This document shows, piece after piece, positions 1 to 64,000 of a DNA stretch of 64,000 bases. How positions within the stretch are numbered: position 1 is the stretch's first letter; every line of letters begins with the position of its first letter. The notes beneath the pieces were generated by a model. It made no database searches. It was not told where the DNA came from and saw nothing but the letters and a program-made list of their open reading frames with translations. The DNA lies in the NCBI GenBank assembly GCA_030584085.1, contig CP129490.1, forward strand, positions 1,335,511-1,399,510, given 5' to 3'. The DNA is from Melioribacteraceae bacterium (GTDB lineage Bacteria > Bacteroidota > Ignavibacteria > Ignavibacteriales > Melioribacteraceae). A program made the translations under genes and the position numbers.

Positions 1-1778
1 TTGTAATCCATAGAAACGGATTTTTTATCGACTGCAATGATTCGTTTCTCAAAATAATTGGTTATGAAAGAGAAGAGCTGATTAATACAAATATTGTTGA
101 GAAATGCATTCATAAAGACAACATCAAAACAGTAGTAGAGAAAGTCAAAAATAAGGACATCAAACCATATGAAGTAAGAGGAAAAAGAAAAAATCAAGAA
201 ATATTTCCGGTAGAGATTGAATCACGTGAAGTGATTCTTGATGGCGAACAAGTAAGAGTAGCCGCGATTAGGGACTTAACGGAGATTAAAAAACAGAAAG
301 AAATTATTGAAAGGGAAGAATGGCTTTTATCTACAATGATGCAAAATATTCCAGACTCCATTTATTTTAAAGATCTTGAAAGCAAATTTATAAGAGTAAA
401 TAGAAGTACATACAGTAAGTTCAATGTAGAATCCGCCGATGAATTAATAGGCAAAAGTGATTTTGATATTTTTGATGAAGAACATGCTCTACCCGCGTAT
501 AAGGACGAACAAAAAATAATCAATACCGGAATCCCGATAATTAATAAAATTGAAAAAGAATCTTGGAAAGACGGTAAAATTGGATGGGTTTCGACCACAA
601 AGCTCCCACTTTATGATAAGAACGGAAAAATTGTAGGTACTTTTGGCATTACTCGTGATATTTCGGAGCTTAAAAATGCACAAGAAAATTTAATCGCAGA
701 GAAAGAAAAGTTCGAGCAGTTACTGAGATTAGTGCCTAGTGCAGTATTTACTATTGATACAGAACAAAGAGTTACAAGCTGGAATTTTATGGCTGAAAAA
801 TTAACAGGTTTTTCAGCATCAGAAATGATAGGTAAAAAATGTACTGATTGGGCAATAAGTCCATGCGGACAGGCTTGTGGCTTATTCAATTCTGATATTC
901 CTAAACCAATTACCGATGTTGAATGTATGTTGAAACATAAAAGCGGTAAAACAATTACAGTCTCAAAAAATGTGGATGAGATAAAAGATGCCAATGGAAT
1001 TATTATTGGCGGAATCGAAAGCTTTGTAGATATAAGTGAACGCAAGGAATATGAAACTCAAATTAAAAAAATAAACAAAGAACTTGCCGAAACAAATAAA
1101 AGTAAAGATCGATTCTTCTCGATCATTGCACATGATTTAAGAAATCCGTTTATAACGCTGTTAGGTTTTTCTGAAATGCTGATCGAAGATTATAATGAGT
1201 TTACCGATGAAGAAAAGATAAATTATTTAAAAGAAATGGAAAAGACTGCGAAGTCATCCTATCAACTATTAGAAAATCTACTTCAATGGTCAAGATCACA
1301 AACGGGTACGATAAAATTTACGCCCCAGGAATTAAATTTTGTAGATATACTTAAAGAAAATTTTTCATTACTCGAAAAATCAGCAGAAATGAAAAACATT
1401 AAATTGGAATCCAAATTATCTACCGCTGAATTTATTATGGCAGATTATGATATGGTTACTACGGTTTCAAGAAATTTACTGACCAATGCTATCAAATTTA
1501 CTCCTTCAGGCGGTTCCATCATAGTTGGTTCAACAAACAGAGATGGTATGATTGAGTTTTATATAAAGGATACCGGAGTTGGTATAAGTCCGGAAAGAGT
1601 TGAAAGCATTTTTAGAATTGATCAAACATCATCAACCGTTGGCACAGACGGTGAGAAAGGGTCCGGACTTGGATTGGTACTCTCAAATGAATTTATTCTA
1701 AAACATGGTGGAGAAATTTGGGTTGAAAGTGAAATAGGAAAGGGAACAACTTTCTTCTTTACTCTTCCAAAATCATAA
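1..1778 (+). CDS. PAS-domain sensor histidine kinase, 5' partial
   Basis: The frame is open from base 3 to the stop at 1778 (about 591 residues visible), and the gene runs off the left edge. The first in-frame GTG at 231 lies inside a PAS domain, because residues before it (HRNGFFIDCNDSF, GYEREELI) are typical PAS, so 231 is not the real start. Visible order: PAS (1-90), PAS around SIYFKDLESKFIRVN, PAS around FTIDTEQRVTSWN, HisKA with the phospho-acceptor histidine in FFSIIAHDLRNPF, then HATPase_c with the N-box NAIKF, DTGVGIS and GSGLGL. No membrane segment is visible. Autophosphorylation on His is the family role; the signal and partner regulator are unknown. The VOC gene follows after 20 bp and may be cotranscribed. 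Confidence 0.9.
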   Translation, partial: VIHRNGFFIDCNDSFLKIIGYEREELINTNIVEKCIHKDNIKTVVEKVKNKDIKPYEVRGKRKNQEIFPVEIESREVILDGEQVRVAAIRDLTEIKKQKEIIEREEWLLSTMMQNIPDSIYFKDLESKFIRVNRSTYSKFNVESADELIGKSDFDIFDEEHALPAYKDEQKIINTGIPIINKIEKESWKDGKIGWVSTTKLPLYDKNGKIVGTFGITRDISELKNAQENLIAEKEKFEQLLRLVPSAVFTIDTEQRVTSWNFMAEKLTGFSASEMIGKKCTDWAISPCGQACGLFNSDIPKPITDVECMLKHKSGKTITVSKNVDEIKDANGIIIGGIESFVDISERKEYETQIKKINKELAETNKSKDRFFSIIAHDLRNPFITLLGFSEMLIEDYNEFTDEEKINYLKEMEKTAKSSYQLLENLLQWSRSQTGTIKFTPQELNFVDILKENFSLLEKSAEMKNIKLESKLSTAEFIMADYDMVTTVSRNLLTNAIKFTPSGGSIIVGSTNRDGMIEFYIKDTGVGISPERVESIFRIDQTSSTVGTDGEKGSGLGLVLSNEFILKHGGEIWVESEIGKGTTFFFTLPKS

Positions 1779-1798
1779 TTAATTTTTGGAGATAAACT

Positions 1799-2194
1799 AT
1801 GACAGAAAAAAAGAAATTTGCTGCCGGCTCAGTTGGTTGGGTCGATCTTACAGTTAACGATGCAGACAAACTAAAGATATTTTATGAAGATGTTGTAGGT
1901 TTCAAATCTGCTCCTGTTTCGATGGGAGAATATAATGATTTTACTATGATCTCACGAGATGATGATATTCCTTATGCCGGTGTTTGTAATAACAAGGGAA
2001 CGAATAAAGGATTACCACCGTATTGGTTGGTTTATTTTAATGTATCGGATATCGAGCAGAGTTGTAAAAGAGTTATTGAACTTGGCGGCGAATTATTGTT
2101 TGAACCAAAAATTATGGGTGGTTATGGAAAATATTGTGTAATCAAAGATCCCGCTGGTGCTTATTGTGCCTTATTCGAACCGATTGAAAAATAA
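1799..2194 (+). CDS. VOC (glyoxalase/bleomycin-resistance fold) family protein
   Basis: 131 residues with the two beta-alpha-beta-beta-beta halves of the vicinal-oxygen-chelate fold. The first half starts at VGWVDLTVNDADKLKIFYEDVVGF. The second runs from YWLVYFNVSDIEQSCKRV to IKDPAGAYCALFEP, the usual VOC ending with a glutamate metal-ligand position. A ribosome-binding site (GGAG) lies about 10 bases before the ATG. The protein is cytoplasmic (no signal peptide). Members include dioxygenases, glyoxalases and proteins of unknown role, and the substrate cannot be read from sequence. It sits 20 bp after a kinase gene, and a hairpin follows it. Confidence 0.85.
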   Translation: MTEKKKFAAGSVGWVDLTVNDADKLKIFYEDVVGFKSAPVSMGEYNDFTMISRDDDIPYAGVCNNKGTNKGLPPYWLVYFNVSDIEQSCKRVIELGGELLFEPKIMGGYGKYCVIKDPAGAYCALFEPIEK

Positions 2195-2217
2195 TGTTTG
2201 TAATTTATCACGCCGGC

Positions 2218-2247
2218 GGGGATACCCTATCTGCTTTAGATATCCCC
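2218..2247 (+). terminator. Hairpin after the VOC gene, possible terminator
   Basis: GGGGAT (2218-2223) can pair with ATCCCC (2242-2247), and ATCT (2229-2232) with AGAT (2238-2241), leaving a 5-nt bulge and a GCTTT loop. Only a short CTTT follows, so termination is not certain. The surrounding 2205-2292 block is richer in G+C than its neighbours, and its ends carry CGCCGG and CCGGCG. Confidence 0.35.
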
Positions 2248-2326
2248 CTTTGCAAGATTCCATTGGACTGTGATCTAGCTTATGCTCCGGCGCAAATTTT
2301 TTATTAAATAGTAATTAAGAGATTTT

Positions 2327-2354
2327 TTGAATTTGTTTTTATATAAAGTATAAT
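2327..2354 (+). promoter_or_regulatory. Candidate sigma-70 type promoter of galE
   Basis: TTGAAT at 2327-2332, a 16-bp spacer, then TATAAT at 2349-2354. A start site near 2361 would give a leader of about 80 nt before galE. The leader contains the small inverted repeat ACCCATTTGGGT (2375-2386). This is a motif match only. Confidence 0.4.
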
Positions 2355-2441
2355 TTGTAGATTGAGAAACAATCACCCATTTGGGTAGGTATTAATTTTA
2401 GCTAAGCAAAACAATATTATTATTAGAGGACATTTTTAAAT

Positions 2442-3407
2442 ATGAAAATCTTAATAACCGGCGGCGCAGGATATATTGGAAGTCACGTTGTACATGATTT
2501 AATTGAACAAGGTCATGATACATTTGTTTTTGATAATTTATCTACAGGATTAGAGCAGAATCTTCACCCATCATCAAAATTTATTGAAGGTGATATCCTA
2601 AATGAGAATGATCTCAACAAAATTTTCGAAGAAAAATATGATGTTATTTTTCATTTTGCTGCCTTAAAAGCTGCGGGCGATTCGATGATTCATCCATCTA
2701 AGTTTGCAAAAGGCAACATTACCGGAAGTTTAAATCTTTTGATGAAGATGGTTCAACATGATGTTAAGCATATAATATTTTCATCGTCTGCTGCTGTTTA
2801 TGGAAATCCACAATACCTTCCGATTGATGAAGATCATCCAAAAGATCCAACAAACTACTATGGCTATACAAAACTTGCCATAGAAGAAAACTTAGAATGG
2901 TTTAGCAGGCTGCATAAAATAAACTACGCAGCTCTTCGCTATTTTAATGCAACCGGTTATGATGTCCGTGGCAGAGTTTATGGTCAAGAAAAAGACACAA
3001 CAAATCTTTCTCCACTAGTGATGGAAGTTGCAGCCGGAACTAGAAAAGAATTACAAGTGTTCGGAGATGATTATGATACTGAAGATGGGACATGTATTCG
3101 TGATTATATTCATGTAAATGATTTATCAGATGCGCATTTAAGAGCAATGGATTATTTATCCAATGAAAATAAAAATTTAGTGGTTAATCTTGGCACAAAT
3201 AAGGGGAGTAGTGTTTTAGAAGTAATTAAAGCTGCCGAGAAAGCAATAGATAAAACAATTAATTACAAAGTTGTTGGAAGAAGAGCAGGTGATCCGGCCA
3301 ATCTTGTTGCATCTTATCAACGAGCAAAAGAAATCTTAAATTGGGAAGCAAAATATTCAGATCTGAATACAATCTTTGAAAGTATGAAAAAGGTTTATCT
3401 AAAATAA
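2442..3407 (+). CDS. galE: UDP-glucose 4-epimerase
   Basis: 321 residues, a typical length for an extended short-chain dehydrogenase. The N-terminal Rossmann motif TGGAGYIGSH binds NAD. The catalytic signature YYGYTK (Tyr-x3-Lys) and the preceding SSSAAVYG serine stretch are present, as are RYFNATG and CIRDYIHVNDL, both typical of GalE. It interconverts UDP-glucose and UDP-galactose in the cytoplasm, feeding cell-surface glycan synthesis and galactose use. A TTAGAGGAC ribosome-binding region lies 8-16 bases before the ATG. It appears to be a single-gene unit with its own promoter. A related nucleotide-sugar epimerase cannot be excluded, but the motif set favours GalE. Confidence 0.93.
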   Translation: MKILITGGAGYIGSHVVHDLIEQGHDTFVFDNLSTGLEQNLHPSSKFIEGDILNENDLNKIFEEKYDVIFHFAALKAAGDSMIHPSKFAKGNITGSLNLLMKMVQHDVKHIIFSSSAAVYGNPQYLPIDEDHPKDPTNYYGYTKLAIEENLEWFSRLHKINYAALRYFNATGYDVRGRVYGQEKDTTNLSPLVMEVAAGTRKELQVFGDDYDTEDGTCIRDYIHVNDLSDAHLRAMDYLSNENKNLVVNLGTNKGSSVLEVIKAAEKAIDKTINYKVVGRRAGDPANLVASYQRAKEILNWEAKYSDLNTIFESMKKVYLK

Positions 3408-3652
3408 TTAAGTAATTTGTTTTGAAAGTTTACCAAATTATCTAGTTCAGCATTGCTGGTATTTACTTGAATCTTAGATAAATTATAGACATCTTGGTCT
3501 AAATCTTACATCAAACTCTTTTTATTGTCGGAGGAGAGATTAATCATATATCTATCTCTTTTTCATAGTACACACATCACAAAGAACTAATTTTTTCGAG
3601 TATAAATTTTAGCTTACGTTTTTGTTATACTCACTAAAAAAATAATATCATT

Positions 3653-6600
3653 ATGAACGAAAAAATAAATATTCTTTTTATTGTAGAGTCTGCTGAAATA
3701 AAGAAGAACATTCTTGATCTGATTGACGAAAGTAAATTTTCGGTCCTCTTTAAAGATCGTGTAAGTGATGCAAAGCTTATTCCTTCAAACGAGGAAATAG
3801 ATCTAATTATTCTCGAAGTCAGAAATAAAGAGGTAAACTCAGTTGAAGTCTCAAGAGCAAATATTGCAGAATTAATTAATAAACAGAAATCCTTAATACT
3901 TGTATCTACAAATACTTTTACGGAAGAACACAAGAATAATTATAAAGAATTCGATGTAATTGATTACTTGTCATTACCCATTGACGTAGAAAAATTCTCA
4001 TCTCATTTAAAAATTATATATAACTGCACTAAACAACTCAAAGAAAAGAATTTAGAATTTGCTAAACTTCATAAACAACTCAAACAAGCAGAAGAAAGAT
4101 TTAACAATTTACTACAGAATATTCCAAATGGATTTATTTCGGTTTACGATCGTAAATATAGATTCTTTTTTGTTGATGGGAATGAACTTCCGAAATTGAA
4201 TCTCGAAAAAGAAAAAATGATTGGCAAAACAATTTCAGATGTTTTCCCGGCAACTGTAGCAAATAAATTAATGAGTTTTTATGAAGGTGTTTGGAGAGGT
4301 AACAAAGTAGAATTTGAATTTGAGTATCGAGATGAATTCTATTTAAGTGCAGCAGCGCCGATAATGGATTTAACTAATACGGTAACACAGATTATAGTTA
4401 TAACGCAAAACATTACGGAATCGAAAAAAAATGAATTGTCTTTAAGAAGGAGTGAAGAGAAGTTTAGTTCATTTATGAATCACATCCCTGCCGGAATATT
4501 TATTAAAGATTTTGATGGACGTTACAGATTTATTAACCGGTTTAATGAAGAAACCTTTGGTATGCATGATTGGGATGGCAAAAAGTCAGAAGAATTTTTT
4601 GGGGATTCAGTCATAAGTACTTTCGATTATGAACAAAAAAGAGTAATCGAAGAAGGTAAATACATCTCATCAACAAGAGTTTTCGATAATGAAGGTAATG
4701 AGAGAATTTTCAACACTCAATTATTTCTAATTGAGAATGAAAAGGGAGAAAAATTAATTGGCGGAGTTTCTCTCGATGAAACCGAATATCATCATGCAAT
4801 GGCAAGGCTTGAAGAGAGTGAGGAGAAGTATAGAAGTATTTTTGAAAATTCGGTACTCGGTATTTTCAGAACAACTTCTGATGGAAGAATAATCGAGATT
4901 AATGATTCGCTAGCAAAAATATATGGTTATAATTCATCAACAGAGATGCTGCAAGAAGTAAAGAATGTTCTTCAAATGTATGCTAATACTGAGGATAGAT
5001 CAGAACTCGCTTCTCAATTATCTAAGAATGGTTATATACACAATTATGAATTACTAGCTAATCATAAAGATAATTATCAGAAATGGGTTTCTATTAATGC
5101 TACAGCTCAACTTGGTCCAGATGGCGAAGTCTATTTTGACGGAACCATAGAAGATATTACTGATAAAAAAAATTATCTGGCTACACTCAAACAAAAGGAA
5201 CAAGAATTTCGCGAAATATTTAATTCGAGCGTAGATGCCTTATTTATACAAGACATCTCCACTGGATTAATTATGGATTGCAATGATAGAACAGTTGAAA
5301 TGTATGGTTATTCTTCTAAAGAGGAGATTATTGCTAGGACAGTAGCAAATCTTAGCGCAAATGTATCACCTTATGATGAGATTGCTGCTCAAAATTATAT
5401 TAATATGGCAAGGGAAACCGGAAGTTGTAATTTTGAGTGGCTTGCAAAAAAGAAAACTGATGAAAATTTTTGGGTTGAAGTTAATCTTAAAAAAACTGAG
5501 ATCGGCGGCAAAGATAGAATTTTAGCAATCGTGCGTGACATAAATGAACGTAAAGCAGCAGCAAAAAGATTAGAGGAAAGCGAACTAAAGTATAGAAATT
5601 TATTTGAGAATCAATTAGAGTCTTTTGCTTATCATGAAATTCTTTTAGAAAATGATGTACCTATTGATTACAGATTTATTGATGTGAATAATAAATTTAT
5701 TGAGCAAACAGGTCTTAAAAGTAAAAATGATATTATTGGTAAGCGAGTTCTAGAATTATGGCCTAGAACAGAAAAATATTGGATCGAGACTTATGGAGAA
5801 ATAGCACTAACAGGTGTACCAAAAGTTTTTGAGCATTTTTCTTCAGTTCATAATCGATACTACTTAGTTAATGCGTACTCACCTCAAAAAGGATTTTTTG
5901 CAACTAGTTTTTTAGATATCACAGAGAAGAAAAAAACCGAACTTGCTTTAAGAAGTAGTGAAGAAAAGCTAAGAGCATTTTTTGAATCGGATGTTGTTGG
6001 CACTGTATCTGCCGATATATATGGTGGTATTCATAATACCAATAAAAAATATTTAGAGATAATTGGTTATTCTGAAGAAGAAGTAAGAAGTGGAAAGGTA
6101 CGATGGAATAAAATAACACCGGAAGAATTTAGTGAGCTTGAAACCGCAAAAATTATGGAAGCCAAGAAGCATGGCTCATGTAAACCTTATGAGAAACAAT
6201 ATATTCGAAAGGATGGAACAAGAATTTGGGTAATCATCGGGTTTGTTTTAATCGGATCGGCAGAAGAAGAATTAATTGCGTTTATCCTAGACATACAAAA
6301 GATGAAAGAGAATCAACTAGAACTGGAAAGAAGAAATAAATTTATTCAAACTGTTATGGATAATCTTCCTATAGGTGTCGCCTTAAATAAAATTAAGGAA
6401 GGAAGCGCATTTTATGAAAATCAAAAGTTTAATGAGATATATGGCTGGCCTTCCGATGATATTAGAAATGTTGAGAAATTTTTTGAATTAGTTTACCCGG
6501 ATCCCAAATATCGAAAAGAAATTATGGATAGAGTAATTTCTGATATGCAATCAGGAGACCCGCAGAGAATGAAGTGGGATAATTGTATTGTTACTCATAA

Positions 6601-8506
6601 GGATGGTAGTAAGCACATAATAAATGCACAGAATATTCCTTTACCGGAACAGAACATTATGGTTTCAACAGTGATTGATGTTACTGCGGAAAAACAAATT
6701 GAAAATCTCTTGAAGGAAAGTGAAGAAAGATACAGAGTATTAGTTGAAAATGCTCCGGATGCAATAGCAATCCATACAGATGGTAAAATTGTCTTTGCCA
6801 ATCCAGCCTCCAAAGAACTACTTGAAGCCGATAGTCAGGATGAAATAATCGGTCTTGATTTATCAAAAATTATTTACCATGAAGATGCCGCTGATGTGAA
6901 GAAGCGTGTTGAAGATCTTTTAAAAAATGATAAACCAATGTATTTCATTGAGGAAAGATATGTTACCTTAAAAGGTAACATTATTAATGCTGAAGTTACT
7001 GCTGTCCCGATTATTTTCAATAACAAAAAATCGATTCAGGTAATTGTACGCGATATAAGCGAGAGAAAGAGAGCTGAAATTGCTCTTAAAGAAAGTGAAG
7101 AGAAGTATAGATTATTAGTAAACAATCAAACCGACCTTGTAGTAAAGGTTAATGCTAATGGCGAATTTGAATTTACTAGCAAATCATACTGTGAATTGTT
7201 TGGTAAGACTGAGGAAGAACTTATTGGTAAACAGTTTATACCTTTGGTGCATGAAGATGATGTTGAGCATACATTGAATGAAATGAAGAAATTATACGAA
7301 CCTCCTCATAGATGTTACATAGAACAAAGAGCTAAGACAACAATTGGCTGGAGATGGCTTGGTTGGTCGGATAAAGCAATTGTAAATGATAATGGTGAAG
7401 TTGAATCAATTATCGGTGTTGGACGTGATATAACCGAGAGAAAAGAAATGGAGCAGCAAATTTTAGCTGAACGAAATTTAGCTGAAATGTATCTTGAAAC
7501 TGCAGCGGTTATGATGATCGCTCTTAACAATAAGGGCGAAGTAACTATGATAAATCGTGAAGGATCGGAATTATTAGGGTATTCAAAAAAATATATAATT
7601 GGCAAAAACTGGGTGGAAAATTTTGTACCTCAAACAAATAGAGAACGCGTTAGTGATATTCTTTTAAAAGCACTTGCTGGAGAACTAACATTAAATGAAT
7701 ATGTCGTAAATGAAGTATTATGCCGACATAAAAAGATTAAAACCATCGGCTGGCATAATAATATATTACGTAATGAAGACGGGAATATAATTGGCGTATT
7801 AAGCTCGGGTGAAGATATTACTGAGTCCATTAGACTCCAGCAGAATCTTGAATCAACCAATAAAGAATTGTCCGAATTAACAAAACATATTCAAGATTTA
7901 AGAGAGTCGGAAAGATCCAAATTAGCCAGAGAAATTCATGACGATCTTGGTCAAGCTTTGACAGCTATTAAGCTGGATCTCTCGCTGGTTAAAAATTATA
8001 ACGATAATCTCGATGCAGAAATACGAAAAAGAGTCGAGTCCGCTATTATGCTTGTAAACCATTCAATTAAAACTGTGCAACAAATTACAAGTGAACTAAG
8101 ACCCGGACTAATTGATGATCTTGGATTATTACCCACAATAGAATGGTACGCAAACGAATTTTCTGATAGAAGTAAAATAGAAACAAATTTAACAATACAG
8201 ATTACTGAAGAAAGCATTAAAGAAGAACAGAAAATAACGATTTATCGAATTCTTCAAGAATCATTAACAAATGTAATAAGACACGCCGAAGCAAAAAAAG
8301 TAAACATAACTCTTAAAAAAGTTGATAATAATCTTGTTCTAGCTATAGCCGATAATGGAAAAGGAATTCCGGAATCAGAGAAGAAAAGTATGAAATCATT
8401 CGGGTTAATCGGAATGCGGGAGAGAGCAAGTTCAATCAATGCCGAATTGGAAATTGAAAGTAAATTAAATAAAGGTACAACAGTAACCTTAACTGTGCCA
8501 CTGTAA
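3653..8506 (+). CDS. Giant soluble sensor histidine kinase: degenerate receiver, ten PAS domains, HisKA_3/HATPase
   Basis: 1617 residues without a membrane segment. Residues 1-125 look like a receiver domain, but the phospho-acceptor region reads DLIILEVR, with Glu in place of the usual Asp. A coiled-coil linker follows, then about ten PAS repeats (residues 140-1400), each ending in a DITE(R/K)K-type linker and starting with a (E)SEEKYR-type helix. The C-terminus is of the NarX/DegS type: SERSKLAREIHDDLGQAL (HisKA_3, with the phospho-acceptor His), then a HATPase with ESLTNVIRHAEA, ADNGKGI and GLIGMRERA. HisKA_3 kinases normally pair with LuxR-type regulators, and one follows after 45 bp. No clear ribosome-binding site precedes the ATG. 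Ligands are unknown; no haem- or FAD-specific motif was recognised. Confidence 0.93.
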   Translation: MNEKINILFIVESAEIKKNILDLIDESKFSVLFKDRVSDAKLIPSNEEIDLIILEVRNKEVNSVEVSRANIAELINKQKSLILVSTNTFTEEHKNNYKEFDVIDYLSLPIDVEKFSSHLKIIYNCTKQLKEKNLEFAKLHKQLKQAEERFNNLLQNIPNGFISVYDRKYRFFFVDGNELPKLNLEKEKMIGKTISDVFPATVANKLMSFYEGVWRGNKVEFEFEYRDEFYLSAAAPIMDLTNTVTQIIVITQNITESKKNELSLRRSEEKFSSFMNHIPAGIFIKDFDGRYRFINRFNEETFGMHDWDGKKSEEFFGDSVISTFDYEQKRVIEEGKYISSTRVFDNEGNERIFNTQLFLIENEKGEKLIGGVSLDETEYHHAMARLEESEEKYRSIFENSVLGIFRTTSDGRIIEINDSLAKIYGYNSSTEMLQEVKNVLQMYANTEDRSELASQLSKNGYIHNYELLANHKDNYQKWVSINATAQLGPDGEVYFDGTIEDITDKKNYLATLKQKEQEFREIFNSSVDALFIQDISTGLIMDCNDRTVEMYGYSSKEEIIARTVANLSANVSPYDEIAAQNYINMARETGSCNFEWLAKKKTDENFWVEVNLKKTEIGGKDRILAIVRDINERKAAAKRLEESELKYRNLFENQLESFAYHEILLENDVPIDYRFIDVNNKFIEQTGLKSKNDIIGKRVLELWPRTEKYWIETYGEIALTGVPKVFEHFSSVHNRYYLVNAYSPQKGFFATSFLDITEKKKTELALRSSEEKLRAFFESDVVGTVSADIYGGIHNTNKKYLEIIGYSEEEVRSGKVRWNKITPEEFSELETAKIMEAKKHGSCKPYEKQYIRKDGTRIWVIIGFVLIGSAEEELIAFILDIQKMKENQLELERRNKFIQTVMDNLPIGVALNKIKEGSAFYENQKFNEIYGWPSDDIRNVEKFFELVYPDPKYRKEIMDRVISDMQSGDPQRMKWDNCIVTHKDGSKHIINAQNIPLPEQNIMVSTVIDVTAEKQIENLLKESEERYRVLVENAPDAIAIHTDGKIVFANPASKELLEADSQDEIIGLDLSKIIYHEDAADVKKRVEDLLKNDKPMYFIEERYVTLKGNIINAEVTAVPIIFNNKKSIQVIVRDISERKRAEIALKESEEKYRLLVNNQTDLVVKVNANGEFEFTSKSYCELFGKTEEELIGKQFIPLVHEDDVEHTLNEMKKLYEPPHRCYIEQRAKTTIGWRWLGWSDKAIVNDNGEVESIIGVGRDITERKEMEQQILAERNLAEMYLETAAVMMIALNNKGEVTMINREGSELLGYSKKYIIGKNWVENFVPQTNRERVSDILLKALAGELTLNEYVVNEVLCRHKKIKTIGWHNNILRNEDGNIIGVLSSGEDITESIRLQQNLESTNKELSELTKHIQDLRESERSKLAREIHDDLGQALTAIKLDLSLVKNYNDNLDAEIRKRVESAIMLVNHSIKTVQQITSELRPGLIDDLGLLPTIEWYANEFSDRSKIETNLTIQITEESIKEEQKITIYRILQESLTNVIRHAEAKKVNITLKKVDNNLVLAIADNGKGIPESEKKSMKSFGLIGMRERASSINAELEIESKLNKGTTVTLTVPL

Positions 8507-8551
8507 GCAAACATATATTTAATAAAAATAAATTTAGACAGGATATGTTTT

Positions 8552-9181
8552 ATGAAAGCTTTGGTTGCCGATGATCACTCAATAGTTCGAATGGGTGTAA
8601 AACATATCCTTGAAAGACACCCTGTAATTACTACTATATTTGAAGCGAGCGACGGTCAGGAAGCATTGAAAATTATTGAGGAAAATGAACTTGATTTAGT
8701 AATCTTAGATATCTCAATGCCGGTCATTAGTGGATTGGAAGTTCTCAAAAGAGGGTTGGAAAACAAACCCGAAATTAATTTTTTAATCCTCAGTATGCAT
8801 GCGGAAAAGGAATATGCGTTAAGAGTTCTTAAAAATGGAGCTAGCGGATATTTAACAAAGGACTCACTCGCGGATGATTTACACAACGCAATTGATATTG
8901 TGCTTGAGGGCAAAAAATATGTTTCTCAAAATATGTCCGAAATCTTACTCCATATAAATGAAGAAAAGTTTGAAATACCTTTACACGAAAAACTTTCCGA
9001 AAGAGAATTTGATGTCTTTATAAAACTAGCTACCGGTAAAAAATTAAATGAGATAGCCCAAGAATTATTTTTGAGTATTAAAACTGTCAGCACATATAAA
9101 ACACGCCTATTAGATAAAATGAATTTATCCTCAGTTGCCGAGATTACAAAATACGCTATAGATCATAAGTTGATCAAGTAG
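8552..9181 (+). CDS. NarL/FixJ-family response regulator
   Basis: 209 residues. The N-terminal receiver has acidic pocket residues D7/D8, phospho-acceptor D53 in LVILDISMP, and conserved Ser/Thr and Lys in ILSMHAE and GYLTKDS. The C-terminal LuxR-type helix-turn-helix reads LSEREFDVFIKLATGK, EIAQELFLSIKTVSTY and DKMNLSS. It is a DNA-binding transcription regulator and almost certainly the partner of the HisKA_3 kinase just upstream, judging by adjacency and matching family types. Its regulon is unknown. No copy of an obvious binding site was identified nearby. Confidence 0.93.
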   Translation: MKALVADDHSIVRMGVKHILERHPVITTIFEASDGQEALKIIEENELDLVILDISMPVISGLEVLKRGLENKPEINFLILSMHAEKEYALRVLKNGASGYLTKDSLADDLHNAIDIVLEGKKYVSQNMSEILLHINEEKFEIPLHEKLSEREFDVFIKLATGKKLNEIAQELFLSIKTVSTYKTRLLDKMNLSSVAEITKYAIDHKLIK

Positions 9182-9284
9182 CTTGTAAGAATATTCCTAC
9201 AAAAGATTCAGAAAAGTCCTACATATTTAATAATCCTTTTTGATTATTCTTAAACAACAAAACAAAAAGCCTAGAGGGGTTTCA

Positions 9285-9668
9285 ATGAGGATTTTATTAG
9301 TAGATGACTCAAAGATTTTACAAGAAAGAATTCTCAGCATCATTAATGAATGTGATTTTGTTCAAGAAGTTGATCAAGCCTACAATACTTTGGAGGCGAA
9401 AGAAAAACTAATTGGTTCCATTTATGATATTGTTATTTCCGATATCCGAATGCCCGGCGGAGGTGGGTTGGAATTATTACAATTTATTAAAGAACGTCAT
9501 CCTGATACAAAGGTTATTATTATGACTAATTATCCTTACCCGCAATATCAAAACAGAGCTTCTGAACTCGGGGCTGAATATTTCATAAGTAAAAATGAAG
9601 AACTCGAAAATTTAGCAAGTATTATATGTGAATTGAATTCCCCAGATATCGAGTCAAACCATAATTAG
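9285..9668 (+). CDS. Stand-alone receiver (CheY-like) protein
   Basis: 127 residues from ATG 9285. This start is chosen over the upstream ATT at 9240 because GAGGGG (9274-9279) is well placed and the protein then begins directly with the receiver strand MRILLVDDS. It has D7/D8, phospho-acceptor D53 in VISDIRMPGG, Thr in IIMTNYP and Lys in FISKNEE. No output domain is present, so it acts by protein contact or as a phosphorelay intermediate. It ends 7 bp before the membrane kinase gene, which is its likely partner. Confidence 0.85.
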   Translation: MRILLVDDSKILQERILSIINECDFVQEVDQAYNTLEAKEKLIGSIYDIVISDIRMPGGGGLELLQFIKERHPDTKVIIMTNYPYPQYQNRASELGAEYFISKNEELENLASIICELNSPDIESNHN

Positions 9669-9675
9669 AATTCAG

Positions 9676-12201
9676 ATGAAAATAAAAGAATTAATAGTAC
9701 AAAAATTAGTTAAGAAAAAAGCATTATCTGTTTGGGCCTCGGTAGTAATATCTATACTGATTATTGGTGCTGCATTTTACTACTCAAATCTTAAGAAGGA
9801 TATAGAAATTGATGCATATAGAGAGATGGAAACAATTTGTAAACTCAAGGTCAATCAAATTGAAAGCTGGCATCAAGAGAGAATAGATGATTTAAAAATC
9901 GTGTCACAATCTATGATATTAGTTCAAAAATTAGAAGAATGGTTCGAAAATAGAAATGATACTCTGATAAGAAATTCAATTCGAGACAGAATAGAAATTA
10001 TACAAAAATCTAAAGATTACAAGAACATTTTCATTGTATCAATTGAAGGGAAAGTATTACTATCGCTTGATAAAGAGCATGAGTTTGAATCGTTCTCAGA
10101 CAGTGAATTAATAAAACAATCCATAGATCTCCAAAAAATAATTGTCTCGGATATCTTCTTCTGCTCGATAGAGAATGATATTCAAATGGATTACATTGCA
10201 CCTATTTTTAATAAGCAAAATAAAATTGTAGCATTGTTTATTTTTCGGTTGGATCCGAAAGAATATCTTTTCCCGCTTGTAGAACAATGGCCCATCCAAA
10301 GTAAATCTGCGGAAACTGTTTTAGTGAAACGAATGGATGATAGTGTTCAATTCTTAAATAGTCCGCGTCATCTTCAAAATAATCCTCTTGGTTTGAAAGT
10401 AAGTTTGAAGGATGTCAATGTGTCAGCAGTACAAGCCGTATTAGGTTCAAAAGGTGTTTATGAAGGCGTTGATTATAGAAATATTGAAGTTATTTCTTAT
10501 TTATCTGAAATACCCGGTACAAGCTGGTTTTTAATTTCAAAAATTGATAAAAGTGAGGTTTATGCTGAGCTTAATTACAGAGCTGTTACTTTAATTATCT
10601 TTTTATTATCTCTAATATTTTTAACCGCGGTAGGCTTCGCTTGGATTTATTCTATTGATAAAGAAAAAGTTTACCGTCAGTTGTTTATGCGGGAAAAAGA
10701 ATATACAAAATCACTCATGCAGTTTAAAACTATACTCTATAGTATTGGTGATGCTGTTATTACAACAGATAAAGCCGGGATCGTTCAACAATTAAATCCG
10801 GTTGCTGAGAGGATGACCGGCTGGACCGAAGAAGCGGCAAGAGGAAGAAATTTCGACGAAGTAATTCAATTAATTAATGAATCTTCCGGCGAATTAATTG
10901 AAAACCTGGTTAGTAAAGTACTGCAAAAAGAAAGTATAATTGAATTTTCTAATCATACATTCCTAAAATCAAAAACACAAAATGAAATCCCGATTGCTAG
11001 CGGTGGCGCACCGATTATAGATGAACATAACGAAATTATTGGTGTTGTTCTTGTCTTTCGTGATCAAACATTTAAGTATAATACCGAGAAAGCTCTTAGA
11101 GAAAGTGAATCAAGATATAAAGGGATTTATGAAAATGCCGCTATAGGTATCTACCAAATTGATAAGGGTGGTAATTTAATCTTAGCTAATCCGGCTTTTT
11201 TAAAAATGATAGGTGTAAATACATTTAATGATATTAAAGGCAAAGCACTTATAAGAAAAGGATTTGCTTCAATTGAATCCCGCGCTAGGTATAAATCAAT
11301 ACTAGATGAGAAAGGAATTATTATTGACTATGAAGATAAGTGGAAACGTACCGACGGCAAAGAAATTTATGTGCTGGAATCAGCTAGAGCAATACACGAT
11401 GAAAACAACGAACTTATTTTTTATGAAGGTGTTGTACTTGATATCACAGAACTTAAGTTGGCTACTAAAGAGTTGACTTCTGCTCGTGATAAAGCTATCG
11501 CAATGGAAAAAATCAAATCTGAATTTCTTGCACAAATGTCTCATGAAATCAGAACTCCTTTGAATGCGATGTTGAGCACAATTGATTATGTAAGAGATGA
11601 AGTAAAAGATAAACTAAGCTTTGATGCTCAGACTGTATTCAATATCATAGACAATTCCGGTAAAAGAATAATTGACACTATTCAATCAATTCTTAATATG
11701 TCCGAATTACAATCCGGTAGTTACGAAATAATAAAATCTAAGTTTGATTTAGTAGCAGACATTATAAATCCGGTTATTGATTTGTATGCCCAAAAGATAG
11801 TTGAGAAAAAAGTAAAACTTAAATTCGAAAAGCCCGACGAAGATTTTATTTTACAATCTGATTTTTATTCAACCGAACAAATCTTTAAAAACATTTTTGA
11901 TAACGCAGTAAAATTTACCAAGCAAGGAAGCATAACTGTTCGATTAAGCAAAGTGAAATCGCAATTTGAACTTGCAATCATCGATACGGGAATTGGAATT
12001 TCACCTGAATATTTAAGTAAAATTTTTGATCCGTTCACTCAAGAGTATCAAGGTTATTCACGTCCATATGACGGATGCGGACTTGGCTTAGCCATAACAA
12101 GAAAGTACTGTGAGTTGGATAATATTGAGTTAAAAATTGATTCTATAAGAGGAAAGGGAACTGAGGTCACTCTTATTTTCAAAAATTCTGATCTACTTTA
12201 G
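9676..12201 (+). CDS. Membrane-bound PAS sensor histidine kinase
   Basis: 841 residues. A first membrane segment near 20-38 (VWASVVISILIIGAAFYY), a periplasmic sensing region of about 260 residues (possibly Cache-like, not firmly recognised), and a second membrane segment near 303-327. Then PAS (about 345-455, DAVITTDKAGIVQQLNPVAE), a second PAS (470-590, GIYENAAIGIYQIDK), HisKA with EFLAQMSHEIRTPLNAML, and HATPase_c with NAVKFTKQG, DTGIGIS and GCGLGLAI. There is no C-terminal receiver. The receiver-only gene 7 bp upstream probably supplies this function. The signal is unknown. Confidence 0.92.
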   Translation: MKIKELIVQKLVKKKALSVWASVVISILIIGAAFYYSNLKKDIEIDAYREMETICKLKVNQIESWHQERIDDLKIVSQSMILVQKLEEWFENRNDTLIRNSIRDRIEIIQKSKDYKNIFIVSIEGKVLLSLDKEHEFESFSDSELIKQSIDLQKIIVSDIFFCSIENDIQMDYIAPIFNKQNKIVALFIFRLDPKEYLFPLVEQWPIQSKSAETVLVKRMDDSVQFLNSPRHLQNNPLGLKVSLKDVNVSAVQAVLGSKGVYEGVDYRNIEVISYLSEIPGTSWFLISKIDKSEVYAELNYRAVTLIIFLLSLIFLTAVGFAWIYSIDKEKVYRQLFMREKEYTKSLMQFKTILYSIGDAVITTDKAGIVQQLNPVAERMTGWTEEAARGRNFDEVIQLINESSGELIENLVSKVLQKESIIEFSNHTFLKSKTQNEIPIASGGAPIIDEHNEIIGVVLVFRDQTFKYNTEKALRESESRYKGIYENAAIGIYQIDKGGNLILANPAFLKMIGVNTFNDIKGKALIRKGFASIESRARYKSILDEKGIIIDYEDKWKRTDGKEIYVLESARAIHDENNELIFYEGVVLDITELKLATKELTSARDKAIAMEKIKSEFLAQMSHEIRTPLNAMLSTIDYVRDEVKDKLSFDAQTVFNIIDNSGKRIIDTIQSILNMSELQSGSYEIIKSKFDLVADIINPVIDLYAQKIVEKKVKLKFEKPDEDFILQSDFYSTEQIFKNIFDNAVKFTKQGSITVRLSKVKSQFELAIIDTGIGISPEYLSKIFDPFTQEYQGYSRPYDGCGLGLAITRKYCELDNIELKIDSIRGKGTEVTLIFKNSDLL

Positions 12202-12221
12202 GATGATATAAAAATAAGCCA

Positions 12222-14282
12222 TTATATATTTTGTGGAAGTGTAATAATAAATTCTGATCCTTTCCCAAGTTCTGAATTAATTTTCAACTTCCCATTATGT
12301 TTTTGAATAAATTCTTTACAGAGACTTAGTCCAAGTCCAGTACCTTTTTCACCGGCAGTTCCAACTTGTGAGTTAACAAAATCTTCAGATAAAATAATTT
12401 TTTGATCCTTCGGGTCAATTCCTATTCCGGTATCAATTACTTTTATATTTACAAAATTATTCTTGATAACGGATGTAACAATAATTTTGCCTCCCACCTT
12501 ATTAAACTTGATGGCGTTTGTTATTAAATTTCGAAAAACTATTTCCAGCATAGTCTTATCGGCTTTAATTACTTTTTGTTGAAGATCAGTTTCAATTATA
12601 ATTGATTTATTCTTAAGCTGCGGATCAAGTGAATCAATTATTTCAGCAATAATGTTTTCTAAATTTAGGAGAGTAGGGGAGTATTCAATTTTGCCTCTTT
12701 TTGATGCCGATAAATTCAATAGATTCTCAAGCAGTGTATAAGTTTTTTTTGTGGTCTGGTCTAAGTTAGTAATTATTTGTTCTCTGTCTTCAGTTGAAAG
12801 TGTCTTATCTTTCAACAGATCTATTTGTCCCATCAATGAAAAGAACGGATTTCTCAAATCATGCGCGATTATAGAAAATAGTTTATCCTTAGTAGCGTTA
12901 AGCTGTTTCAATTCTTTATTACGTTTTTTGTTTACTCTATACTTAAAAAGTACTGCAGACACAAGTATTAATAAAAACAGAATTGTTGTAATTAAATATC
13001 TTTCTTCTTGTTGTTGTAATTCAAGATTTCGGTTAATCTTTTCTAAATTTTGATTGATTGTAAATTTACTCTGTACCTCACTCAGTGTTTCAAATTGTTG
13101 TTTAGAATAAATCGAATCATAAACAGCAGTATATCTTTCAAAATGACTCTCAACCGAATCAACATCATTTATATTCAAGTAAAATTTTATGAATGCTTCA
13201 TGAACCTCTAAAAGTTTTTGCGAGACTTTTAGCTTTCTAGCAATTTGCAAAGCTTCATTTAATTCACTTTTCCCTAAATTGATTTGTCTAAGTCTCGAAT
13301 GCACTAATGCCTTTCCTAATAAATTACTTATAATACCATATTCATGATTTCTTTCTTGATTTAGCTTTATCGATTCATCATACATTTGAAGAGCTTCCTT
13401 ATAATCACCGTAATGAGTATAGATATCTCCCAGCCCGTTATAATTGAATGCCATCCAACGTTTGTTATCCAGTTCTTGGTTGAGTTTAAGTGACTTTTGG
13501 AAAAAATTTAATGCTGTTTCGAACTCTTCATTATAAAAGTGAGTTAATGCGATTTCATAATAAGCCGATGCAATTCCGATTGCGTTATTAACTTTAATCC
13601 GAACTTCTAAAGCTTTGTAGAAATGTTCTAAAGCTAAGTCAAATTGCTTTTCAAATCGGTTAACTAATCCAAAGTTAATATGGCAATACGCAATACCGAT
13701 TGAGTCATTTATACTTTGAAATATTTTCATTGATAAGTTTGCATAATCTAAAGCGAGTGCGGAGTTACCCGTTAAATAATAAGCATCACCCAAATTGTTG
13801 TAAACATAACCGATGCTTGTCGAATCATTTGTCAATAAAGCAGCTTCAAGCGCTTTATGAAAATAAGGTATTGCTGCAGAATTGTTATATAAGTAATGAA
13901 TGTTTATTGCACCGACAAAATTCGAGGCACGTCCATATTCTTTTATTAACTTTAAACTGTCAGCTAAGTGGATTGCAATCTTACCGTATTTTATAGCGGA
14001 TTCAGTATCTTTTTCGCGGAGATTCCACGATAATTCTGTATAATAATTCACCTTCTGAATTGGAGAAAGATTCTGAACCTTATTGCTGATACTATCCGGC
14101 AGATCAACAGAAAATGCTAATACTTGTGTAATAAAAAATATTATAAAAATCGATTTGTGAATAAAGGGAATGTGCGGTTTGTAAAAAACTTTATAAAATA
14201 ATTTTATGGTATTAGAATGATGAAGTTTTCTGAAATTTCTTTTTATTTGGTAGTTGAATAACAAATTCTGAACCTTTCTCAA
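12222..14282 (-). CDS. TPR-containing sensor histidine kinase (second of tandem pair)
   Basis: 686 residues if started at ATG 14282. That start overlaps the upstream gene by 71 bp, and the first 40 residues are basic and unlike a signal peptide, so the true start may be internal (no ATG, GTG or TTG is available before the hydrophobic stretch IFIIFFITQVLAF). TPR repeats fill about residues 90-400. A membrane segment, YLITTILFLLILVSAVLF, follows near 430-450. Then HisKA with LFSIIAHDLRNPFFSL and HATPase_c with NAIKFN, DTGIGID and GTGLGLSL. It resembles the upstream gene throughout, pointing to tandem duplication. Periplasmic TPRs are expected to sense proteins or peptides. No response regulator is adjacent on this strand. 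Confidence 0.88.
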   Translation of the reverse strand: MRKVQNLLFNYQIKRNFRKLHHSNTIKLFYKVFYKPHIPFIHKSIFIIFFITQVLAFSVDLPDSISNKVQNLSPIQKVNYYTELSWNLREKDTESAIKYGKIAIHLADSLKLIKEYGRASNFVGAINIHYLYNNSAAIPYFHKALEAALLTNDSTSIGYVYNNLGDAYYLTGNSALALDYANLSMKIFQSINDSIGIAYCHINFGLVNRFEKQFDLALEHFYKALEVRIKVNNAIGIASAYYEIALTHFYNEEFETALNFFQKSLKLNQELDNKRWMAFNYNGLGDIYTHYGDYKEALQMYDESIKLNQERNHEYGIISNLLGKALVHSRLRQINLGKSELNEALQIARKLKVSQKLLEVHEAFIKFYLNINDVDSVESHFERYTAVYDSIYSKQQFETLSEVQSKFTINQNLEKINRNLELQQQEERYLITTILFLLILVSAVLFKYRVNKKRNKELKQLNATKDKLFSIIAHDLRNPFFSLMGQIDLLKDKTLSTEDREQIITNLDQTTKKTYTLLENLLNLSASKRGKIEYSPTLLNLENIIAEIIDSLDPQLKNKSIIIETDLQQKVIKADKTMLEIVFRNLITNAIKFNKVGGKIIVTSVIKNNFVNIKVIDTGIGIDPKDQKIILSEDFVNSQVGTAGEKGTGLGLSLCKEFIQKHNGKLKINSELGKGSEFIITLPQNI

Positions 14283-16461
14283 TTGTGGAATTTACGGAAA
14301 TTGTCCCACCATGTATATCGATAAACTCTTTGCATAATGCAAGTCCTAAACCTGTACCTTTTTCTCCGGCAGTGCCGGCTCTGGAACTAATGAATTCGAC
14401 CGTAAATAAATTATTGCGCATTTCCTCATCCATTCCAACACCATTGTCCTTAATGACAATAATATGTTCATCGTTATGATCATAAGTAGAAATAATAATC
14501 TGCCCTTTACTGTTGCTAAATTTTATTGCGTTGGTTATCAAATTTCTAAGAACGATTTCCAGTAATGATTCATCAGCAAATATTGATTCAACCTTTATAT
14601 CAAGATTTAGGGTGAGAGTTTTACTTTTAAGTTGTGAACTAAAACTATGTTTTAGATTCAATAAAAGCAATTTTATGTTAAAATGTGATGGTGCAAATTG
14701 AATTTTTTGAGTACGCGATTGTGATAAATTTAACAAGTTTTCTAAAAGTAAATAAGTATTGTGAGTTGTTCTATCCAGATCTTCGATGCATTGGTTTCTA
14801 TCAACTTCATCAATCTGACCATCTTTTAATAGTGAGATATAACCCATCAATGTAAAGAATGGATTTTTGAGATCGTGTGCAATAATCGAAAAAAGTTTTT
14901 CCTTAGCATTGTTAGAAATTTTTAACTCATTATTAATTTTCTCTAATTCGTCTTTTTGCTCTTCAATTACTTTATTCTGATTTTCTAATTCTTTATTGAT
15001 TTCCTTTTTGCGTTTGTTAGTTCTATATAAAACAAAAGTGAAACTCACTAAAAATGCAATGATAGTTGAAAACCCGTAAATCAAAAATTTCTGTCTGTCG
15101 TTTTCAAATTTTTGCAGTACTAATTCGGCTCTTATATTTTGTGTGTCAAATTCTTCTTTCAAACGGGAGAGACGTCTTTCCATATCCGTATCCGTAATTC
15201 TTTCATGGTAATTCAGATATTCTTTGAATGCATTTAATGATTCTCTCACCATGTTGCGTGAATCATACAATTCTCCTAAAGATTTGTAATTGTCTCTTAG
15301 CAGTGTAAGCTTGTTCATATTTTTTGAAAGTGAAATACTTTCAAGGAATAATAATTCGGCTTGTTTGAAATTTGATTCTTTTAGAGAAATCAAACCTAAG
15401 TGGTATTTTACTTCTGCTGCACGGATTAAATTATCATGCTTCTCAGAATAATCAAGCATTTGTAAAAAGTAATTTCGTGAATTATCTAAATCATTTTTTT
15501 TATAATAAGTTTCGCCCAATCCTTTTAAGGAGATTAAGATACCACCTACTGAATTTCCTTTTTCATAATTATACATTGCTTTATTAAAGTAAACGTCCGC
15601 TGAATCTAAATTCATTTTAAGGTATGTTGAACCAATATTTGAGTAAATATAACCGTATGTTGTGCTGGTTGGTTCTTTATCTGCATAGGTGAGACTTTCA
15701 TCAAAATATTCTAATGCTTTTTCAAGCTGATTGGTTTCATTGTAAACCAAACCGATATTTGTCAAAATTAGCGCAGCACCGTCATTATCTTTTACTTCTT
15801 TCTGAATTTCGATAGACTTAACAAAGTACTCAAGTGCCTTATCATAAAGAGCATAATGATAGTAAACAGTCCCAATGTTATTGAGAGTTGTAGCATAACT
15901 ATCAATATCATCATGATTTTCTTTAAGGAGTAAAGATTTATAAAAATAACTAAGTGCACTATCAAAACGTGATACTTCCCAAAACATAAATCCAATGGAG
16001 TTAAGCACTAATGCTCTGTCAAAATCATATTCAGTTTTGGAAAAATACTGGGCGGATTTTTTATACGCATGTATAGCAGAATCTCGGTTTTGCATTTCCC
16101 GATAAACATTTGCCATCCTAAAATACCAACGAGCTAAATATTCATCGTTAAATTCATCTTCGTTCTTGCCAACTATCGAACTTAAAACCGAAAACGAGGA
16201 ATCAATTTTTTTTTGATGATAGAGGTAACTGCCTTTAAGTAATTTAAATGATGGGAGTTCTTCGAATCGATTTGAATTTTCTATTCTATAAACTTCATCG
16301 AAGAAATTGGTGACTTTTGCTGAATCTCCTAAATCTTTCGCAATTTGTTCAAATATAAATTTATCGGCTTTTTTACCGGATAATGAATTTATGTCTTCTT
16401 TACACCCGATAAAAAATAAGATTATCGCAAGCGAAATTATTATGGAAAAATTACGGCACAC
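14212..16461 (-). CDS. TPR-containing sensor histidine kinase (first of tandem pair), putative lipoprotein signal
   Basis: 749 residues. The N-terminus is hydrophobic and ends in FFIGC, a plausible lipobox (Cys20). TPR repeats follow (about 70-420, for example LNNIGTVYYHYALYDKALEYF), then a coiled coil, a membrane segment near FLIYGFSTIIAFLVSFTFVLY, another coiled coil, HisKA with LFSIIAHDLKNPFFTLMGY, and HATPase_c with NAIKFSN, DNGVGMD and GTGLGLAL. A periplasmic TPR sensor with a cytoplasmic kinase is the natural reading. It is paralogous to the next gene and is transcribed away from the GH12 gene. Confidence 0.9.
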   Translation of the reverse strand: MCRNFSIIISLAIILFFIGCKEDINSLSGKKADKFIFEQIAKDLGDSAKVTNFFDEVYRIENSNRFEELPSFKLLKGSYLYHQKKIDSSFSVLSSIVGKNEDEFNDEYLARWYFRMANVYREMQNRDSAIHAYKKSAQYFSKTEYDFDRALVLNSIGFMFWEVSRFDSALSYFYKSLLLKENHDDIDSYATTLNNIGTVYYHYALYDKALEYFVKSIEIQKEVKDNDGAALILTNIGLVYNETNQLEKALEYFDESLTYADKEPTSTTYGYIYSNIGSTYLKMNLDSADVYFNKAMYNYEKGNSVGGILISLKGLGETYYKKNDLDNSRNYFLQMLDYSEKHDNLIRAAEVKYHLGLISLKESNFKQAELLFLESISLSKNMNKLTLLRDNYKSLGELYDSRNMVRESLNAFKEYLNYHERITDTDMERRLSRLKEEFDTQNIRAELVLQKFENDRQKFLIYGFSTIIAFLVSFTFVLYRTNKRKKEINKELENQNKVIEEQKDELEKINNELKISNNAKEKLFSIIAHDLKNPFFTLMGYISLLKDGQIDEVDRNQCIEDLDRTTHNTYLLLENLLNLSQSRTQKIQFAPSHFNIKLLLLNLKHSFSSQLKSKTLTLNLDIKVESIFADESLLEIVLRNLITNAIKFSNSKGQIIISTYDHNDEHIIVIKDNGVGMDEEMRNNLFTVEFISSRAGTAGEKGTGLGLALCKEFIDIHGGTISVNSTIEKGSEFVIQLPNKKKFQKTSSF

Positions 16462-16665
16462 AAATTGTCTCGTAAAAAGGTTGATCTTACTTTATTTATA
16501 AAAGATAAACATAAACTTTGAAAAAAATGAGCATCAATATCTACTGATTTACAATATATATTCGGCTAACTAATATTATCGAATAATTGCCAAAAAAGTT
16601 TAGTGATGAGTTATAGAGATCAAAGAATTAATCCATTTTTTTAATTAAGTAGGGAAGAGATCGAC

Positions 16666-17475
16666 ATGCAAAAAGGAAGAAGTCAATTAATTATTATAAT
16701 ACTTTTATTATTTTCTGCTTCTCAACTCGCATATTGCAGTAGTAAAGGCGAGAATATTACCGAACCTCCGATTAATAACTCCGGAGTTGATACAACTTTT
16801 TGTGAAGATGGAACCTCATTATTTTTTGATGAATTTATAATCGAAAATAATACATGGGGAAGAGGTACATTGACAAATTATTCACAATGTTCTTTCCTAA
16901 AAGAAGATGAAAGAAATGTTATAATTGGTTGGGAATGGAAATGGCCGATCCAAAGTGGTGATAACGTTAAGGCTTACCCTGAAATAGTGTATGGCTGGAA
17001 ACCATTTAGAAGTGAAAGTTCCACACAAGCTCTTCCAATAGAAGTTACATCTAATAATAAAATTATATCAAAATATGATGTTGTTAATTCGACGTTTAAC
17101 GGTATCGGAAATCTTGCTTATGATATCTGGATTACAAATTCACCTACACCAAATGCAAGCAACATTACAAGAGAAATTATGATCTGGGTTAAAAACTATG
17201 GACAAGCTGCCGGCGGAAGTAAAGTAAATGAAGTGGAAATCGATGGAATCAAATATGATTTCTATAAAGCCGACTGGGATTGGACTTACCTTGCCTTTGT
17301 AAATTCATCAGGTCATGATATCACCGAAGTCAACATACATAATTTTATAAAATATTTGTTAACTGAAAATTATATAACAGAAGAAGAGTTCGTGTCTTCA
17401 ATTGAATTCGGTAACGAAATTATTGAAGGTACCGGTAAAACCGAGATCGTTAATTATCAAGTAATCATAGAGTAA
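16666..17475 (+). CDS. GH12 endo-beta-glucanase/xyloglucanase
   Basis: 269 residues. The hydrophobic N-terminus ends in LAYC (Cys24), so it is probably an exported lipoprotein. GH12 landmarks seen: NNTWGRGT, YPEIVYGWKP, YDIWIT, the nucleophile Glu170 in REIMIWV, and the acid/base Glu251 in FGNEIIEGTG. GH12 enzymes cut internal beta-1,4 bonds of cellulose, mixed-linkage glucan or xyloglucan with retention. The exact substrate cannot be told. A GGGAAGAG ribosome-binding site lies about 9 bases upstream. It is the first gene of the beta-glucan region, followed 121 bp later by a GH3 gene with a palindromic operator between them. Confidence 0.87.
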   Translation: MQKGRSQLIIIILLLFSASQLAYCSSKGENITEPPINNSGVDTTFCEDGTSLFFDEFIIENNTWGRGTLTNYSQCSFLKEDERNVIIGWEWKWPIQSGDNVKAYPEIVYGWKPFRSESSTQALPIEVTSNNKIISKYDVVNSTFNGIGNLAYDIWITNSPTPNASNITREIMIWVKNYGQAAGGSKVNEVEIDGIKYDFYKADWDWTYLAFVNSSGHDITEVNIHNFIKYLLTENYITEEEFVSSIEFGNEIIEGTGKTEIVNYQVIIE

Positions 17476-17498
17476 TTTTATCATTTATATAATTTGTT

Positions 17499-17515
17499 GT
17501 TATCAAAATGATAAC
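17499..17515 (+). promoter_or_regulatory. Palindromic operator copy 1 (before GH3)
   Basis: GTTATCAAAATGATAAC: 7-bp arms around AAA. The same TTATCA-N3-TGATAA palindrome occurs at 26008 and 30009, each 80-110 bp before a beta-glucan gene. Here it lies 81 bp before the GH3 start. No GG-containing -24/-12 element was found between this copy and the gene. Confidence 0.6.
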
Positions 17516-17596
17516 TAAATCTAACTATTCAGAATATGAGAAAGTTGATATCTGCAAATAGCTATAAAATTAATTACCATTAATAACGAGACGAAA

Positions 17597-19801
17597 ATGA
17601 AAACTCCAACTAGAATTTTAGTTTTATTTTGTTTGTTAACTCTACTTGTGCAAGGACAAAACAATATCGAGGAAAAGATTGAAAATTTGCTATCTCAAAT
17701 GACCATTGATGAAAAGATCGGACAGCTTCAGCAAGGATTTAATGGAAGTGATAATATCAAAAATGGGATTGTAAATGGAAAATTTGGTTCATTCTTAAAT
17801 GCCGGAGATATTGAAACAAAAATCGAGTATCAAAAATTAGCAGTTAATGAAAGCCGTTTGGGAATTCCACTAATATTTGGACGTGATGTGATCCATGGAT
17901 ATAGAACAGTATTTCCTATTCCACTTGGACAGTCTGCCACTTGGAATCCTGACTTAGTTAAAAAAGCTGCTGAGATTGCCGCATATGAAGCTTCGGAACA
18001 AGGCATACATTGGACATTTGCACCAATGATCGACATTGCACGTGATCCGAGATGGGGAAGAATTGCAGAATCGCCCGGTGAGGATCCGTATTTGGTAAGT
18101 GTGATGGCAAAAGCAATGGTAGAAGGATTTCAAGGTGAAAGTTTATCAAATAAAAATTCTATTGCAGCTTGTGCAAAACATTTTGTCGGTTATGGAGCTG
18201 CCGAAGGTGGAAGAGATTACAACACAACTTTAATTCCAGAGAATGAATTGAGAAATATTTACTTAAGACCTTTCAAAGCAGCTAAAGATGCCGGTGTTGC
18301 AACTTACATGTCGGCTTTCAACGACTTAAATGGAGTTCCAACTTCGGGAAATAAATTTACTTTAAAACAAGTTCTGAGAAACGAATGGGGATTTGACGGT
18401 TTTGTTGTAAGTGATTGGGGTTCAATGGTCGAAATGATAAACCATGGATACTGCGAATCTGAAACTGATGTCGCAAAAGTTGCAATTGAAGCCGGTGTGG
18501 ATATGGAAATGGTATCACAAGCTTATGCAAATGAATTAAAGAAACTTATAGAAGAAGGACTCGTTGATATCGAATATTTGAACACTGCTGTTAAGAATAT
18601 ACTTCGTGTAAAATTTCGATTGGGATTATTCGATAATCCTTTCCCGGAATATGAAGGTGAATCAGCATTATTAAAAAGCGAAAATCTTGAATTTGCAAAA
18701 AAAGTCGCACATGAAAGTTTAGTTCTGCTTAAAAATGATAATGTTTTACCGCTTTCAAATACTTTAAATAAAATCGCAGTGATTGGACCACTTGCTAATT
18801 CCGGGAGAGATCAAAACGGTACATGGGCACCTGATGGAAAAAGCGAGGATGCGGTAACTCCACTTACAGCCTTAAGAGAAAGATTCAACGATAGAATAGT
18901 TTATGAAGCTGGATTGAAAACAAGCAGATCAACTGATATAGATAATGATGCTGTATTAAAAGCTGTTCAACAATCGGATGTAGTTTTGCTGTTTGTAGGT
19001 GAGGAAGAGATCATTGCCGGAGAAGCCAAGAGCAGAGCTTTTCTGAACTTCCCGGGAAAACAAAAGGAATTAATTGAGTTAGTATCACAATCTAAAAAAC
19101 CCACAATAATGATAATTCTTGCTGGCAGACCTTTAACATTTTCTGCTGAGGCTGAATTGGTGGATGCAATATTATTTGCATGGCATCCGGGAACAATGGG
19201 CGGGCCGGCAATTGCTGATGTTTTATTTGGTGATTATTCACCTTCCGGGAAGTTACCCGTAACATTCCCAAGAACGGTTGGTCAGGTACCTTATTACTAT
19301 AATCATAGAAATACGGGCAGACCGGCGCCAATTACGTACGAAGCAGATATTCCGCTCGGAACTCCGCTTAATCCAAAAGATTTTGTTTCAAATTATCTGG
19401 ACGTTCCAAATAGTCCGGAGTATCCGTTTGGGTTTGGTCTTTCTTATGCTGAATTCGAGTACGATGATCTAAGTCTATCTTCAACAAAAATCGCTCCCGA
19501 AGAAAATATTTTAGTTTCTTTAGAGGTTACAAATAAATCCGATATTCAAGCTGATGAAATTATTCAACTTTATATTCGTGATAGAGTAGGTAGCATTACA
19601 AGGCCTGTCAAAGAATTAAAAGATTTTAAGAAGGAAACTTTTTCTCCTAATGAAACCAAAATAATTACATTTACTATAGATAAAGAGGATTTATCATTCT
19701 ACAATTATGAAAATAAATTAGTTGTTGAACCCGGCAAATTTGATATTTGGGTCGGACCAAATTCAGCTGAAGGTTTACATGCTGAGTTTATTGTAAAATA
19801 A
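17597..19801 (+). CDS. GH3 beta-glucosidase (BglX-like), exported
   Basis: 734 residues with a cleavable-type signal peptide (ILVLFCLLTLLVQGQ). The GH3 TIM-barrel domain has GRDVIHGY, RWGRIAESPGEDP, the KHF motif in AACAKHFVGYG, and the nucleophile Asp273 in GFVVSDWGS. The second alpha/beta domain starts near HESLVLLKND and includes HPGTMGGPAIADVLFG. A C-terminal fibronectin-III-like domain covers about 630-730 (VTNKSDIQADEIIQLYIRD). It removes terminal glucose from beta-glucan oligosaccharides in the periplasm. GAGACG precedes the ATG. Its stop codon is only 2 bp from the stop of the convergent foldase gene. A second GH3 lies at 43059. Confidence 0.95.
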   Translation: MKTPTRILVLFCLLTLLVQGQNNIEEKIENLLSQMTIDEKIGQLQQGFNGSDNIKNGIVNGKFGSFLNAGDIETKIEYQKLAVNESRLGIPLIFGRDVIHGYRTVFPIPLGQSATWNPDLVKKAAEIAAYEASEQGIHWTFAPMIDIARDPRWGRIAESPGEDPYLVSVMAKAMVEGFQGESLSNKNSIAACAKHFVGYGAAEGGRDYNTTLIPENELRNIYLRPFKAAKDAGVATYMSAFNDLNGVPTSGNKFTLKQVLRNEWGFDGFVVSDWGSMVEMINHGYCESETDVAKVAIEAGVDMEMVSQAYANELKKLIEEGLVDIEYLNTAVKNILRVKFRLGLFDNPFPEYEGESALLKSENLEFAKKVAHESLVLLKNDNVLPLSNTLNKIAVIGPLANSGRDQNGTWAPDGKSEDAVTPLTALRERFNDRIVYEAGLKTSRSTDIDNDAVLKAVQQSDVVLLFVGEEEIIAGEAKSRAFLNFPGKQKELIELVSQSKKPTIMIILAGRPLTFSAEAELVDAILFAWHPGTMGGPAIADVLFGDYSPSGKLPVTFPRTVGQVPYYYNHRNTGRPAPITYEADIPLGTPLNPKDFVSNYLDVPNSPEYPFGFGLSYAEFEYDDLSLSSTKIAPEENILVSLEVTNKSDIQADEIIQLYIRDRVGSITRPVKELKDFKKETFSPNETKIITFTIDKEDLSFYNYENKLVVEPGKFDIWVGPNSAEGLHAEFIVK

Positions 19802-19803
19802 TT

Positions 19804-21615
19804 TTATAACGGATTTTGAATTTCATTTTTATATTGGAAATACCATTCATAAAATAAATTTAAGAAGGGGGCTGCGGTACTTTGTCCCCCAAATCCGTAT
19901 AATCTGTAAATTAAAGTCGGCACTTCTGTTACTTTTATCGGAATTAAAGTAGATTCATTTACTTTCAAATCATATTTCTTTGCTAATTCAACGGTCTCAT
20001 CGGTGATCAGTTTGTTTAGCTTTTTGTAGTAAAGTAATTCCCTCTGCAGATCGACTTGTAACTTGTTTTTATCAATACTCGATAATGTCTTTTCTTCAAC
20101 TGCATTTAATTTTATAATTGAATAACCTTCGGCTTTTACAATTGGTCCGTAAATTTCATCCACTTCCAAGTTGTCTATGATATCGATCAAACTGCCGAAT
20201 ATGTTAATGGGCTGCATAGAATCGGATCTAACAATCATTTGCTCAGGTAGGTTAAGTTCACTTATAATATCTTCAAATTCTTTACCGGTTTCTGATTGTG
20301 TTAGTACATACTGAGCTTGATTTAAGTTGCTCAATTTTATCTCAGTTAAATCTACAAACTTTGTTGTAATTGTTGAATCAAGTAGAGAAGACATATGCTC
20401 TTCAATTTCTCTCTCTGATATAACAATTTTTTTATTATATGTATTCCTCAACAATTGAGCGAGATAATTGTCCTTCCACATTTTAAGTTCATCTTGGATT
20501 TCCGGAAGCGCATCAATATTCAGCTTGTAAGCTTCACGCGCAACAAATTCGTTTTTAATAAATTCTCTTAAATCTGAATTAAGGGCAACTCTTACCGAAT
20601 TCAAATCGGTTCCACTCGACTTAAAGTTTATAAATAACAAATAGTGGAGAAATTCATTTAGCGAAATTGGATTCATTGTAAACTTTATAATATCCTTACT
20701 CTTTTCTTGAGACGAAATATCTTTAATAATTTTGTTAATATCGGATTCATAAAGTATATAGAAGTCATTTATTTGATCGACGAATTTTTCGGTTAATCTA
20801 TCTGACAATTTTTGCGATAATAATTCAAACAAATCACGATCGGTATTTACATTTTTGTCACTTAACAATTCACGCAGATAATTAGATAATAATTCTTTCT
20901 TTTTTCGCTCTTCCAAAATTTTATTAATCGATGAATCTAGTTTCTCTTTAGTACCTAACCTTTCAGCGGTTAACTCAATTTTATCTTTCAGATAATAAAT
21001 CACCCAACCAATTTCGGAATAAATCGGTTCTGAATATTCTCCGATATTCAATCTAAAGAGTGAATCTTCAATCGACTCTTGCATCTGACCAAATAATAGT
21101 GGAATAGGTTCGGGTTGTTCAACTCTTTCTGGACGATTAATTAACAGTGAATCTATTGAGGTAAAAGCAAGTAAGGAATAAAGAGAATCAATTTCCGTTT
21201 TGGATTTGCTGAATAAAAAATTGAATCGTAATTCATATCTGCATTTCTGCAAAGCTGCATTGAATTCTTGATTAGAGATGGTTGATTTTTCTTCAATCTC
21301 CCTCTTAAATAATGCATCACGAACAAGTTGTTTCTCCAAATTTTTTACGTACTGATTGAAAGAGTAGTTTGTATCAAGTTGCAAATTGTGAGCTTCTTTT
21401 GCCCAAAGTTTTTCCGCAATTAGCGTATGGAGAAAATGAACTTTTTGAGAATCAACATCGAATGAAGAGTGTATTCTCGGTGTGAGTTCAAATCTTTTTA
21501 CAAATTCATCAACAGTTAAAAATTCGTCTGCTATTTCGGCAATCACATTTTCTTGTGAGCTGATCTGTGCTTGAAAAAGAGAAAAAAACAATATTACAGT
21601 AAAAATATATTTCAT
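19804..21615 (-). CDS. Periplasmic PpiC/SurA-like peptidyl-prolyl isomerase (degenerate parvulin repeats)
   Basis: 603 residues from ATG 21615. The longer frame to 21681 adds 22 residues that would bury the signal peptide MKYIFTVILFFSLFQAQISS. The mature protein begins with a SurA-N-like helical part (EIADEFLTVDEFVKRFEL) and holds two parvulin-like segments: RYELRFNFLF through SEPIYSEIGWVIYYLKD, and TTKFVDLTEIKL through YGPIVKAEGYSIIKL. Such proteins help secreted and outer-membrane proteins fold. The location among many exported enzymes and barrels fits that role. Parvulin active-site residues are poorly conserved, so it may be a chaperone rather than an active isomerase. It is divergent from the binding-protein gene and convergent with GH3. 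Confidence 0.75.
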   Translation of the reverse strand: MKYIFTVILFFSLFQAQISSQENVIAEIADEFLTVDEFVKRFELTPRIHSSFDVDSQKVHFLHTLIAEKLWAKEAHNLQLDTNYSFNQYVKNLEKQLVRDALFKREIEEKSTISNQEFNAALQKCRYELRFNFLFSKSKTEIDSLYSLLAFTSIDSLLINRPERVEQPEPIPLLFGQMQESIEDSLFRLNIGEYSEPIYSEIGWVIYYLKDKIELTAERLGTKEKLDSSINKILEERKKKELLSNYLRELLSDKNVNTDRDLFELLSQKLSDRLTEKFVDQINDFYILYESDINKIIKDISSQEKSKDIIKFTMNPISLNEFLHYLLFINFKSSGTDLNSVRVALNSDLREFIKNEFVAREAYKLNIDALPEIQDELKMWKDNYLAQLLRNTYNKKIVISEREIEEHMSSLLDSTITTKFVDLTEIKLSNLNQAQYVLTQSETGKEFEDIISELNLPEQMIVRSDSMQPINIFGSLIDIIDNLEVDEIYGPIVKAEGYSIIKLNAVEEKTLSSIDKNKLQVDLQRELLYYKKLNKLITDETVELAKKYDLKVNESTLIPIKVTEVPTLIYRLYGFGGQSTAAPFLNLFYEWYFQYKNEIQNPL

Positions 21616-21746
21616 CTTTCTAACATACTCTCTGATAATTTGTATGCAAAATAAGAAATTCGAAATATTAAATTGCTGCACAAGATTAATTTTTCATAAA
21701 TTTATGGAGAATAAATGTTTGCTTATTTTTCATTTTTTAGGTTGAT

Positions 21747-23057
21747 ATGAAAACTATACTTAAACCGATGAATTTGTTTTGGTTAATCGCAGTCATAATT
21801 TTTGCAATTATTTTTATTTACAGTGACAAAGATATAAGTTTAGATTCAACCTCCAGCCATATCACAAAAATACATTATGCCGATGGAATTACACCAACTC
21901 ATTTACAATTGATTGAAAAGTTTAATAAAAAATATAATGGTAGAATTGAAGTTGTCCCGATCGATCTTCCGTTCAACAAATTTAGTACGAATGAACGAAA
22001 AGAACTTCTGGCAAGAGCTTTAAGAAGTAAAAGCGAAAAAATTGACTTATTCGCAGTTGATATTGTTTGGGGATACAGGTTTGCTAAGTGGGCAGAAAAT
22101 CTCACATCTTATTTTAGTAAAGAAATGTTGGGAACTATGATTGAACCGATTTTGCCTACATGTTATTACAATGATTCTCTTTTTGCATTTCCTTTTACGA
22201 TTGATATTGCAACAATGTACTATAGAGATGATTTATTACAAAATCTTCCTAATTATTCAGAAATTAAACACAAACTTGAAAACTCAATAACATGGGAAGA
22301 TTTTATTCAACTCGGACTGAAGTTAAATGATAGTCAAAAACCTTTCTTTTCATTTCCTGCTTCGGATTATGAAGGTTTGATCTGCGGATTTACAGAAATG
22401 ATATTAAATCAAGATCGAAACTTTTTTGATAATGGGAAAATTGATTTAACAAGACCCGAGTCGGTAAGAGCTCTTACAACACTAACCGATCTGATTAATA
22501 AATATAATCTTACTCCAAAAGCAGTTACTGCTTTTACCGAACATCCATGTCATCGATTTTATATTGATAACAATGGATATTTTGTAAGATCATGGCCCAC
22601 ATTTTTTTCTGAAAATTATAGTACAATCGATACGGCTATTAGAGATGATATAAAAAGAATTCCAACGCCACATTTTAGAGGTACAAAACCTGCCGTGGTG
22701 TATGGCGGATGGAATTTGGTAGTCTCCAAATTTTCTGAACATAAACCTGAAGTTTTAGAATTTATTCGTTTCCTATTAAGTCCAGAATCTCAACAAGAAT
22801 TATTTGAAGGAAACGGTTCTTTACCAGTTTTGAAATCTGTTTATGAAAATTCCGATGTTGAAGATGCGGAAGTTCTTAACTATTACAAAAAGCAAATTGA
22901 GTTTGGTGTTCACAGACCTTTATTAGAAGATTATTCGAGAATTAGTGATATTATTTCTTATTACGTTCACAAAGCACTTTTGCAAGAGATTGGTGTAGAA
23001 GAAGCATTATTTGAAGCTACACGCATGGTAAACTCAAATGAGGTAATATTTAAATAG
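21747..23057 (+). CDS. Membrane-tethered family 1 sugar-binding protein (sensor component)
   Basis: 436 residues. A hydrophobic segment (about 10-27, LFWLIAVIIFAIIFIY) lacks a clear cleavage site or lipobox Cys, suggesting a permanent inner-membrane anchor facing the periplasm. The rest matches type 1 extracellular solute-binding proteins of sugar ABC systems: HYADGITPTHLQLIEKFNKKY, DLFAVDIVWGYRFAKW, FPFTIDIATMYYRDDLL, AVVYGGWNLVVSK and FLLSPESQQELF. No ABC permease or ATPase gene lies anywhere in the window. The gene ends 3 bp before a histidine kinase, which itself overlaps a sigma-54 activator. I infer that it presents oligosaccharide-binding information to the kinase instead of to a transporter. 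Confidence 0.87.
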   Translation: MKTILKPMNLFWLIAVIIFAIIFIYSDKDISLDSTSSHITKIHYADGITPTHLQLIEKFNKKYNGRIEVVPIDLPFNKFSTNERKELLARALRSKSEKIDLFAVDIVWGYRFAKWAENLTSYFSKEMLGTMIEPILPTCYYNDSLFAFPFTIDIATMYYRDDLLQNLPNYSEIKHKLENSITWEDFIQLGLKLNDSQKPFFSFPASDYEGLICGFTEMILNQDRNFFDNGKIDLTRPESVRALTTLTDLINKYNLTPKAVTAFTEHPCHRFYIDNNGYFVRSWPTFFSENYSTIDTAIRDDIKRIPTPHFRGTKPAVVYGGWNLVVSKFSEHKPEVLEFIRFLLSPESQQELFEGNGSLPVLKSVYENSDVEDAEVLNYYKKQIEFGVHRPLLEDYSRISDIISYYVHKALLQEIGVEEALFEATRMVNSNEVIFK

Positions 23058-23060
23058 CCG

Positions 23061-24563
23061 ATGACAAGACAAAAGTTTATAGAACATTTAAAACGATATC
23101 GTTTTGAATTACGCCACATAACTGTGCTTTTTATTGTATTGGTGTTTTTTCAAATAATTCTTTCAATAATCCAAAAGCAATCGCTGCAAAATTTTTTAGA
23201 AAATACACAGCAATGGTATCAACAAGATTCAGCTGAAAAAATTGCACATCTTGCAACAACTTCAATGGAATTGTTGTTAGAAAACGTCGATATAAGAAAT
23301 ATTGATTCAGACTATGAACAAAGGAAGATCATTCAATCGTTTAACATAATATTTAGTCAACAATTACTTGAAAAGAATATCGAAGATATCTGTCTTATTG
23401 TAAATATTGAAAACCAAGAAGTTGCAATTGACGACGGGACTACTTTATTCAATTTTTTACATGATCCAAATAAATTAGAAATCACTGCAGCAACAAGACA
23501 CCAGCCGGCTTTGTCAGCATATAAAAAAATTAAAGAATCTATAAAATTAGACGAGCGAATTTACAGTATTATTGAAGGCGAACAAACTTTCCATACATTC
23601 GTTCCATTTGTCCCGAATGGAGAATACCAAGGTGTGCTTTATGTACGTAAACAGCCCGATCTCCATAATATAACCGGGGAAATCATTTCTAGTTATGAAG
23701 AAACAGCAATTATATATTCATCATTAATTTTATTTGGATTACTTGCAATGTATTATATCTCTTCATATACATTAAAAGAAAGAAACGAAGCACAAAAGAA
23801 ATTGTACGAAGAATATGAAAGACATCTTAAAGAGCAAATTATTCATGAAAAAGAATCACTTTTTACAAAACGAATTTATCATACACATCATAAAGCCGAA
23901 AAGGTAATGGGATTTATTAAGGAGGATTTAAGAAAACTATCCGAAGAAAATTCACAAGAAATTATTGATAGAGTTACAAAGTATTCAAATTTTATTTCTC
24001 GTGTTATTTATGATATGAAATGGTACGATCCTCCGGTTCACACTGTACGCGGACAAATGTTTGATACCAATATAAATGAAGTCATAAAATTTTTAGTAGA
24101 TCAACTCTTTCTAAGAATATCTTCTAAAACTGAATCATTTACTTTCAAATTGGAACTGGATGAAAAACTTCCTAATGTGCAAATCAACCAATTTGTAGTT
24201 TGGGAAATATTTGAGCCGCTTATTCAAAATTGTATCGATCACGCCAATGTTGAAAAAATAGAAATATACATCACAACAAAGTTTGATGCGGATAAAAAAT
24301 TAAGCATAATCACTATATCCGATAACGGCAAAGGATTCAATCCCAAACTGCTTGAAAAAAATTCCGAAGGACAAAAATTATTATTCTCGGAAAATGTGTC
24401 CACAAAAATTTATGATAACCAAAATAGTGGTTATGGTTGTTATATTGCATATCAAATAGGAGTAAAACGATGTGGTTGGGAACTTGATGCTTCTAATAAA
24501 AATGATGGCGGTGCAGCGTTTATAATTAAAATTCATGATAGGGCAGTAAATGAGAAACAGTAA
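23061..24563 (+). CDS. Membrane histidine kinase with unusual phospho-acceptor region
   Basis: 500 residues. Membrane segments at about 18-36 (ITVLFIVLVFFQIILSII) and 218-238 (IIYSSLILFGLLAMYYISS) enclose a periplasmic region of about 180 residues. The dimerisation region is not a standard HisKA: the candidate histidines are in YHTHHKAEKVMG (about residues 273-277). The ATPase domain (about 370-490) is recognisable from EPLIQNCIDHA and SDNGKGFNP, while the usual GLGL box reads GYGCYIA. The gene follows the binding-protein gene by 3 bp and overlaps the next gene by 14 bp, so the three are translationally coupled. It most likely phosphorylates the NtrC-like regulator. Confidence 0.85.
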   Translation: MTRQKFIEHLKRYRFELRHITVLFIVLVFFQIILSIIQKQSLQNFLENTQQWYQQDSAEKIAHLATTSMELLLENVDIRNIDSDYEQRKIIQSFNIIFSQQLLEKNIEDICLIVNIENQEVAIDDGTTLFNFLHDPNKLEITAATRHQPALSAYKKIKESIKLDERIYSIIEGEQTFHTFVPFVPNGEYQGVLYVRKQPDLHNITGEIISSYEETAIIYSSLILFGLLAMYYISSYTLKERNEAQKKLYEEYERHLKEQIIHEKESLFTKRIYHTHHKAEKVMGFIKEDLRKLSEENSQEIIDRVTKYSNFISRVIYDMKWYDPPVHTVRGQMFDTNINEVIKFLVDQLFLRISSKTESFTFKLELDEKLPNVQINQFVVWEIFEPLIQNCIDHANVEKIEIYITTKFDADKKLSIITISDNGKGFNPKLLEKNSEGQKLLFSENVSTKIYDNQNSGYGCYIAYQIGVKRCGWELDASNKNDGGAAFIIKIHDRAVNEKQ

Positions 24564-26004
24564 TAAAATAAATTTACTTTTAATTGAAGATGAAGAATTT
24601 GATGTAAGGCGTGTCGAGAATACAATTCAAATATTTCATGAAAGTCTAAGCATTAAACAAATTGTCAGTAATGGTGCGGATGCATTAAAGATTCTTGAAG
24701 GCGATCCGAATGGTTTTGATGTAATTATTATGGATTACCAAATTGCCGGTGCAATTAGAGGTGAAGAACTCATCAAGAAAATAAAAAAGATAAATCAAAC
24801 ACTTCAGATAATTGTTATTACAAAACTTACTATTAACATAACGGATTTTGATTTTGCTAAAAAGTTAGTTGATGCCGGTGCTTTCTGGTACTGTACAAAA
24901 TACCCGGGTGATATAGAAGAATTTATCTATCAACCTACAGATTTCCTAATGTCGGTATTTAATGCATTTGAAAAGAAAAAATTGGAAATGCAGACTTATT
25001 CTTCAAAGAAAAAACTTGCAAAAAATATCGAAGATATACTTGAGCGGAAAAAAATCATTGGTGAATCGGAATCAACAATAAAATTAAAATCGAAAATTGA
25101 AAAGCTCGCAGAAAGTGATGTAAGTATTTTAATCACCGGAGCTTCCGGAACCGGTAAGGAACTTGTTGCAAATAATATCCACTATAAAAGTAAAAGAAAG
25201 TATGAAAATTTTGTCCCGATAAACTGCGGCAGTATTCCACATGATCTGATAGAAAGTGAACTTTTTGGTTATGAAAAAGGGGCATTTACCGGTGCAGCAA
25301 TCAGTAAAGCCGGACTATTTGAAGTAGCCGACCGTGGGACTATATTTTTGGATGAGATTGCAGAACTTCCCATGAACGCACAAGTTAAATTACTTCGTGT
25401 TATTCAAGAAGGTGAAATTGAAAAAATTGGTCGAACACAAAAAATTAAAGTTGATGTAAGAATTATTGCAGCTACAAATAAAGACCTCAAATTAGCTGTT
25501 GAAAATGGTTTGTTCAGAGAAGACTTATACTACAGACTAAATGTAGTTCCGCTCCACATCACACAATTAAAAGATAAACCCGAAGACATTCCGATTTTGG
25601 TTCAGCATTTTTTAGAAATTTATAGTCTGGAAATCGGGAAACCGGTAATTCATATTGATCCTGAACTTGTTAGAAGATTACAAGAATATAATTGGCCGGG
25701 AAATGTACGTGAATTGAGAAATGTTATTCAAAGATTAATTTTTAATGCGAATGAAAAAATTACAATCGACGACTATCAATATACTCTAATTGATTCCGGT
25801 AATTCAAAATCAAGTCAGCAAAAATTATTCAACTTTGGCATTCTAGAAGAAATACCAAATCTCAAAACATTAGAAAAAGATTTCAAAAAAGAATTTGTGG
25901 AATTTGTCCGCGATAATTCTGATTCAGATGCCGAAGCTGCACACAAACTTGGAATTGCACCATCAAATTTCCATCGTCTCTGTAAAGATCTCGGATTAAA
26001 ATAA
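24550..26004 (+). CDS. NtrC-family sigma-54-dependent response regulator
   Basis: 484 residues. The receiver (1-130) has acidic residues in LLIEDEE and phospho-acceptor D62 in VIIMDYQ. The AAA+ domain (about 165-400) has Walker A GASGTGKE, the sigma-54 contact loop GAFTGA in ELFGYEKGAFTGA, Walker B TIFLDEI and NWPGNVREL. The C-terminal Fis-type helix-turn-helix is DAEAAHKLGIAPSNFHRLC. GAFTGA means it activates RNA polymerase carrying sigma-54. It overlaps the kinase gene by 14 bp. The palindrome 3 bp after its stop and a second copy at 30009, each followed by a -24/-12-like element, are its best candidate targets. Confidence 0.95.
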   Translation: MRNSNKINLLLIEDEEFDVRRVENTIQIFHESLSIKQIVSNGADALKILEGDPNGFDVIIMDYQIAGAIRGEELIKKIKKINQTLQIIVITKLTINITDFDFAKKLVDAGAFWYCTKYPGDIEEFIYQPTDFLMSVFNAFEKKKLEMQTYSSKKKLAKNIEDILERKKIIGESESTIKLKSKIEKLAESDVSILITGASGTGKELVANNIHYKSKRKYENFVPINCGSIPHDLIESELFGYEKGAFTGAAISKAGLFEVADRGTIFLDEIAELPMNAQVKLLRVIQEGEIEKIGRTQKIKVDVRIIAATNKDLKLAVENGLFREDLYYRLNVVPLHITQLKDKPEDIPILVQHFLEIYSLEIGKPVIHIDPELVRRLQEYNWPGNVRELRNVIQRLIFNANEKITIDDYQYTLIDSGNSKSSQQKLFNFGILEEIPNLKTLEKDFKKEFVEFVRDNSDSDAEAAHKLGIAPSNFHRLCKDLGLK

Positions 26005-26007
26005 TAG

Positions 26008-26024
26008 CTTATCAAAATGATAAC
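26008..26024 (+). promoter_or_regulatory. Palindromic operator copy 2 (before GH5)
   Basis: CTTATCAAAATGATAAC: arms TTATCA/TGATAA around AAA. It starts 3 bp after the stop of the sigma-54 activator gene and 103 bp before the GH5 start. The centre (26016) is 70 bp before the GG of a -24-like element. It is a candidate upstream activating site for the adjacent regulator. Confidence 0.65.
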
Positions 26025-26084
26025 TTTGTATGTCAAGATTAATAATTGAATTCTCACTAATCCAAAAAATACCAATATATCTTG

Positions 26085-26100
26085 TGGTCTAATTTTTGTA
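26085..26100 (+). promoter_or_regulatory. Candidate sigma-54-like promoter of GH5/SGNH unit
   Basis: TGG at 26085-26087, ten bases, then GTA at 26098-26100 continuing as TTAG. The GG-to-GT spacing is exactly that of -24/-12 promoters, but the -12 dinucleotide is GT, not GC. A start site near 26110 would leave an 18-nt leader holding the GAGAG ribosome-binding site. The element before the symporter gene has the same GG-N10-GTATTA form. Confidence 0.4.
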
Positions 26101-26127
26101 TTAGTTTTTAAAAAACTTGAGAGATTA

Positions 26128-28104
26128 ATGAAAACTAAAGCACTTCTTATACTTTGTTTATTAATTGTTGAAATCTCCGCCGGTGGTTTTCTCAAAGTTG
26201 ACGGACAAAAGATTGTAAACGATGAAGGTGAAGTATATCTAAAAGGAATTGGTTTGGGCGGTTGGATGTTGATGGAAGGATATATGTTCAAAACATCAGC
26301 ATTTGCGAATGCCGAACATCAGATTAAAGCCAAAATTGTTGATGTGGTTGGTGATCAAAAAGCTGAAGAATTTTTCGATTATTTACATCAGAATTTTGTA
26401 ACCGAAGCGGATATTGATAGAATTGCCGAATGGGGATTTAATTCAATTCGTTTACCCATGCATTACAATAAACTTACACCTGAAGATCAACCGGGAGTCT
26501 ATCTTGAAAAAGGATTTCAATACATCGATAATTTACTTGATTGGTGTGAAAAGAATGAACTCTACTTGATATTAGATCTTCATGCCGCACCCGGTGGACA
26601 AAGTGACGAACCAATTAGTGATTATGATCCAACTAAACCATCGTTATGGGAGAGTGAAGAAAACAAGCAAAGAACCGTTGACCTTTGGAGGGTTATTGCC
26701 GAACGTTATGCAAATGAAGAATGGATCGGTGGATATGACTTAATAAATGAAACAAAGTGGGATCTCGGGAACAATAATGCACCGCTTCGAGAACTGATGA
26801 TTAGAATTACCGATGCTATTCGAGAAGTTGATACTAATCATATTGTCTATATCGAGGGCAATTGGTTTGCAACTAATTTTACGGGATTAGCTCCTGCATG
26901 GGATGAAAACTTAGTGTGGAGTTTTCATAAATATTGGAATGAAAACACGCAATCAGCTATTAATAGTTACCTGACTCTAAGATCGCAGACAAATAAACCA
27001 CTTTGGCTTGGTGAAACCGGGGAGAACTCAAATGTATGGTTTACGGATTGTGTTAAGCTGATGAAACAAAATAATATTGGCTGGGCATGGTGGCCTCTCA
27101 AAAAAATTGATGCAATTGCCGGTCCGCTTTCAGCCGAGATTGTTGCGGGGTATCAGCAGTTATTAAATTATTGGCAAGGCAGCGGAAGTAAACCAAATCC
27201 AACAGATGCATATAATTCGCTCATCGCGCAACTTGATAAACTCAAATTAGAAAATTGTGTTTATCGTCCGGATGTAATTAATGCATTGATCGAACTTCCG
27301 GAAAATGAAATTGCAAAACCTTTTAAGGAACATTCTATCCCGGGGAAAATCTTTTTCACTGAATATGATATGGGACCATTAAGTGTCGCATATTTTGATA
27401 AAGATTATCATAATATTGGGACTGAAGAGCAGTCAACTTATAATTCAGGTTATCAATTTAGAAATGACGGTGTTGATATAGAAAAATGTACGGATGCGGT
27501 TACAAATGGTTACAATGTTGGTTGGATTGATTCAGGCGAATATCTAACCTTTACAGTAAATGTGAGTAATTCCGGGGCATATAAACTTAGTTTGAGAATT
27601 TCTGCAAATAACACTGGCGGGAAAATTCTTTTTTACCTAAATGATAACGCAATGACCTCGATGATTGACGTACCGAGTACAGGCGGCTGGCAAAACTGGA
27701 ATACTCTGAATTATGGTAATGTTGAGTTACCACAAGGCGTCCATAAGATCACAGTCAGATTTTATTTCGGCGGATTTAATGTAAACTTTTTTGAATTGGA
27801 GCAAGTAAGCTCAACCGGCGATGATGAAGAAAAACTTCTTAATTTTAATTTAGAACAAAATTATCCAAATCCATTTAACGGTGGTACCACAATTAAATAT
27901 TCACTTCCATCAGCAACTGATGTTGAATTGAATGTTTATGATTCTACCGGACAACATGTAAAAACATTAGTTCATCAATATTCTGTTGCTGGGGATTATG
28001 AAATAAATTGGGAACACAATTCTTTATCGAGCGGAATATATTTTTATACTTTAAATACATCTGCCGGTTATAATGAAACTCGCAAAGCGGTTTATCTAAA
28101 GTAG
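26128..28104 (+). CDS. Secreted GH5 beta-glucanase with CBM6-like module and T9SS sorting domain
   Basis: 658 residues with a signal peptide (ALLILCLLIVEISAGG). The GH5 barrel runs about 20-350: LKGIGLGGWMLMEGY, FNSIRLPMHYN, LDLHAAPGGQ, acid/base Glu208 in DLINETKWD, nucleophile Glu296 in LWLGETGENS. A CBM6-like beta-sandwich follows (about 390-570, DAVTNGYNVGWIDSGEYLTF and GGWQNWNTLNYG). The C-terminal 75 residues are a T9SS sorting domain (LEQNYPNPFNGGTTIKYSLP). The GH5 subfamily is not certain; exo- or endo-beta-1,3/1,4-glucanase are both possible. It is the first gene of a unit with the SGNH protein, behind operator copy 2. Confidence 0.92.
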   Translation: MKTKALLILCLLIVEISAGGFLKVDGQKIVNDEGEVYLKGIGLGGWMLMEGYMFKTSAFANAEHQIKAKIVDVVGDQKAEEFFDYLHQNFVTEADIDRIAEWGFNSIRLPMHYNKLTPEDQPGVYLEKGFQYIDNLLDWCEKNELYLILDLHAAPGGQSDEPISDYDPTKPSLWESEENKQRTVDLWRVIAERYANEEWIGGYDLINETKWDLGNNNAPLRELMIRITDAIREVDTNHIVYIEGNWFATNFTGLAPAWDENLVWSFHKYWNENTQSAINSYLTLRSQTNKPLWLGETGENSNVWFTDCVKLMKQNNIGWAWWPLKKIDAIAGPLSAEIVAGYQQLLNYWQGSGSKPNPTDAYNSLIAQLDKLKLENCVYRPDVINALIELPENEIAKPFKEHSIPGKIFFTEYDMGPLSVAYFDKDYHNIGTEEQSTYNSGYQFRNDGVDIEKCTDAVTNGYNVGWIDSGEYLTFTVNVSNSGAYKLSLRISANNTGGKILFYLNDNAMTSMIDVPSTGGWQNWNTLNYGNVELPQGVHKITVRFYFGGFNVNFFELEQVSSTGDDEEKLLNFNLEQNYPNPFNGGTTIKYSLPSATDVELNVYDSTGQHVKTLVHQYSVAGDYEINWEHNSLSSGIYFYTLNTSAGYNETRKAVYLK

Positions 28105-28116
28105 ATTGTAAACTAT

Positions 28117-29958
28117 ATGTCGAAGAATACTAAAACTAAGAAATGGTTCTATCTCGTATTAATCGCTATACCTATTATATTTTTTATTCTTCTTGAATTA
28201 TTTTTGAGAATTTTTGAATACGGTGAAGATTATTCCACTTTTGTTGTTATCGAAGAAATATCATCGAATCAATATTTTTTCAACCCAAAATTTCCGGAAA
28301 AATATTTTACGAATTCTGAAACAATTCCTTCAGTAATCCCTGATCCTTTTGATAAAGAAAAGGCAGAAAACACAATTCGGATATTTGCATTTGGAGGAAG
28401 TACAACAGCAGGTTATCCTTATTCACCTAATGCATCATTCCCGCGGATCATAAAAAATAAGTTAGAAATGTTTTATCCTACACATAAGATTGAGGTTATA
28501 AATCTTGGTGTCTCAGCGGTCAACACATATTTTATAAAAGATATTTTACCGGATGTTTTATCGCATAAACCCGATTTGCTGCTGTTCTATTCTGGTCACA
28601 ATGAATTTTACGGTGCACTTGGTCCGGCTTCAACTGAATATATTTCCGGGAATACTTTTATAATTAATCTCACACTCACCTTTAGAGAAACAAAAATTTA
28701 TCAGCTACTAAGGAATATAATCAGTTCAGTAAGCGTATCAATTATTTCCGAAAAGAATATTTCTCGGAATACTTTAATGGAATCAATGATAAATGAGCAA
28801 GAAGTATCTCTTGATTCTGAAATTTATAAAAAGGGAATTGAGCAATACAGAAATAATTTATCCGAGATATTGAATAAATGTATTGATAATAATGTGCCGG
28901 TTATAATTGGAAATCTTGTATCTAATCTTAAACAAAAACCGTTAGGTAGAAAATCTAGCCTGGCATATCAATATTACGAAACGGCTGAAAAATATTTGTT
29001 AGATGGTGATTCTATACTAGCTAGAGAAGAATTTATTAAAGCAAAAGATAATGATCTGATTAAATTCAGAGCAACCGAGGATTTTAATCTTATAATAGAT
29101 GACTTATCCGACGAGTTAAATTTTAAAGTGGTTAATTTGCAAAATGGATTTTACAAGAAAAGCAGCAATTCAATTATTGGTTATGAGTTAATGATTGATC
29201 ATCTTCATCCGAATCTAACCGGATATAATTTAATGGCGGATATATTCTATGCAGAAGTTGATGAACAATTGAAAAAAAAATTCAGGAAAGAGTTGAAAGT
29301 TAATCCGGATGCTGTCAATAAATATTTAGAGGATAATTTCCCATTTACAAGATATGATTCAACACTTGCTGATATAAAAATTCAATTGTTACTTAACAGT
29401 TTTCCTTTTACGAATGCTGAATATAAGTTAAGTAGTTACAAGTTGAATAATTTTGCTGATTCAACAGCAATGTTAACAATTCAAGGAGAACTTGGATGGG
29501 CTGCTGCTCATCTAAAACTTTTTGATTTTTATTTTGAAGAAGACCAATATGAAAAGGCGATAAAAGAAATATTTTCTTTAATGGAAGATAGACCATTTTA
29601 TAAATCAGCATTGCAGTATGCAATTCCCAAAATTATTAAAGCCGGTTATGTGAGAGACGCAAAACATATTTTAGTAAGAAATCACAAACGATATCCGGAT
29701 GGATTCACATCAAAAAATCTTGGTGTAATAAATCTTAATGAAGGTAATAATAATCTCGCAAATGCTTTGTTAAATGAGGCAGTAAAATTCAATAATAGAG
29801 ATGCTGAAGCTTATTTTCATTTATCTAGGTCATATTTTTTCATGAATGATTTGGAGAGCGCCGTAAGTGCTATTGAGAAATGTTTATTACTTAATCCTGA
29901 TTACAAAGGTGCAGAAGAAATTCACAATAGATTAATCAAAATGAAAAAAAGTAACTAG
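28117..29958 (+). CDS. Membrane-anchored SGNH/GDSL hydrolase with C-terminal TPR region
   Basis: 613 residues. An N-terminal membrane anchor (WFYLVLIAIPIIFFILLEL) is followed by an SGNH hydrolase: block I FAFGGSTTAG (nucleophile Ser), block II INLGVSAVNT (Gly), block III SGHNEFYG (Asn), block V DHLHPNLTGYNLMA (Asp and His). About 420-613 holds TPR-like helices (NNLANALLNEAVKFNNRDAEAYFHLSRSYF). The family includes carbohydrate acetyl-esterases and other esterases. Twelve bp after the GH5 gene, a role in removing acetyl groups from glycans is plausible but unproven. Confidence 0.85.
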   Translation: MSKNTKTKKWFYLVLIAIPIIFFILLELFLRIFEYGEDYSTFVVIEEISSNQYFFNPKFPEKYFTNSETIPSVIPDPFDKEKAENTIRIFAFGGSTTAGYPYSPNASFPRIIKNKLEMFYPTHKIEVINLGVSAVNTYFIKDILPDVLSHKPDLLLFYSGHNEFYGALGPASTEYISGNTFIINLTLTFRETKIYQLLRNIISSVSVSIISEKNISRNTLMESMINEQEVSLDSEIYKKGIEQYRNNLSEILNKCIDNNVPVIIGNLVSNLKQKPLGRKSSLAYQYYETAEKYLLDGDSILAREEFIKAKDNDLIKFRATEDFNLIIDDLSDELNFKVVNLQNGFYKKSSNSIIGYELMIDHLHPNLTGYNLMADIFYAEVDEQLKKKFRKELKVNPDAVNKYLEDNFPFTRYDSTLADIKIQLLLNSFPFTNAEYKLSSYKLNNFADSTAMLTIQGELGWAAAHLKLFDFYFEEDQYEKAIKEIFSLMEDRPFYKSALQYAIPKIIKAGYVRDAKHILVRNHKRYPDGFTSKNLGVINLNEGNNNLANALLNEAVKFNNRDAEAYFHLSRSYFFMNDLESAVSAIEKCLLLNPDYKGAEEIHNRLIKMKKSN

Positions 29959-29966
29959 TATAAAAA

Positions 29967-29988
29967 GAGATTAGTGGTCTAATTTCTT
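29967..29988 (+). terminator. Weak hairpin after SGNH gene
   Basis: GAGATTAG (29967-29974) pairs with CTAATTTC (29979-29986), with one G-U pair, around a TGGT loop, followed by TTATT. It is a possible end for the GH5-SGNH transcript. The stem is AU-rich and there is no long U tract. Confidence 0.35.
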
Positions 29989-30008
29989 ATTAAAATAATA
30001 ACTTCGTT

Positions 30009-30025
30009 CTTATCAAATTGATAAT
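30009..30025 (+). promoter_or_regulatory. Palindromic operator copy 3 (before sodium symporter)
   Basis: CTTATCAAATTGATAAT: arms TTATCA/TGATAA around AAT. The centre (30017) is 69 bp before the GG of the -24-like element at 30086, matching the 70 bp seen at copy 2. It lies 109 bp before the symporter start. Confidence 0.65.
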
Positions 30026-30084
30026 CAGATTAAATTCCTTCAATTAAAATCCTCCAAATTACAGCAAATCAATCAAAATACCTT

Positions 30085-30100
30085 TGGCACCGTTTATGTA
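30085..30100 (+). promoter_or_regulatory. Candidate sigma-54-like promoter of symporter/receptor operon
   Basis: TGGCAC at 30085-30090 is a perfect -24 box. GT follows after GG-N10 (30098-30099), where GC is usual. The downstream bases GTATTA match the GH5 promoter candidate. Predicted start of transcription is near 30110, about 25 nt before the TTG start codon. Confidence 0.5.
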
Positions 30101-30134
30101 TTATAATTAATAACCAAACCCCATGGTATTATAA

Positions 30135-31685
30135 TTGATTGAAAACATCAGTTTTATAGACAATATTGTAATCATTATTTACTTCGGAATTGTTCTTCTG
30201 ATCGGTATCTATCATCAACGATCTAAGATCAAAAATTCCGAAGATTACTTTCTTGCCGGAAGGAAAATGGGGTGGATAGCAGTTGGGACATCTCTCTTTG
30301 CCACAAACATTTCATCAGAACATTTGATTGGTTTAGCCGGTACCGGATCTACACGCGGACTTTCGGTCGGTCAGTTTGAGTGGCTGGCTGTTTTTATTTT
30401 AATAATTCTCGGCTATGTTTTTGCCCCTATATTTTTACGTTCAAAAGTTTTTACCGTTCCGGAATTTTTCGGACAAAGATTTGACCAGCGAAGCAGAACA
30501 TATTTAGCTGCAATTTCTGTCACTGCTTATTTCTTCACAAAAATTGCGGTTACATTACTCGCGGCAAGCTATTTACTTAAATTGGTGCTAGGTTGGGATA
30601 TGTTTGCATCCACGGTTTTAATTGTTCTGCTCACTGGTCTCTATACTATTGTCGGCGGTTTGCACAGTGTTATCAAAACACAGTTATTCCAAGCCGGGCT
30701 TTTAATCTTCGGCGCATTTCTACTTGTTTACTATGGTATTTCTCAAATAGGTGGTTTTTCAGCATTGACCGAGCAGCTCCCCAATGATTATTTTACACTC
30801 TTTAAACCCATTGATGATCCGGATTTCCCTTGGACAGGTATTATTTTTGGCGCACCGATTCTTGCTATTTGGTATTGGTGTACCGACCAGTACATTGTTC
30901 AAAGAATCCTAAGTGCAAAAGGAATTGAACACGCACGTAAGGGAACATTATTAGCAGGTTTTTTAAAAATTTTCCCAATTTTTCTTTTCATTCTTCCAGG
31001 TATGATAGCTGTAGTCTTATTTCCCGGTATCTCCGGTAATGAAGCCTACACTTATTTGTTGACCGGAAATCTTCTACCGGTTGGAATTAAAGGAATAGTA
31101 ATTTCAGGTTTATTCGCAGCGTTGATGTCATCTCTTTCGAGCGCATTTAACAGCTCAGCCACATTGATAGCAAATGATTTTTATAAACCACGTAAACCTG
31201 AGATGAAAGACGAAGAGTTTGTCTTGGTTGGAAGGCTAGCAACAACGATAATAGTAATTCTAACTATCTGTTTAATTCCGCTTCTTAAGATGATGAGCAC
31301 GGACATTTATCTTTATCTTCAAACTTTACAGGCATACATAAGTCCGCCTATTGCAAGTGTATTCTTGATCGGAATTTTCTGGCGAAAGGTTACCGCATCT
31401 GCCGCAATAATTGCTTTAATAACTGGTGGATTTCTTGGATTCATTAAAATCTTATTGAGTATAGTAAATCCAAGCTTAATAGGGGATTTAGGTTTATTGA
31501 CTGCATATTCCGAAATAAACTACCTTCATTTTGCAACTATGCTTTTTGTTGTTACCTCGGTTGTGCTTGTTATAGCTAGTCTGGTAAAAACACAAAGCAT
31601 TCAAGAAGGAATAAAAACAGGTGAATTTGTTTTTCGTAAAAATGATTTAGCAACAAGTTGGACAAGAGCAAAAATAAAAAATTAA
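30135..31685 (+). CDS. Sodium/solute symporter (SSS family, SGLT-like)
   Basis: 516 residues, about 13-14 membrane helices. The TTG start at 30135 is used because a stop codon (30132-30134) closes the frame just upstream, and the N-terminus then aligns with the other symporter of this window (YFLAGRKMGW versus YFLAGKSLTWW). SGLT-like landmarks are SEDYFLAGR, FATNISSEHLIGLAGTGS, WYWCTDQYIVQRIL and SSLSSAFNSSATLIANDFY. It would import glucose or a short oligosaccharide with Na+. It is the first gene of a unit running through the glycan-binding protein. No good ribosome-binding site is visible. Confidence 0.93.
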   Translation: MIENISFIDNIVIIIYFGIVLLIGIYHQRSKIKNSEDYFLAGRKMGWIAVGTSLFATNISSEHLIGLAGTGSTRGLSVGQFEWLAVFILIILGYVFAPIFLRSKVFTVPEFFGQRFDQRSRTYLAAISVTAYFFTKIAVTLLAASYLLKLVLGWDMFASTVLIVLLTGLYTIVGGLHSVIKTQLFQAGLLIFGAFLLVYYGISQIGGFSALTEQLPNDYFTLFKPIDDPDFPWTGIIFGAPILAIWYWCTDQYIVQRILSAKGIEHARKGTLLAGFLKIFPIFLFILPGMIAVVLFPGISGNEAYTYLLTGNLLPVGIKGIVISGLFAALMSSLSSAFNSSATLIANDFYKPRKPEMKDEEFVLVGRLATTIIVILTICLIPLLKMMSTDIYLYLQTLQAYISPPIASVFLIGIFWRKVTASAAIIALITGGFLGFIKILLSIVNPSLIGDLGLLTAYSEINYLHFATMLFVVTSVVLVIASLVKTQSIQEGIKTGEFVFRKNDLATSWTRAKIKN

Positions 31686-31750
31686 ACTGGAGTAAATGAT
31701 TTAATGTACTTCATATTCAAAACAAACATCAATAAAGGGAGGAATTCCTT

Positions 31751-34303
31751 ATGAAGCGATTCTTACTTATTTGCCTTATTCTTTTTACTGGGGCAATCTT
31801 TGCACAAGAGGAGATCATCAATGATTTTGATGAAGCTCCTGATTCAAATTATTGGGCATTCTATCAAAACGATAATGCCGATTCAAACGTCAGCTACATG
31901 AATTTTGAATTCGTGAACGATAATGTTCATGATGGTGCGGCTGCAATGCAAGTAACATACAGTGCTCACAATGCCGAAACCTGGGGCGGTTTCGTGAAAC
32001 TTGAACACTGGTATTATGCTGACTCAAACGGTACATATGACTGGTCAGCGTATGATACTCTATCAATATGGTATAATAACACTATACCGGCTTCTGAGTC
32101 AGGTAGAGTCCATTTTAGACTAAATCTTCACGATGTCAGCGATGCAACTACCGGTAACAAAACCTATGATGTAGGTGATGTAGAATACTGGTATTCGTTC
32201 AATTTCATCTTGGATGATGCACCGGGCTGGCACGAATTAAAATTCGTACTTGCAGGTGTTCAAGATACAGATCAATCCGGTGACGACAAATTTCACTTGA
32301 CCGGCTGGTCTGGTATTGCAGGTAACGCTACATTAGATTTAGATAAAATAAAAGGCTTCTCTTTTGAAATCTCTATTAATGGTTCCGGCGACGGTGATGC
32401 TGTAAACGGACAGATCGTTTTCGATAAGATGACATTAAAGAGCCCTTCTGCAAATCCATTAGTTTTATTCAACGGCGCAGCAGTTCCTGGAGGTGTTACT
32501 TTAGGAACAGGTGGTTGGAGTGATCACGGAGTAGAAGTTACTAGCGAAGAAGCTTATACCCCCGGTACTAAATCAATCAAATGGACGCTTGGAAGTGATT
32601 GGTCAGTTTGGGATGGCGTAAACTGGACTTTAAGTAAAATTAAAAACTTAGCTTTTAGATGGGGTGTCGATTCTCTGAAATTTAAAATTAAAACTGATGC
32701 CGGTATTGGTCCTCTTAAACTTGTTATTCTTGATGACGATACAGACGGTGACGGTCCGGATTTAATGTTTGAAGCTGGATATATGATCGAAGAATCAATG
32801 CTTAATTATGATGGCACTTGGAAGGTAGTATCAATTCCTCTTAGAGATTTCAGCAGATTTGACGGTGGCTGGAATGGAAGCGGAACAACTCCTGGTGAAA
32901 TGGATTCTTCAAGAGTTAAGCAAGTTAAATTATTAATGGCTAGTGCAGCTGGCGCAGGGTACACTGTTTATCTTGATGATGTTTGGACAGGTGATCCAGA
33001 ATTTGACGTAATTGCTCCTGATGCTCCAGGTCTTGTTAACGTTGCTGCCGGTGATTATGTTAACTTAATTACATGGACAGATGTTCCCGGTGAATCAAAT
33101 GAATCTTACAATATCTTTTATAGTTTTAATCCAATCACAGATTTAACAAAGCTTGATGTAGAAGTTGTTGCTATTGGAGTTGGAGAAAATGAACAATTAG
33201 CTACTCACGTGTTGAGAGCTCCACTTACAGATCAAGATGTAACATTTTATTATGCCGTTACTTGTGTAGATGCTTCAGGAAATGAAAGCGTAATTGCAGC
33301 ATCCGATCCTGCTACTCTAACCAATACAGCAAAAGGTGTTGCAGTAATTAATAATGGTGCCCCGGCTAATTTTGTAGCTGACGGTAATCTTGGTGAGTGG
33401 GCTAATATCATGCCTTTCAGAATGTTCCCATCGGATGGAAGTGGTACAGTTGTAACAAATCAAGTGATTGACGGCGATGAAGATCTTTCAGTTAATGCTT
33501 ATTTAGCTGCAGACGCTGAATACCTTTATTTTGCATTCGATATTACCGACGATGTAAACTCTATTGATACAACAATTGCAACTTATTTGACTGATGGTGC
33601 AGATCTATTTATCGGTTTATACAATTGGCATGGACTTTCACACGTTGCCCATCAACGCGGTATTGAGCCTGATTATCAATTCAGATTTGTATCAAATGCT
33701 ATCATAGCAGCTAACATTGGCGATGCTGTGATTAAACGTCCCGGTGAAGACTATGTATTTATGGAAAGATTCCCATCAGGTTACTTTATTGAAGGTAGAA
33801 TGTCATTTGAAGAAATTAGTCAACTAGCTAACCCGGATGATATTTTATACACTCCTGATTTAGGTCATAGAATTAAAATTGACTATTCGTTAAATGATGC
33901 CGATGCAACCGGCCAACGAGAAGGTATCATGACATTATCTCCAAACAATGAAGATCAATCTTGGAATAATGTTAGCCGTTGGACTTATACTTGGATTGGT
34001 AATTCAATGATTTCCGATGTTGAAGATGATGAACTAGCTTTATCATTTGAATTATCTCAAAATTATCCAAACCCATTTAACCCAACAACTACAATTAACT
34101 ATACTGTTCCTACTAATGAATTAGTTACATTGAAAGTGTTCAACATATTGGGTCAAGAAGTAAAAACATTAGTAAACAAAGTACAAAATGCAGGTCATCA
34201 CACAGTATCATTTGATGCTAGCACATTAGCAAGTGGTGTATATATTTACAGATTATCATCCGGTAATTTTGTAAATACTAAAAAGATGATGTTAATTAAA
34301 TAA
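31751..34303 (+). CDS. Multi-module secreted glycan-binding protein with T9SS sorting domain
   Basis: 850 residues with a signal peptide (FLLICLILFTGAIFAQ). No catalytic domain was recognised. Residues 20-230 and 235-425 look like two CBM11/galactose-binding-like beta-sandwiches. About 430-530 is fibronectin-III-like. About 540-740 resembles CBM9/DOMON-type modules (VADGNLGEWANIMPF, YLYFAFDITDDVNS, DGADLFIGLYN). The C-terminus is a T9SS sorting domain (LSQNYPNPFNPTTTINYTVP). It is probably displayed on the cell surface to hold beta-glucan. GGGAGG gives a strong ribosome-binding site, and it forms part of a palindrome AGGAATTCCT ending 1 bp before the ATG. A strong terminator follows. Confidence 0.83.
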   Translation: MKRFLLICLILFTGAIFAQEEIINDFDEAPDSNYWAFYQNDNADSNVSYMNFEFVNDNVHDGAAAMQVTYSAHNAETWGGFVKLEHWYYADSNGTYDWSAYDTLSIWYNNTIPASESGRVHFRLNLHDVSDATTGNKTYDVGDVEYWYSFNFILDDAPGWHELKFVLAGVQDTDQSGDDKFHLTGWSGIAGNATLDLDKIKGFSFEISINGSGDGDAVNGQIVFDKMTLKSPSANPLVLFNGAAVPGGVTLGTGGWSDHGVEVTSEEAYTPGTKSIKWTLGSDWSVWDGVNWTLSKIKNLAFRWGVDSLKFKIKTDAGIGPLKLVILDDDTDGDGPDLMFEAGYMIEESMLNYDGTWKVVSIPLRDFSRFDGGWNGSGTTPGEMDSSRVKQVKLLMASAAGAGYTVYLDDVWTGDPEFDVIAPDAPGLVNVAAGDYVNLITWTDVPGESNESYNIFYSFNPITDLTKLDVEVVAIGVGENEQLATHVLRAPLTDQDVTFYYAVTCVDASGNESVIAASDPATLTNTAKGVAVINNGAPANFVADGNLGEWANIMPFRMFPSDGSGTVVTNQVIDGDEDLSVNAYLAADAEYLYFAFDITDDVNSIDTTIATYLTDGADLFIGLYNWHGLSHVAHQRGIEPDYQFRFVSNAIIAANIGDAVIKRPGEDYVFMERFPSGYFIEGRMSFEEISQLANPDDILYTPDLGHRIKIDYSLNDADATGQREGIMTLSPNNEDQSWNNVSRWTYTWIGNSMISDVEDDELALSFELSQNYPNPFNPTTTINYTVPTNELVTLKVFNILGQEVKTLVNKVQNAGHHTVSFDASTLASGVYIYRLSSGNFVNTKKMMLIK

Positions 34304-34315
34304 GATATGCAGTTC

Positions 34316-34359
34316 GGCGGGGCTTTTGGTACCTCCCAAAATATGCCCCGCCTTTTCTT
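34316..34359 (+). terminator. Strong intrinsic terminator between glycan-binding protein and TonB receptor
   Basis: GGCGGGGC (34316-34323) pairs with GCCCCGCC (34345-34352). An inner stem TTTTGG/CCAAAA stacks on it, and TTTTCTT follows. It lies 12 bp after one stop codon and ends 24 bp before the next start, so it may set the ratio of the two proteins by partial read-through. Confidence 0.88.
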
Positions 34360-34382
34360 GAATGAAATTATGACTCAATTCA

Positions 34383-37052
34383 ATGAGGTTGAAATTGAAA
34401 CAAAAGAATAGAATTTTCGTGCAATTTATTTTTGCTTTGTTATTTATCGCCACAACATTTTATGCCGGACAAACTGGCAAAGTGGCCGGTAATGTTAAAG
34501 ACAGCGAAACAGGTGAACCGATAATTGGGGCAAACATTGTTTTAGAAGGAACATACTTTGGTGCGGCTGCCGATTTTGAAGGTTACTATTATATCAATAA
34601 TATCCCTCCCGGTAAATATACTGTTATTGTGAGTGCAATCGGTTACGGTAAAACGATCATCAATGAAGTTGTTGTAAGAATTGACCTTACCACAAGTCTT
34701 GATGTCAATTTGGTCCCCGAATCAATTCAATTGGGTGAAGATATTATTGTAACTGCAGAAAGACCTTTAATTACAAAAGATCTTACCTCTACTAAAGCTA
34801 CTGTCTCTTCAAGTGAAATTGCACTGTTGCCTGTTGATAATGTTAGCCAAGTTATCAATTTACAAGCAGGTGTTGTTGACGGTCACTTTAGAGGAGGACG
34901 ATCTAACGAGGTTGCTTACCTTGTCGACGGTATTCCAATTACTGATGTATTCAGCGGATCGAATTCGGTTCAGATCGAAAATTCATCCATTCGAGAACTT
35001 GAAGTAATTAGCGGAACATTTAATGCTGAATACGGACAAGCACTTTCCGGTGTCGTAAATATTGTTACCAAAGAAGGAAGTTCCAAATATGAAGGCAATG
35101 TAACTGCCTATGCAGGAACTTATCTTGCGGCTGATGATGGCGTTTATGAAAATTTGGATAATCTAAAGATCGATGGCGTTAAAGATCTTAATCTTTCACT
35201 AAGCGGCCCAACTCCATTGAGCAATCTATCCTTTTTTGTTACTGGAAGATACTTCAGAAATGATGGTTATTTTTATGGTAGAAGAGTTTATAATACTAGC
35301 GATTCAAATCCATTTCAACCTACCGGAGATAATTCATACGTTAAAATGAATTATGAATACCGAACTTCATTTAACGGTAAATTAACTTATTCGTTGCCGC
35401 AGTGGAAATTTAGTTATGGTTTATTCTGGGATGATTCGGAAAATAAATATTACTCTCATGAATACAAATGGACGCCCGATGGTATTAAAACACATTACGG
35501 TGAAGATATAATTCATAATCTCCAAATTTCTTTCTATCCATCTCAAAGCACTTTTTCGACTTTAAAATTATCAAACAACATATATAGATTTAACGGGTAT
35601 CTTTACGAAGATCCTTATGATCCTCGCTATGTTGATCCTTATCAAGGTACCCCTACTTCAGGTTATACCTTTAGACACGGTGGACAAGAATCCGATAGAT
35701 ATAATAGATCAACAAAAACTATGATCGGTCAATGGCATTTAGAATCTCAAGTCTCTAAAGAGCATAAAGTAAAAATTGGTGTTGAAGCACAAAGACATGA
35801 GATTTACAATCACTGGTCAACAATTTATAATTTAACTGAAGGACAAGTTGATGAAAACGGTGATCCGATATTTACATTGGGTTATCGTGATCCAGGTACA
35901 CCCGGTAATCAATCTTATTACAAAGAGCCATATCAAATAGCTGGATTTATACAAGATAAGATGGAATACGATATAATGATTATCAATGCCGGTATTCGAT
36001 TCGATTATTTCAACCCTAATACAACAATGCCGGCGGATTTTAGAAATCCATCGAGAATTAATCCAAATCCGAATTTTCCGGGTGCCGGACTAACAAGAGA
36101 AGTTGAAGCAAAATATCAAGTTAGCCCGCGTATCGGTGTTTCATTTCCTATCTCTGATCAAGGTGCAATTTATTTTTCATATGGTCACTTCTTCCAAATA
36201 CCAAATTTCGAAAATCTTTACAGAAATGACGAATATATAATTGACCAAGGACAATCGCTCAACACAATTACCGGCAATCCTGATCTTGACGCGCAAAAGA
36301 CAGTTAAATATGAATTAGGATTGCAGCAAGTTGTTTTCCCGAATGTTTCTCTTGATGTTACTGCTTATTATAGTGATATCAGAAATTTATTGGGAATGGA
36401 AATCGTTAATACCTATGAAGGATTTAAGTATGCGCGTTTTATTAATAAAGATTACGGCAACGTAAAAGGATTAATTTTAACACTTGATAGAAGATTTGCC
36501 GATTTCTTCAGTTTAACAATTGACTACACGTATCAAATAGCAGAAGGCAACTCATCCGATCCGTTTACTGTTTATAATAATAACCAATCAGATCCGCCTG
36601 TTGAACCCGAGAAAAAAGTTGTACCACTAAATTGGGATCAAAATTCAACTTTGAACATTCAAGCAACTATTGGACAACCCGGTGATTGGACAGTCGGTTT
36701 TATTGTGCAATACGGTTCCGGAATGCCTTATACCGAAGACATACAAATTTCCAACGGGGTTAGATTTGAAAACGGTGGTCGTAAACCGGCAACAATTAAT
36801 GTGGACTTAAAAGCGGATAAATTCTTCGATATTTTCGGAGTAAAGATGCATGCTTATTTACTTGTATTCAACTTATTCGATACACGTAACGAATATGGCG
36901 TTTATGCAACAACCGGTCGTGCGAATTCTGACTTAAATACAAAGTATGCCGGAGACATAAACGGATTGAATACTATCGATCAATTTGTGAATAACCCAAG
37001 TATGTATTCTGCACCAAGACAAGTGAGACTCGGATTGAGTTTTGGATTTTAA
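34383..37052 (+). CDS. TonB-dependent outer-membrane receptor with carboxypeptidase-regulatory-like N-domain
   Basis: 889 residues. Signal peptide (FIFALLFIATTFYA), then a CarboxypepD_reg-like domain (about 30-112, GKVAGNVKDSETGEPIIGAN and FEGYYYINNIPPGKYTV). The plug domain (about 125-235) has DNVSQVINLQAGVVDG, FRGGRSNEVAYLVDGIPI and YGQALSGVVNIVTKEG. A 22-strand-type barrel fills the rest, ending in LGLSFGF with a terminal Phe as expected for barrel insertion. It imports large ligands with energy from TonB. Layout resembles SusC, but no SusD gene is adjacent. Glycan oligomers are the likely substrate from context. Confidence 0.92.
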   Translation: MRLKLKQKNRIFVQFIFALLFIATTFYAGQTGKVAGNVKDSETGEPIIGANIVLEGTYFGAAADFEGYYYINNIPPGKYTVIVSAIGYGKTIINEVVVRIDLTTSLDVNLVPESIQLGEDIIVTAERPLITKDLTSTKATVSSSEIALLPVDNVSQVINLQAGVVDGHFRGGRSNEVAYLVDGIPITDVFSGSNSVQIENSSIRELEVISGTFNAEYGQALSGVVNIVTKEGSSKYEGNVTAYAGTYLAADDGVYENLDNLKIDGVKDLNLSLSGPTPLSNLSFFVTGRYFRNDGYFYGRRVYNTSDSNPFQPTGDNSYVKMNYEYRTSFNGKLTYSLPQWKFSYGLFWDDSENKYYSHEYKWTPDGIKTHYGEDIIHNLQISFYPSQSTFSTLKLSNNIYRFNGYLYEDPYDPRYVDPYQGTPTSGYTFRHGGQESDRYNRSTKTMIGQWHLESQVSKEHKVKIGVEAQRHEIYNHWSTIYNLTEGQVDENGDPIFTLGYRDPGTPGNQSYYKEPYQIAGFIQDKMEYDIMIINAGIRFDYFNPNTTMPADFRNPSRINPNPNFPGAGLTREVEAKYQVSPRIGVSFPISDQGAIYFSYGHFFQIPNFENLYRNDEYIIDQGQSLNTITGNPDLDAQKTVKYELGLQQVVFPNVSLDVTAYYSDIRNLLGMEIVNTYEGFKYARFINKDYGNVKGLILTLDRRFADFFSLTIDYTYQIAEGNSSDPFTVYNNNQSDPPVEPEKKVVPLNWDQNSTLNIQATIGQPGDWTVGFIVQYGSGMPYTEDIQISNGVRFENGGRKPATINVDLKADKFFDIFGVKMHAYLLVFNLFDTRNEYGVYATTGRANSDLNTKYAGDINGLNTIDQFVNNPSMYSAPRQVRLGLSFGF

Positions 37053-37081
37053 GTAGTAATATTCTCTAATGGAGGAAATTA

Positions 37082-40000
37082 ATGTTTCGAAAATTTTTCA
37101 TACTAAATCTTCTTTTCATATTGATCTCTGTTTCGTTTGCACAGGTAACACCGCAAACCCAAGCATACAGAGCCGAACCTTACGGCGATATCCAATACAG
37201 AAAAGAAGGAACAATGGATGGCAACTTAGTCAGAACATTATTTTATAATAACGGCGAAGTTGGTCAGTGGCCTTTTTCTCCTTCCGGCGAATGGCCTAAA
37301 GGCAGCGGACACAACTATCTTGATGGAGTTGCTGTTCTAATTGCCACTGAAGTCCAAACAGCCGGTGGAATTGTTCACCCCTTACAATCCTCTTATCGTG
37401 AATGGATGGATAGAGATCCGATAACAGGTACAATATGGGGACTCGAACCGGTGCCGGGTTATGTTAACGCTTCCTCGGAAAAACCCGCTATTAGCACCGA
37501 CCCGACATCTTGGCCTGAGTTTTGGCCTAAGTCGTTACCTAATGTTGATGCATCTTGGGATGGATTATGGTTCGGATATTTTGGGAAGGGTGTTACAAAT
37601 TCCGATTTTGAAACCTTCTTTGTGATGGATGATTCCAAAGATGGTGAGTGGGCTAGAGCACCATATAATTACTTCCCGATAGCCGAAGATCAAAATAGAA
37701 AAGGAATTGGACTCCGTGTTGAAGTTCGCGGGTTTCAGTGGTCCCATGTACTGGCCGAAGATATAATTTTCTGGCATTATGATATCGTAAACATCTCAGA
37801 TCAAGATCATCCGACAACTTATTTCGGTTTCTACACAGATACCGGTGTTGGTGGTTCAGCTGATAATGCCGATGACAATGCCTCTTATGATAAAATACTT
37901 GATTTAGCTTATGCATATGACGACGATGGTAAAGGTGCTCCGGGTGGATGGGCAACAGGATATTATGGATATGCATACCTAGAAAGTCCCGGTAATGGAT
38001 TTGATGGTATCGATAACGATGATGACGGAATGATTGACGAAAGACGTGATGATGGTATTGATAACGATGGTGATTGGGTTGGTTATTCCGATCTAAACGG
38101 AAATGGTGAATGGGATGCTGATGAAAATGAACCATTGAATAATGACGTTGGTCAAGATGGGCTAGGTCCATTCGATCTAAATTATCCAGGTCCCGATATT
38201 GGTGAAGGTGATGGTATTCCAACAGATGGTGAACCAAATTTTGATCGAACAGATAAAGATGAGTCAGATCAAATTGGTTTAACAAGTTTATCAATTTATA
38301 GATTAGGTGATGGTGGAACTGGCGGTGGTTGGCCTAAAGATGATGAGCAAATGTGGCTGAGAATGCAGGCTAATAATTTTGATACTTCTTTGCAACGCTC
38401 AAATATTAGTATGGTCTTTGCCTCAGGTACTTTTCCGCTCAAACAAAACTTACGCGAAAGATTTTCTATGGCATTATTGTTTGGAAGTGATTTGGATGAC
38501 TTAGTTTTTAACAAAGAAACAGTTCAGCAGATTTATAACGCTAATTATAATTTCTCACGTCCTCCGCTTAAACCTACTGTTACTGCGGTTCCCGGGGATA
38601 AGAAAGTATTTCTTTACTGGGATTCAATTGCCGAAGAATCTCGCGATCCGTTCTTAGGTTTTGAGGATAACGATCCTACAAAAGGATTTAAAAAGGATTT
38701 TGAAGGATATCTTATTTATAGAAGTGAAGAACCGGAGTTTAATGACATCAAAGTTATAACAGACTCAAAAGGTGAACCGAAATATTGGAAACCAATTGCT
38801 CAATTTGATTTAAAAAATGATATCTCCGGACCGGACCCGGTTGGAATAAACGGTGCGAGCTTCTGGCGAGGAAACAATACCGGCTTACAACATTCCTTTG
38901 TTGATGAAAACGTTAGAAACGGTGTTAAATACTATTATGCGATTGTTTCTTATGACCAAGGTGATCCTTCATTCGGTACTACCGGATTAACTCCTTCAGA
39001 ATGTACAAAAATTATAAGTGAAGATTTTTCGGGTGTATTGAAATTTGTTGATATAAATTGTGCGGTTGTTACTCCAAATGCGCCTGCAGCCGGTTATCAA
39101 CCCCCACAGATTGATGGGAATTTAAATTCTGTTTCATCGGGAATTGGTACCGGTAATCTAAATGTATCGGTATTGAATCCTGCTGAAATCAAAGAAGGCG
39201 CAAATTACCAAGTGGTATTTGAATCAGATGGAAATTTCCCACGCTATTCGACTTCTAAGTACAGAATTTTAAGATCATTTGAATCCGTTGTTGATACTCT
39301 TGATGTGTTGGATACAACCGCGATCGGTAGCGGAAGATTCAGTCCACCATTTGATGGAATGACTTTAGAAGTTATCAATCAAACTACTGTAAATGTTGTT
39401 GATTCTTCTACTGGCTGGATTGTTGGGAATAGTAATCTTTCGATCAACGTGGCACCCGATGCGAGTGCCCCGGCAAGGAATATTCGATGGCCATCGGATT
39501 ATCAAATTAAATTTTACGAAAGTCAGCAAGCAACTACGCCGTTTTTTAATATTCCGGTCAATTTTCTTGTTTTCAACATGACAACAAACGACACCGTTCA
39601 AGCTGAAATTTTCGATAATGATGCAAGCAAAGATTTATCGCTTGGTGATGATATTGTGATTATTGAATATGAGGGAACACAATATCGATTAACCTGGAGA
39701 ATTACATATCGTCAACCGGCAGGAATCGGCTATCAGCCTCAATATCCTCAACCGGGTGATATTTATCAGATTTCAACAAGCAAACAATTTTCTTCGGGCG
39801 ATTATTTTTCATTTAATACAAAATCTTCTAGTGTAGATATTGAGAAAGCAAAATCTGCGTTGGATAAAGTCTCGGTTGTTCCAAATCCATATGTAGCTAC
39901 TGCAAGTTGGGAGAAACGAAATCTGAACCAAACCGGTCGTGGCGAAAGAAGAATTGATTTTATTAATCTTCCATCAACATGCACCATAAGAATTTATACT

Positions 40001-40174
40001 GTTGCCGGTCAGCTTGTTAAAACATTGTATAAAGATAATTCTCCGACTGACGGTACAATTTCTTGGAATTTAGTTTCTGATGATGGTATGGATATTTCTT
40101 ATGGACTTTATCTTTATCACATTGATGCACCGGAAGTTGGAACACACATTGGTCGATTTGCAATAATCAAATAG
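37082..40174 (+). CDS. Large secreted protein with acidic Asp/Gly repeats and C-terminal sorting domain, function unknown
   Basis: 1030 residues, signal peptide (FFILNLLFILISVSFAQ). About 302-396 is very rich in Asp and Gly (DGIDNDDDGMIDE, SDLNGNGEWDADE), resembling calcium-binding thrombospondin-type-3/dockerin-like loops. About 495-640 is fibronectin-III-like (VPGDKKVFLYWD, YYYAIVSYDQGD). The end (SVVPNPYVA, YTVAGQLVKTLY, YGLYLYHI) is a diverged T9SS-type sorting domain. I recognise no enzyme. It stands 29 bp after the TonB receptor and 13 bp before a PorV-like gene, so it may be a surface partner of the receptor, in the place where Bacteroidetes have SusD. Confidence 0.8.
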   Translation: MFRKFFILNLLFILISVSFAQVTPQTQAYRAEPYGDIQYRKEGTMDGNLVRTLFYNNGEVGQWPFSPSGEWPKGSGHNYLDGVAVLIATEVQTAGGIVHPLQSSYREWMDRDPITGTIWGLEPVPGYVNASSEKPAISTDPTSWPEFWPKSLPNVDASWDGLWFGYFGKGVTNSDFETFFVMDDSKDGEWARAPYNYFPIAEDQNRKGIGLRVEVRGFQWSHVLAEDIIFWHYDIVNISDQDHPTTYFGFYTDTGVGGSADNADDNASYDKILDLAYAYDDDGKGAPGGWATGYYGYAYLESPGNGFDGIDNDDDGMIDERRDDGIDNDGDWVGYSDLNGNGEWDADENEPLNNDVGQDGLGPFDLNYPGPDIGEGDGIPTDGEPNFDRTDKDESDQIGLTSLSIYRLGDGGTGGGWPKDDEQMWLRMQANNFDTSLQRSNISMVFASGTFPLKQNLRERFSMALLFGSDLDDLVFNKETVQQIYNANYNFSRPPLKPTVTAVPGDKKVFLYWDSIAEESRDPFLGFEDNDPTKGFKKDFEGYLIYRSEEPEFNDIKVITDSKGEPKYWKPIAQFDLKNDISGPDPVGINGASFWRGNNTGLQHSFVDENVRNGVKYYYAIVSYDQGDPSFGTTGLTPSECTKIISEDFSGVLKFVDINCAVVTPNAPAAGYQPPQIDGNLNSVSSGIGTGNLNVSVLNPAEIKEGANYQVVFESDGNFPRYSTSKYRILRSFESVVDTLDVLDTTAIGSGRFSPPFDGMTLEVINQTTVNVVDSSTGWIVGNSNLSINVAPDASAPARNIRWPSDYQIKFYESQQATTPFFNIPVNFLVFNMTTNDTVQAEIFDNDASKDLSLGDDIVIIEYEGTQYRLTWRITYRQPAGIGYQPQYPQPGDIYQISTSKQFSSGDYFSFNTKSSSVDIEKAKSALDKVSVVPNPYVATASWEKRNLNQTGRGERRIDFINLPSTCTIRIYTVAGQLVKTLYKDNSPTDGTISWNLVSDDGMDISYGLYLYHIDAPEVGTHIGRFAIIK

Positions 40175-40187
40175 GAATTGAATAATT

Positions 40188-41225
40188 ATGAAAGCAAGAC
40201 TAATAACAATAAAATTGTCAATTTTACTATTGCTGACCTCGATAGGTTTTGCTCAAAATAATTTTGAAACAAATGTTTCGAAACGCGGAACCGTTGCGGC
40301 ACCTTTCCTCACAATTAGTCAAGGTGCAAGAGCTACAGCGATGGGAAGTGCATTCGTTGCAATCGCCGATGATCCTTCAGCAGTTTATTGGAACCCCGCT
40401 GGTATTGCCAGGCTAGATCAAAATGGAATTGTCTTTGATCATACGGAATGGATTGCTGATCTAAAGTATAACTTTGGTGCGGGTGTAATTAAGGCAGGAA
40501 GTTTTGGAACACTTGGTGTAAGTTTCATTACTTCTGATTACGGCGAAATGAATGTAACAACAATCGAAGAACCAAACGGAACAGGAGAAACCTTCTCGGT
40601 TCGTGATATAGCTTTTAGTATAGCATGGGCAATTAATTTAACTGAAGACTTCTCAATCGGTTTTAATCCCAAAGTTGTTTACCAAAGTATTTGGAACATG
40701 AGTGATTATGCATTCGCTATTGATATGGGTGTTCTTTACGACACGCCTTTTAAGGGAATCACACTCGGTATGTCAATAACAAACTTTGGTTCAAAAATGA
40801 ATCTCATGGGAAATACCGGAGTTGTATTATATGATCCTGATGAAACGACAACAGGTAATAACGGCAGAATACCAGCGGAACTTCAAACCGATAGTTGGGA
40901 TCTTCCTATGGGATTTAAGGTTGGTATTGCTTACCATGCGATAGATAATGAAGATCACAAATTAGTTTTGGGTATAGATGCTTCACACCCGAATAATGAT
41001 TATGAGAGTTTAAATATCGGCGGTGAATATGTTTTTAACGGAATCTTTGCAATTAGAGGTGGTTATAAATCTCTATTACTGCAAGACAGCGAAGAATCCT
41101 TCACTATCGGTGCTGGTTTTAGACAGAACTTAGTCGGTAATATCAACATCAATTTTAATTACTCGTATTCTGATTTCGGAAGATTGAGTGAAGTTCAAAA
41201 ATTTTCTATTGGAGTAAATTTCTAA
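40188..41225 (+). CDS. PorV/PorQ-family outer-membrane protein
   Basis: 345 residues with a signal peptide (LSILLLLTSIGFAQ). The N-terminal signature FLTISQGARATAMGSAFVAIADDPSAVYWNPAGIA is typical of the PorV/PorQ (UPF0164) barrel family, and amphipathic beta-strands run to the last residues SIGVNF. PorV shuttles T9SS cargo at the outer membrane; PorQ-like relatives often sit beside secreted proteins. Between two genes encoding T9SS-tailed proteins, a role in their export or surface retention is likely. It may instead be a general FadL-like channel. Confidence 0.85.
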   Translation: MKARLITIKLSILLLLTSIGFAQNNFETNVSKRGTVAAPFLTISQGARATAMGSAFVAIADDPSAVYWNPAGIARLDQNGIVFDHTEWIADLKYNFGAGVIKAGSFGTLGVSFITSDYGEMNVTTIEEPNGTGETFSVRDIAFSIAWAINLTEDFSIGFNPKVVYQSIWNMSDYAFAIDMGVLYDTPFKGITLGMSITNFGSKMNLMGNTGVVLYDPDETTTGNNGRIPAELQTDSWDLPMGFKVGIAYHAIDNEDHKLVLGIDASHPNNDYESLNIGGEYVFNGIFAIRGGYKSLLLQDSEESFTIGAGFRQNLVGNININFNYSYSDFGRLSEVQKFSIGVNF

Positions 41226-41229
41226 TTTC

Positions 41230-43038
41230 ATGATGAAAGAGAAAGAAATCAATTATACAATCTTGGCAATCGTTGTCATTCTATTTAATGTTACTATTCA
41301 TGCAAAACAATACAAAGGTGCCGAACTTAGAACACATGAGACCTTTACTTACGGTAGATTTGAAGTGAGCTATATCCCCGCTAAAAGGGAAGGTGTTGTA
41401 TCTTCGTTTTTTACATATCATGAAATAAGCAATGTAAATAATTGGAATGAGATTGATTTCGAGTTTATCGGGCGATACGAAAATCAAATTCAGTGTAACG
41501 TAATTTCACCCGGTCAAAGAAATCACGAGGCAAGTATTCCGCTTGAATTTAATCCATATGCAGAATTTCATACTTATGCGTTTGAGTGGACACCTGATTA
41601 TATAGCGTGGTTTGTTGACGGAATTGAAATATACAGACAAACAGAAGATCACATAGCACAAATTAATCGCGCTCAAAAAATCATGATGAATATTTGGCCA
41701 CCAAACTATATTGATTGGGTTGGTAAAATTGATTCAAAAAATTTGCCGGCTCGTGCTTATTATGATTGGGTAAGTTATTCTTCCTACACACCTGGTGAAG
41801 GTAGTTCCGGAACTGATAATAATTTCACATTTCAATGGCGTGATGACTTTGATTTTTATGATTCCAGCAGATGGGGAAGAGGAACTCATACTTGGGTTGG
41901 TAACGAATCCGATTTTGTAACTGAAAATGTTCAGTTCGAAAACGGGGTCATGATACTTTGTTTAACCAGAGAAGGTGAGACCGGACTTGTTGATAACCAA
42001 CCACCGGTTGTTATGTGGGCTAAAGAAAATTCTTTTAACCAAGTTATTGTTCAATTTGGTGAAGAGGTTGATAAAAATTCTGCAGAAACTATAACGAATT
42101 ATATTATTCCAGGTGTTACTATAACAGGTGCTGAGTTATCATCCGATAGAACCTTCGTAACATTGAGCACGCAAAATTATAATCCGGATATAACCTACAA
42201 CGTTATCGTTCAAAACATTAAAGATGATAAACCTGAAGCGAATACTCTATCAGCAACGGCAAAGACAATTAAACAATTAGGTACGTTAACATTTCCGGTA
42301 AAAATTAATGTCGGCGGTAATGCTGTAAATGATTTCTTGGCTGATCAAGAATGGACGCCTAGTTTAGACTATGGTTTTATGGATGGTTCACCCACATTGT
42401 ATCCGGGCAACTTGCAAATAGCTGATACTGACATTCCGGAAGTATATCGTTCAGAAAGACATCGACTAGTTACTTACAGAATAGATGCACCAAGAGGTAT
42501 CTATAATATTAAACTCCATTTTGCTGAGAATTATTTTGACGAAAGTTCTAAAAGAGTTTTTGATATAACTATTGAGAATGAAAAAATAGCTGATGATTTA
42601 GATATCTTCTCAATTGCTGGGAAGAACACCGCATATGTAATTGAGCATGAAATATTTATTGATGATGATCGCATTGATATTTACTTCACAAATGAAATCG
42701 ACTATGCTTTGATAAATGCAATTGAGCTTGAACAAATAACCACCGGTATTAGTGACTCGGACGAATTACAGAAGTCGATACGATTGAATCAAAATTATCC
42801 CAACCCATTTAATCCTTCAACAACAATTGAATATCATCTTCCCACGAATGCATTTGTATCATTAAAAATTTATGATATGCTTGGTCGCGAAGTTGATACA
42901 TTAATAAATGAATTTAATGATATGGGTTCTCATAAATTTCAATATAATCCGGAAAATTTAGCAAGTGGAGTTTACCTTTATCGGTTATCCGTTGACGGTG
43001 AAATAACTTCTGTCAAAAAAATGGTATTTCTGAAATAA
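41230..43038 (+). CDS. Circularly permuted GH16 lichenase-type glucanase with Ig-like, malectin and T9SS domains
   Basis: 602 residues with a signal peptide ending near TIHA. The mature protein begins KQYKGAELRTHETFTYGRFE, as in Fibrobacter succinogenes 1,3-1,4-beta-glucanase, a known permuted GH16. The catalytic motif is NEIDFEF with Glu74, Asp76, Glu78. YAFEWTPDYIAWFVDG follows. The strand normally at the GH16 N-terminus (FQWRDDFDFYDSSRWGRGTH to ILCLTREGE) comes after it, at about 195-250. Then an SbsA/Big_5-like Ig domain (about 255-345), a malectin-like domain (about 355-500, VKINVGGNAVNDFLADQEW) and a sorting domain (LNQNYPNPFNPSTTIEYHLP). It probably cleaves mixed-linkage beta-glucan outside the cell. 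It starts 4 bp after the PorV-like gene. Confidence 0.92.
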   Translation: MMKEKEINYTILAIVVILFNVTIHAKQYKGAELRTHETFTYGRFEVSYIPAKREGVVSSFFTYHEISNVNNWNEIDFEFIGRYENQIQCNVISPGQRNHEASIPLEFNPYAEFHTYAFEWTPDYIAWFVDGIEIYRQTEDHIAQINRAQKIMMNIWPPNYIDWVGKIDSKNLPARAYYDWVSYSSYTPGEGSSGTDNNFTFQWRDDFDFYDSSRWGRGTHTWVGNESDFVTENVQFENGVMILCLTREGETGLVDNQPPVVMWAKENSFNQVIVQFGEEVDKNSAETITNYIIPGVTITGAELSSDRTFVTLSTQNYNPDITYNVIVQNIKDDKPEANTLSATAKTIKQLGTLTFPVKINVGGNAVNDFLADQEWTPSLDYGFMDGSPTLYPGNLQIADTDIPEVYRSERHRLVTYRIDAPRGIYNIKLHFAENYFDESSKRVFDITIENEKIADDLDIFSIAGKNTAYVIEHEIFIDDDRIDIYFTNEIDYALINAIELEQITTGISDSDELQKSIRLNQNYPNPFNPSTTIEYHLPTNAFVSLKIYDMLGREVDTLINEFNDMGSHKFQYNPENLASGVYLYRLSVDGEITSVKKMVFLK

Positions 43039-43058
43039 ATTATTCAATTCTCTCTGAG

Positions 43059-45311
43059 GTGAAGATGAAGAAATTTTTTATCCCATTAGTATTAATAGTA
43101 ATTAGCGTTATCTTCTTAGCGTTCAGCTCAAAAGCAAACGACGTAAATGAAGAAGACAAATTTATTGAGGACCTTCTCGCCAAAATGACCTTGGAAGAGA
43201 AAGTCGGACAAATGACACAAATCACTTTAGAAGTAGTAACTAAAGAAGGTGAAGGTCGCGATCCGAGTAAACCTCTTACAATGGATATCGATAAACTACG
43301 CAATGCGCTGGTTGATTATAAAATTGGATCGATAATAAATACCGGTGGTGCGGCTAATACAGTTGAAGCATGGCAGGAGATTATTACAACAATTCAGGAT
43401 GTAGCGACCAAAGAAACTAATCTTAAGATTCCTATTCTTTATGGAATTGATGCGATCCATGGCGCAAGTTATACATTAGGATCGACATTATTCCCTCAAA
43501 ATATTACAATGGCAGCTTCACGCAATCTAGATTTGGTGAAAGAGTCAGCCGCAATTACTTCATACGAAATAAGAGCTTCTGGAATACCATGGAATTTTAA
43601 TCCGGTTCTTGGATTGGGTCGTCAACCTTACTGGCCGCGATTTTGGGAGACATTCGGTGAAGATTCATATTTAGCAGCTCAATTAGCAGAAAATTATGTT
43701 ATGGGTATTCAAGGCGATGATCCATCAAATCCGGTTAAAGCTGCTGCATGTATCAAGCATTACTTAGGCGATAGTATGCCGAATAATGGTCGTGACAGAA
43801 CACCGGCATGGATTCCCGAAAGAGTTATCAGAGATATATTATTACCTCCTTACGCTGCTGGTGTTAAAGCCGGTGCTTTAACTGTTATGGTAAACTCAGG
43901 CGAAAATAATGGAATCCCTGCTCATTCGGATCAATTTCTAATTACTGAGATACTCAAGGGTGAACTTCAGTTTAAAGGATTTGTCGTTTCCGATTGGGAA
44001 GATATTAAACGTCTTCATACAAGAGATAGAGTTGCGGCTACTCCAAAAGAAGCGGTCAAGATGGCTGTTATGGCAGGTTTGGATATGAGTATGGTTCCAT
44101 TTGATTTTAGCTTTGCAACATTATTAATAGAATTAGTAAACGAAGGCGAAGTTCCACTGTCAAGAATTGATGATGCAGTGAAAAGAATTTTATACGTTAA
44201 ACATAAACTCGGTTTATTTGATAATCCTTATCCAAATAAAGAATTAATAAACGGATTTGCATCTGACGAATTCAGAAAAGTAAATCTAAAAGCCGCTCAA
44301 GAAGCAATTACGTTATTGAAAAATGAAAACTCAATTCTACCTCTTTCAAAGGATAAAAAAGTTTTAGTTACCGGACCTACATCAAATCAAATGATGAACT
44401 TAAACGGTGGTTGGACTATTACATGGCAAGGGAATGTTGAATCACTTTACCCAAAAGAAAAAAATACATTTCTTGAAGCTGTTCAAGCCGAAATTGGAGA
44501 TGATAATGTAAGCTTTGTTCAAGGAGTAACAATCAATTCGGAAATCAACATTGAAGAAGCTGTTAAAGCAGCAGAAAATGTCGATGTTATTTTTGCTTGT
44601 CTTGGTGAAGATCCTTATTGTGAAACACCGGGTAATATCACCGATTTGACTCTCAATGAAATACAATTAAAATTAGTTGATGAATTATCAAAAACCGGCA
44701 AACCAATTGTGTTAGTTCTCTACGAAGGAAGACCAAGAGGCATAAATAAAATAGTAGATAAAGTTGACGCAATTTTAATGGGTTATCTCCCTGGAATGGA
44801 AGGTGCCGATGCGACAGTAGATATTATTTATGGTGAAGTTAATCCATCCGGTAAACTTCCGTTTAGTTATCCAAAAACACCAATGGGATTTACGACTTAC
44901 GACTATAAACCATTAGAAAAATTTGATGTGAATGATTACGATCCACAATGGCCTTTCGGATTTGGTTTAAGCTATACTTCATATGAGTATGCTGATTTAA
45001 GTGTATCCGAAAGTGCTAAAATTGGAGAAAGTATTGAAGTATCTGTTAAGGTGACAAACACCGGAAAAGTTGCCGGTAAAGAAACCGTAGAACTATATGT
45101 AACAGATTTATACGGAAGTGTCACTCGCCCGGTAAAGCAATTAAAAGGTTTTGAAAAAGTTTACCTTGAACCGGGTGAATCTAAAGTTATAAACTTTACA
45201 CTTACTTCGGACCATTTATCGTTTCATAACAGAGAAAATAAAAAAGTAGTTGAACCGGGTGACTTTAATGTGAAAATCGGTAATTTAATAAAATCATTTA
45301 CTCTAAATTAA
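43059..45311 (+). CDS. GH3 beta-glucosidase, exported
   Basis: 750 residues with a signal peptide (PLVLIVISVIFLAFSSKA). GH3 features: LLAKMTLEEKVGQMTQ, YGIDAIHGASY, WPRFWETFGEDSYL, AACIKHYLGDS, nucleophile Asp312 in GFVVSDWEDI, second domain from QEAITLLKNE to GYLPGMEGADATVDIIYG, and a fibronectin-III-like tail (VTNTGKVAGKETVELYVTD). It resembles exo-1,3/1,4-beta-glucanases, differing from the first GH3 around the active site. This suggests a different linkage preference. GAGGTG ribosome-binding site. It lies in the run GH16-GH3-symporter-GH16, all closely spaced. Confidence 0.95.
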   Translation: MKMKKFFIPLVLIVISVIFLAFSSKANDVNEEDKFIEDLLAKMTLEEKVGQMTQITLEVVTKEGEGRDPSKPLTMDIDKLRNALVDYKIGSIINTGGAANTVEAWQEIITTIQDVATKETNLKIPILYGIDAIHGASYTLGSTLFPQNITMAASRNLDLVKESAAITSYEIRASGIPWNFNPVLGLGRQPYWPRFWETFGEDSYLAAQLAENYVMGIQGDDPSNPVKAAACIKHYLGDSMPNNGRDRTPAWIPERVIRDILLPPYAAGVKAGALTVMVNSGENNGIPAHSDQFLITEILKGELQFKGFVVSDWEDIKRLHTRDRVAATPKEAVKMAVMAGLDMSMVPFDFSFATLLIELVNEGEVPLSRIDDAVKRILYVKHKLGLFDNPYPNKELINGFASDEFRKVNLKAAQEAITLLKNENSILPLSKDKKVLVTGPTSNQMMNLNGGWTITWQGNVESLYPKEKNTFLEAVQAEIGDDNVSFVQGVTINSEINIEEAVKAAENVDVIFACLGEDPYCETPGNITDLTLNEIQLKLVDELSKTGKPIVLVLYEGRPRGINKIVDKVDAILMGYLPGMEGADATVDIIYGEVNPSGKLPFSYPKTPMGFTTYDYKPLEKFDVNDYDPQWPFGFGLSYTSYEYADLSVSESAKIGESIEVSVKVTNTGKVAGKETVELYVTDLYGSVTRPVKQLKGFEKVYLEPGESKVINFTLTSDHLSFHNRENKKVVEPGDFNVKIGNLIKSFTLN

Positions 45312-45336
45312 TTACACATTTTAGTAAGGTATTATT

Positions 45337-46974
45337 ATGAACTTTGCAACTGTTGATTATATTGTTTTCATTGTCTATATCATTGGGATTGTTAGTCTTG
45401 GACTTTATGTATCCCGCAATAAAAAAGGACATGAAAAGGATTCTCAAGATTACTTTTTAGCAGGCAAGTCTTTAACATGGTGGGCAATCGGTGCATCACT
45501 GATCGCAGCTAATATTTCTGCCGAACAAATTATCGGTATGTCCGGCTCAGGATTTGCCGTTGGTTTGGCAATTGCTTCTTATGAGTGGATGGCAGCAATT
45601 ACCCTTATCATTGTTGGTAAATATTTTCTTCCGATCTTTATTGAAAAGAAAATATATACAATCCCCGAATACATAGAACAGAGATATAATACAACGCTTA
45701 AAACAATTCTCGCAATCTTCTGGATGTTTCTCTTCATCTTTGTAAATCTTACAACAGTTATATTCCTTGGAGCTAAAGCACTCGATACAATTATGGGTGT
45801 CGGTGACGGTTCTATGATTATATTTTTTATTATTCTGCTTGCTTCAATTGCTGCCGCGTATTCATTATACGGTGGACTCTCTGCTGTTGCGTGGACAGAT
45901 GTTATTCAAGTAATTCTTTTAGTTCTTGGTGGAATTATTGCAACAGTTATTGCATTAAACTATGTAACGCCTGAAGGTGGTGTCTTAGCTGGTCTTTCGC
46001 ATTTATATGATTCCGCCGGTGATAAATTTCACATGATTCTGGAAAAAGGTCATCCCGAGTTCGATAATCTTCCCGGTATAGCTGTTTTAATTGGCGGTAT
46101 GTGGATTGCTAATCTGTATTATTGGGGATTCAATCAGTATATCATTCAAAGAACTCTCGCGGCTAAATCATTACGTGAAGCTCAAAAAGGAATTGTGTTT
46201 GCCGCTTTCTTAAAATTAATTATTCCATTAATTGTTGTTATCCCTGGAATTATTGCATATGTACTTTATGCTCAACCCGAAGGCACAGCGATTATTGATG
46301 GTGTAAGAGATTCTTTCGATAAATCCGGCGGCGGTATAAACTATGATAAAGCGTACCCATGGTTAATTAGTCACTTTGTACCGGTCGGATTAAAAGGTGT
46401 TGTTGTTGCCGCATTAACTGCAGCCATAGTATCATCATTGGCGTCAATGCTTAATTCAACTTCGACAATTTTCACTATGGATATTTATAAACCTTATATC
46501 GGTACAGATAAATCGGAAAAACGACTTGTTAAAGTTGGTAGAATTAGTGCAGCAGTTGCATTGGTGATTGCATGTTTAGTTGCTCCTTTATTAGAAAGTG
46601 TTCCTCAAGCGTTTCAGTATATTCAAGAATATACCGGTTTGGTTAGTCCCGGAATTCTTGCAGTTGCAATGCTTGGTCTTTTCTGGAAAAAGACGACAAC
46701 TCGCGGAGCTATTTGGGGAGCAATTCTATCAATACCGGTTGCATTATTCTTAAAGTTAAGTTTTGTTCAGCTTCCATTCTTAGATCAAATGCTATACACA
46801 TTCATAATTAGTATCGTAATTACAGCAATGATCAGTTTAACAACTTCAGAAGTTGATGATGATTCAAACGGTATTACTCTTACTTCAAAAATGTTTACCA
46901 CAGATAAAGCTTTCAACATTGGAGCTTACTTAGTAGTTATAATTCTAGCGGTTCTTTACACAATATTTTGGTGA
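45337..46974 (+). CDS. Sodium/solute symporter (SSS family, SGLT-like)
   Basis: 545 residues, about 14 membrane helices. SGLT-type landmarks: SQDYFLAGKSLTWWAIG, ANISAEQIIGMSGSG (close to the sodium/galactose symporter of Vibrio), NLYYWGFNQYIIQRTL and SSLASMLNSTSTIFTMDIY. It likely imports the monosaccharide released by the GH3 enzyme encoded 26 bp upstream. It is a distant paralog of the symporter at 30135. Together they replace the PTS or ABC uptake systems absent from the window. Confidence 0.94.
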   Translation: MNFATVDYIVFIVYIIGIVSLGLYVSRNKKGHEKDSQDYFLAGKSLTWWAIGASLIAANISAEQIIGMSGSGFAVGLAIASYEWMAAITLIIVGKYFLPIFIEKKIYTIPEYIEQRYNTTLKTILAIFWMFLFIFVNLTTVIFLGAKALDTIMGVGDGSMIIFFIILLASIAAAYSLYGGLSAVAWTDVIQVILLVLGGIIATVIALNYVTPEGGVLAGLSHLYDSAGDKFHMILEKGHPEFDNLPGIAVLIGGMWIANLYYWGFNQYIIQRTLAAKSLREAQKGIVFAAFLKLIIPLIVVIPGIIAYVLYAQPEGTAIIDGVRDSFDKSGGGINYDKAYPWLISHFVPVGLKGVVVAALTAAIVSSLASMLNSTSTIFTMDIYKPYIGTDKSEKRLVKVGRISAAVALVIACLVAPLLESVPQAFQYIQEYTGLVSPGILAVAMLGLFWKKTTTRGAIWGAILSIPVALFLKLSFVQLPFLDQMLYTFIISIVITAMISLTTSEVDDDSNGITLTSKMFTTDKAFNIGAYLVVIILAVLYTIFW

Positions 46975-46978
46975 TAGA

Positions 46979-47821
46979 ATGAAAAAAATAACAAATATAA
47001 TTTTCCTTTTAATTATTTCCTTAACCACCTTGGGTTGTTCAAAAGATGAATCAAATCCAACCGAAACACCAAAGGACGACAATGATCTTCCCGGTTATAC
47101 TTTAGTATGGAATGATGAATTTGAAGGTTCAGCTATCGATAATAATAAATGGGGACATGAAGTCAACGCTAGGGGTGGTGGAAATAATGAACTGCAATAT
47201 TATACAGATAGACCGGAAAACTCTTTTGTTCAAGACGGTTACTTGCACATTGTAGCTCATCAAGAAGAATATACAGGCGATGAAGGAACTCGCTATTATA
47301 CTTCTGCTAGAATGAGAACGATGAACAAAGGTGATTGGACTTATGCAAGAATTGAAGTAAAAGCTAAAATTCCATACGGACAAGGCATGTGGCCTGCAAT
47401 ATGGATGCTTCCAACGGATTGGAGTTATGGCGGTTGGCCTTCAAGCGGTGAAATTGATATTATGGAACATGTTAATTCCGGTTCGGAAATTCATGGTTCC
47501 GTTCATACCGAAGCTTATAACCATAGAATCGGTACTCAAAAAACCGGACAAATAACTATCCCAGATGCCGATGATAATTTCCACGTCTACGCAATTGAAT
47601 GGTCGGAAGATAAAATCGATTTTATGGTTGACGGACAAGTTTATTTCACTTTCAACAATGATAAAAAAGGTGATTATAAAACTTGGCCATTTGATAAAAG
47701 ATTTCACTTGTTATTAAATGTTGCGGTAGGTGGAGATTGGCCGGGTAATCCAACACCTCAGACACTTTTCCCAAAAGAGATGGTTGTTGATTACGTTCGT
47801 GTTTATAATAAAGACGAATAG
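46979..47821 (+). CDS. GH16 laminarinase (endo-1,3-beta-glucanase) lipoprotein
   Basis: 280 residues. Lipoprotein signal with TTLGC (Cys20), then a DESNPTE linker. Standard, non-permuted GH16: YTLVWNDEFEGSAIDNNKW, NNELQYYTDR, YTSARMRT, GMWPAIWMLP and the catalytic GEIDIMEHV with Glu158, Asp160 and Glu163 (the E-x-D-x-x-E form of bacterial beta-1,3-glucanases). FHVYAIEWSEDKIDFMVDG and VGGDWPGNPT follow. It likely cuts laminarin-type beta-1,3-glucan at the cell surface. It starts 4 bp after the symporter gene and is closed by a strong terminator, so it is the last gene of its operon. Confidence 0.95.
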   Translation: MKKITNIIFLLIISLTTLGCSKDESNPTETPKDDNDLPGYTLVWNDEFEGSAIDNNKWGHEVNARGGGNNELQYYTDRPENSFVQDGYLHIVAHQEEYTGDEGTRYYTSARMRTMNKGDWTYARIEVKAKIPYGQGMWPAIWMLPTDWSYGGWPSSGEIDIMEHVNSGSEIHGSVHTEAYNHRIGTQKTGQITIPDADDNFHVYAIEWSEDKIDFMVDGQVYFTFNNDKKGDYKTWPFDKRFHLLLNVAVGGDWPGNPTPQTLFPKEMVVDYVRVYNKDE

Positions 47822-47856
47822 CAGATTTCGTTATGTGTTACTGAAATATTGATATT

Positions 47857-47892
47857 GGGATTGATGGGTTTTTTCCCTCAATCCCTTTTTTT
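47857..47892 (+). terminator. Intrinsic terminator after GH16 laminarinase
   Basis: GGGATTGA and GGG (47857-47868, one unpaired T) pair with CCC and TCAATCCC (47875-47885), with a six-T loop, followed by seven T. This is a textbook rho-independent terminator. It closes the 34383-47821 operon. Confidence 0.92.
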
Positions 47893-47903
47893 ATAGAATT
47901 ATT

Positions 47904-49058
47904 ATGAACTCTTCGATTTACACTTCAACAAATAGAATTATTTTAGTCGATTCATTGCGTGGATTTGCTTTGATGGGATTGTTCATGGTCCATATGGTGG
48001 AGTACTTCGAGTTGTATTGGTACAAACCGGAAGAAAGTATTTTCAATGATATCTCGTTTTTCCTCTTCGGCGGAAAAGCGTTTGCCGTCTTCGCGCTTCT
48101 TTTTGGATTAAGCTTTTTTATCATACTTGATAATCAATCCGAAAGGGGAATCGATTTTCGAAAGAGATTTGCGTGGAGATTACTCTTGCTGCTCTTCTTA
48201 GGATTTCTGCACGGATTGATTTACGGCGGAGATATTTTACAGTTATTAGCTTTAACCGGATTTTTACTCCTTCCCATTTTCAAAGCAAAGAATTATTTCT
48301 TATTAACTTTAGCTGCTGTGTTTCTGTTTCAAATTCCGGCAATCCTTCATATAGTATTTTTCAATATTTCAGAACCTCCGGTACACTGGGCTTTGTTTGG
48401 TCCCGTACTTCAAACATACGCGGAAGGTAGTTTTACGGATTTGCTCAAAACAACTTTGTGGAATTCTCAATTAGCAAAATGGTCATTCATGTTTGAGAGC
48501 GGACGACTATCGACAATAATCGGAATGTCAATACTCGGATTTTGGTTAGGCAGAATTCAGTTCTTCAAAAATATTAAGGATAACTTAAGAAGTATAAAAA
48601 TTCTTTTCGGAAACTTTCTTCTTTTAACAATATTATTGATGACACAAAAAAACTTTATCAATCAATTTATTAATCCAACTGAAAATTGGTTTATATCAAC
48701 TGTTATCGGTAACTATATAAACCTTTCATTTATTATAGCCGGAGTATCCGGATTCGTTTTACTTTATCAATTAAATTATTTTGGAAAATTCTTAAGCTTG
48801 CTGGCACCTTGCGGAAGAATGAGTCTAACGATTTATGTTTCTCAATCACTTTTTTTCGTTCCTTTCTTTTATGGTTTCGGTTTTGGTGCTTATGATTTTA
48901 TCGGGCAGACAGCCAGTTTCTTTTTGGGAATTTTATTTTGGATAATACAAGTCGCTCTTGCTCATTATTGGATTCAAAAGTATCACTTCGGTCCACTTGA
49001 ATGGGTTTGGAGATCGGCAACTTATCTTCGAAGAGATATTGCCTTCAAAAAAGCTTGA
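47904..49058 (+). CDS. DUF418 family membrane protein (YeiB-like)
   Basis: 384 residues, about 8-10 membrane helices. The start (RIILVDSLRGFALMGLFMVHM), the middle (FGGKAFAVFALLFGLSF, WRLLLLLFLGFLHGLIYGGDIL), and the end (GPLEWVWRSATY) are hallmarks of the DUF418/YeiB family, which is related to membrane acyltransferases of the OpgC type. Its biochemical activity is not known. It heads a unit with two GH5 genes (17 and 11 bp spacings), so a link to glucan handling, perhaps acylation or transfer, is possible. No ribosome-binding site was recognised. Confidence 0.85.
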   Translation: MNSSIYTSTNRIILVDSLRGFALMGLFMVHMVEYFELYWYKPEESIFNDISFFLFGGKAFAVFALLFGLSFFIILDNQSERGIDFRKRFAWRLLLLLFLGFLHGLIYGGDILQLLALTGFLLLPIFKAKNYFLLTLAAVFLFQIPAILHIVFFNISEPPVHWALFGPVLQTYAEGSFTDLLKTTLWNSQLAKWSFMFESGRLSTIIGMSILGFWLGRIQFFKNIKDNLRSIKILFGNFLLLTILLMTQKNFINQFINPTENWFISTVIGNYINLSFIIAGVSGFVLLYQLNYFGKFLSLLAPCGRMSLTIYVSQSLFFVPFFYGFGFGAYDFIGQTASFFLGILFWIIQVALAHYWIQKYHFGPLEWVWRSATYLRRDIAFKKA

Positions 49059-49075
49059 CAAACAAAGAGGAAAAA

Positions 49076-50101
49076 TTGAAAAAAATAACCAGATTATTAA
49101 TTGTGTTGCTAATATTTCCTTTCATTGTATCTTGTAAAAATCAGGATGAAAATCCAACCGAACCAATTCAAGAGGCACAAACAGTAGTTGAACTTTTCGG
49201 ACAGCTTCAAGTGAACGGAAAAAATATCGTTGATAAAAATGGTAATATTGTCGCACTCAGAGGAATGAGTTTGTTCTGGAGCCAGTGGGGAGCAAATTAT
49301 TATAATAGGGAAACTATTAAATGGCTTCGTGATGATTGGAAATGCACGGTCATACGTGCTGCTATGGGAGTTGAGAACGGCGGTTATCTCGATAATCCCG
49401 AAGCAGAATATCAAAAAGTAAAAACCGCAATTGATGCCTGCATCGAACTTGGTATCTATGTGATTATCGATTGGCATGATCATCACGCTGAAGATCATCT
49501 GCAAGAAGCCAAAACATTTTTTAATCGTGTATCATCCGAATACGGAAATTATCCCAATATTATTTATGAAATTTATAACGAACCTTTAAATGTATCTTGG
49601 AATGACGTTCTCAAACCATATTCGCAAGAAGTAATTAATGTGATTCGAGCAAATGATTCCGATAATATAATTGTTGCCGGTACTCGTAACTGGTCGCAGG
49701 ATGTTCAAGATGTAATTGGAAATGAGATTGAAGGAAATAACATTGCTTACTCGTTACACTTTTATTCGAGCACACACAAGCAGGAGTTGAGAAATAAAGC
49801 TATTCAAGCAATAAATGCCGGCATTCCTTTGTTTGTTACCGAATGGGGAATGAGTGAGGCGAATGGAAGCGGAATTATTGATAACGTTAGTCTAAATGAA
49901 TGGGCTGATTTTATGGAGGTCAACAATTTGAGCTGGTGTAACTGGTCGATTGTAAACAAAGATGAAACTTCCGCTGCACTTCTTCCGACAACAGTGAAAA
50001 TATCGGGTTGGTCTGTTAGTGAACTATCTCAATCCGGGAAAATTATTCGCGACTATCTCATTCAAATGAATTCTCCGATTTTCGAAGAACTTGATAAATA
50101 G
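49076..50101 (+). CDS. GH5 (subfamily 2-like) endoglucanase, lipoprotein
   Basis: 341 residues from TTG 49076, chosen because AGAGG sits 5 bases upstream and the product then starts with a lipoprotein signal (RLLIVLLIFPFIVSC, Cys20). The longer ATG frame from 49001 overlaps the previous gene and buries this signal. GH5_2-like motifs: VNGKNIVDKNGNIVALRGMS, VIIDWHDHHA, acid/base Glu169 in YEIYNEP, HFYSSTHKQELR, nucleophile Glu256 in LFVTEWG, and WCNWSIVNKDE. It cuts beta-1,4-glucan at the cell surface. It is 11 bp before another GH5. Confidence 0.93.
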   Translation: MKKITRLLIVLLIFPFIVSCKNQDENPTEPIQEAQTVVELFGQLQVNGKNIVDKNGNIVALRGMSLFWSQWGANYYNRETIKWLRDDWKCTVIRAAMGVENGGYLDNPEAEYQKVKTAIDACIELGIYVIIDWHDHHAEDHLQEAKTFFNRVSSEYGNYPNIIYEIYNEPLNVSWNDVLKPYSQEVINVIRANDSDNIIVAGTRNWSQDVQDVIGNEIEGNNIAYSLHFYSSTHKQELRNKAIQAINAGIPLFVTEWGMSEANGSGIIDNVSLNEWADFMEVNNLSWCNWSIVNKDETSAALLPTTVKISGWSVSELSQSGKIIRDYLIQMNSPIFEELDK

Positions 50102-50112
50102 GAAATTTCTTA

Positions 50113-52062
50113 ATGAAAAAACTACTGTATCTTCTTGTCATTATAATTTTACAGCAATCATTTTTATCTCAAATAACTCCATTCAACAAAGGGGTTAATC
50201 TTACCGGGTGGTTTCAAGTTAATAGTCCGACCGAAATTCATTTCACAAAATATACAAAACAAGATTTCGAGAATATTAAAAGTCTCGGTGCGGATGTAAT
50301 AAGATTGCCGATTAATTTACACAGCATGACACTCGGTTCACCAAATTATGAACTAGATCCGTTATTCCTGAAATTTCTTGATCAAGCAATCGATTGGGCG
50401 GAAGAATTAGAATTACATCTAATTTTAGATAATCACACATTCGATCCCGCAACTTCAACCGACCCCAACATTGGTGATATCTTAATCCCGGTCTGGCAGA
50501 ACATGGCTGAGCACTTTAAGAATAGGTCTAATTTAATTTATTATGAAATACTTAATGAACCGCACGGAATAGCTGATAATACTTGGAATACAATTCAACA
50601 ATCTGTAATAACCGCAATAAGAGAAATTGATTCTGTTCATACAATAATTGTTGGTCCGGCTGGATGGAACAGTTATAACAATCTCAAATACATGCCTGTT
50701 TACGAAGACGATAATTTAATTTATACATTTCATTTTTACGATCCGTTTTTATTTACGCATCAAGGTGCAAGTTGGACCGATCCTTCATTAGTTTCATTAA
50801 GCGGAATGCCGTTCCCTTACAATGCTGCAAATATGCCTCAACTTCCTAATGACTTGGTTGGTACTTGGGTTGAAGGTGCATTCAATAACTATAATAACGA
50901 TGGTACGATTGGCAAAGTTAGGGAGATGTTGGATATTGCGATTGATTTCAAGACTGAAAGAAATGTCCCGATCTTCTGCGGTGAGTTTGGTGTTTACATC
51001 CCGAACTCAAATAATACCGATCGAGTACTTTGGTATAATGTTGTAAGAAATTACCTGGAGTTAAACGGTATTGCGTGGACAACTTGGGATTATCATGGTG
51101 GATTCGGGTTGTTCAAACAAAATGGTTACGGTCTTTTTGAACATGATTTGAATACAAATTTATTAGCTGCATTGGGATTTAATGTCCCTCCTCAATCCGA
51201 ATTTGAATTAAAACCCGATTCAGCAGGCTTCGGAATTTATACCGATTACATCGAATCGAAAATTGTTTCATCGGGTTATACAAGTGGAGTATTAAATTTT
51301 TATAATGTTGATTCGTACACAGGAGATTATTGTATATCATGGTCAAATCCCTCACAATATAATTCAATCGGTTTTAAGTTTATGCCGATTAAGGATTTTA
51401 GTTACTTAAGTCATAATAACTACTTCATTAGCTTTTGGATCAAGGGCAGCAACCCACTTTCAAAATTTGAAATTAGATTCCTTGATACAAAAGAAAACGA
51501 GGAAGACCATCCATGGCGAATGAGTTATACAGTTGATCACAGTGTTGTCGATTTTGATAATCAATGGCAGTATGTGGAAATTCCATTATCATCTTTTAAT
51601 GAGACTGGTTCTTGGGATGATGCCTGGTATAATCCTCAAGGACTTTTTAATTGGAGTGCAGTTGAAATTTTTGAAATCGTGGACGAATTTGGAATGCTAT
51701 CAAACTCACAATTATGGTTTGATGAAATAAAAATTTACGATCCCAATTCAACAAATGTTGAAGAAGAAAATTTAGCTTCGGAATTTCATTTGTATCAGAA
51801 TTATCCCAATCCGTTTAATCCAACAACTGCAATTAAGTTTACAATTCCAAACGTAGGGACAAGTCGCGACTTGTCCCTACAGACAAAATTAATTGTATAT
51901 GATATACTCGGTAGAGAAGTCGCAACTCTTGTAAATAAAGAACTTCATCCGGGTAATCATGAAGTTAAGTTTAATGCAAGTAATCTTTCAAGTGGTGTTT
52001 ATTTCTATAAACTGCAAGCAGCTGATCTTATAAAGACACGAAAATTACTTTTGATGAAATAA
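50113..52062 (+). CDS. Secreted GH5 glucanase with CBM11-like module and T9SS sorting domain
   Basis: 649 residues with a signal peptide (LLVIIILQQSFLSQ). GH5 barrel to about 350: KGVNLTGWFQV, IRLPINLHS, LHLILDNHTFDP, acid/base Glu149 in EILNEPHG, HFYDPFLFTHQGASW, nucleophile Glu291 in IFCGEFGVY, and WTTWDYHGGFGLF. A CBM11-like sandwich covers about 390-550. The sorting domain begins LYQNYPNPFNPTTAIKFTIP. Within this domain about nine residues (VGTSRDLSL) are encoded by a 28-bp perfect palindrome that related domains lack. The gene ends just before a hairpin terminator. Confidence 0.93.
   Translation: MKKLLYLLVIIILQQSFLSQITPFNKGVNLTGWFQVNSPTEIHFTKYTKQDFENIKSLGADVIRLPINLHSMTLGSPNYELDPLFLKFLDQAIDWAEELELHLILDNHTFDPATSTDPNIGDILIPVWQNMAEHFKNRSNLIYYEILNEPHGIADNTWNTIQQSVITAIREIDSVHTIIVGPAGWNSYNNLKYMPVYEDDNLIYTFHFYDPFLFTHQGASWTDPSLVSLSGMPFPYNAANMPQLPNDLVGTWVEGAFNNYNNDGTIGKVREMLDIAIDFKTERNVPIFCGEFGVYIPNSNNTDRVLWYNVVRNYLELNGIAWTTWDYHGGFGLFKQNGYGLFEHDLNTNLLAALGFNVPPQSEFELKPDSAGFGIYTDYIESKIVSSGYTSGVLNFYNVDSYTGDYCISWSNPSQYNSIGFKFMPIKDFSYLSHNNYFISFWIKGSNPLSKFEIRFLDTKENEEDHPWRMSYTVDHSVVDFDNQWQYVEIPLSSFNETGSWDDAWYNPQGLFNWSAVEIFEIVDEFGMLSNSQLWFDEIKIYDPNSTNVEEENLASEFHLYQNYPNPFNPTTAIKFTIPNVGTSRDLSLQTKLIVYDILGREVATLVNKELHPGNHEVKFNASNLSSGVYFYKLQAADLIKTRKLLLMK
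51853..51880 (+). repeat. 28-bp perfect palindrome inside a T9SS sorting domain, copy A
   Basis: Left arm GTAGGGACAAGTCG, right arm its exact reverse complement, no loop. It is inserted in frame within the sorting-domain coding region. Copy B at 56477 lies at the equivalent place in another gene. The ends GTAGGG/CCCTAC are shared; the cores differ. Confidence 0.9.
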
Positions 52063-52076
52063 GTCCATATGCAATC

Positions 52077-52190
52077 AATAAACCAAGTTTCTTAAAGAAA
52101 CTTGGTTTATTAAATTTAAGATTTGTTGACATAGCTCACCTAGTAATCTCTATAAAAAACTTTCCTATCGCATAAAAATGCTATTGAAAA
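52077..52190 (+). repeat. Intergenic block with perfect hairpin, copy 1
   Basis: It starts with AATAAACCAAGTTTCTT, one A, and the exact reverse complement (52077-52111), a 17-bp stem that probably ends the GH5 transcript. About 75 further bases (AAATTTAAGATTTGT, CTCTATAA, ATAAAAAT) resemble the block at 55280. The whole 306-bp gap 52063-52368 otherwise holds only the leader of the next gene. Confidence 0.75.
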
Positions 52191-52260
52191 AAAAGACGAA
52201 TTCTCTTATTATTAATTATTCTTGATTTAATTTCGAAAGGAGTAAATTAAAAAGTGATGC

Positions 52261-52334
52261 TTCTCGAGTATCTTTAATTTATAATAAATTAATTTTTATT
52301 CGAGAATGATAGAGTTTCAATGATTGGAAACTCT
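52261..52334 (+). promoter_or_regulatory. Structured 5' leader of the GLUG-repeat gene
   Basis: Nested and successive inverted repeats: TTCTCGA (52261) with TCGAGAA (52300), inner AATTTAT/ATAAATT (52276-52290), then AGAGTTTC (52311) with GAAACTCT (52327). They end 34 bases before the ATG. They could be a leader-RNA fold or protein-binding sites; no known riboswitch was recognised. Confidence 0.4.
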
Positions 52335-52368
52335 CCAAATATTTATAATTTCTTAAAAAGGATAAGTC

Positions 52369-55218
52369 ATGATAAAAGTTTCAAGCATATACTCAGTAGT
52401 ATTTTGTTTTCTTTTTGCCGGTACAACTTTACTTGCTCAAGGTATTGCACCGGTTGATACAGACAGCGACGGCAGACTTGAAATTGCAACAAAAGATAAT
52501 CTGCTTTACCTCTCTCAAAATCCTTCCGCGGATTGGAGTGCAGATTATGAACAAACTGCGGATATAATTTTTAATGACACAGATTTCCAATCCGGTGGTG
52601 ATTTTTACAATGGCGGTGCTGGATTCTCACCAATAGGTAATTCTTCTACCGGTTTTACAGGTACATACGATGGAAATGGATACAAGATAAGTAATCTATA
52701 TACCAATAGAGGAGCGACTGATTTTATTGGATTTTTCGGTCAAGCTGGTAATAATGCTGAGATAAATAACCTTGGCATTGTGGATGCGGAAATAAATGGT
52801 AGAAACTTTGTAGGTGGATTAGTTGGTTCGATTTCTAATTCAAATATTTCTTTAGCAAACTCCTACTTCTCCGGTTCCATAAATGCAACCGGCAGTGATG
52901 TTGGCGGTTTGATCGGATCATTAAGTAATGGATCATCGATCATTGAAAGATGTTTTTCAACAGGTTCGGTTGTAAGCACAGGTGTTAATGTGGGCGGGCT
53001 TATTGGTACTGTATCGGGAAGCAATATAGAAATAAAGAACAGTTATTCAACAGGTGTCGTTAGTGGTTCTGAGTATTGTGGCGGCATTGCAGGAGCACTG
53101 ATAGCATCCACAATTCAGAACTGTTTTTCCATAAGTCCTGTAAGCGGCAGTAGCAATATAGGCGGGTTTGTTGGATATAGATATTCAGCGAATCCAGGTA
53201 CAATTTCAAATTCGTTCTTTAATACAGATTCGACCGTATCCGGCGTCGGTAGCGGTCCATCAACCGGTGTTGAGGGAAGATCAACTGCCGAAATGACCGA
53301 TCCGTTAATTTATTTTTTTGGCGACTGGGATAATACTGTGTGGTATTGGGATAGTGATTTTAATAATGCTTATCCGGCTTTAGCTTGGCAAAATCCGTCC
53401 GGGACTCCTTTACAAGCAGATGTATTTTCAGGTGGTTCAGGTACATCTGAGGATCCATATCAAATTGCTTCAGCCGAGAACTTAAATATGGTTCGTTATG
53501 CATTAACTAAATATTATATACAAACAACTGATATTGATTTGAATGTCTCCCCATTTAATAGTGGAGCGGGATGGGAGCCAATAGGTGCAGATGCAAGTAG
53601 ATTTGCGGGGCAATATGATGGAAATGGTTACAAAATTTCTAATCTATTTATAGACCGTTCCGGCAGTGATAATGTGGGTTTATTCGGACTACTTGATGGA
53701 GCAACCGTAAAGAATGTAAATCTTGTGGATGTCAATATAACCGGCAAAGACTTTGTTGGAGCAATTGCAGGTCGAAATTTTGCGGTTATTCAACAATGTA
53801 ATTCAACCGGAAGTGTAAATGGAGCAAATTATGTAGGCGGTATTACGGGTCATAGTATGAATGGTTCAATTACCGGCTCAATCACAAGGTGCTATTCTCT
53901 CGCTAGTGTATCGGGAACAGCTCATGTTGGTGGTCTTATCGGACGATTATTTGAAGGTTCTATAGATCGATGTTATTCGGCAGGGGCTGTTGCGGGTTCA
54001 AGTAGTACAGGCGGACTAGTAGGTTCGCGCGGAGGTGGAACCACTTCATCGAATTATTGGAATACTGAAACAAGCGGACAAAACGCTTCGGCTTCTGGAA
54101 CAGAAAAAACTACTGATGATATGAGAGGCATAACCGCTTCAAACAGCATAACAGATTGGGGTTGGGATGCTTCAATTTGGGAAAGGATAGGGCATAATTA
54201 TCCGACTCTTAAAGTTATGCGTGAAGTTAATTTGGATAATATCGGCAACTCGGATTTTTCAACTTCAGATTTCAGAGATATTGGTTTTAAATCCGAGACC
54301 GGAACAATAACAGTTGATTTTGAATTCTACGCTTCAACAACGCCGCCGGACGCGCCGGATGGAAGCATATCAGTCGGTAAATATTGGGATGTAATGAGCT
54401 TAAGCGGCAACACTAAAATAAGACTCTATTATACTGCCGATGAAAAATCACAGTTTACCGGTACGCCAAAAATCTTTCATTACACCGGGGGACAGTGGGT
54501 AGAACTGCCTACCGAACCGGAAGTTGATATCGATGATCTAGGCACAGATTTTTATGTAGAAACAACAAATTACTATTCATCATTTTCACCGGTGACTGTT
54601 GGAGACGGCAATGCCCCTCTTCCTGTAGAGCTAACTTACTTTGAAGGGTACAATACTGAAGATGGAGTTGTGCTGAAATGGGAAACGGCGACGGAGGTAA
54701 ACAATTATGGGTTTCAAGTTCAAAGGATAAAGGATAAAGGACAAAGTGAGTGGGAAGATGTAGGTTTTGTGCAAGGTTACGGGACAACTAACTCACCAAA
54801 GCATTACGAATTTACGGATTCCGAATTACCGAATGCTGAATCTGTTGACTACAGACTTAAACAAATAGACAATGACGGCACGTTTGCTTATTCAAAAACA
54901 ATTACCGTAGATATCACAACAATTACAACTGTTGAAAATGAAGAAATTCCAAATGTTTATTCACTTGAGCAAAATTATCCTAATCCGTTTAATCCAACAA
55001 CAACCATTAAGTTTGGTTTACCGGAAAACGGTTTAGTTGATCTTCGTGTTTACAACATCTTGGGAGAAGAAATAGCAAGATTAATAAACAAAGAATTGCG
55101 AGCTGGATACCACGAAGTAAGTTTTGGCAGCAATAATCTCTCAAGCGGAATGTATATTTATAGAATATCTGTTGGTGATAAATTTAATTCTGTTAAGAAG
55201 ATGTTGATTATAAAGTGA
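52369..55218 (+). CDS. GLUG-repeat secreted protein with T9SS sorting domain
   Basis: 949 residues with a signal peptide (VVFCFLFAGTTLLAQ). Two arrays of GLUG-type repeats (about 95-320 and 420-590): recurring units such as YDGNGYKISNL, FVGGLVGSISNS, DVGGLIGSL and CFSTGSV. These form beta-solenoid-like, adhesin-type structures. About 745-850 is a Fn3-like pre-sorting module (PVELTYFEGYNTEDGVVLKW, NNYGFQVQRI) shared with the next gene. The sorting domain is LEQNYPNPFNPTTTIKFGLP. It is probably a surface adhesin or binding protein, with no enzyme motif seen. AAGGAT ribosome-binding site. Confidence 0.87.
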   Translation: MIKVSSIYSVVFCFLFAGTTLLAQGIAPVDTDSDGRLEIATKDNLLYLSQNPSADWSADYEQTADIIFNDTDFQSGGDFYNGGAGFSPIGNSSTGFTGTYDGNGYKISNLYTNRGATDFIGFFGQAGNNAEINNLGIVDAEINGRNFVGGLVGSISNSNISLANSYFSGSINATGSDVGGLIGSLSNGSSIIERCFSTGSVVSTGVNVGGLIGTVSGSNIEIKNSYSTGVVSGSEYCGGIAGALIASTIQNCFSISPVSGSSNIGGFVGYRYSANPGTISNSFFNTDSTVSGVGSGPSTGVEGRSTAEMTDPLIYFFGDWDNTVWYWDSDFNNAYPALAWQNPSGTPLQADVFSGGSGTSEDPYQIASAENLNMVRYALTKYYIQTTDIDLNVSPFNSGAGWEPIGADASRFAGQYDGNGYKISNLFIDRSGSDNVGLFGLLDGATVKNVNLVDVNITGKDFVGAIAGRNFAVIQQCNSTGSVNGANYVGGITGHSMNGSITGSITRCYSLASVSGTAHVGGLIGRLFEGSIDRCYSAGAVAGSSSTGGLVGSRGGGTTSSNYWNTETSGQNASASGTEKTTDDMRGITASNSITDWGWDASIWERIGHNYPTLKVMREVNLDNIGNSDFSTSDFRDIGFKSETGTITVDFEFYASTTPPDAPDGSISVGKYWDVMSLSGNTKIRLYYTADEKSQFTGTPKIFHYTGGQWVELPTEPEVDIDDLGTDFYVETTNYYSSFSPVTVGDGNAPLPVELTYFEGYNTEDGVVLKWETATEVNNYGFQVQRIKDKGQSEWEDVGFVQGYGTTNSPKHYEFTDSELPNAESVDYRLKQIDNDGTFAYSKTITVDITTITTVENEEIPNVYSLEQNYPNPFNPTTTIKFGLPENGLVDLRVYNILGEEIARLINKELRAGYHEVSFGSNNLSSGMYIYRISVGDKFNSVKKMLIIK
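54721..54745 (+). repeat. Short AAAGGATAAAGG-type tandem inside coding sequence
   Basis: AAAGGAT occurs twice, followed by AAAGGACAAAG. It encodes the loop RIKDKGQS between QV and EWE, where the paralogous module at 56170 has an unrelated sequence. It looks like a small repeat accepted in a surface loop. Confidence 0.5.
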
Positions 55219-55279
55219 TATTCATTTTATGTAAATTCTCAATTTGTCGTAATTGATGATCAAATGGCGTAAAAATGAC

Positions 55280-55395
55280 TAAACCAAGTTTCTTAAAGAA
55301 ACTTGGTTTATGAAATTTAAGATTTGTGACCACACCTCTCGGGGTACTCTCTATAATAAACATCAGCATCGAATAAAAATCTTATCACGAAGCGA
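55280..55395 (+). repeat. Intergenic block with perfect hairpin, copy 2
   Basis: TAAACCAAGTTTCTT, one A, and its exact reverse complement (55280-55310), then sequence similar to the 52077 block (AAATTTAAGATTTGT, CTCTATAA, AATAAAAAT). The stem can end the GLUG-gene transcript. The remaining part of the 340-bp gap (55219-55558) has no recognised gene; a half site TTATCAAAT near 55407 is probably chance. Confidence 0.72.
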
Positions 55396-55558
55396 TGACT
55401 TTGACTTATCAAATTAGTGTCTGTTCAATTTTTCGGAATAAGGGCAATAGACATCCATATCAAATTTTCCTTTAAGTGTTGACCAAAAGCCATAATTATG
55501 CTATTTTTTTAAAAACGATGTCAAGTCTGATTTAATAAGAGATAACTGCGGAGAAGAT

Positions 55559-56689
55559 ATGTACAAGAAACTAACTCCTATTTTAATGTTATTTTTATTA
55601 CTTATTACAAATCAAGCACAAACCACTATTTACTCCACTTTTGGACCGGAGAATTCCTGGGATGTTGACTCTGAAGGAGCAGATGCTTCTGGCTCTGTTC
55701 ACATATCCTACTACTTTTCAGTTGAAGATCCGGGTTATACTAATATTACAATTGAAGCTGCTGTCTATTATTCATTGGACGGAAGTTGTAGCATAGAAGT
55801 ATATAGCGACGATGGATCAAATCGTCCCACTGGATCTCCTTTGGCAAGTGGTACCATGACAGTAACAACATCAGATGAAATTCAATCGACTAATTTTTCT
55901 AGTCTAAATCTAACTCCGGGTACTTATCATATTGTCTTCTCCGATGGAGTTACTATTAGACTCAACGATCAAGGCTATACCGGTGGATCAATCTCAAATG
56001 ATGGGAGTTTTTGGATTAATTCTCCAAGTGCACCACAAGCTGCTTTTCGTATAACGGCTGAATCGGCTTTACCTGTTGAGCTCATCTACTTTGAAGGAAC
56101 AGCAACTGAAGACGGCGTTCTCCTTAAATGGGAAACTGCAACAGAAGTAAACAATTACGGCTTTGATGTAGAGCGCCGATCCTCGTCGCTTACGGAGTGG
56201 GAACAAGTTCGATTCGTACAAGGACACGGCACAACCAATTCTCCAAAACAATATTCATTTACCGATCCTCTTAATCTTGATCTTAATCTTACTCGCCTTG
56301 ATTACCGACTCAAACAAATCGATAATGACGGCACATACGCATATTCAAAAACAATAACTGTTGATTTGACAACTATAACTTCTGTTGAGGATGAAGTGAT
56401 TTATGAATTTGCGTTGGAACAGAATTATCCTAACCCCTTCAACCCAAGTACAACAATAAAATTTACAGTCCCAAATGTAGGGGACGAATATATTCGTCCC
56501 CTACACACAAAGTTAATTGTATACGATATCCTTGGAAGAGAAGTTGGAACTCTTGTTAATCAAAAACTTCAACCCGGTAATCATGAAGTACAATTTGATG
56601 GAAGCAATCTATCAACCGGAATGTATATTTATAGGATTAATATTGATAGAAAGTTTAACTCTGTGAAGAAGATGTTGATGGTTAAGTGA
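55559..56689 (+). CDS. Secreted protein with unknown N-terminal domain, Fn3-like module and T9SS sorting domain
   Basis: 376 residues with a signal peptide (LTPILMLFLLLITNQAQ). About 20-165 is a beta-rich domain I do not recognise (YYSLDGSCSIEVYSDDG, LTPGTYHIVFSDG). About 170-280 is the Fn3-like module PVELIYFEGTATEDGVLLKW, very close to that of the GLUG protein. The sorting domain is LEQNYPNPFNPSTTIKFTVP. It carries a 28-bp palindrome in frame (residues VGDEYIRPL). An imperfect repeat of CTTAATCTTGAT units near 56270 makes the run NLDLNLT. A binding or structural surface role is likely; no catalytic motif was seen. Confidence 0.8.
   Translation: MYKKLTPILMLFLLLITNQAQTTIYSTFGPENSWDVDSEGADASGSVHISYYFSVEDPGYTNITIEAAVYYSLDGSCSIEVYSDDGSNRPTGSPLASGTMTVTTSDEIQSTNFSSLNLTPGTYHIVFSDGVTIRLNDQGYTGGSISNDGSFWINSPSAPQAAFRITAESALPVELIYFEGTATEDGVLLKWETATEVNNYGFDVERRSSSLTEWEQVRFVQGHGTTNSPKQYSFTDPLNLDLNLTRLDYRLKQIDNDGTYAYSKTITVDLTTITSVEDEVIYEFALEQNYPNPFNPSTTIKFTVPNVGDEYIRPLHTKLIVYDILGREVGTLVNQKLQPGNHEVQFDGSNLSTGMYIYRINIDRKFNSVKKMLMVK
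56477..56504 (+). repeat. 28-bp perfect palindrome inside a T9SS sorting domain, copy B
   Basis: Left arm GTAGGGGACGAATA with its exact reverse complement, no loop. It has the same insertion point and reading frame as copy A (51853), flanked by CCAAA(T/C) and (A/C)ACA(A)A then TTAATTGTATA, but the inner bases are different. Confidence 0.9.
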
Positions 56690-56694
56690 CCTGC

Positions 56695-56730
56695 AGAAGC
56701 CCAACCCCGATCAATCGGGGTTGGGCTTCT
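56695..56730. terminator. Bidirectional hairpin between convergent genes
   Basis: AGAAGCCCAACCCCGAT and its exact reverse complement around CA: a 17-bp GC-rich stem. It lies 5 bp after the stop at 56689 and 32 bp before the end of the UbiA gene. There is no long U tract in either direction, but the position and stem strength support termination. Confidence 0.8.
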
Positions 56731-56762
56731 AAAAATTGAGCTTGTAAAAACTATTGCAGAAT

Positions 56763-57614
56763 TTATAAACCAATCACTCTAAATATTATAAAAACTATAA
56801 GTCCCGCGGTGGCACCCAAATAAATCCAACGAATATATTTTCTCCCTTCTTCATTTTTGGATTTCAACAATCTTATAGTAGAATAGCCAATCGCAAAATC
56901 CATTATCGCGATTGGTATAATGTACTCTAATGTAAACCAATTTAAAACGAAAGGTACAATTGTAAGAATAATCACAAATGAAAAAATCATCGAACTTATC
57001 GTTAACGCTGTCGTTCTACCGTATTTAATGGCAATGGAATTTGAATCAATTAGTAAGTCACCTTTTATATCCATTGCATCGGCTGCGATTTCTTCACCTA
57101 AATCAATCAACGCAGCTATAACTCCAAAAAATAATACGGCGATTTCATAAGGCAATCCGACAGAAAGCCCGCCGTAAATAAATGTCATCCCAACTGAAAA
57201 ACTCACTAACAAATTCCCGAATATTCCATACTTCTTAAACTTACGATTGTAAAGTAATCCTATAGCTATTAAAATAATTGCAAAGATAAAGGTGGTAAGA
57301 TTGATTAAATAACTTAGTGTAAGTCCAAGTAAGACTAGGAAGATCGAAAACAATAACGCTTCAGATTGAGTTACAAGGTTCGAAGGAATTGGTCGATCAG
57401 GTGAATTAATTCTGTCGGTTTCAACATCAAAGTAATCATTTGAAACGAGTATTGAAGCCGAAATAAAAAATACAGAGAAGAAACCGAGAAGAATTCCATA
57501 AAGAGTAGCAAATTCATTCAAAGCAAGCAATTGACCCATCACAACACAAACACCCGCGGAGAAGGGAAGTTCGAAACGAATTAAGCGGAACAAACCAAAG
57601 ATTTTCTTCATCAA
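56763..57614 (-). CDS. UbiA-family prenyltransferase
   Basis: 283 residues, about 8-9 membrane helices. The first Asp-rich motif is NDYFDVETDRINSPDRP (Asn59, Asp60, Asp63, Asp67), and the second is DLGEEIAADAMDIKGD. These bind Mg-prenyl diphosphate in UbiA enzymes. The wording around both motifs resembles geranylgeranylglycerol-phosphate geranylgeranyltransferase and related lipid or chlorophyll-type prenylases, but the acceptor cannot be told. It is 32 bp downstream of arsC and may be read with the arsenic cluster without sharing its function. Confidence 0.85.
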   Translation of the reverse strand: MMKKIFGLFRLIRFELPFSAGVCVVMGQLLALNEFATLYGILLGFFSVFFISASILVSNDYFDVETDRINSPDRPIPSNLVTQSEALLFSIFLVLLGLTLSYLINLTTFIFAIILIAIGLLYNRKFKKYGIFGNLLVSFSVGMTFIYGGLSVGLPYEIAVLFFGVIAALIDLGEEIAADAMDIKGDLLIDSNSIAIKYGRTTALTISSMIFSFVIILTIVPFVLNWFTLEYIIPIAIMDFAIGYSTIRLLKSKNEEGRKYIRWIYLGATAGLIVFIIFRVIGL

Positions 57615-57646
57615 ATCACTTTTACTGAAAAAAGTAATGAGCTAAT

Positions 57647-58270
57647 CTAAATATTTATTTTACTGAAAGCATATAATAATTCAATACCAATTTGTTCAAC
57701 ACGCTCATAATATTTTTCTTCTTCAAGTTCTGTTCCGTCGTATTCTTTAGGATCATCGTAACGAATAGGAAATCTTGCTTCCGCACCAAAAACAACCGGA
57801 CAATTTTCATCCGCATCCGAGCATGTCATTATTGCTGCAAAATCTTTCTGAGGATTGTATTCATCCGAATAAACTTTTGAAAAACATTCGACAGGTTTTT
57901 TGTCATTAGAATAATAAACCAGATAAACCGGGTTATCAGAATCATCTGGTTTCTCAATTTTGAATCCGGCTTTCTGCATCGCTTGAACTGCACGCGAATT
58001 AAATGCTGTTGCTTCCGTTCCACCCGAATAACATTTTACATTTGGTATATTATAATATGCCGCGGCAGTCTGTGCCCAAATTTGACTGATGTGGCTTCTG
58101 CGAGAATTGTGTGTGCAGATGAAAATAAGATTGAGTTCCTTCTTTTCTCTTAATTTACTTGAAATGTATTGCGCGAACTGATTTAATAGTTCTTTCCGTT
58201 CATTAGGTATTAATTCGAAAGAATCTTTCAGTTGTTTAATCTTTGCTTCAACTTTATTTATAACCGGCAT
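57647..58270 (-). CDS. arsC: Thioredoxin-coupled arsenate reductase (LMW phosphatase fold)
   Basis: 207 residues: a helical N-terminal extension (about 45) then a low-molecular-weight tyrosine phosphatase fold. The P-loop is CTHNSRRS (Cys52, Arg58, the C-x5-R motif). The pair Cys150 and Cys157 in CSDADENC matches Cys82/Cys89 of Staphylococcus aureus ArsC in sequence and spacing, so the full three-cysteine relay is present. It reduces arsenate to arsenite, and the final disulfide is opened by thioredoxin. Neighbouring thioredoxin-fold genes, ccdA and acr3 support this. The His in CTHNS is unusual; S. aureus ArsC has CTGNS. Confidence 0.88.
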   Translation of the reverse strand: MPVINKVEAKIKQLKDSFELIPNERKELLNQFAQYISSKLREKKELNLIFICTHNSRRSHISQIWAQTAAAYYNIPNVKCYSGGTEATAFNSRAVQAMQKAGFKIEKPDDSDNPVYLVYYSNDKKPVECFSKVYSDEYNPQKDFAAIMTCSDADENCPVVFGAEARFPIRYDDPKEYDGTELEEEKYYERVEQIGIELLYAFSKINI

Positions 58271-58291
58271 AACATCCTTTCCAACTTTTAA

Positions 58292-58993
58292 TTAAAATGT
58301 AGTATATACTAAATAAACTCCGCCAAGTATAACAAGCACACCACAAACTCTCTTAATCCATAAAATTGTTTTTGATTCTTCACTCCAGTTCAAATATTTC
58401 TGGACTTTACCGGCAAGTGTTCCGGCACCCACAATAACAGCACAATGTCCGATTCCAAATGATAACAAAAACATTACCGCTAAAAAGTAATCGGTTTGAG
58501 CAGTTTGAAACACAACACCAAGAACGGGTGCCATGTATGCAAATGTACAAGGACCGAGTGCAATCCCAAAAAGTAAACCTAATATTAAAGCTGCTAGTAA
58601 ACCCTTTGCTTTGGTTCTTTTCAACCCAGCACTGTTCCAATCTATTTTAATTATATCGAGCAAATAAAGTCCGACCAAAAAGAAAATTGCAGCGACAAAG
58701 TAATTCCCGTAAACACCAACATCACCCATTAATCTTCCGAGTGATGCGGTTATAACACCAATCAATGCAATCGTAATTAATATGCCTATTGAAAAAATTA
58801 ATGAAATATTAAATGTTCTTCCGACGGAAATTTTTCCTTGTGTGCTGATAAACCCAACTACAAGCGGTATGCTTGATAAATGACAAGGGGAGAGGAGTAT
58901 TGATAAAATCCCCCAAACGAAAGATGCGAGAAGCGCAATCCAAACCGCACCGTTCATAGCTTCATACAGAGTAGTAAATAAACCTTCGAACAT
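58292..58993 (-). CDS. CcdA/DsbD-type thiol electron carrier membrane protein
   Basis: 233 residues, six or more membrane helices. The two redox cysteines are Cys37 in LLSPCHLSSIPLVVGF and Cys149 in GIALGPCTFAYMAPVLG, as in CcdA/DsbD transmembrane domains. It moves reducing power from cytoplasmic thioredoxin across the inner membrane. It lies between the thioredoxin-fold lipoprotein (past the S23 gene) and arsC. It probably keeps the exported thioredoxin-like protein reduced. Confidence 0.9.
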   Translation of the reverse strand: MFEGLFTTLYEAMNGAVWIALLASFVWGILSILLSPCHLSSIPLVVGFISTQGKISVGRTFNISLIFSIGILITIALIGVITASLGRLMGDVGVYGNYFVAAIFFLVGLYLLDIIKIDWNSAGLKRTKAKGLLAALILGLLFGIALGPCTFAYMAPVLGVVFQTAQTDYFLAVMFLLSFGIGHCAVIVGAGTLAGKVQKYLNWSEESKTILWIKRVCGVLVILGGVYLVYTTF

Positions 58994-59014
58994 AAATCTC
59001 CTAAAAGTGGAAAG

Positions 59015-59100
59015 TGAAGAGGGACAAGCGACGAGGGGAAAACTTGTGAATAGAAATTATTCTATGAGTTGTCATCACTCGTCCGCTTCACTCGTCCCTT
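59015..59100. repeat. GGGACGAG-type imperfect inverted repeat downstream of S23 gene
   Basis: GAGGGACAAGCGACGAGGGG (59019-59038) faces CTCGTCCGCTTCACTCGTCC (59079-59098), giving an imperfect hairpin. Similar GGGACGAG/CGAGTGA words lie on the other side of the S23 gene (59515-59570). The last two bases reach its stop codon region. Confidence 0.55.
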
Positions 59101-59471
59101 TATCTTTTCTTCCTGTTTTCCAAAGTTGTAATTGTTGATGTTGTCATTGCGATTATTTCATCAATTATTGAAATCCTATTTGAAATTATTTCTTCGGTCA
59201 ATAAAAATTTTGATCTTTGATACCATCCCTTAGTTTCCCGAGCTGAACCCCTTGAAATTCTCAAGAAGTGAGGATATTCTTTCCCAAAACCTCTGCCATA
59301 ACCTTCTTCAATATTTGCCGAGATAGAACCGCAAGATCTAATAATTTGTTTAGCAATTTCTTTACCGCGAAAATCTTTTTTCAAAATTTCCGTATCATTC
59401 CAACACAGTTCATAAATCTCAAGAGCCATTTGATAGAACTTAAGATTCTCTAATCCATCCTTCATTTGCAA
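59100..59471 (-). CDS. Four-helix-bundle protein (S23/IVP-like)
   Basis: 123 residues, or 121 from the second Met. Motifs of the family: LKFYQMALEIYELCW, IAKQIIRSCGSISANIEEGYGR, HFLRISRGSARET and IIDEIIAMTTSTITTLE. Relatives are encoded inside rRNA intervening sequences or as stray genes between repeats; the function is unknown. It interrupts the arsenic/thiol cluster between the thioredoxin lipoprotein and ccdA, with related repeats on each side, so it appears to be a later insertion. Confidence 0.88.
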   Translation of the reverse strand: MQMKDGLENLKFYQMALEIYELCWNDTEILKKDFRGKEIAKQIIRSCGSISANIEEGYGRGFGKEYPHFLRISRGSARETKGWYQRSKFLLTEEIISNRISIIDEIIAMTTSTITTLENRKKR

Positions 59472-59507
59472 CCTCAGATAAATTATTAAATTCGAAATTC
59501 ATCATGT

Positions 59508-59570
59508 GTCCCTTTCATTTTTCACTCTTTACTCGCCCCTCGTCCCTTTTCACTCGCCCCTTTCTCTACC
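59508..59570. repeat. GGGACGAG/AGTGAAAAG-type repeat upstream of S23 gene
   Basis: On the plus strand it reads as CTCGCCCCTCGTCCC, CACTCGCCCC and similar words. It shares ACTCG(T/C)CC units with 59079-59100. It also encodes the last residues of the thioredoxin lipoprotein. Confidence 0.55.
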
Positions 59571-59947
59571 AATCCTTTTCCCTGCAACACTTTATCAATT
59601 TCCGCTTCGGGATAAAACCCTTCGTGCCTATGAAACTCTTTGCCGTTCTCATCTAAGAATACTTGTGTGGGTATAAGTTTGATCCCATACTTCTGTGCAT
59701 AATGTTTTTCTTCAGGTTTCCATACATCGTGAAAAACAACCTTAACTTGGTCGCCGTATTTTTCTTCGATCGCTTTCATAACTGGTTGCATTTGTTTACA
59801 AGGAATGCAATTTACAGAACCTAGTTCAACAAAAGTTACTTTTGCTTTGCTCTCCTTTAAAATTTCATCAACAACTTTTTCGCTCTGCGCTTTACATCCG
59901 GTATTCAAAAACAAAAACATAATTAATAACGTTAAGGTAATCTTCAT
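59522..59947 (-). CDS. Thioredoxin-fold lipoprotein
   Basis: 141 residues. Lipoprotein signal LFLNTGC (Cys18). Thioredoxin fold with CIPC (Cys47, Cys50) in ELGSVNCIPCKQMQP and the cis-proline in LIPTQVFLD. It acts as an exported disulfide reductase, probably fed by CcdA. The final 17 residues (VEKGASEKGRGASKE) are low in complexity and are encoded by the repeat bordering the S23 gene, so the original C-terminus seems to have been altered by insertion. It starts 4 bp after the next small redox gene. Confidence 0.88.
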   Translation of the reverse strand: MKITLTLLIMFLFLNTGCKAQSEKVVDEILKESKAKVTFVELGSVNCIPCKQMQPVMKAIEEKYGDQVKVVFHDVWKPEEKHYAQKYGIKLIPTQVFLDENGKEFHRHEGFYPEAEIDKVLQGKGLVEKGASEKGRGASKE

Positions 59948-59951
59948 TTTC

Positions 59952-60191
59952 CTATTCTCCGTTTATCCATTTAATGATTTGTTCGTCTTTAGGTATTATT
60001 CCTGCACTAACAACTTTTTCATTAACAACCAATCCGGGTGTCATCATTATCCCATAACTAATCATCTCATTTAAGTCGGTTACTTTTTTAACATTTGCAT
60101 CAATTCCGTTTTGTGTGACAAGTTCTCTCACTTTTGCTTCGAGTGTTTGACATTTTTTGCATCCGGTGCCAAGGATTTTTATCGATATCAT
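59952..60191 (-). CDS. Small thioredoxin-like protein (MTH895 / redox-active disulfide type)
   Basis: 79 residues, cytoplasmic. The motif GTGCKKCQ (Cys11, Cys14) at the N-terminus and the cis-proline stretch MMTPGLVVNEKVVSAG identify the MTH895-type thioredoxin family. Members are frequent in ars operons, where they may reduce ArsC or assist permeases. It is 20 bp after the larger thioredoxin-fold gene. A paralog lies at 61963. Confidence 0.9.
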   Translation of the reverse strand: MISIKILGTGCKKCQTLEAKVRELVTQNGIDANVKKVTDLNEMISYGIMMTPGLVVNEKVVSAGIIPKDEQIIKWINGE

Positions 60192-60211
60192 TTTATTACC
60201 TTTATTAAATT

Positions 60212-60766
60212 TTATTCATCCCAGAAATACATTTTAGCTTCGACCGAGTTGGGATATTTATTTTGAATTTCTTTAAAGATTTTTCGAAATGCCGGGTTAT
60301 CCTTTGTTCTTATGTATTCAGCAATACCTTTCTGAACCAATACTTTCGGCATTAAAGCTGAATCTTTAAAAGAATCAATTTCTTTACCGGCAACTTCAAT
60401 AACTTCATCATATTTTCCTTTGGGAATCATCGATTCCGAGAAACCGATTCGCAACATCAATCTGAATTCGTTCGGCGGTAGAAAACCGTTAAAATTATAA
60501 TACGATTTTCCGTTGTGATCTAAAAAGTAAAATGAGGGAGTCCAATAACCGGAAAGTTCTCTTCTTATTTCACGATCTTTTTTCAGGTCAAGTTTTAGAA
60601 GCACAAACCATTCGTTCATTTCTTCTTGCACTTTCTCATTCGGATATGTTTCTTCGTAAAGTTTTTTACATCCACCGCAACTATCCATTTCAAATTGAAG
60701 CAGAATAGGTTTACGAGTTTTTAGTGATTCTTCTTTTGCCTCTTCTAAGCTTGTTAACCAATTCAT
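60212..60766 (-). CDS. Thioredoxin_7-like protein
   Basis: 184 residues without a signal peptide. Motif MDSCGGCKKL (Cys30, Cys33), followed by YWTPSFYFLDHNGKSY with the cis-proline. The C-terminal helical part (about 125-184) resembles a TPR-like tail. It is a cytoplasmic thiol-disulfide oxidoreductase candidate. It lies between acr3 (38 bp) and the MTH895-type gene, and could supply electrons to ArsC or CcdA. Confidence 0.83.
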   Translation of the reverse strand: MNWLTSLEEAKEESLKTRKPILLQFEMDSCGGCKKLYEETYPNEKVQEEMNEWFVLLKLDLKKDREIRRELSGYWTPSFYFLDHNGKSYYNFNGFLPPNEFRLMLRIGFSESMIPKGKYDEVIEVAGKEIDSFKDSALMPKVLVQKGIAEYIRTKDNPAFRKIFKEIQNKYPNSVEAKMYFWDE

Positions 60767-60804
60767 TTAAATACCTTTTAATTTTATTTAGATATCATTT
60801 CTAT

Positions 60805-61890
60805 TTACGGACAAACATTCGGTGCTTCTACATTACCTTTCTCAACTTCTTGACTGAAATATTTTTTCTGAAACCAAAGTGCAACGTTCACAAGAGCAAT
60901 CAATACCGGCACTTCTACCAAGGGACCAATTACTGCTGCAAATGCTTCGCCGCTGTTTATCCCAAATACTGCAATTGCAACAGCAATTGCTAATTCAAAA
61001 TTGTTGCTTGCCGCAGTGAATGAAAGTGTAGCAGTTTTTGAATAATCCGCTCCCACCTTCTTACCCATATAAAATGATACGAGAAACATAATCACAAAAT
61101 AGAGTAACAACGGAATTGCAATTCTTACAACATCTAGTGGAATCTTTACAATGTATTCTCCCTTAAGTGAAAACATCACAAGAATTGTAAAAAGTAATGC
61201 AATTAATGTTATGGGACTAATACGAGGAATAAATTTCTTTTCATACCATTCATTGGATTTATATTTTAATGCAAAAAATCTTGTCAACATACCGGCTATG
61301 AACGGAATGCCAAGATAAATGAAAACACTTTCGGCTATCTGTCCGATAGTTATATCAACGGCAAAAGTTTGAAGACCAAGCCATTCCGGTAGAATTGTTA
61401 AAAACACATAAGCATAAACAGAAAAGAAGAGTACTTGAAATATTGAGTTGAAGGCTACAAGTCCGGCTGCATACTCCGTATCACCCTTAGCAAGCTGATT
61501 CCAAACAATAACCATTGCAATGCACCGAGCTAAACCAATTAAAATTAAGCCAGCCATATATTCTGGGTAATCTTGAAGAAATAAAACAGCAAGTACGAAC
61601 ATCAACACCGGTCCGATAATCCAATTTTGGACGAGGGATAATCCAAGAATTTTAACGTTTCTAAAAACATCCGGCAGTTCTTCATATTTAACTTTTGCAA
61701 GGGGAGGGTACATCATTAAAATTAATCCGATTGCAATAGGAATGTTTGTAGTACCTACACTGAATGAATCCCAAAATGTTGCGACTGATGGGAATAAATG
61801 CCCCGAGAATACACCGATTAACATTGCGAGGAAAATCCACAACGTTAAATATCTATCTAAAAACGAGAGTCTTTTTGTTAGGCTGCTCAT
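60805..61890 (-). CDS. acr3: Arsenite efflux transporter, Acr3 family
   Basis: 361 residues, ten membrane helices. Family motifs: [44 protein letters not shown], and the essential cysteine Cys123 in [19 protein letters not shown]. Also [15 protein letters not shown] and [20 protein letters not shown]. It exports arsenite across the inner membrane, completing detoxification after ArsC. It is 72 bp after the MTH895-type gene. Confidence 0.95.
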
Positions 61891-61962
61891 CTGTTTCCTT
61901 TATTTTTTATTTATTCTTAATTTCATTGCCAGACATGCGAAAGTGACACATTATATTTTTTT

Positions 61963-62205
61963 TCATACTATTTCTTTCAACCAATGCTCAAGAGTTGATT
62001 TAGTTGGTATTTTACCTTGACTCAATACTTTATCATTAACAATTAATCCGGGAGTAATAAAAATTCCTAAATCAGCAAAATCATTTACATCTGTTACTTT
62101 TATAATGTTTGCATCGAGTCCACTTTCAGATACAACTTCTTTGCAAAGTGTTTCTAACTTTAGGCAATTAGCACAACCGCTTCCTACTACTTTGATTTCT
62201 AACAT
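61963..62205 (-). CDS. Small thioredoxin-like protein (MTH895 type), paralog
   Basis: 80 residues. GSGCANCLK (Cys11, Cys14) and ITPGLIVNDKVLSQGK match the gene at 59952 across the whole length. It is cytoplasmic and lies directly after the permease gene, a pairing common in arsenic and metal operons. Its exact partner is unknown. Confidence 0.9.
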   Translation of the reverse strand: MLEIKVVGSGCANCLKLETLCKEVVSESGLDANIIKVTDVNDFADLGIFITPGLIVNDKVLSQGKIPTKSTLEHWLKEIV

Positions 62206-62240
62206 TTTATTTCTCCATCAAAAATTTTATCAGATAATTT

Positions 62241-62278
62241 CTCTGTGGTACTCTGTGCTTTCTCCGTGGTTCTCTGTG
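62241..62278. repeat. CTCTGTG tandem-like repeat
   Basis: Four CTC(T/C)GTG words at 62241, 62251, 62262 and 62272, spaced 10-11 bp. It fills the 80-bp gap between permease and thioredoxin-like genes. Confidence 0.7.
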
Positions 62279-62285
62279 TAGTGTA

Positions 62286-63587
62286 TTAAAATAAACTCCC
62301 GTAAATCATTCCAACAATTGTTGACATAACTACCACAAGTGATACAAACACCGCTGTTTTTTGCGTACCTATAACACTTCTAATAACAATCATATTCGGT
62401 AACGATAATGCCGGTCCAGCTAATAGTAGAGCAAGAGCCGGACCTTTACCCATTCCGCTGTTAATCAATCCTTGCAAAATCGGTATCTCCGTTAATGTGG
62501 CGAAATACATAAACGCCCCAACTATTGATGCAAAGAAATTTGAGAATAATGAATTTCCGCCGACTAAATTTGCGATCCATTCATTCGGAATAATTCCGTT
62601 GCCGTTTTCAGGCGAACCGAGCAAGAATCCTGCAACCAAAACTCCAGCTCCAAGAAGCGGCATAATTTGTTTTGTAAATCCCCAAGTTTCGCCCAGCCAT
62701 TCGTTTGGTTCTCCTTTGCTGAATGTAAGAATTAATGTTAAGATCACAACAGCAACTGTGAATGGAATTAAAGGCTGACTGCTCCAAATAATTGCTGTTA
62801 TCAAAACGACAACAGAACCAATAACTACATATAATTTGTTGAGTTTTAGAATGAATGCAAGTGAAAGAGAGAAGAGAATTCCGAATATTCCAACAAAGAT
62901 CCATTTATAATCGAACATGAAATACCAGAAACCCTCGGTTGTATCCGGTTTCCCCCAGTTAGCTAAAACTAAAATTGCAACAAGCACAAAAAAATGAAAT
63001 GCTGTTTGCCAAATCGGTCTGATCTCTTCCGGTTCCGGTAAAGCTAATTGTGCTGCTGCTCGTTCTTTTTCTTCTTTGCGATATATGAAACTCATTATAA
63101 GTCCTATCACAATGCTAAAGGTAACTGCACCAATAACTCTCGCAATTCCAAGTTCGAGTCCGAGAATTCTGGCAGTTAAAATTATCGCAAGTATATTAAT
63201 TGCCGGTCCTGAATATAAAAATGCAATAGCCGGTCCTAAGCCTGCTCCTCTTTTATGAATTCCGGAGAAGAGGGGAAGTACGGTGCAAGAACACACGGCC
63301 AAAATTGTACCCGACACAGAGGCAACCAAATAAGCGACCCACTTCTTTGTTTTCCCGCCGAGAAATTTTATCACCGCATTTTGACTAACAAATACTGCAA
63401 TTACACCTGCAATGAAAAACGCCGGGATCAAACAGAGTAAAACGTGCTCTTGAGCGTACCATTTAGCCAGATCAAAAGCAGCTATTATTGCAGCGGAAAA
63501 TGATTCGTCTTCTATCGGCATAAAGTATGCAAATAAGAAAAATCCGAGTATCCATAAAAACGATTTGTATTGTTCTTTCCAGTTCAT
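62286..63587 (-). CDS. ArsP/DUF318-family permease
   Basis: 433 residues, about 10 membrane helices in two halves joined by a charged loop (YRKEEKERAAAQLALPEPEE). The conserved core is AVCSCTVLPLFSGIHKRGAGLG followed by YSGPAINILAIILTA, and its repeat in the second half is GKGPALALLLAGPALSLPNM. The family includes ArsP, which exports trivalent organoarsenicals, and metal-efflux relatives. Position after arsR and beside a MTH895-type gene favours an arsenic role. The substrate is not proven. Confidence 0.88.
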   Translation of the reverse strand: MNWKEQYKSFLWILGFFLFAYFMPIEDESFSAAIIAAFDLAKWYAQEHVLLCLIPAFFIAGVIAVFVSQNAVIKFLGGKTKKWVAYLVASVSGTILAVCSCTVLPLFSGIHKRGAGLGPAIAFLYSGPAINILAIILTARILGLELGIARVIGAVTFSIVIGLIMSFIYRKEEKERAAAQLALPEPEEIRPIWQTAFHFFVLVAILVLANWGKPDTTEGFWYFMFDYKWIFVGIFGILFSLSLAFILKLNKLYVVIGSVVVLITAIIWSSQPLIPFTVAVVILTLILTFSKGEPNEWLGETWGFTKQIMPLLGAGVLVAGFLLGSPENGNGIIPNEWIANLVGGNSLFSNFFASIVGAFMYFATLTEIPILQGLINSGMGKGPALALLLAGPALSLPNMIVIRSVIGTQKTAVFVSLVVVMSTIVGMIYGSLF

Positions 63588-63611
63588 AATAAAAAGACCT
63601 TACATCTATAT

Positions 63612-63627
63612 TTCGCCAAATGACGAA
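63612..63627. promoter_or_regulatory. Candidate ArsR operator
   Basis: TTCGCCAAATGACGAA: arms TTCG(C/T)CA and TG(A/G)CGAA with one mismatch, in the 58-bp gap between arsR and the permease. Imperfect palindromes of this kind are bound by ArsR-family repressors. A second site before arsR would be outside the window. Confidence 0.5.
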
Positions 63628-63645
63628 TTATTAATCAAAAAAATT

Positions 63646-63993
63646 TTAATTTCCACATACTTCGTATCTATCTACTGTTTTTACCATTTCCAGATCTTTA
63701 ATAATAGTTTTGCTATCTGAGATCCAAAAGTCCAAAGAAGATAAAATCGCAGAAACACGCTGATCCGATGGAGTAGGATTAATTTGAAAGTTTACCCATT
63801 TACCATCTTTTTGTTCAATAATAAATCCACTGTCTCTAAGAATACTTAAATGCTTGGATACGGTTGATGTAGCTAAATTTAACACACTTTTTATTTCGCA
63901 GACACAGAGATGTTTTGTCTGAAGCATCTTAAGAATTCTCAATCGATTGGGGTCAGATAGAACTTTAAATATTTTTGATTTTTCTCTTAACAT
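63646..63993 (-). CDS. arsR: ArsR-family metalloregulatory repressor
   Basis: 115 residues. Winged helix-turn-helix: LSDPNRLRILKML, the metal site LCVCE (Cys30, Cys32) in the helix typical of ArsR, and recognition helix TSTVSKHLSILRDSGFI. Cys113 near the C-terminus may be a third ligand. It represses the cluster until trivalent arsenic binds. The ATG at 63993 is 7 bases from the window end and the frame stays open, so a slightly longer start outside cannot be ruled out. Confidence 0.92.
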   Translation of the reverse strand: MLREKSKIFKVLSDPNRLRILKMLQTKHLCVCEIKSVLNLATSTVSKHLSILRDSGFIIEQKDGKWVNFQINPTPSDQRVSAILSSLDFWISDSKTIIKDLEMVKTVDRYEVCGN

Positions 63994-64000
63994 TGATGAA

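Follow-up and report, generated by a model that had tools for sequence, protein, structure and literature searches.

The window analyzed here, a 64,000-nucleotide stretch of a 3.74 Mb Ignavibacteria genome, holds two genes for secreted proteins whose C termini both exceed the curated cut-off for the T9SS type A sorting domain (PF18962, TIGR04183). Each of these sorting domains contains a perfect 28-bp palindrome (Table 1). Core A is laid out as GTAGGG ACAAGTCG CGACTTGT CCCTAC and core B as GTAGGG GACGAATA TATTCGTC CCCTAC. Both are translated in frame, as VGTSRDLSL and VGDEYIRPL respectively, and both begin, in codon phase 0, at the codon next to the Asn that ends IKFT(I/V)PN. The sequence therefore confirms the original prediction of perfect 28-bp palindromes with different half-cores at an identical codon position of two sorting domains, as well as its statement that the other sorting domains of the window lack the insert. 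By chance, ~0.014 perfect 28-bp palindromes would be expected in a genome of this size. No Rfam match was found anywhere in the 64-kb window.

Table 1. Features of the window, with positions counted from its first nucleotide
Feature	Coordinates	Strand	Details
Host gene 1	50113..52062	+	GH5 cellulase-like, secreted; carries a T9SS type A sorting domain
Gene 1 T9SS sorting domain	51802..52047	+	insert-bearing, 26-residue spacing
Palindrome, core A	51853..51880	.	GTAGGGACAAGTCGCGACTTGTCCCTAC; 28 bp, perfect symmetry
Host gene 2	55559..56689	+	secreted; carries a T9SS type A sorting domain
Gene 2 T9SS sorting domain	56426..56674	+	insert-bearing, 26-residue spacing
Palindrome, core B	56477..56504	.	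GTAGGGGACGAATATATTCGTCCCCTAC; 28 bp, perfect symmetry
Sorting domain without insert	27862..28077	+	comparison, 19-residue spacing
Sorting domain without insert	34064..34291	+	comparison
Sorting domain without insert	42796..43026	+	comparison
Sorting domain without insert	54976..55209	+	comparison, gene between both hosts

The palindromes had also been described as 28-bp inserts in frame. The frame is indeed kept, but the insertion is not simply one of 28 bp: compared with domains that lack the insert, the loop has 7 additional codons (21 nt), so the palindrome and a linker must take the place of part of the old loop. In a predicted model of the gene 1 sorting domain, whose Ig-like fold matches include the T9SS C-terminal domains 8glk and 8qb1, the palindrome-encoded insert appears as a hairpin loop. 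Relative to the known T9SS type A domain, it is the first hairpin loop that is lengthened by the palindrome here, and the model supports the tolerated loop that had been proposed.

Palindrome copies in this genome and its relatives

A genome-wide search for strict GTAGGG-N-CCCTAC copies, all of which carry the GTAG foot by construction of the search, returned 18. Twelve lie in sorting domains, every one of them in reading phase 0, and 6 lie elsewhere. The proposed family of palindromic elements thus does have further genomic copies, beyond the two in the window. The GTAG foot was also present in copies reached through RAYT genes or sorting domains, such as the GTAGAGAC and GTAGTGGAC types, and in each perfect copy it is paired with a terminal CTAC. 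Degenerate copies were counted within the fetched stretches only. GTAG palindromes of five core types occupy this one loop in 22 of 127 sorting domains, or about a sixth; this shows that the export tags of numerous secreted proteins can stably house a short mobile palindrome.

Many related genera carry cores of their own in this same loop, with differing junctions. Identical cores also turn up in other genera and in other phyla. Among relatives, the bare pattern was counted 151 times, which is not above the 230 of a reversed control and so proves nothing alone; the evidence there consists of palindromic cores and their positions. Orthologues of the hosts differ: that of gene 1 in a conspecific has kept core A, a congener has a B-type core, and the insert is missing from a more distant relative, so the same palindromes are not fixed in all relatives. 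Between two conspecific genomes, 7 of 10 copies were unchanged. One comparable site, the only such case, showed an in-place swap of 41 nt, core B for core C, in which the linker was altered along with the core. The exact donor of the swapped cassette was not found in this genome.

RAYT genes that carry the palindrome

The original prediction had pointed to a REP-type tyrosine transposase, and a RAYT gene was found in the genome, although it came to light only with a palindrome-carrying RAYT protein as query. The best structural match of the RAYT model is TnpA-REP of E. coli in complex with its hairpin (PDB 4er8), which was also the only match in a PDB sequence search. As in that protein, the HUH motif, the conserved Tyr and the Y1 transposase fold were observed; in the RAYT alignment, HxH is invariant and the Tyr of FYDRIIR nearly so. 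The RAYTs differ from it in a long, variable loop after the HUH motif, which holds the palindrome, and in scoring 64.4, 49.2 and 69.7 bits against NCBIfam NF047646, all below the curated cut-off of 80 bits. The loop insert may depress these scores.

Among the 36 RAYT genes read, 21 carry a GTAG palindrome in frame in this loop and 11 have one nearby. Cores A and C have exact matches inside RAYTs, while cores B and E have close variants there, and core C both flanks and sits inside one RAYT. The RAYT that contains core A belongs to a conspecific and is absent from this genome, whose own RAYT has degenerate B-like copies within and around the gene and no others. Across 58 genomes, RAYT number and palindrome copy number were weakly correlated (rho 0.28, p 0.03). 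The PF01797 Y1_Tnp genes of this genome, considered as candidate movers, resemble IS200 or are unrelated, and none has GTAGGG closer than 1.5 kb. From these relationships of sequence and position, the RAYT is probably the enzyme that moves the palindromes. The shared coding site, the palindrome-carrying RAYT genes and the conspecific pair, with its in-place swap and the presence or absence of a RAYT, make RAYT-driven movement and replacement of REPs directly testable.

Origin of the site and turnover of the core

On a poorly supported tree of the flanks, insert presence required 10 changes, compared to 25.5 when shuffled, as expected if it is inherited, while core identity required 16, compared to 16.5, and is thus unrelated to the flanks. 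Clustered presence, unclustered cores and the conspecific swap together point to the loop as an inherited landing site at which the palindrome is replaced. In this genome, the occupied site accordingly descends with a subfamily of sorting domains, and it is mainly the core that turns over. Of the two scenarios offered by the original prediction, exchange of cores after insertion gains support from the flank tree and the swap. Recent mobilization fares unevenly: the mobile palindrome family stands, while fresh, separate arrival in these two genes is less supported.

The explanation that we consider likely is a RAYT system (TnpA-REP, HUH single-strand nuclease) to which the palindromes belong as REP-like, non-autonomous mobile elements of the GTAG/CTAC kind, with an inherited site and replaced cores. 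We infer a route of RAYT cleavage, transposition and recombination in which the hairpin of either strand would be the RAYT substrate, with GTAG as the guide. Genic copies would persist only where the frame is kept in a tolerant loop, mainly at the turn of the first beta-hairpin in T9SS type A sorting domains and secondarily in the loop after the HUH motif in the RAYT genes themselves. One or a few ancestral insertions would have spread with the sorting-domain subfamily in this genome. Palindromes with different cores would then take over from the resident ones, most likely through short-tract conversion from paralogous sorting domains, and incoming RAYTs would supply the new cores.

An unlikely but still credible alternative is that each sorting domain received a fresh RAYT insertion, the sites being alike because the preferred targets are. 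The differing junctions and cores in other genera do imply several independent insertions into the loop within the order, and a second coding hot spot, in G012, favors this reading, as do the bases just 5' of GTAG, where T is favored and G avoided. A separate origin for every insert of this genome is nevertheless disfavored, given that presence clusters on the flank tree. Almost all copies here also have identical junctions with a common linker, TKLIVYD, and a bare insertion would leave the linker unchanged, yet the conspecific swap altered it.

Plain gene duplication, by which the palindromes would be immobile fossils copied along with their sorting domains, seems improbable to us. It fits the tandem duplicate pairs with matching cores (2471223/2472862, 1197092/1198048 and 2895633/2900340) and the copies left identical in the two conspecifics. 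However, core type is independent of flank similarity, identical cores occur in other genera and phyla, and the in-place swap, the presence or absence of a RAYT and the copies outside sorting domains all exceed what duplication provides.

It is very improbable that template-switch mutation creates and repairs perfect palindromes in place with no mobile element involved. Near-perfect copies do exist, including an intergenic one that is perfect in SURF_28 and has one mismatch in this genome, but neither the constant GTAG ends nor the occurrence of one and the same 28-mer at unrelated loci, and in genera other than this one, would be explained. Template switching may help to keep the palindromes symmetrical. 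Selection on a functional loop peptide, with the palindrome incidental, would suit a loop that is in frame without exception within an exported domain, but is rejected on account of the unrelated peptides that the cores encode (GTSRDLS, GDEYIRP, GTTHELS and VDAKFAS); moreover, the arms covary as DNA (0.866 versus 0.244 shuffled) and identical palindromes lie in intergenic DNA. A MITE mobilized by a DDE transposase, as inverted repeats and dispersed copies might suggest, is rejected because 89 of 102 distinct sites show no target-site duplication; the palindrome is instead carried by RAYT genes, and no DDE association was noted in passing.

Relation to known REP systems

Recent work describes the spread of REPs as poorly understood (PMC8266576). 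GTAG-tagged REPs and REPtrons (Di Nocera 2013, PMC3733652) and TnpA-REP groups 2 and 3 (PMC8266576) share several properties with the palindromes described here: a 20–40 bp palindrome with GTAG at its foot, many covarying core types, copies near or beside RAYT genes, and some intragenic copies. In group 3 the palindrome is perfect, as it is here, and the combination of dispersed repeat and RAYT association that marks the GTAG REP superfamily is found here too (28 bp, 18 strict copies, 21 inside and 11 near the 36 RAYTs). GTAG is unpaired in the defined superfamily (PMC3733652), whereas here it pairs with CTAC, which places the tag on both strands and sets these palindromes apart from defined REPs. 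Furthermore, the known REPs are mostly extragenic, compared to 12 of 18 strict copies that are coding here, and the present palindromes also sit in frame inside the RAYT gene and have a single protein loop as their common coding site across an order.

In-frame palindromes in both an export-tag loop and the gene of their probable mover represent an unusual lifestyle for mobile DNA within genes: a bacterial order shows a defined coding site with varied palindromes, and RAYT genes identify which palindrome is theirs, since they contain it in frame. The open literature, to which our search was confined, yielded no account of palindromes within sorting domains of the T9SS, nor any use of the phrase "within the RAYT gene". 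A more far-reaching version of the proposed explanation, which we regard as doubtful, is that a RAYT marks the gene encoding it with its own palindrome, that homing-like conversion in place follows once the RAYT nicks a resident hairpin, and that the sorting-domain loop acts as a genome-wide coding reservoir in which one REP family after another can dock. Rickettsia palindromic elements (RPE) and the intragenic REPs of Opitutus terrae (PMC3733652) are likewise in-frame palindromic insertions in protein genes; the palindrome here is 28 bp long. The target proteins of those elements are diverse, whereas here one site in paralogous domains is reoccupied, its cores are exchanged, and a RAYT is linked to it.

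The sorting-domain loop and its palindromes

Both palindromes of the window were found to be perfect, as the original prediction had observed. Each starts immediately 3' of the Asn codon in IKFT(I/V)PN of a T9SS type A sorting domain, in reading phase 0. The host genes encode a GH5 cellulase-like protein (gene 1) and a secreted protein (gene 2), each with a sorting domain, and lie on a single contig of 3.74 Mb (window = G000:C1:1335511-1399510, where G000 is this genome). A terminator-like hairpin (AAACCAAGTTTCTT / AAGAAACTTGGTTT) is common to window positions 52077-52111 and 55280-55310, downstream of two neighbouring genes.

The pattern GTAGGG-N(4-34)-CCCTAC has 18 copies in G000 vs 4 for the reversed control. 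Twelve of the 18 strict copies are inside sorting domains, every one in phase 0, and one of the six found elsewhere (L013) resembles a decayed sorting domain. By chance, 127 windows of 60 bp would catch 12 of 18 copies with a probability of ~1e-28, a figure that refers to copies and not events, because duplication spreads copies too. Because one of the three phases reads TAG, a genic copy survives in the other two only.

Among the 127 PF18962 matches in G000, the NPF-to-VYDxLG spacing was 19 residues in 90 domains, 26 in 19, 24 in 6, 22 in 5, and 21 in 2. A GTAG palindrome, intact or slightly decayed, was observed in all 19 domains at 26 residues and in three at 22. These 22 insert-bearing domains represent core classes A (5), B (9), C (6), E (1), and F (1). 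The loop is longer by a net 21 nt or 9 nt instead of 28, and part of the old loop was therefore replaced. The gene 1 sorting domain was modelled with a mean pLDDT of 88.7; residues 17-24 and 36-42 are strands, joined by a turn made of the palindrome-coded residues 27-35. The Ig-like structures that match this fold include solved T9SS C-terminal domains. The six domains at 24 residues have a different insert, of VKRETSN type. This second type, with GTGAAAC-like heptamer repeats, occupies the same loop in G000 and in other genera (L209, L219, L223, L225).

Locations and sequences of the palindromes and associated elements
Feature	Location	Details
Core A palindrome	window 51853-51880	gene 1, 50113-52062 (+)
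Core B palindrome	window 56477-56504	gene 2, 55559-56689 (+)
Core E		one sorting domain; GTAGTGGACGCAAAATTTGCGTCCACTAC
Core F		one sorting domain; GTAGAGAC...GTCTCTAC
VKRETSN-type insert (24-residue spacing)	G000 sorting domains at 246471, 2897339, 3377119, 3570545, 3589452, 3682003	
L181 RAYT	open frame 1570-2115	core C flanking at 1481-1508 and 2189-2216, internal at 1864-1891
Inverted-repeat element	L300:1964-2118 (vs L298)	GTCATTTCGAATGA...TTCGGAATGAC; G000, at SURF_28 core A RAYT site

Other genera and core symmetry

GTAG palindromes with other cores and other junctions were found in the same sorting-domain loop of many related genera, for example GTAGAGACGGGGCATGCCCCGTCTCTAC, GTAGAGACGGGATATATCCCGTCTCTAC, GTAGGTGATGCAAAATTTGCATCACCTAC, and GTAATGACAGGGAACGCCCTGTCATTAC. 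In genus G012 (L190, L196, L198, L200, L032), the loop before W(E)(K/T)(I/V)GFVEG is another coding hot spot, with core A or C in four secreted proteins. Exact core A was observed in 41 stretches in a collection of 84,980 genomes, from Ignavibacteria, Bacteroidota, Aminicenantes, one Spirochaetia MAG, and one Micrarchaeota MAG. Core A is also in frame in an apparent isoleucyl-tRNA synthetase gene of a Chitinophaga MAG (L276:5590-5617) and in an apparent Kdo-transferase-like gene of Flavobacterium (L277:1932-1959), both assigned by visual inspection of the peptide on either side. A G025 sorting domain (L203) has nested palindromes, with CCTACCACGGTAGG within core A, in frame.

Across 31 distinct 28-mers, picked by their ends only, the eight core pairs were 86.7% paired, and the covariation score was 0.866 vs 0.244 when shuffled and at most 0.198 when slid. 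The feature preserved is nucleic-acid symmetry, not a peptide.

Palindromes in and around RAYT genes

The first clue was an in-frame palindrome within a gene for a REP-associated tyrosine transposase (RAYT, or TnpA-REP), directly after NHIHGIIIIE. A search with that palindrome-bearing protein gave matches in 39 of 58 genomes. We found an in-frame GTAG palindrome (<=2 mismatches) 4-31 residues past the HUH motif in 21 of 36 distinct RAYT genes, in either of two open phases, and palindromes of that kind near 11 of the 36. Core A is inside the L264 RAYT of the conspecific Ignavibacteriales bacterium SURF_28, and a near-B core is within RAYTs from two genera. A sequence close to core E was found in the RAYT of another relative. 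Palindrome-free RAYTs have an empty loop (IIIIDPSKAGDKKIKSLS vs IIIIDPTN-VGTSRDLSLQ-SNHKIKSLS). G000 itself has one RAYT of the family searched for, at 3.2238 Mb; it holds GTAGGGGTCGATCATCATCGACCCC, a degenerate palindrome, in frame and is closely surrounded by further degenerate ones, B-like and E-like.

In a RAYT model (pLDDT 86.0), the insert lies in a low-confidence loop (58-66 vs ~96 in the core). The top structural match was 4er8, a REP-associated transposase with bound REP hairpin, which was also the sole PDB sequence match at E 0.01; NCBIfam NF047646 (REP-associated tyrosine transposase) scored 49-70 bits, under the cut-off of 80. Judged by position and sequence, the palindrome family is tied to this putative transposase, in relatives and in a conspecific.

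Published work on TnpA-REP has shown recognition of REP hairpins in single-stranded form, dependence on GTAG, and cutting at an adjacent CT (or CA); as a rule, REPs of group 3 are perfectly palindromic (PMC8266576). In the present palindromes, each strand has GTAG at its foot and CT occurs within the terminal CCCTAC, and their missing target duplication fits this enzyme class. The RAYT probably moves or nicks the palindromes. GTAG REPs, REPtrons, and intragenic REPs have been described before (PMC3733652). By definition, the GTAG of GTAG REPs is unpaired, and most such REPs are extragenic (PMC3733652); neither holds for the present palindromes, which are therefore classed as REP-like, not as REP members. 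The open literature searched yielded no coding site in T9SS sorting domains that extends across an order, no RAYT genes with their own palindrome in frame, and no core turnover at a fixed coding site.

Inheritance of the insert and probable exchange of cores

The original prediction had offered recent mobilisation of palindromes or exchange of cores after insertion. Exchange fits G000 better, while recent separate insertions fit it less well. On a tree of sorting-domain flanks, with the insert removed, insert presence required 10 changes vs 25.5 when shuffled (0 of 500 shuffles as low), whereas core type required 16 vs 16.5 (47% of shuffles as low); half of the branches were poorly supported, and the result is therefore a statistical statement only. 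Once three tandem-duplicate pairs were left out, no relation between core type and flank identity was found. The rare palindrome-RVYD junction occurs in three domains whose flanks are 81-88% shared, yet their cores are A, A, and C.

SURF_28 has long alignments to G000 at ~97-98.5% identity. Seven of ten strict SURF_28 copies match G000, although one of the seven differs by a single base, and gene 1 has core A in both genomes. At 3591440, the G000 sorting domain has core C and its SURF_28 orthologue core B, one 41-nt block standing in place of another, a few linker bases included, between near-identical flanks. The changed linker makes conversion from another sorting domain more probable than insertion of the palindrome alone. 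No exact donor of the swapped block was found in G000. A ~530 bp segment with the core A RAYT in SURF_28 is absent from G000, where its place is taken by 155 bp that contain another inverted repeat; this intergenic site therefore alternates between different hairpin elements. Elsewhere, a core A copy between genes of SURF_28 has a different hairpin as its G000 counterpart. Strain mixture in the MAG could conceivably underlie these three SURF_28/G000 differences.

The gene 1 orthologue in G005 has no insert. The orthologue in the congener G002 has an 85% identical catalytic domain and a B-type core, and its entire sorting domain differs too. This far greater divergence of the sorting domain than of the catalytic domain between congeners (GH5 gene vs L232) suggests a sorting-domain swap.
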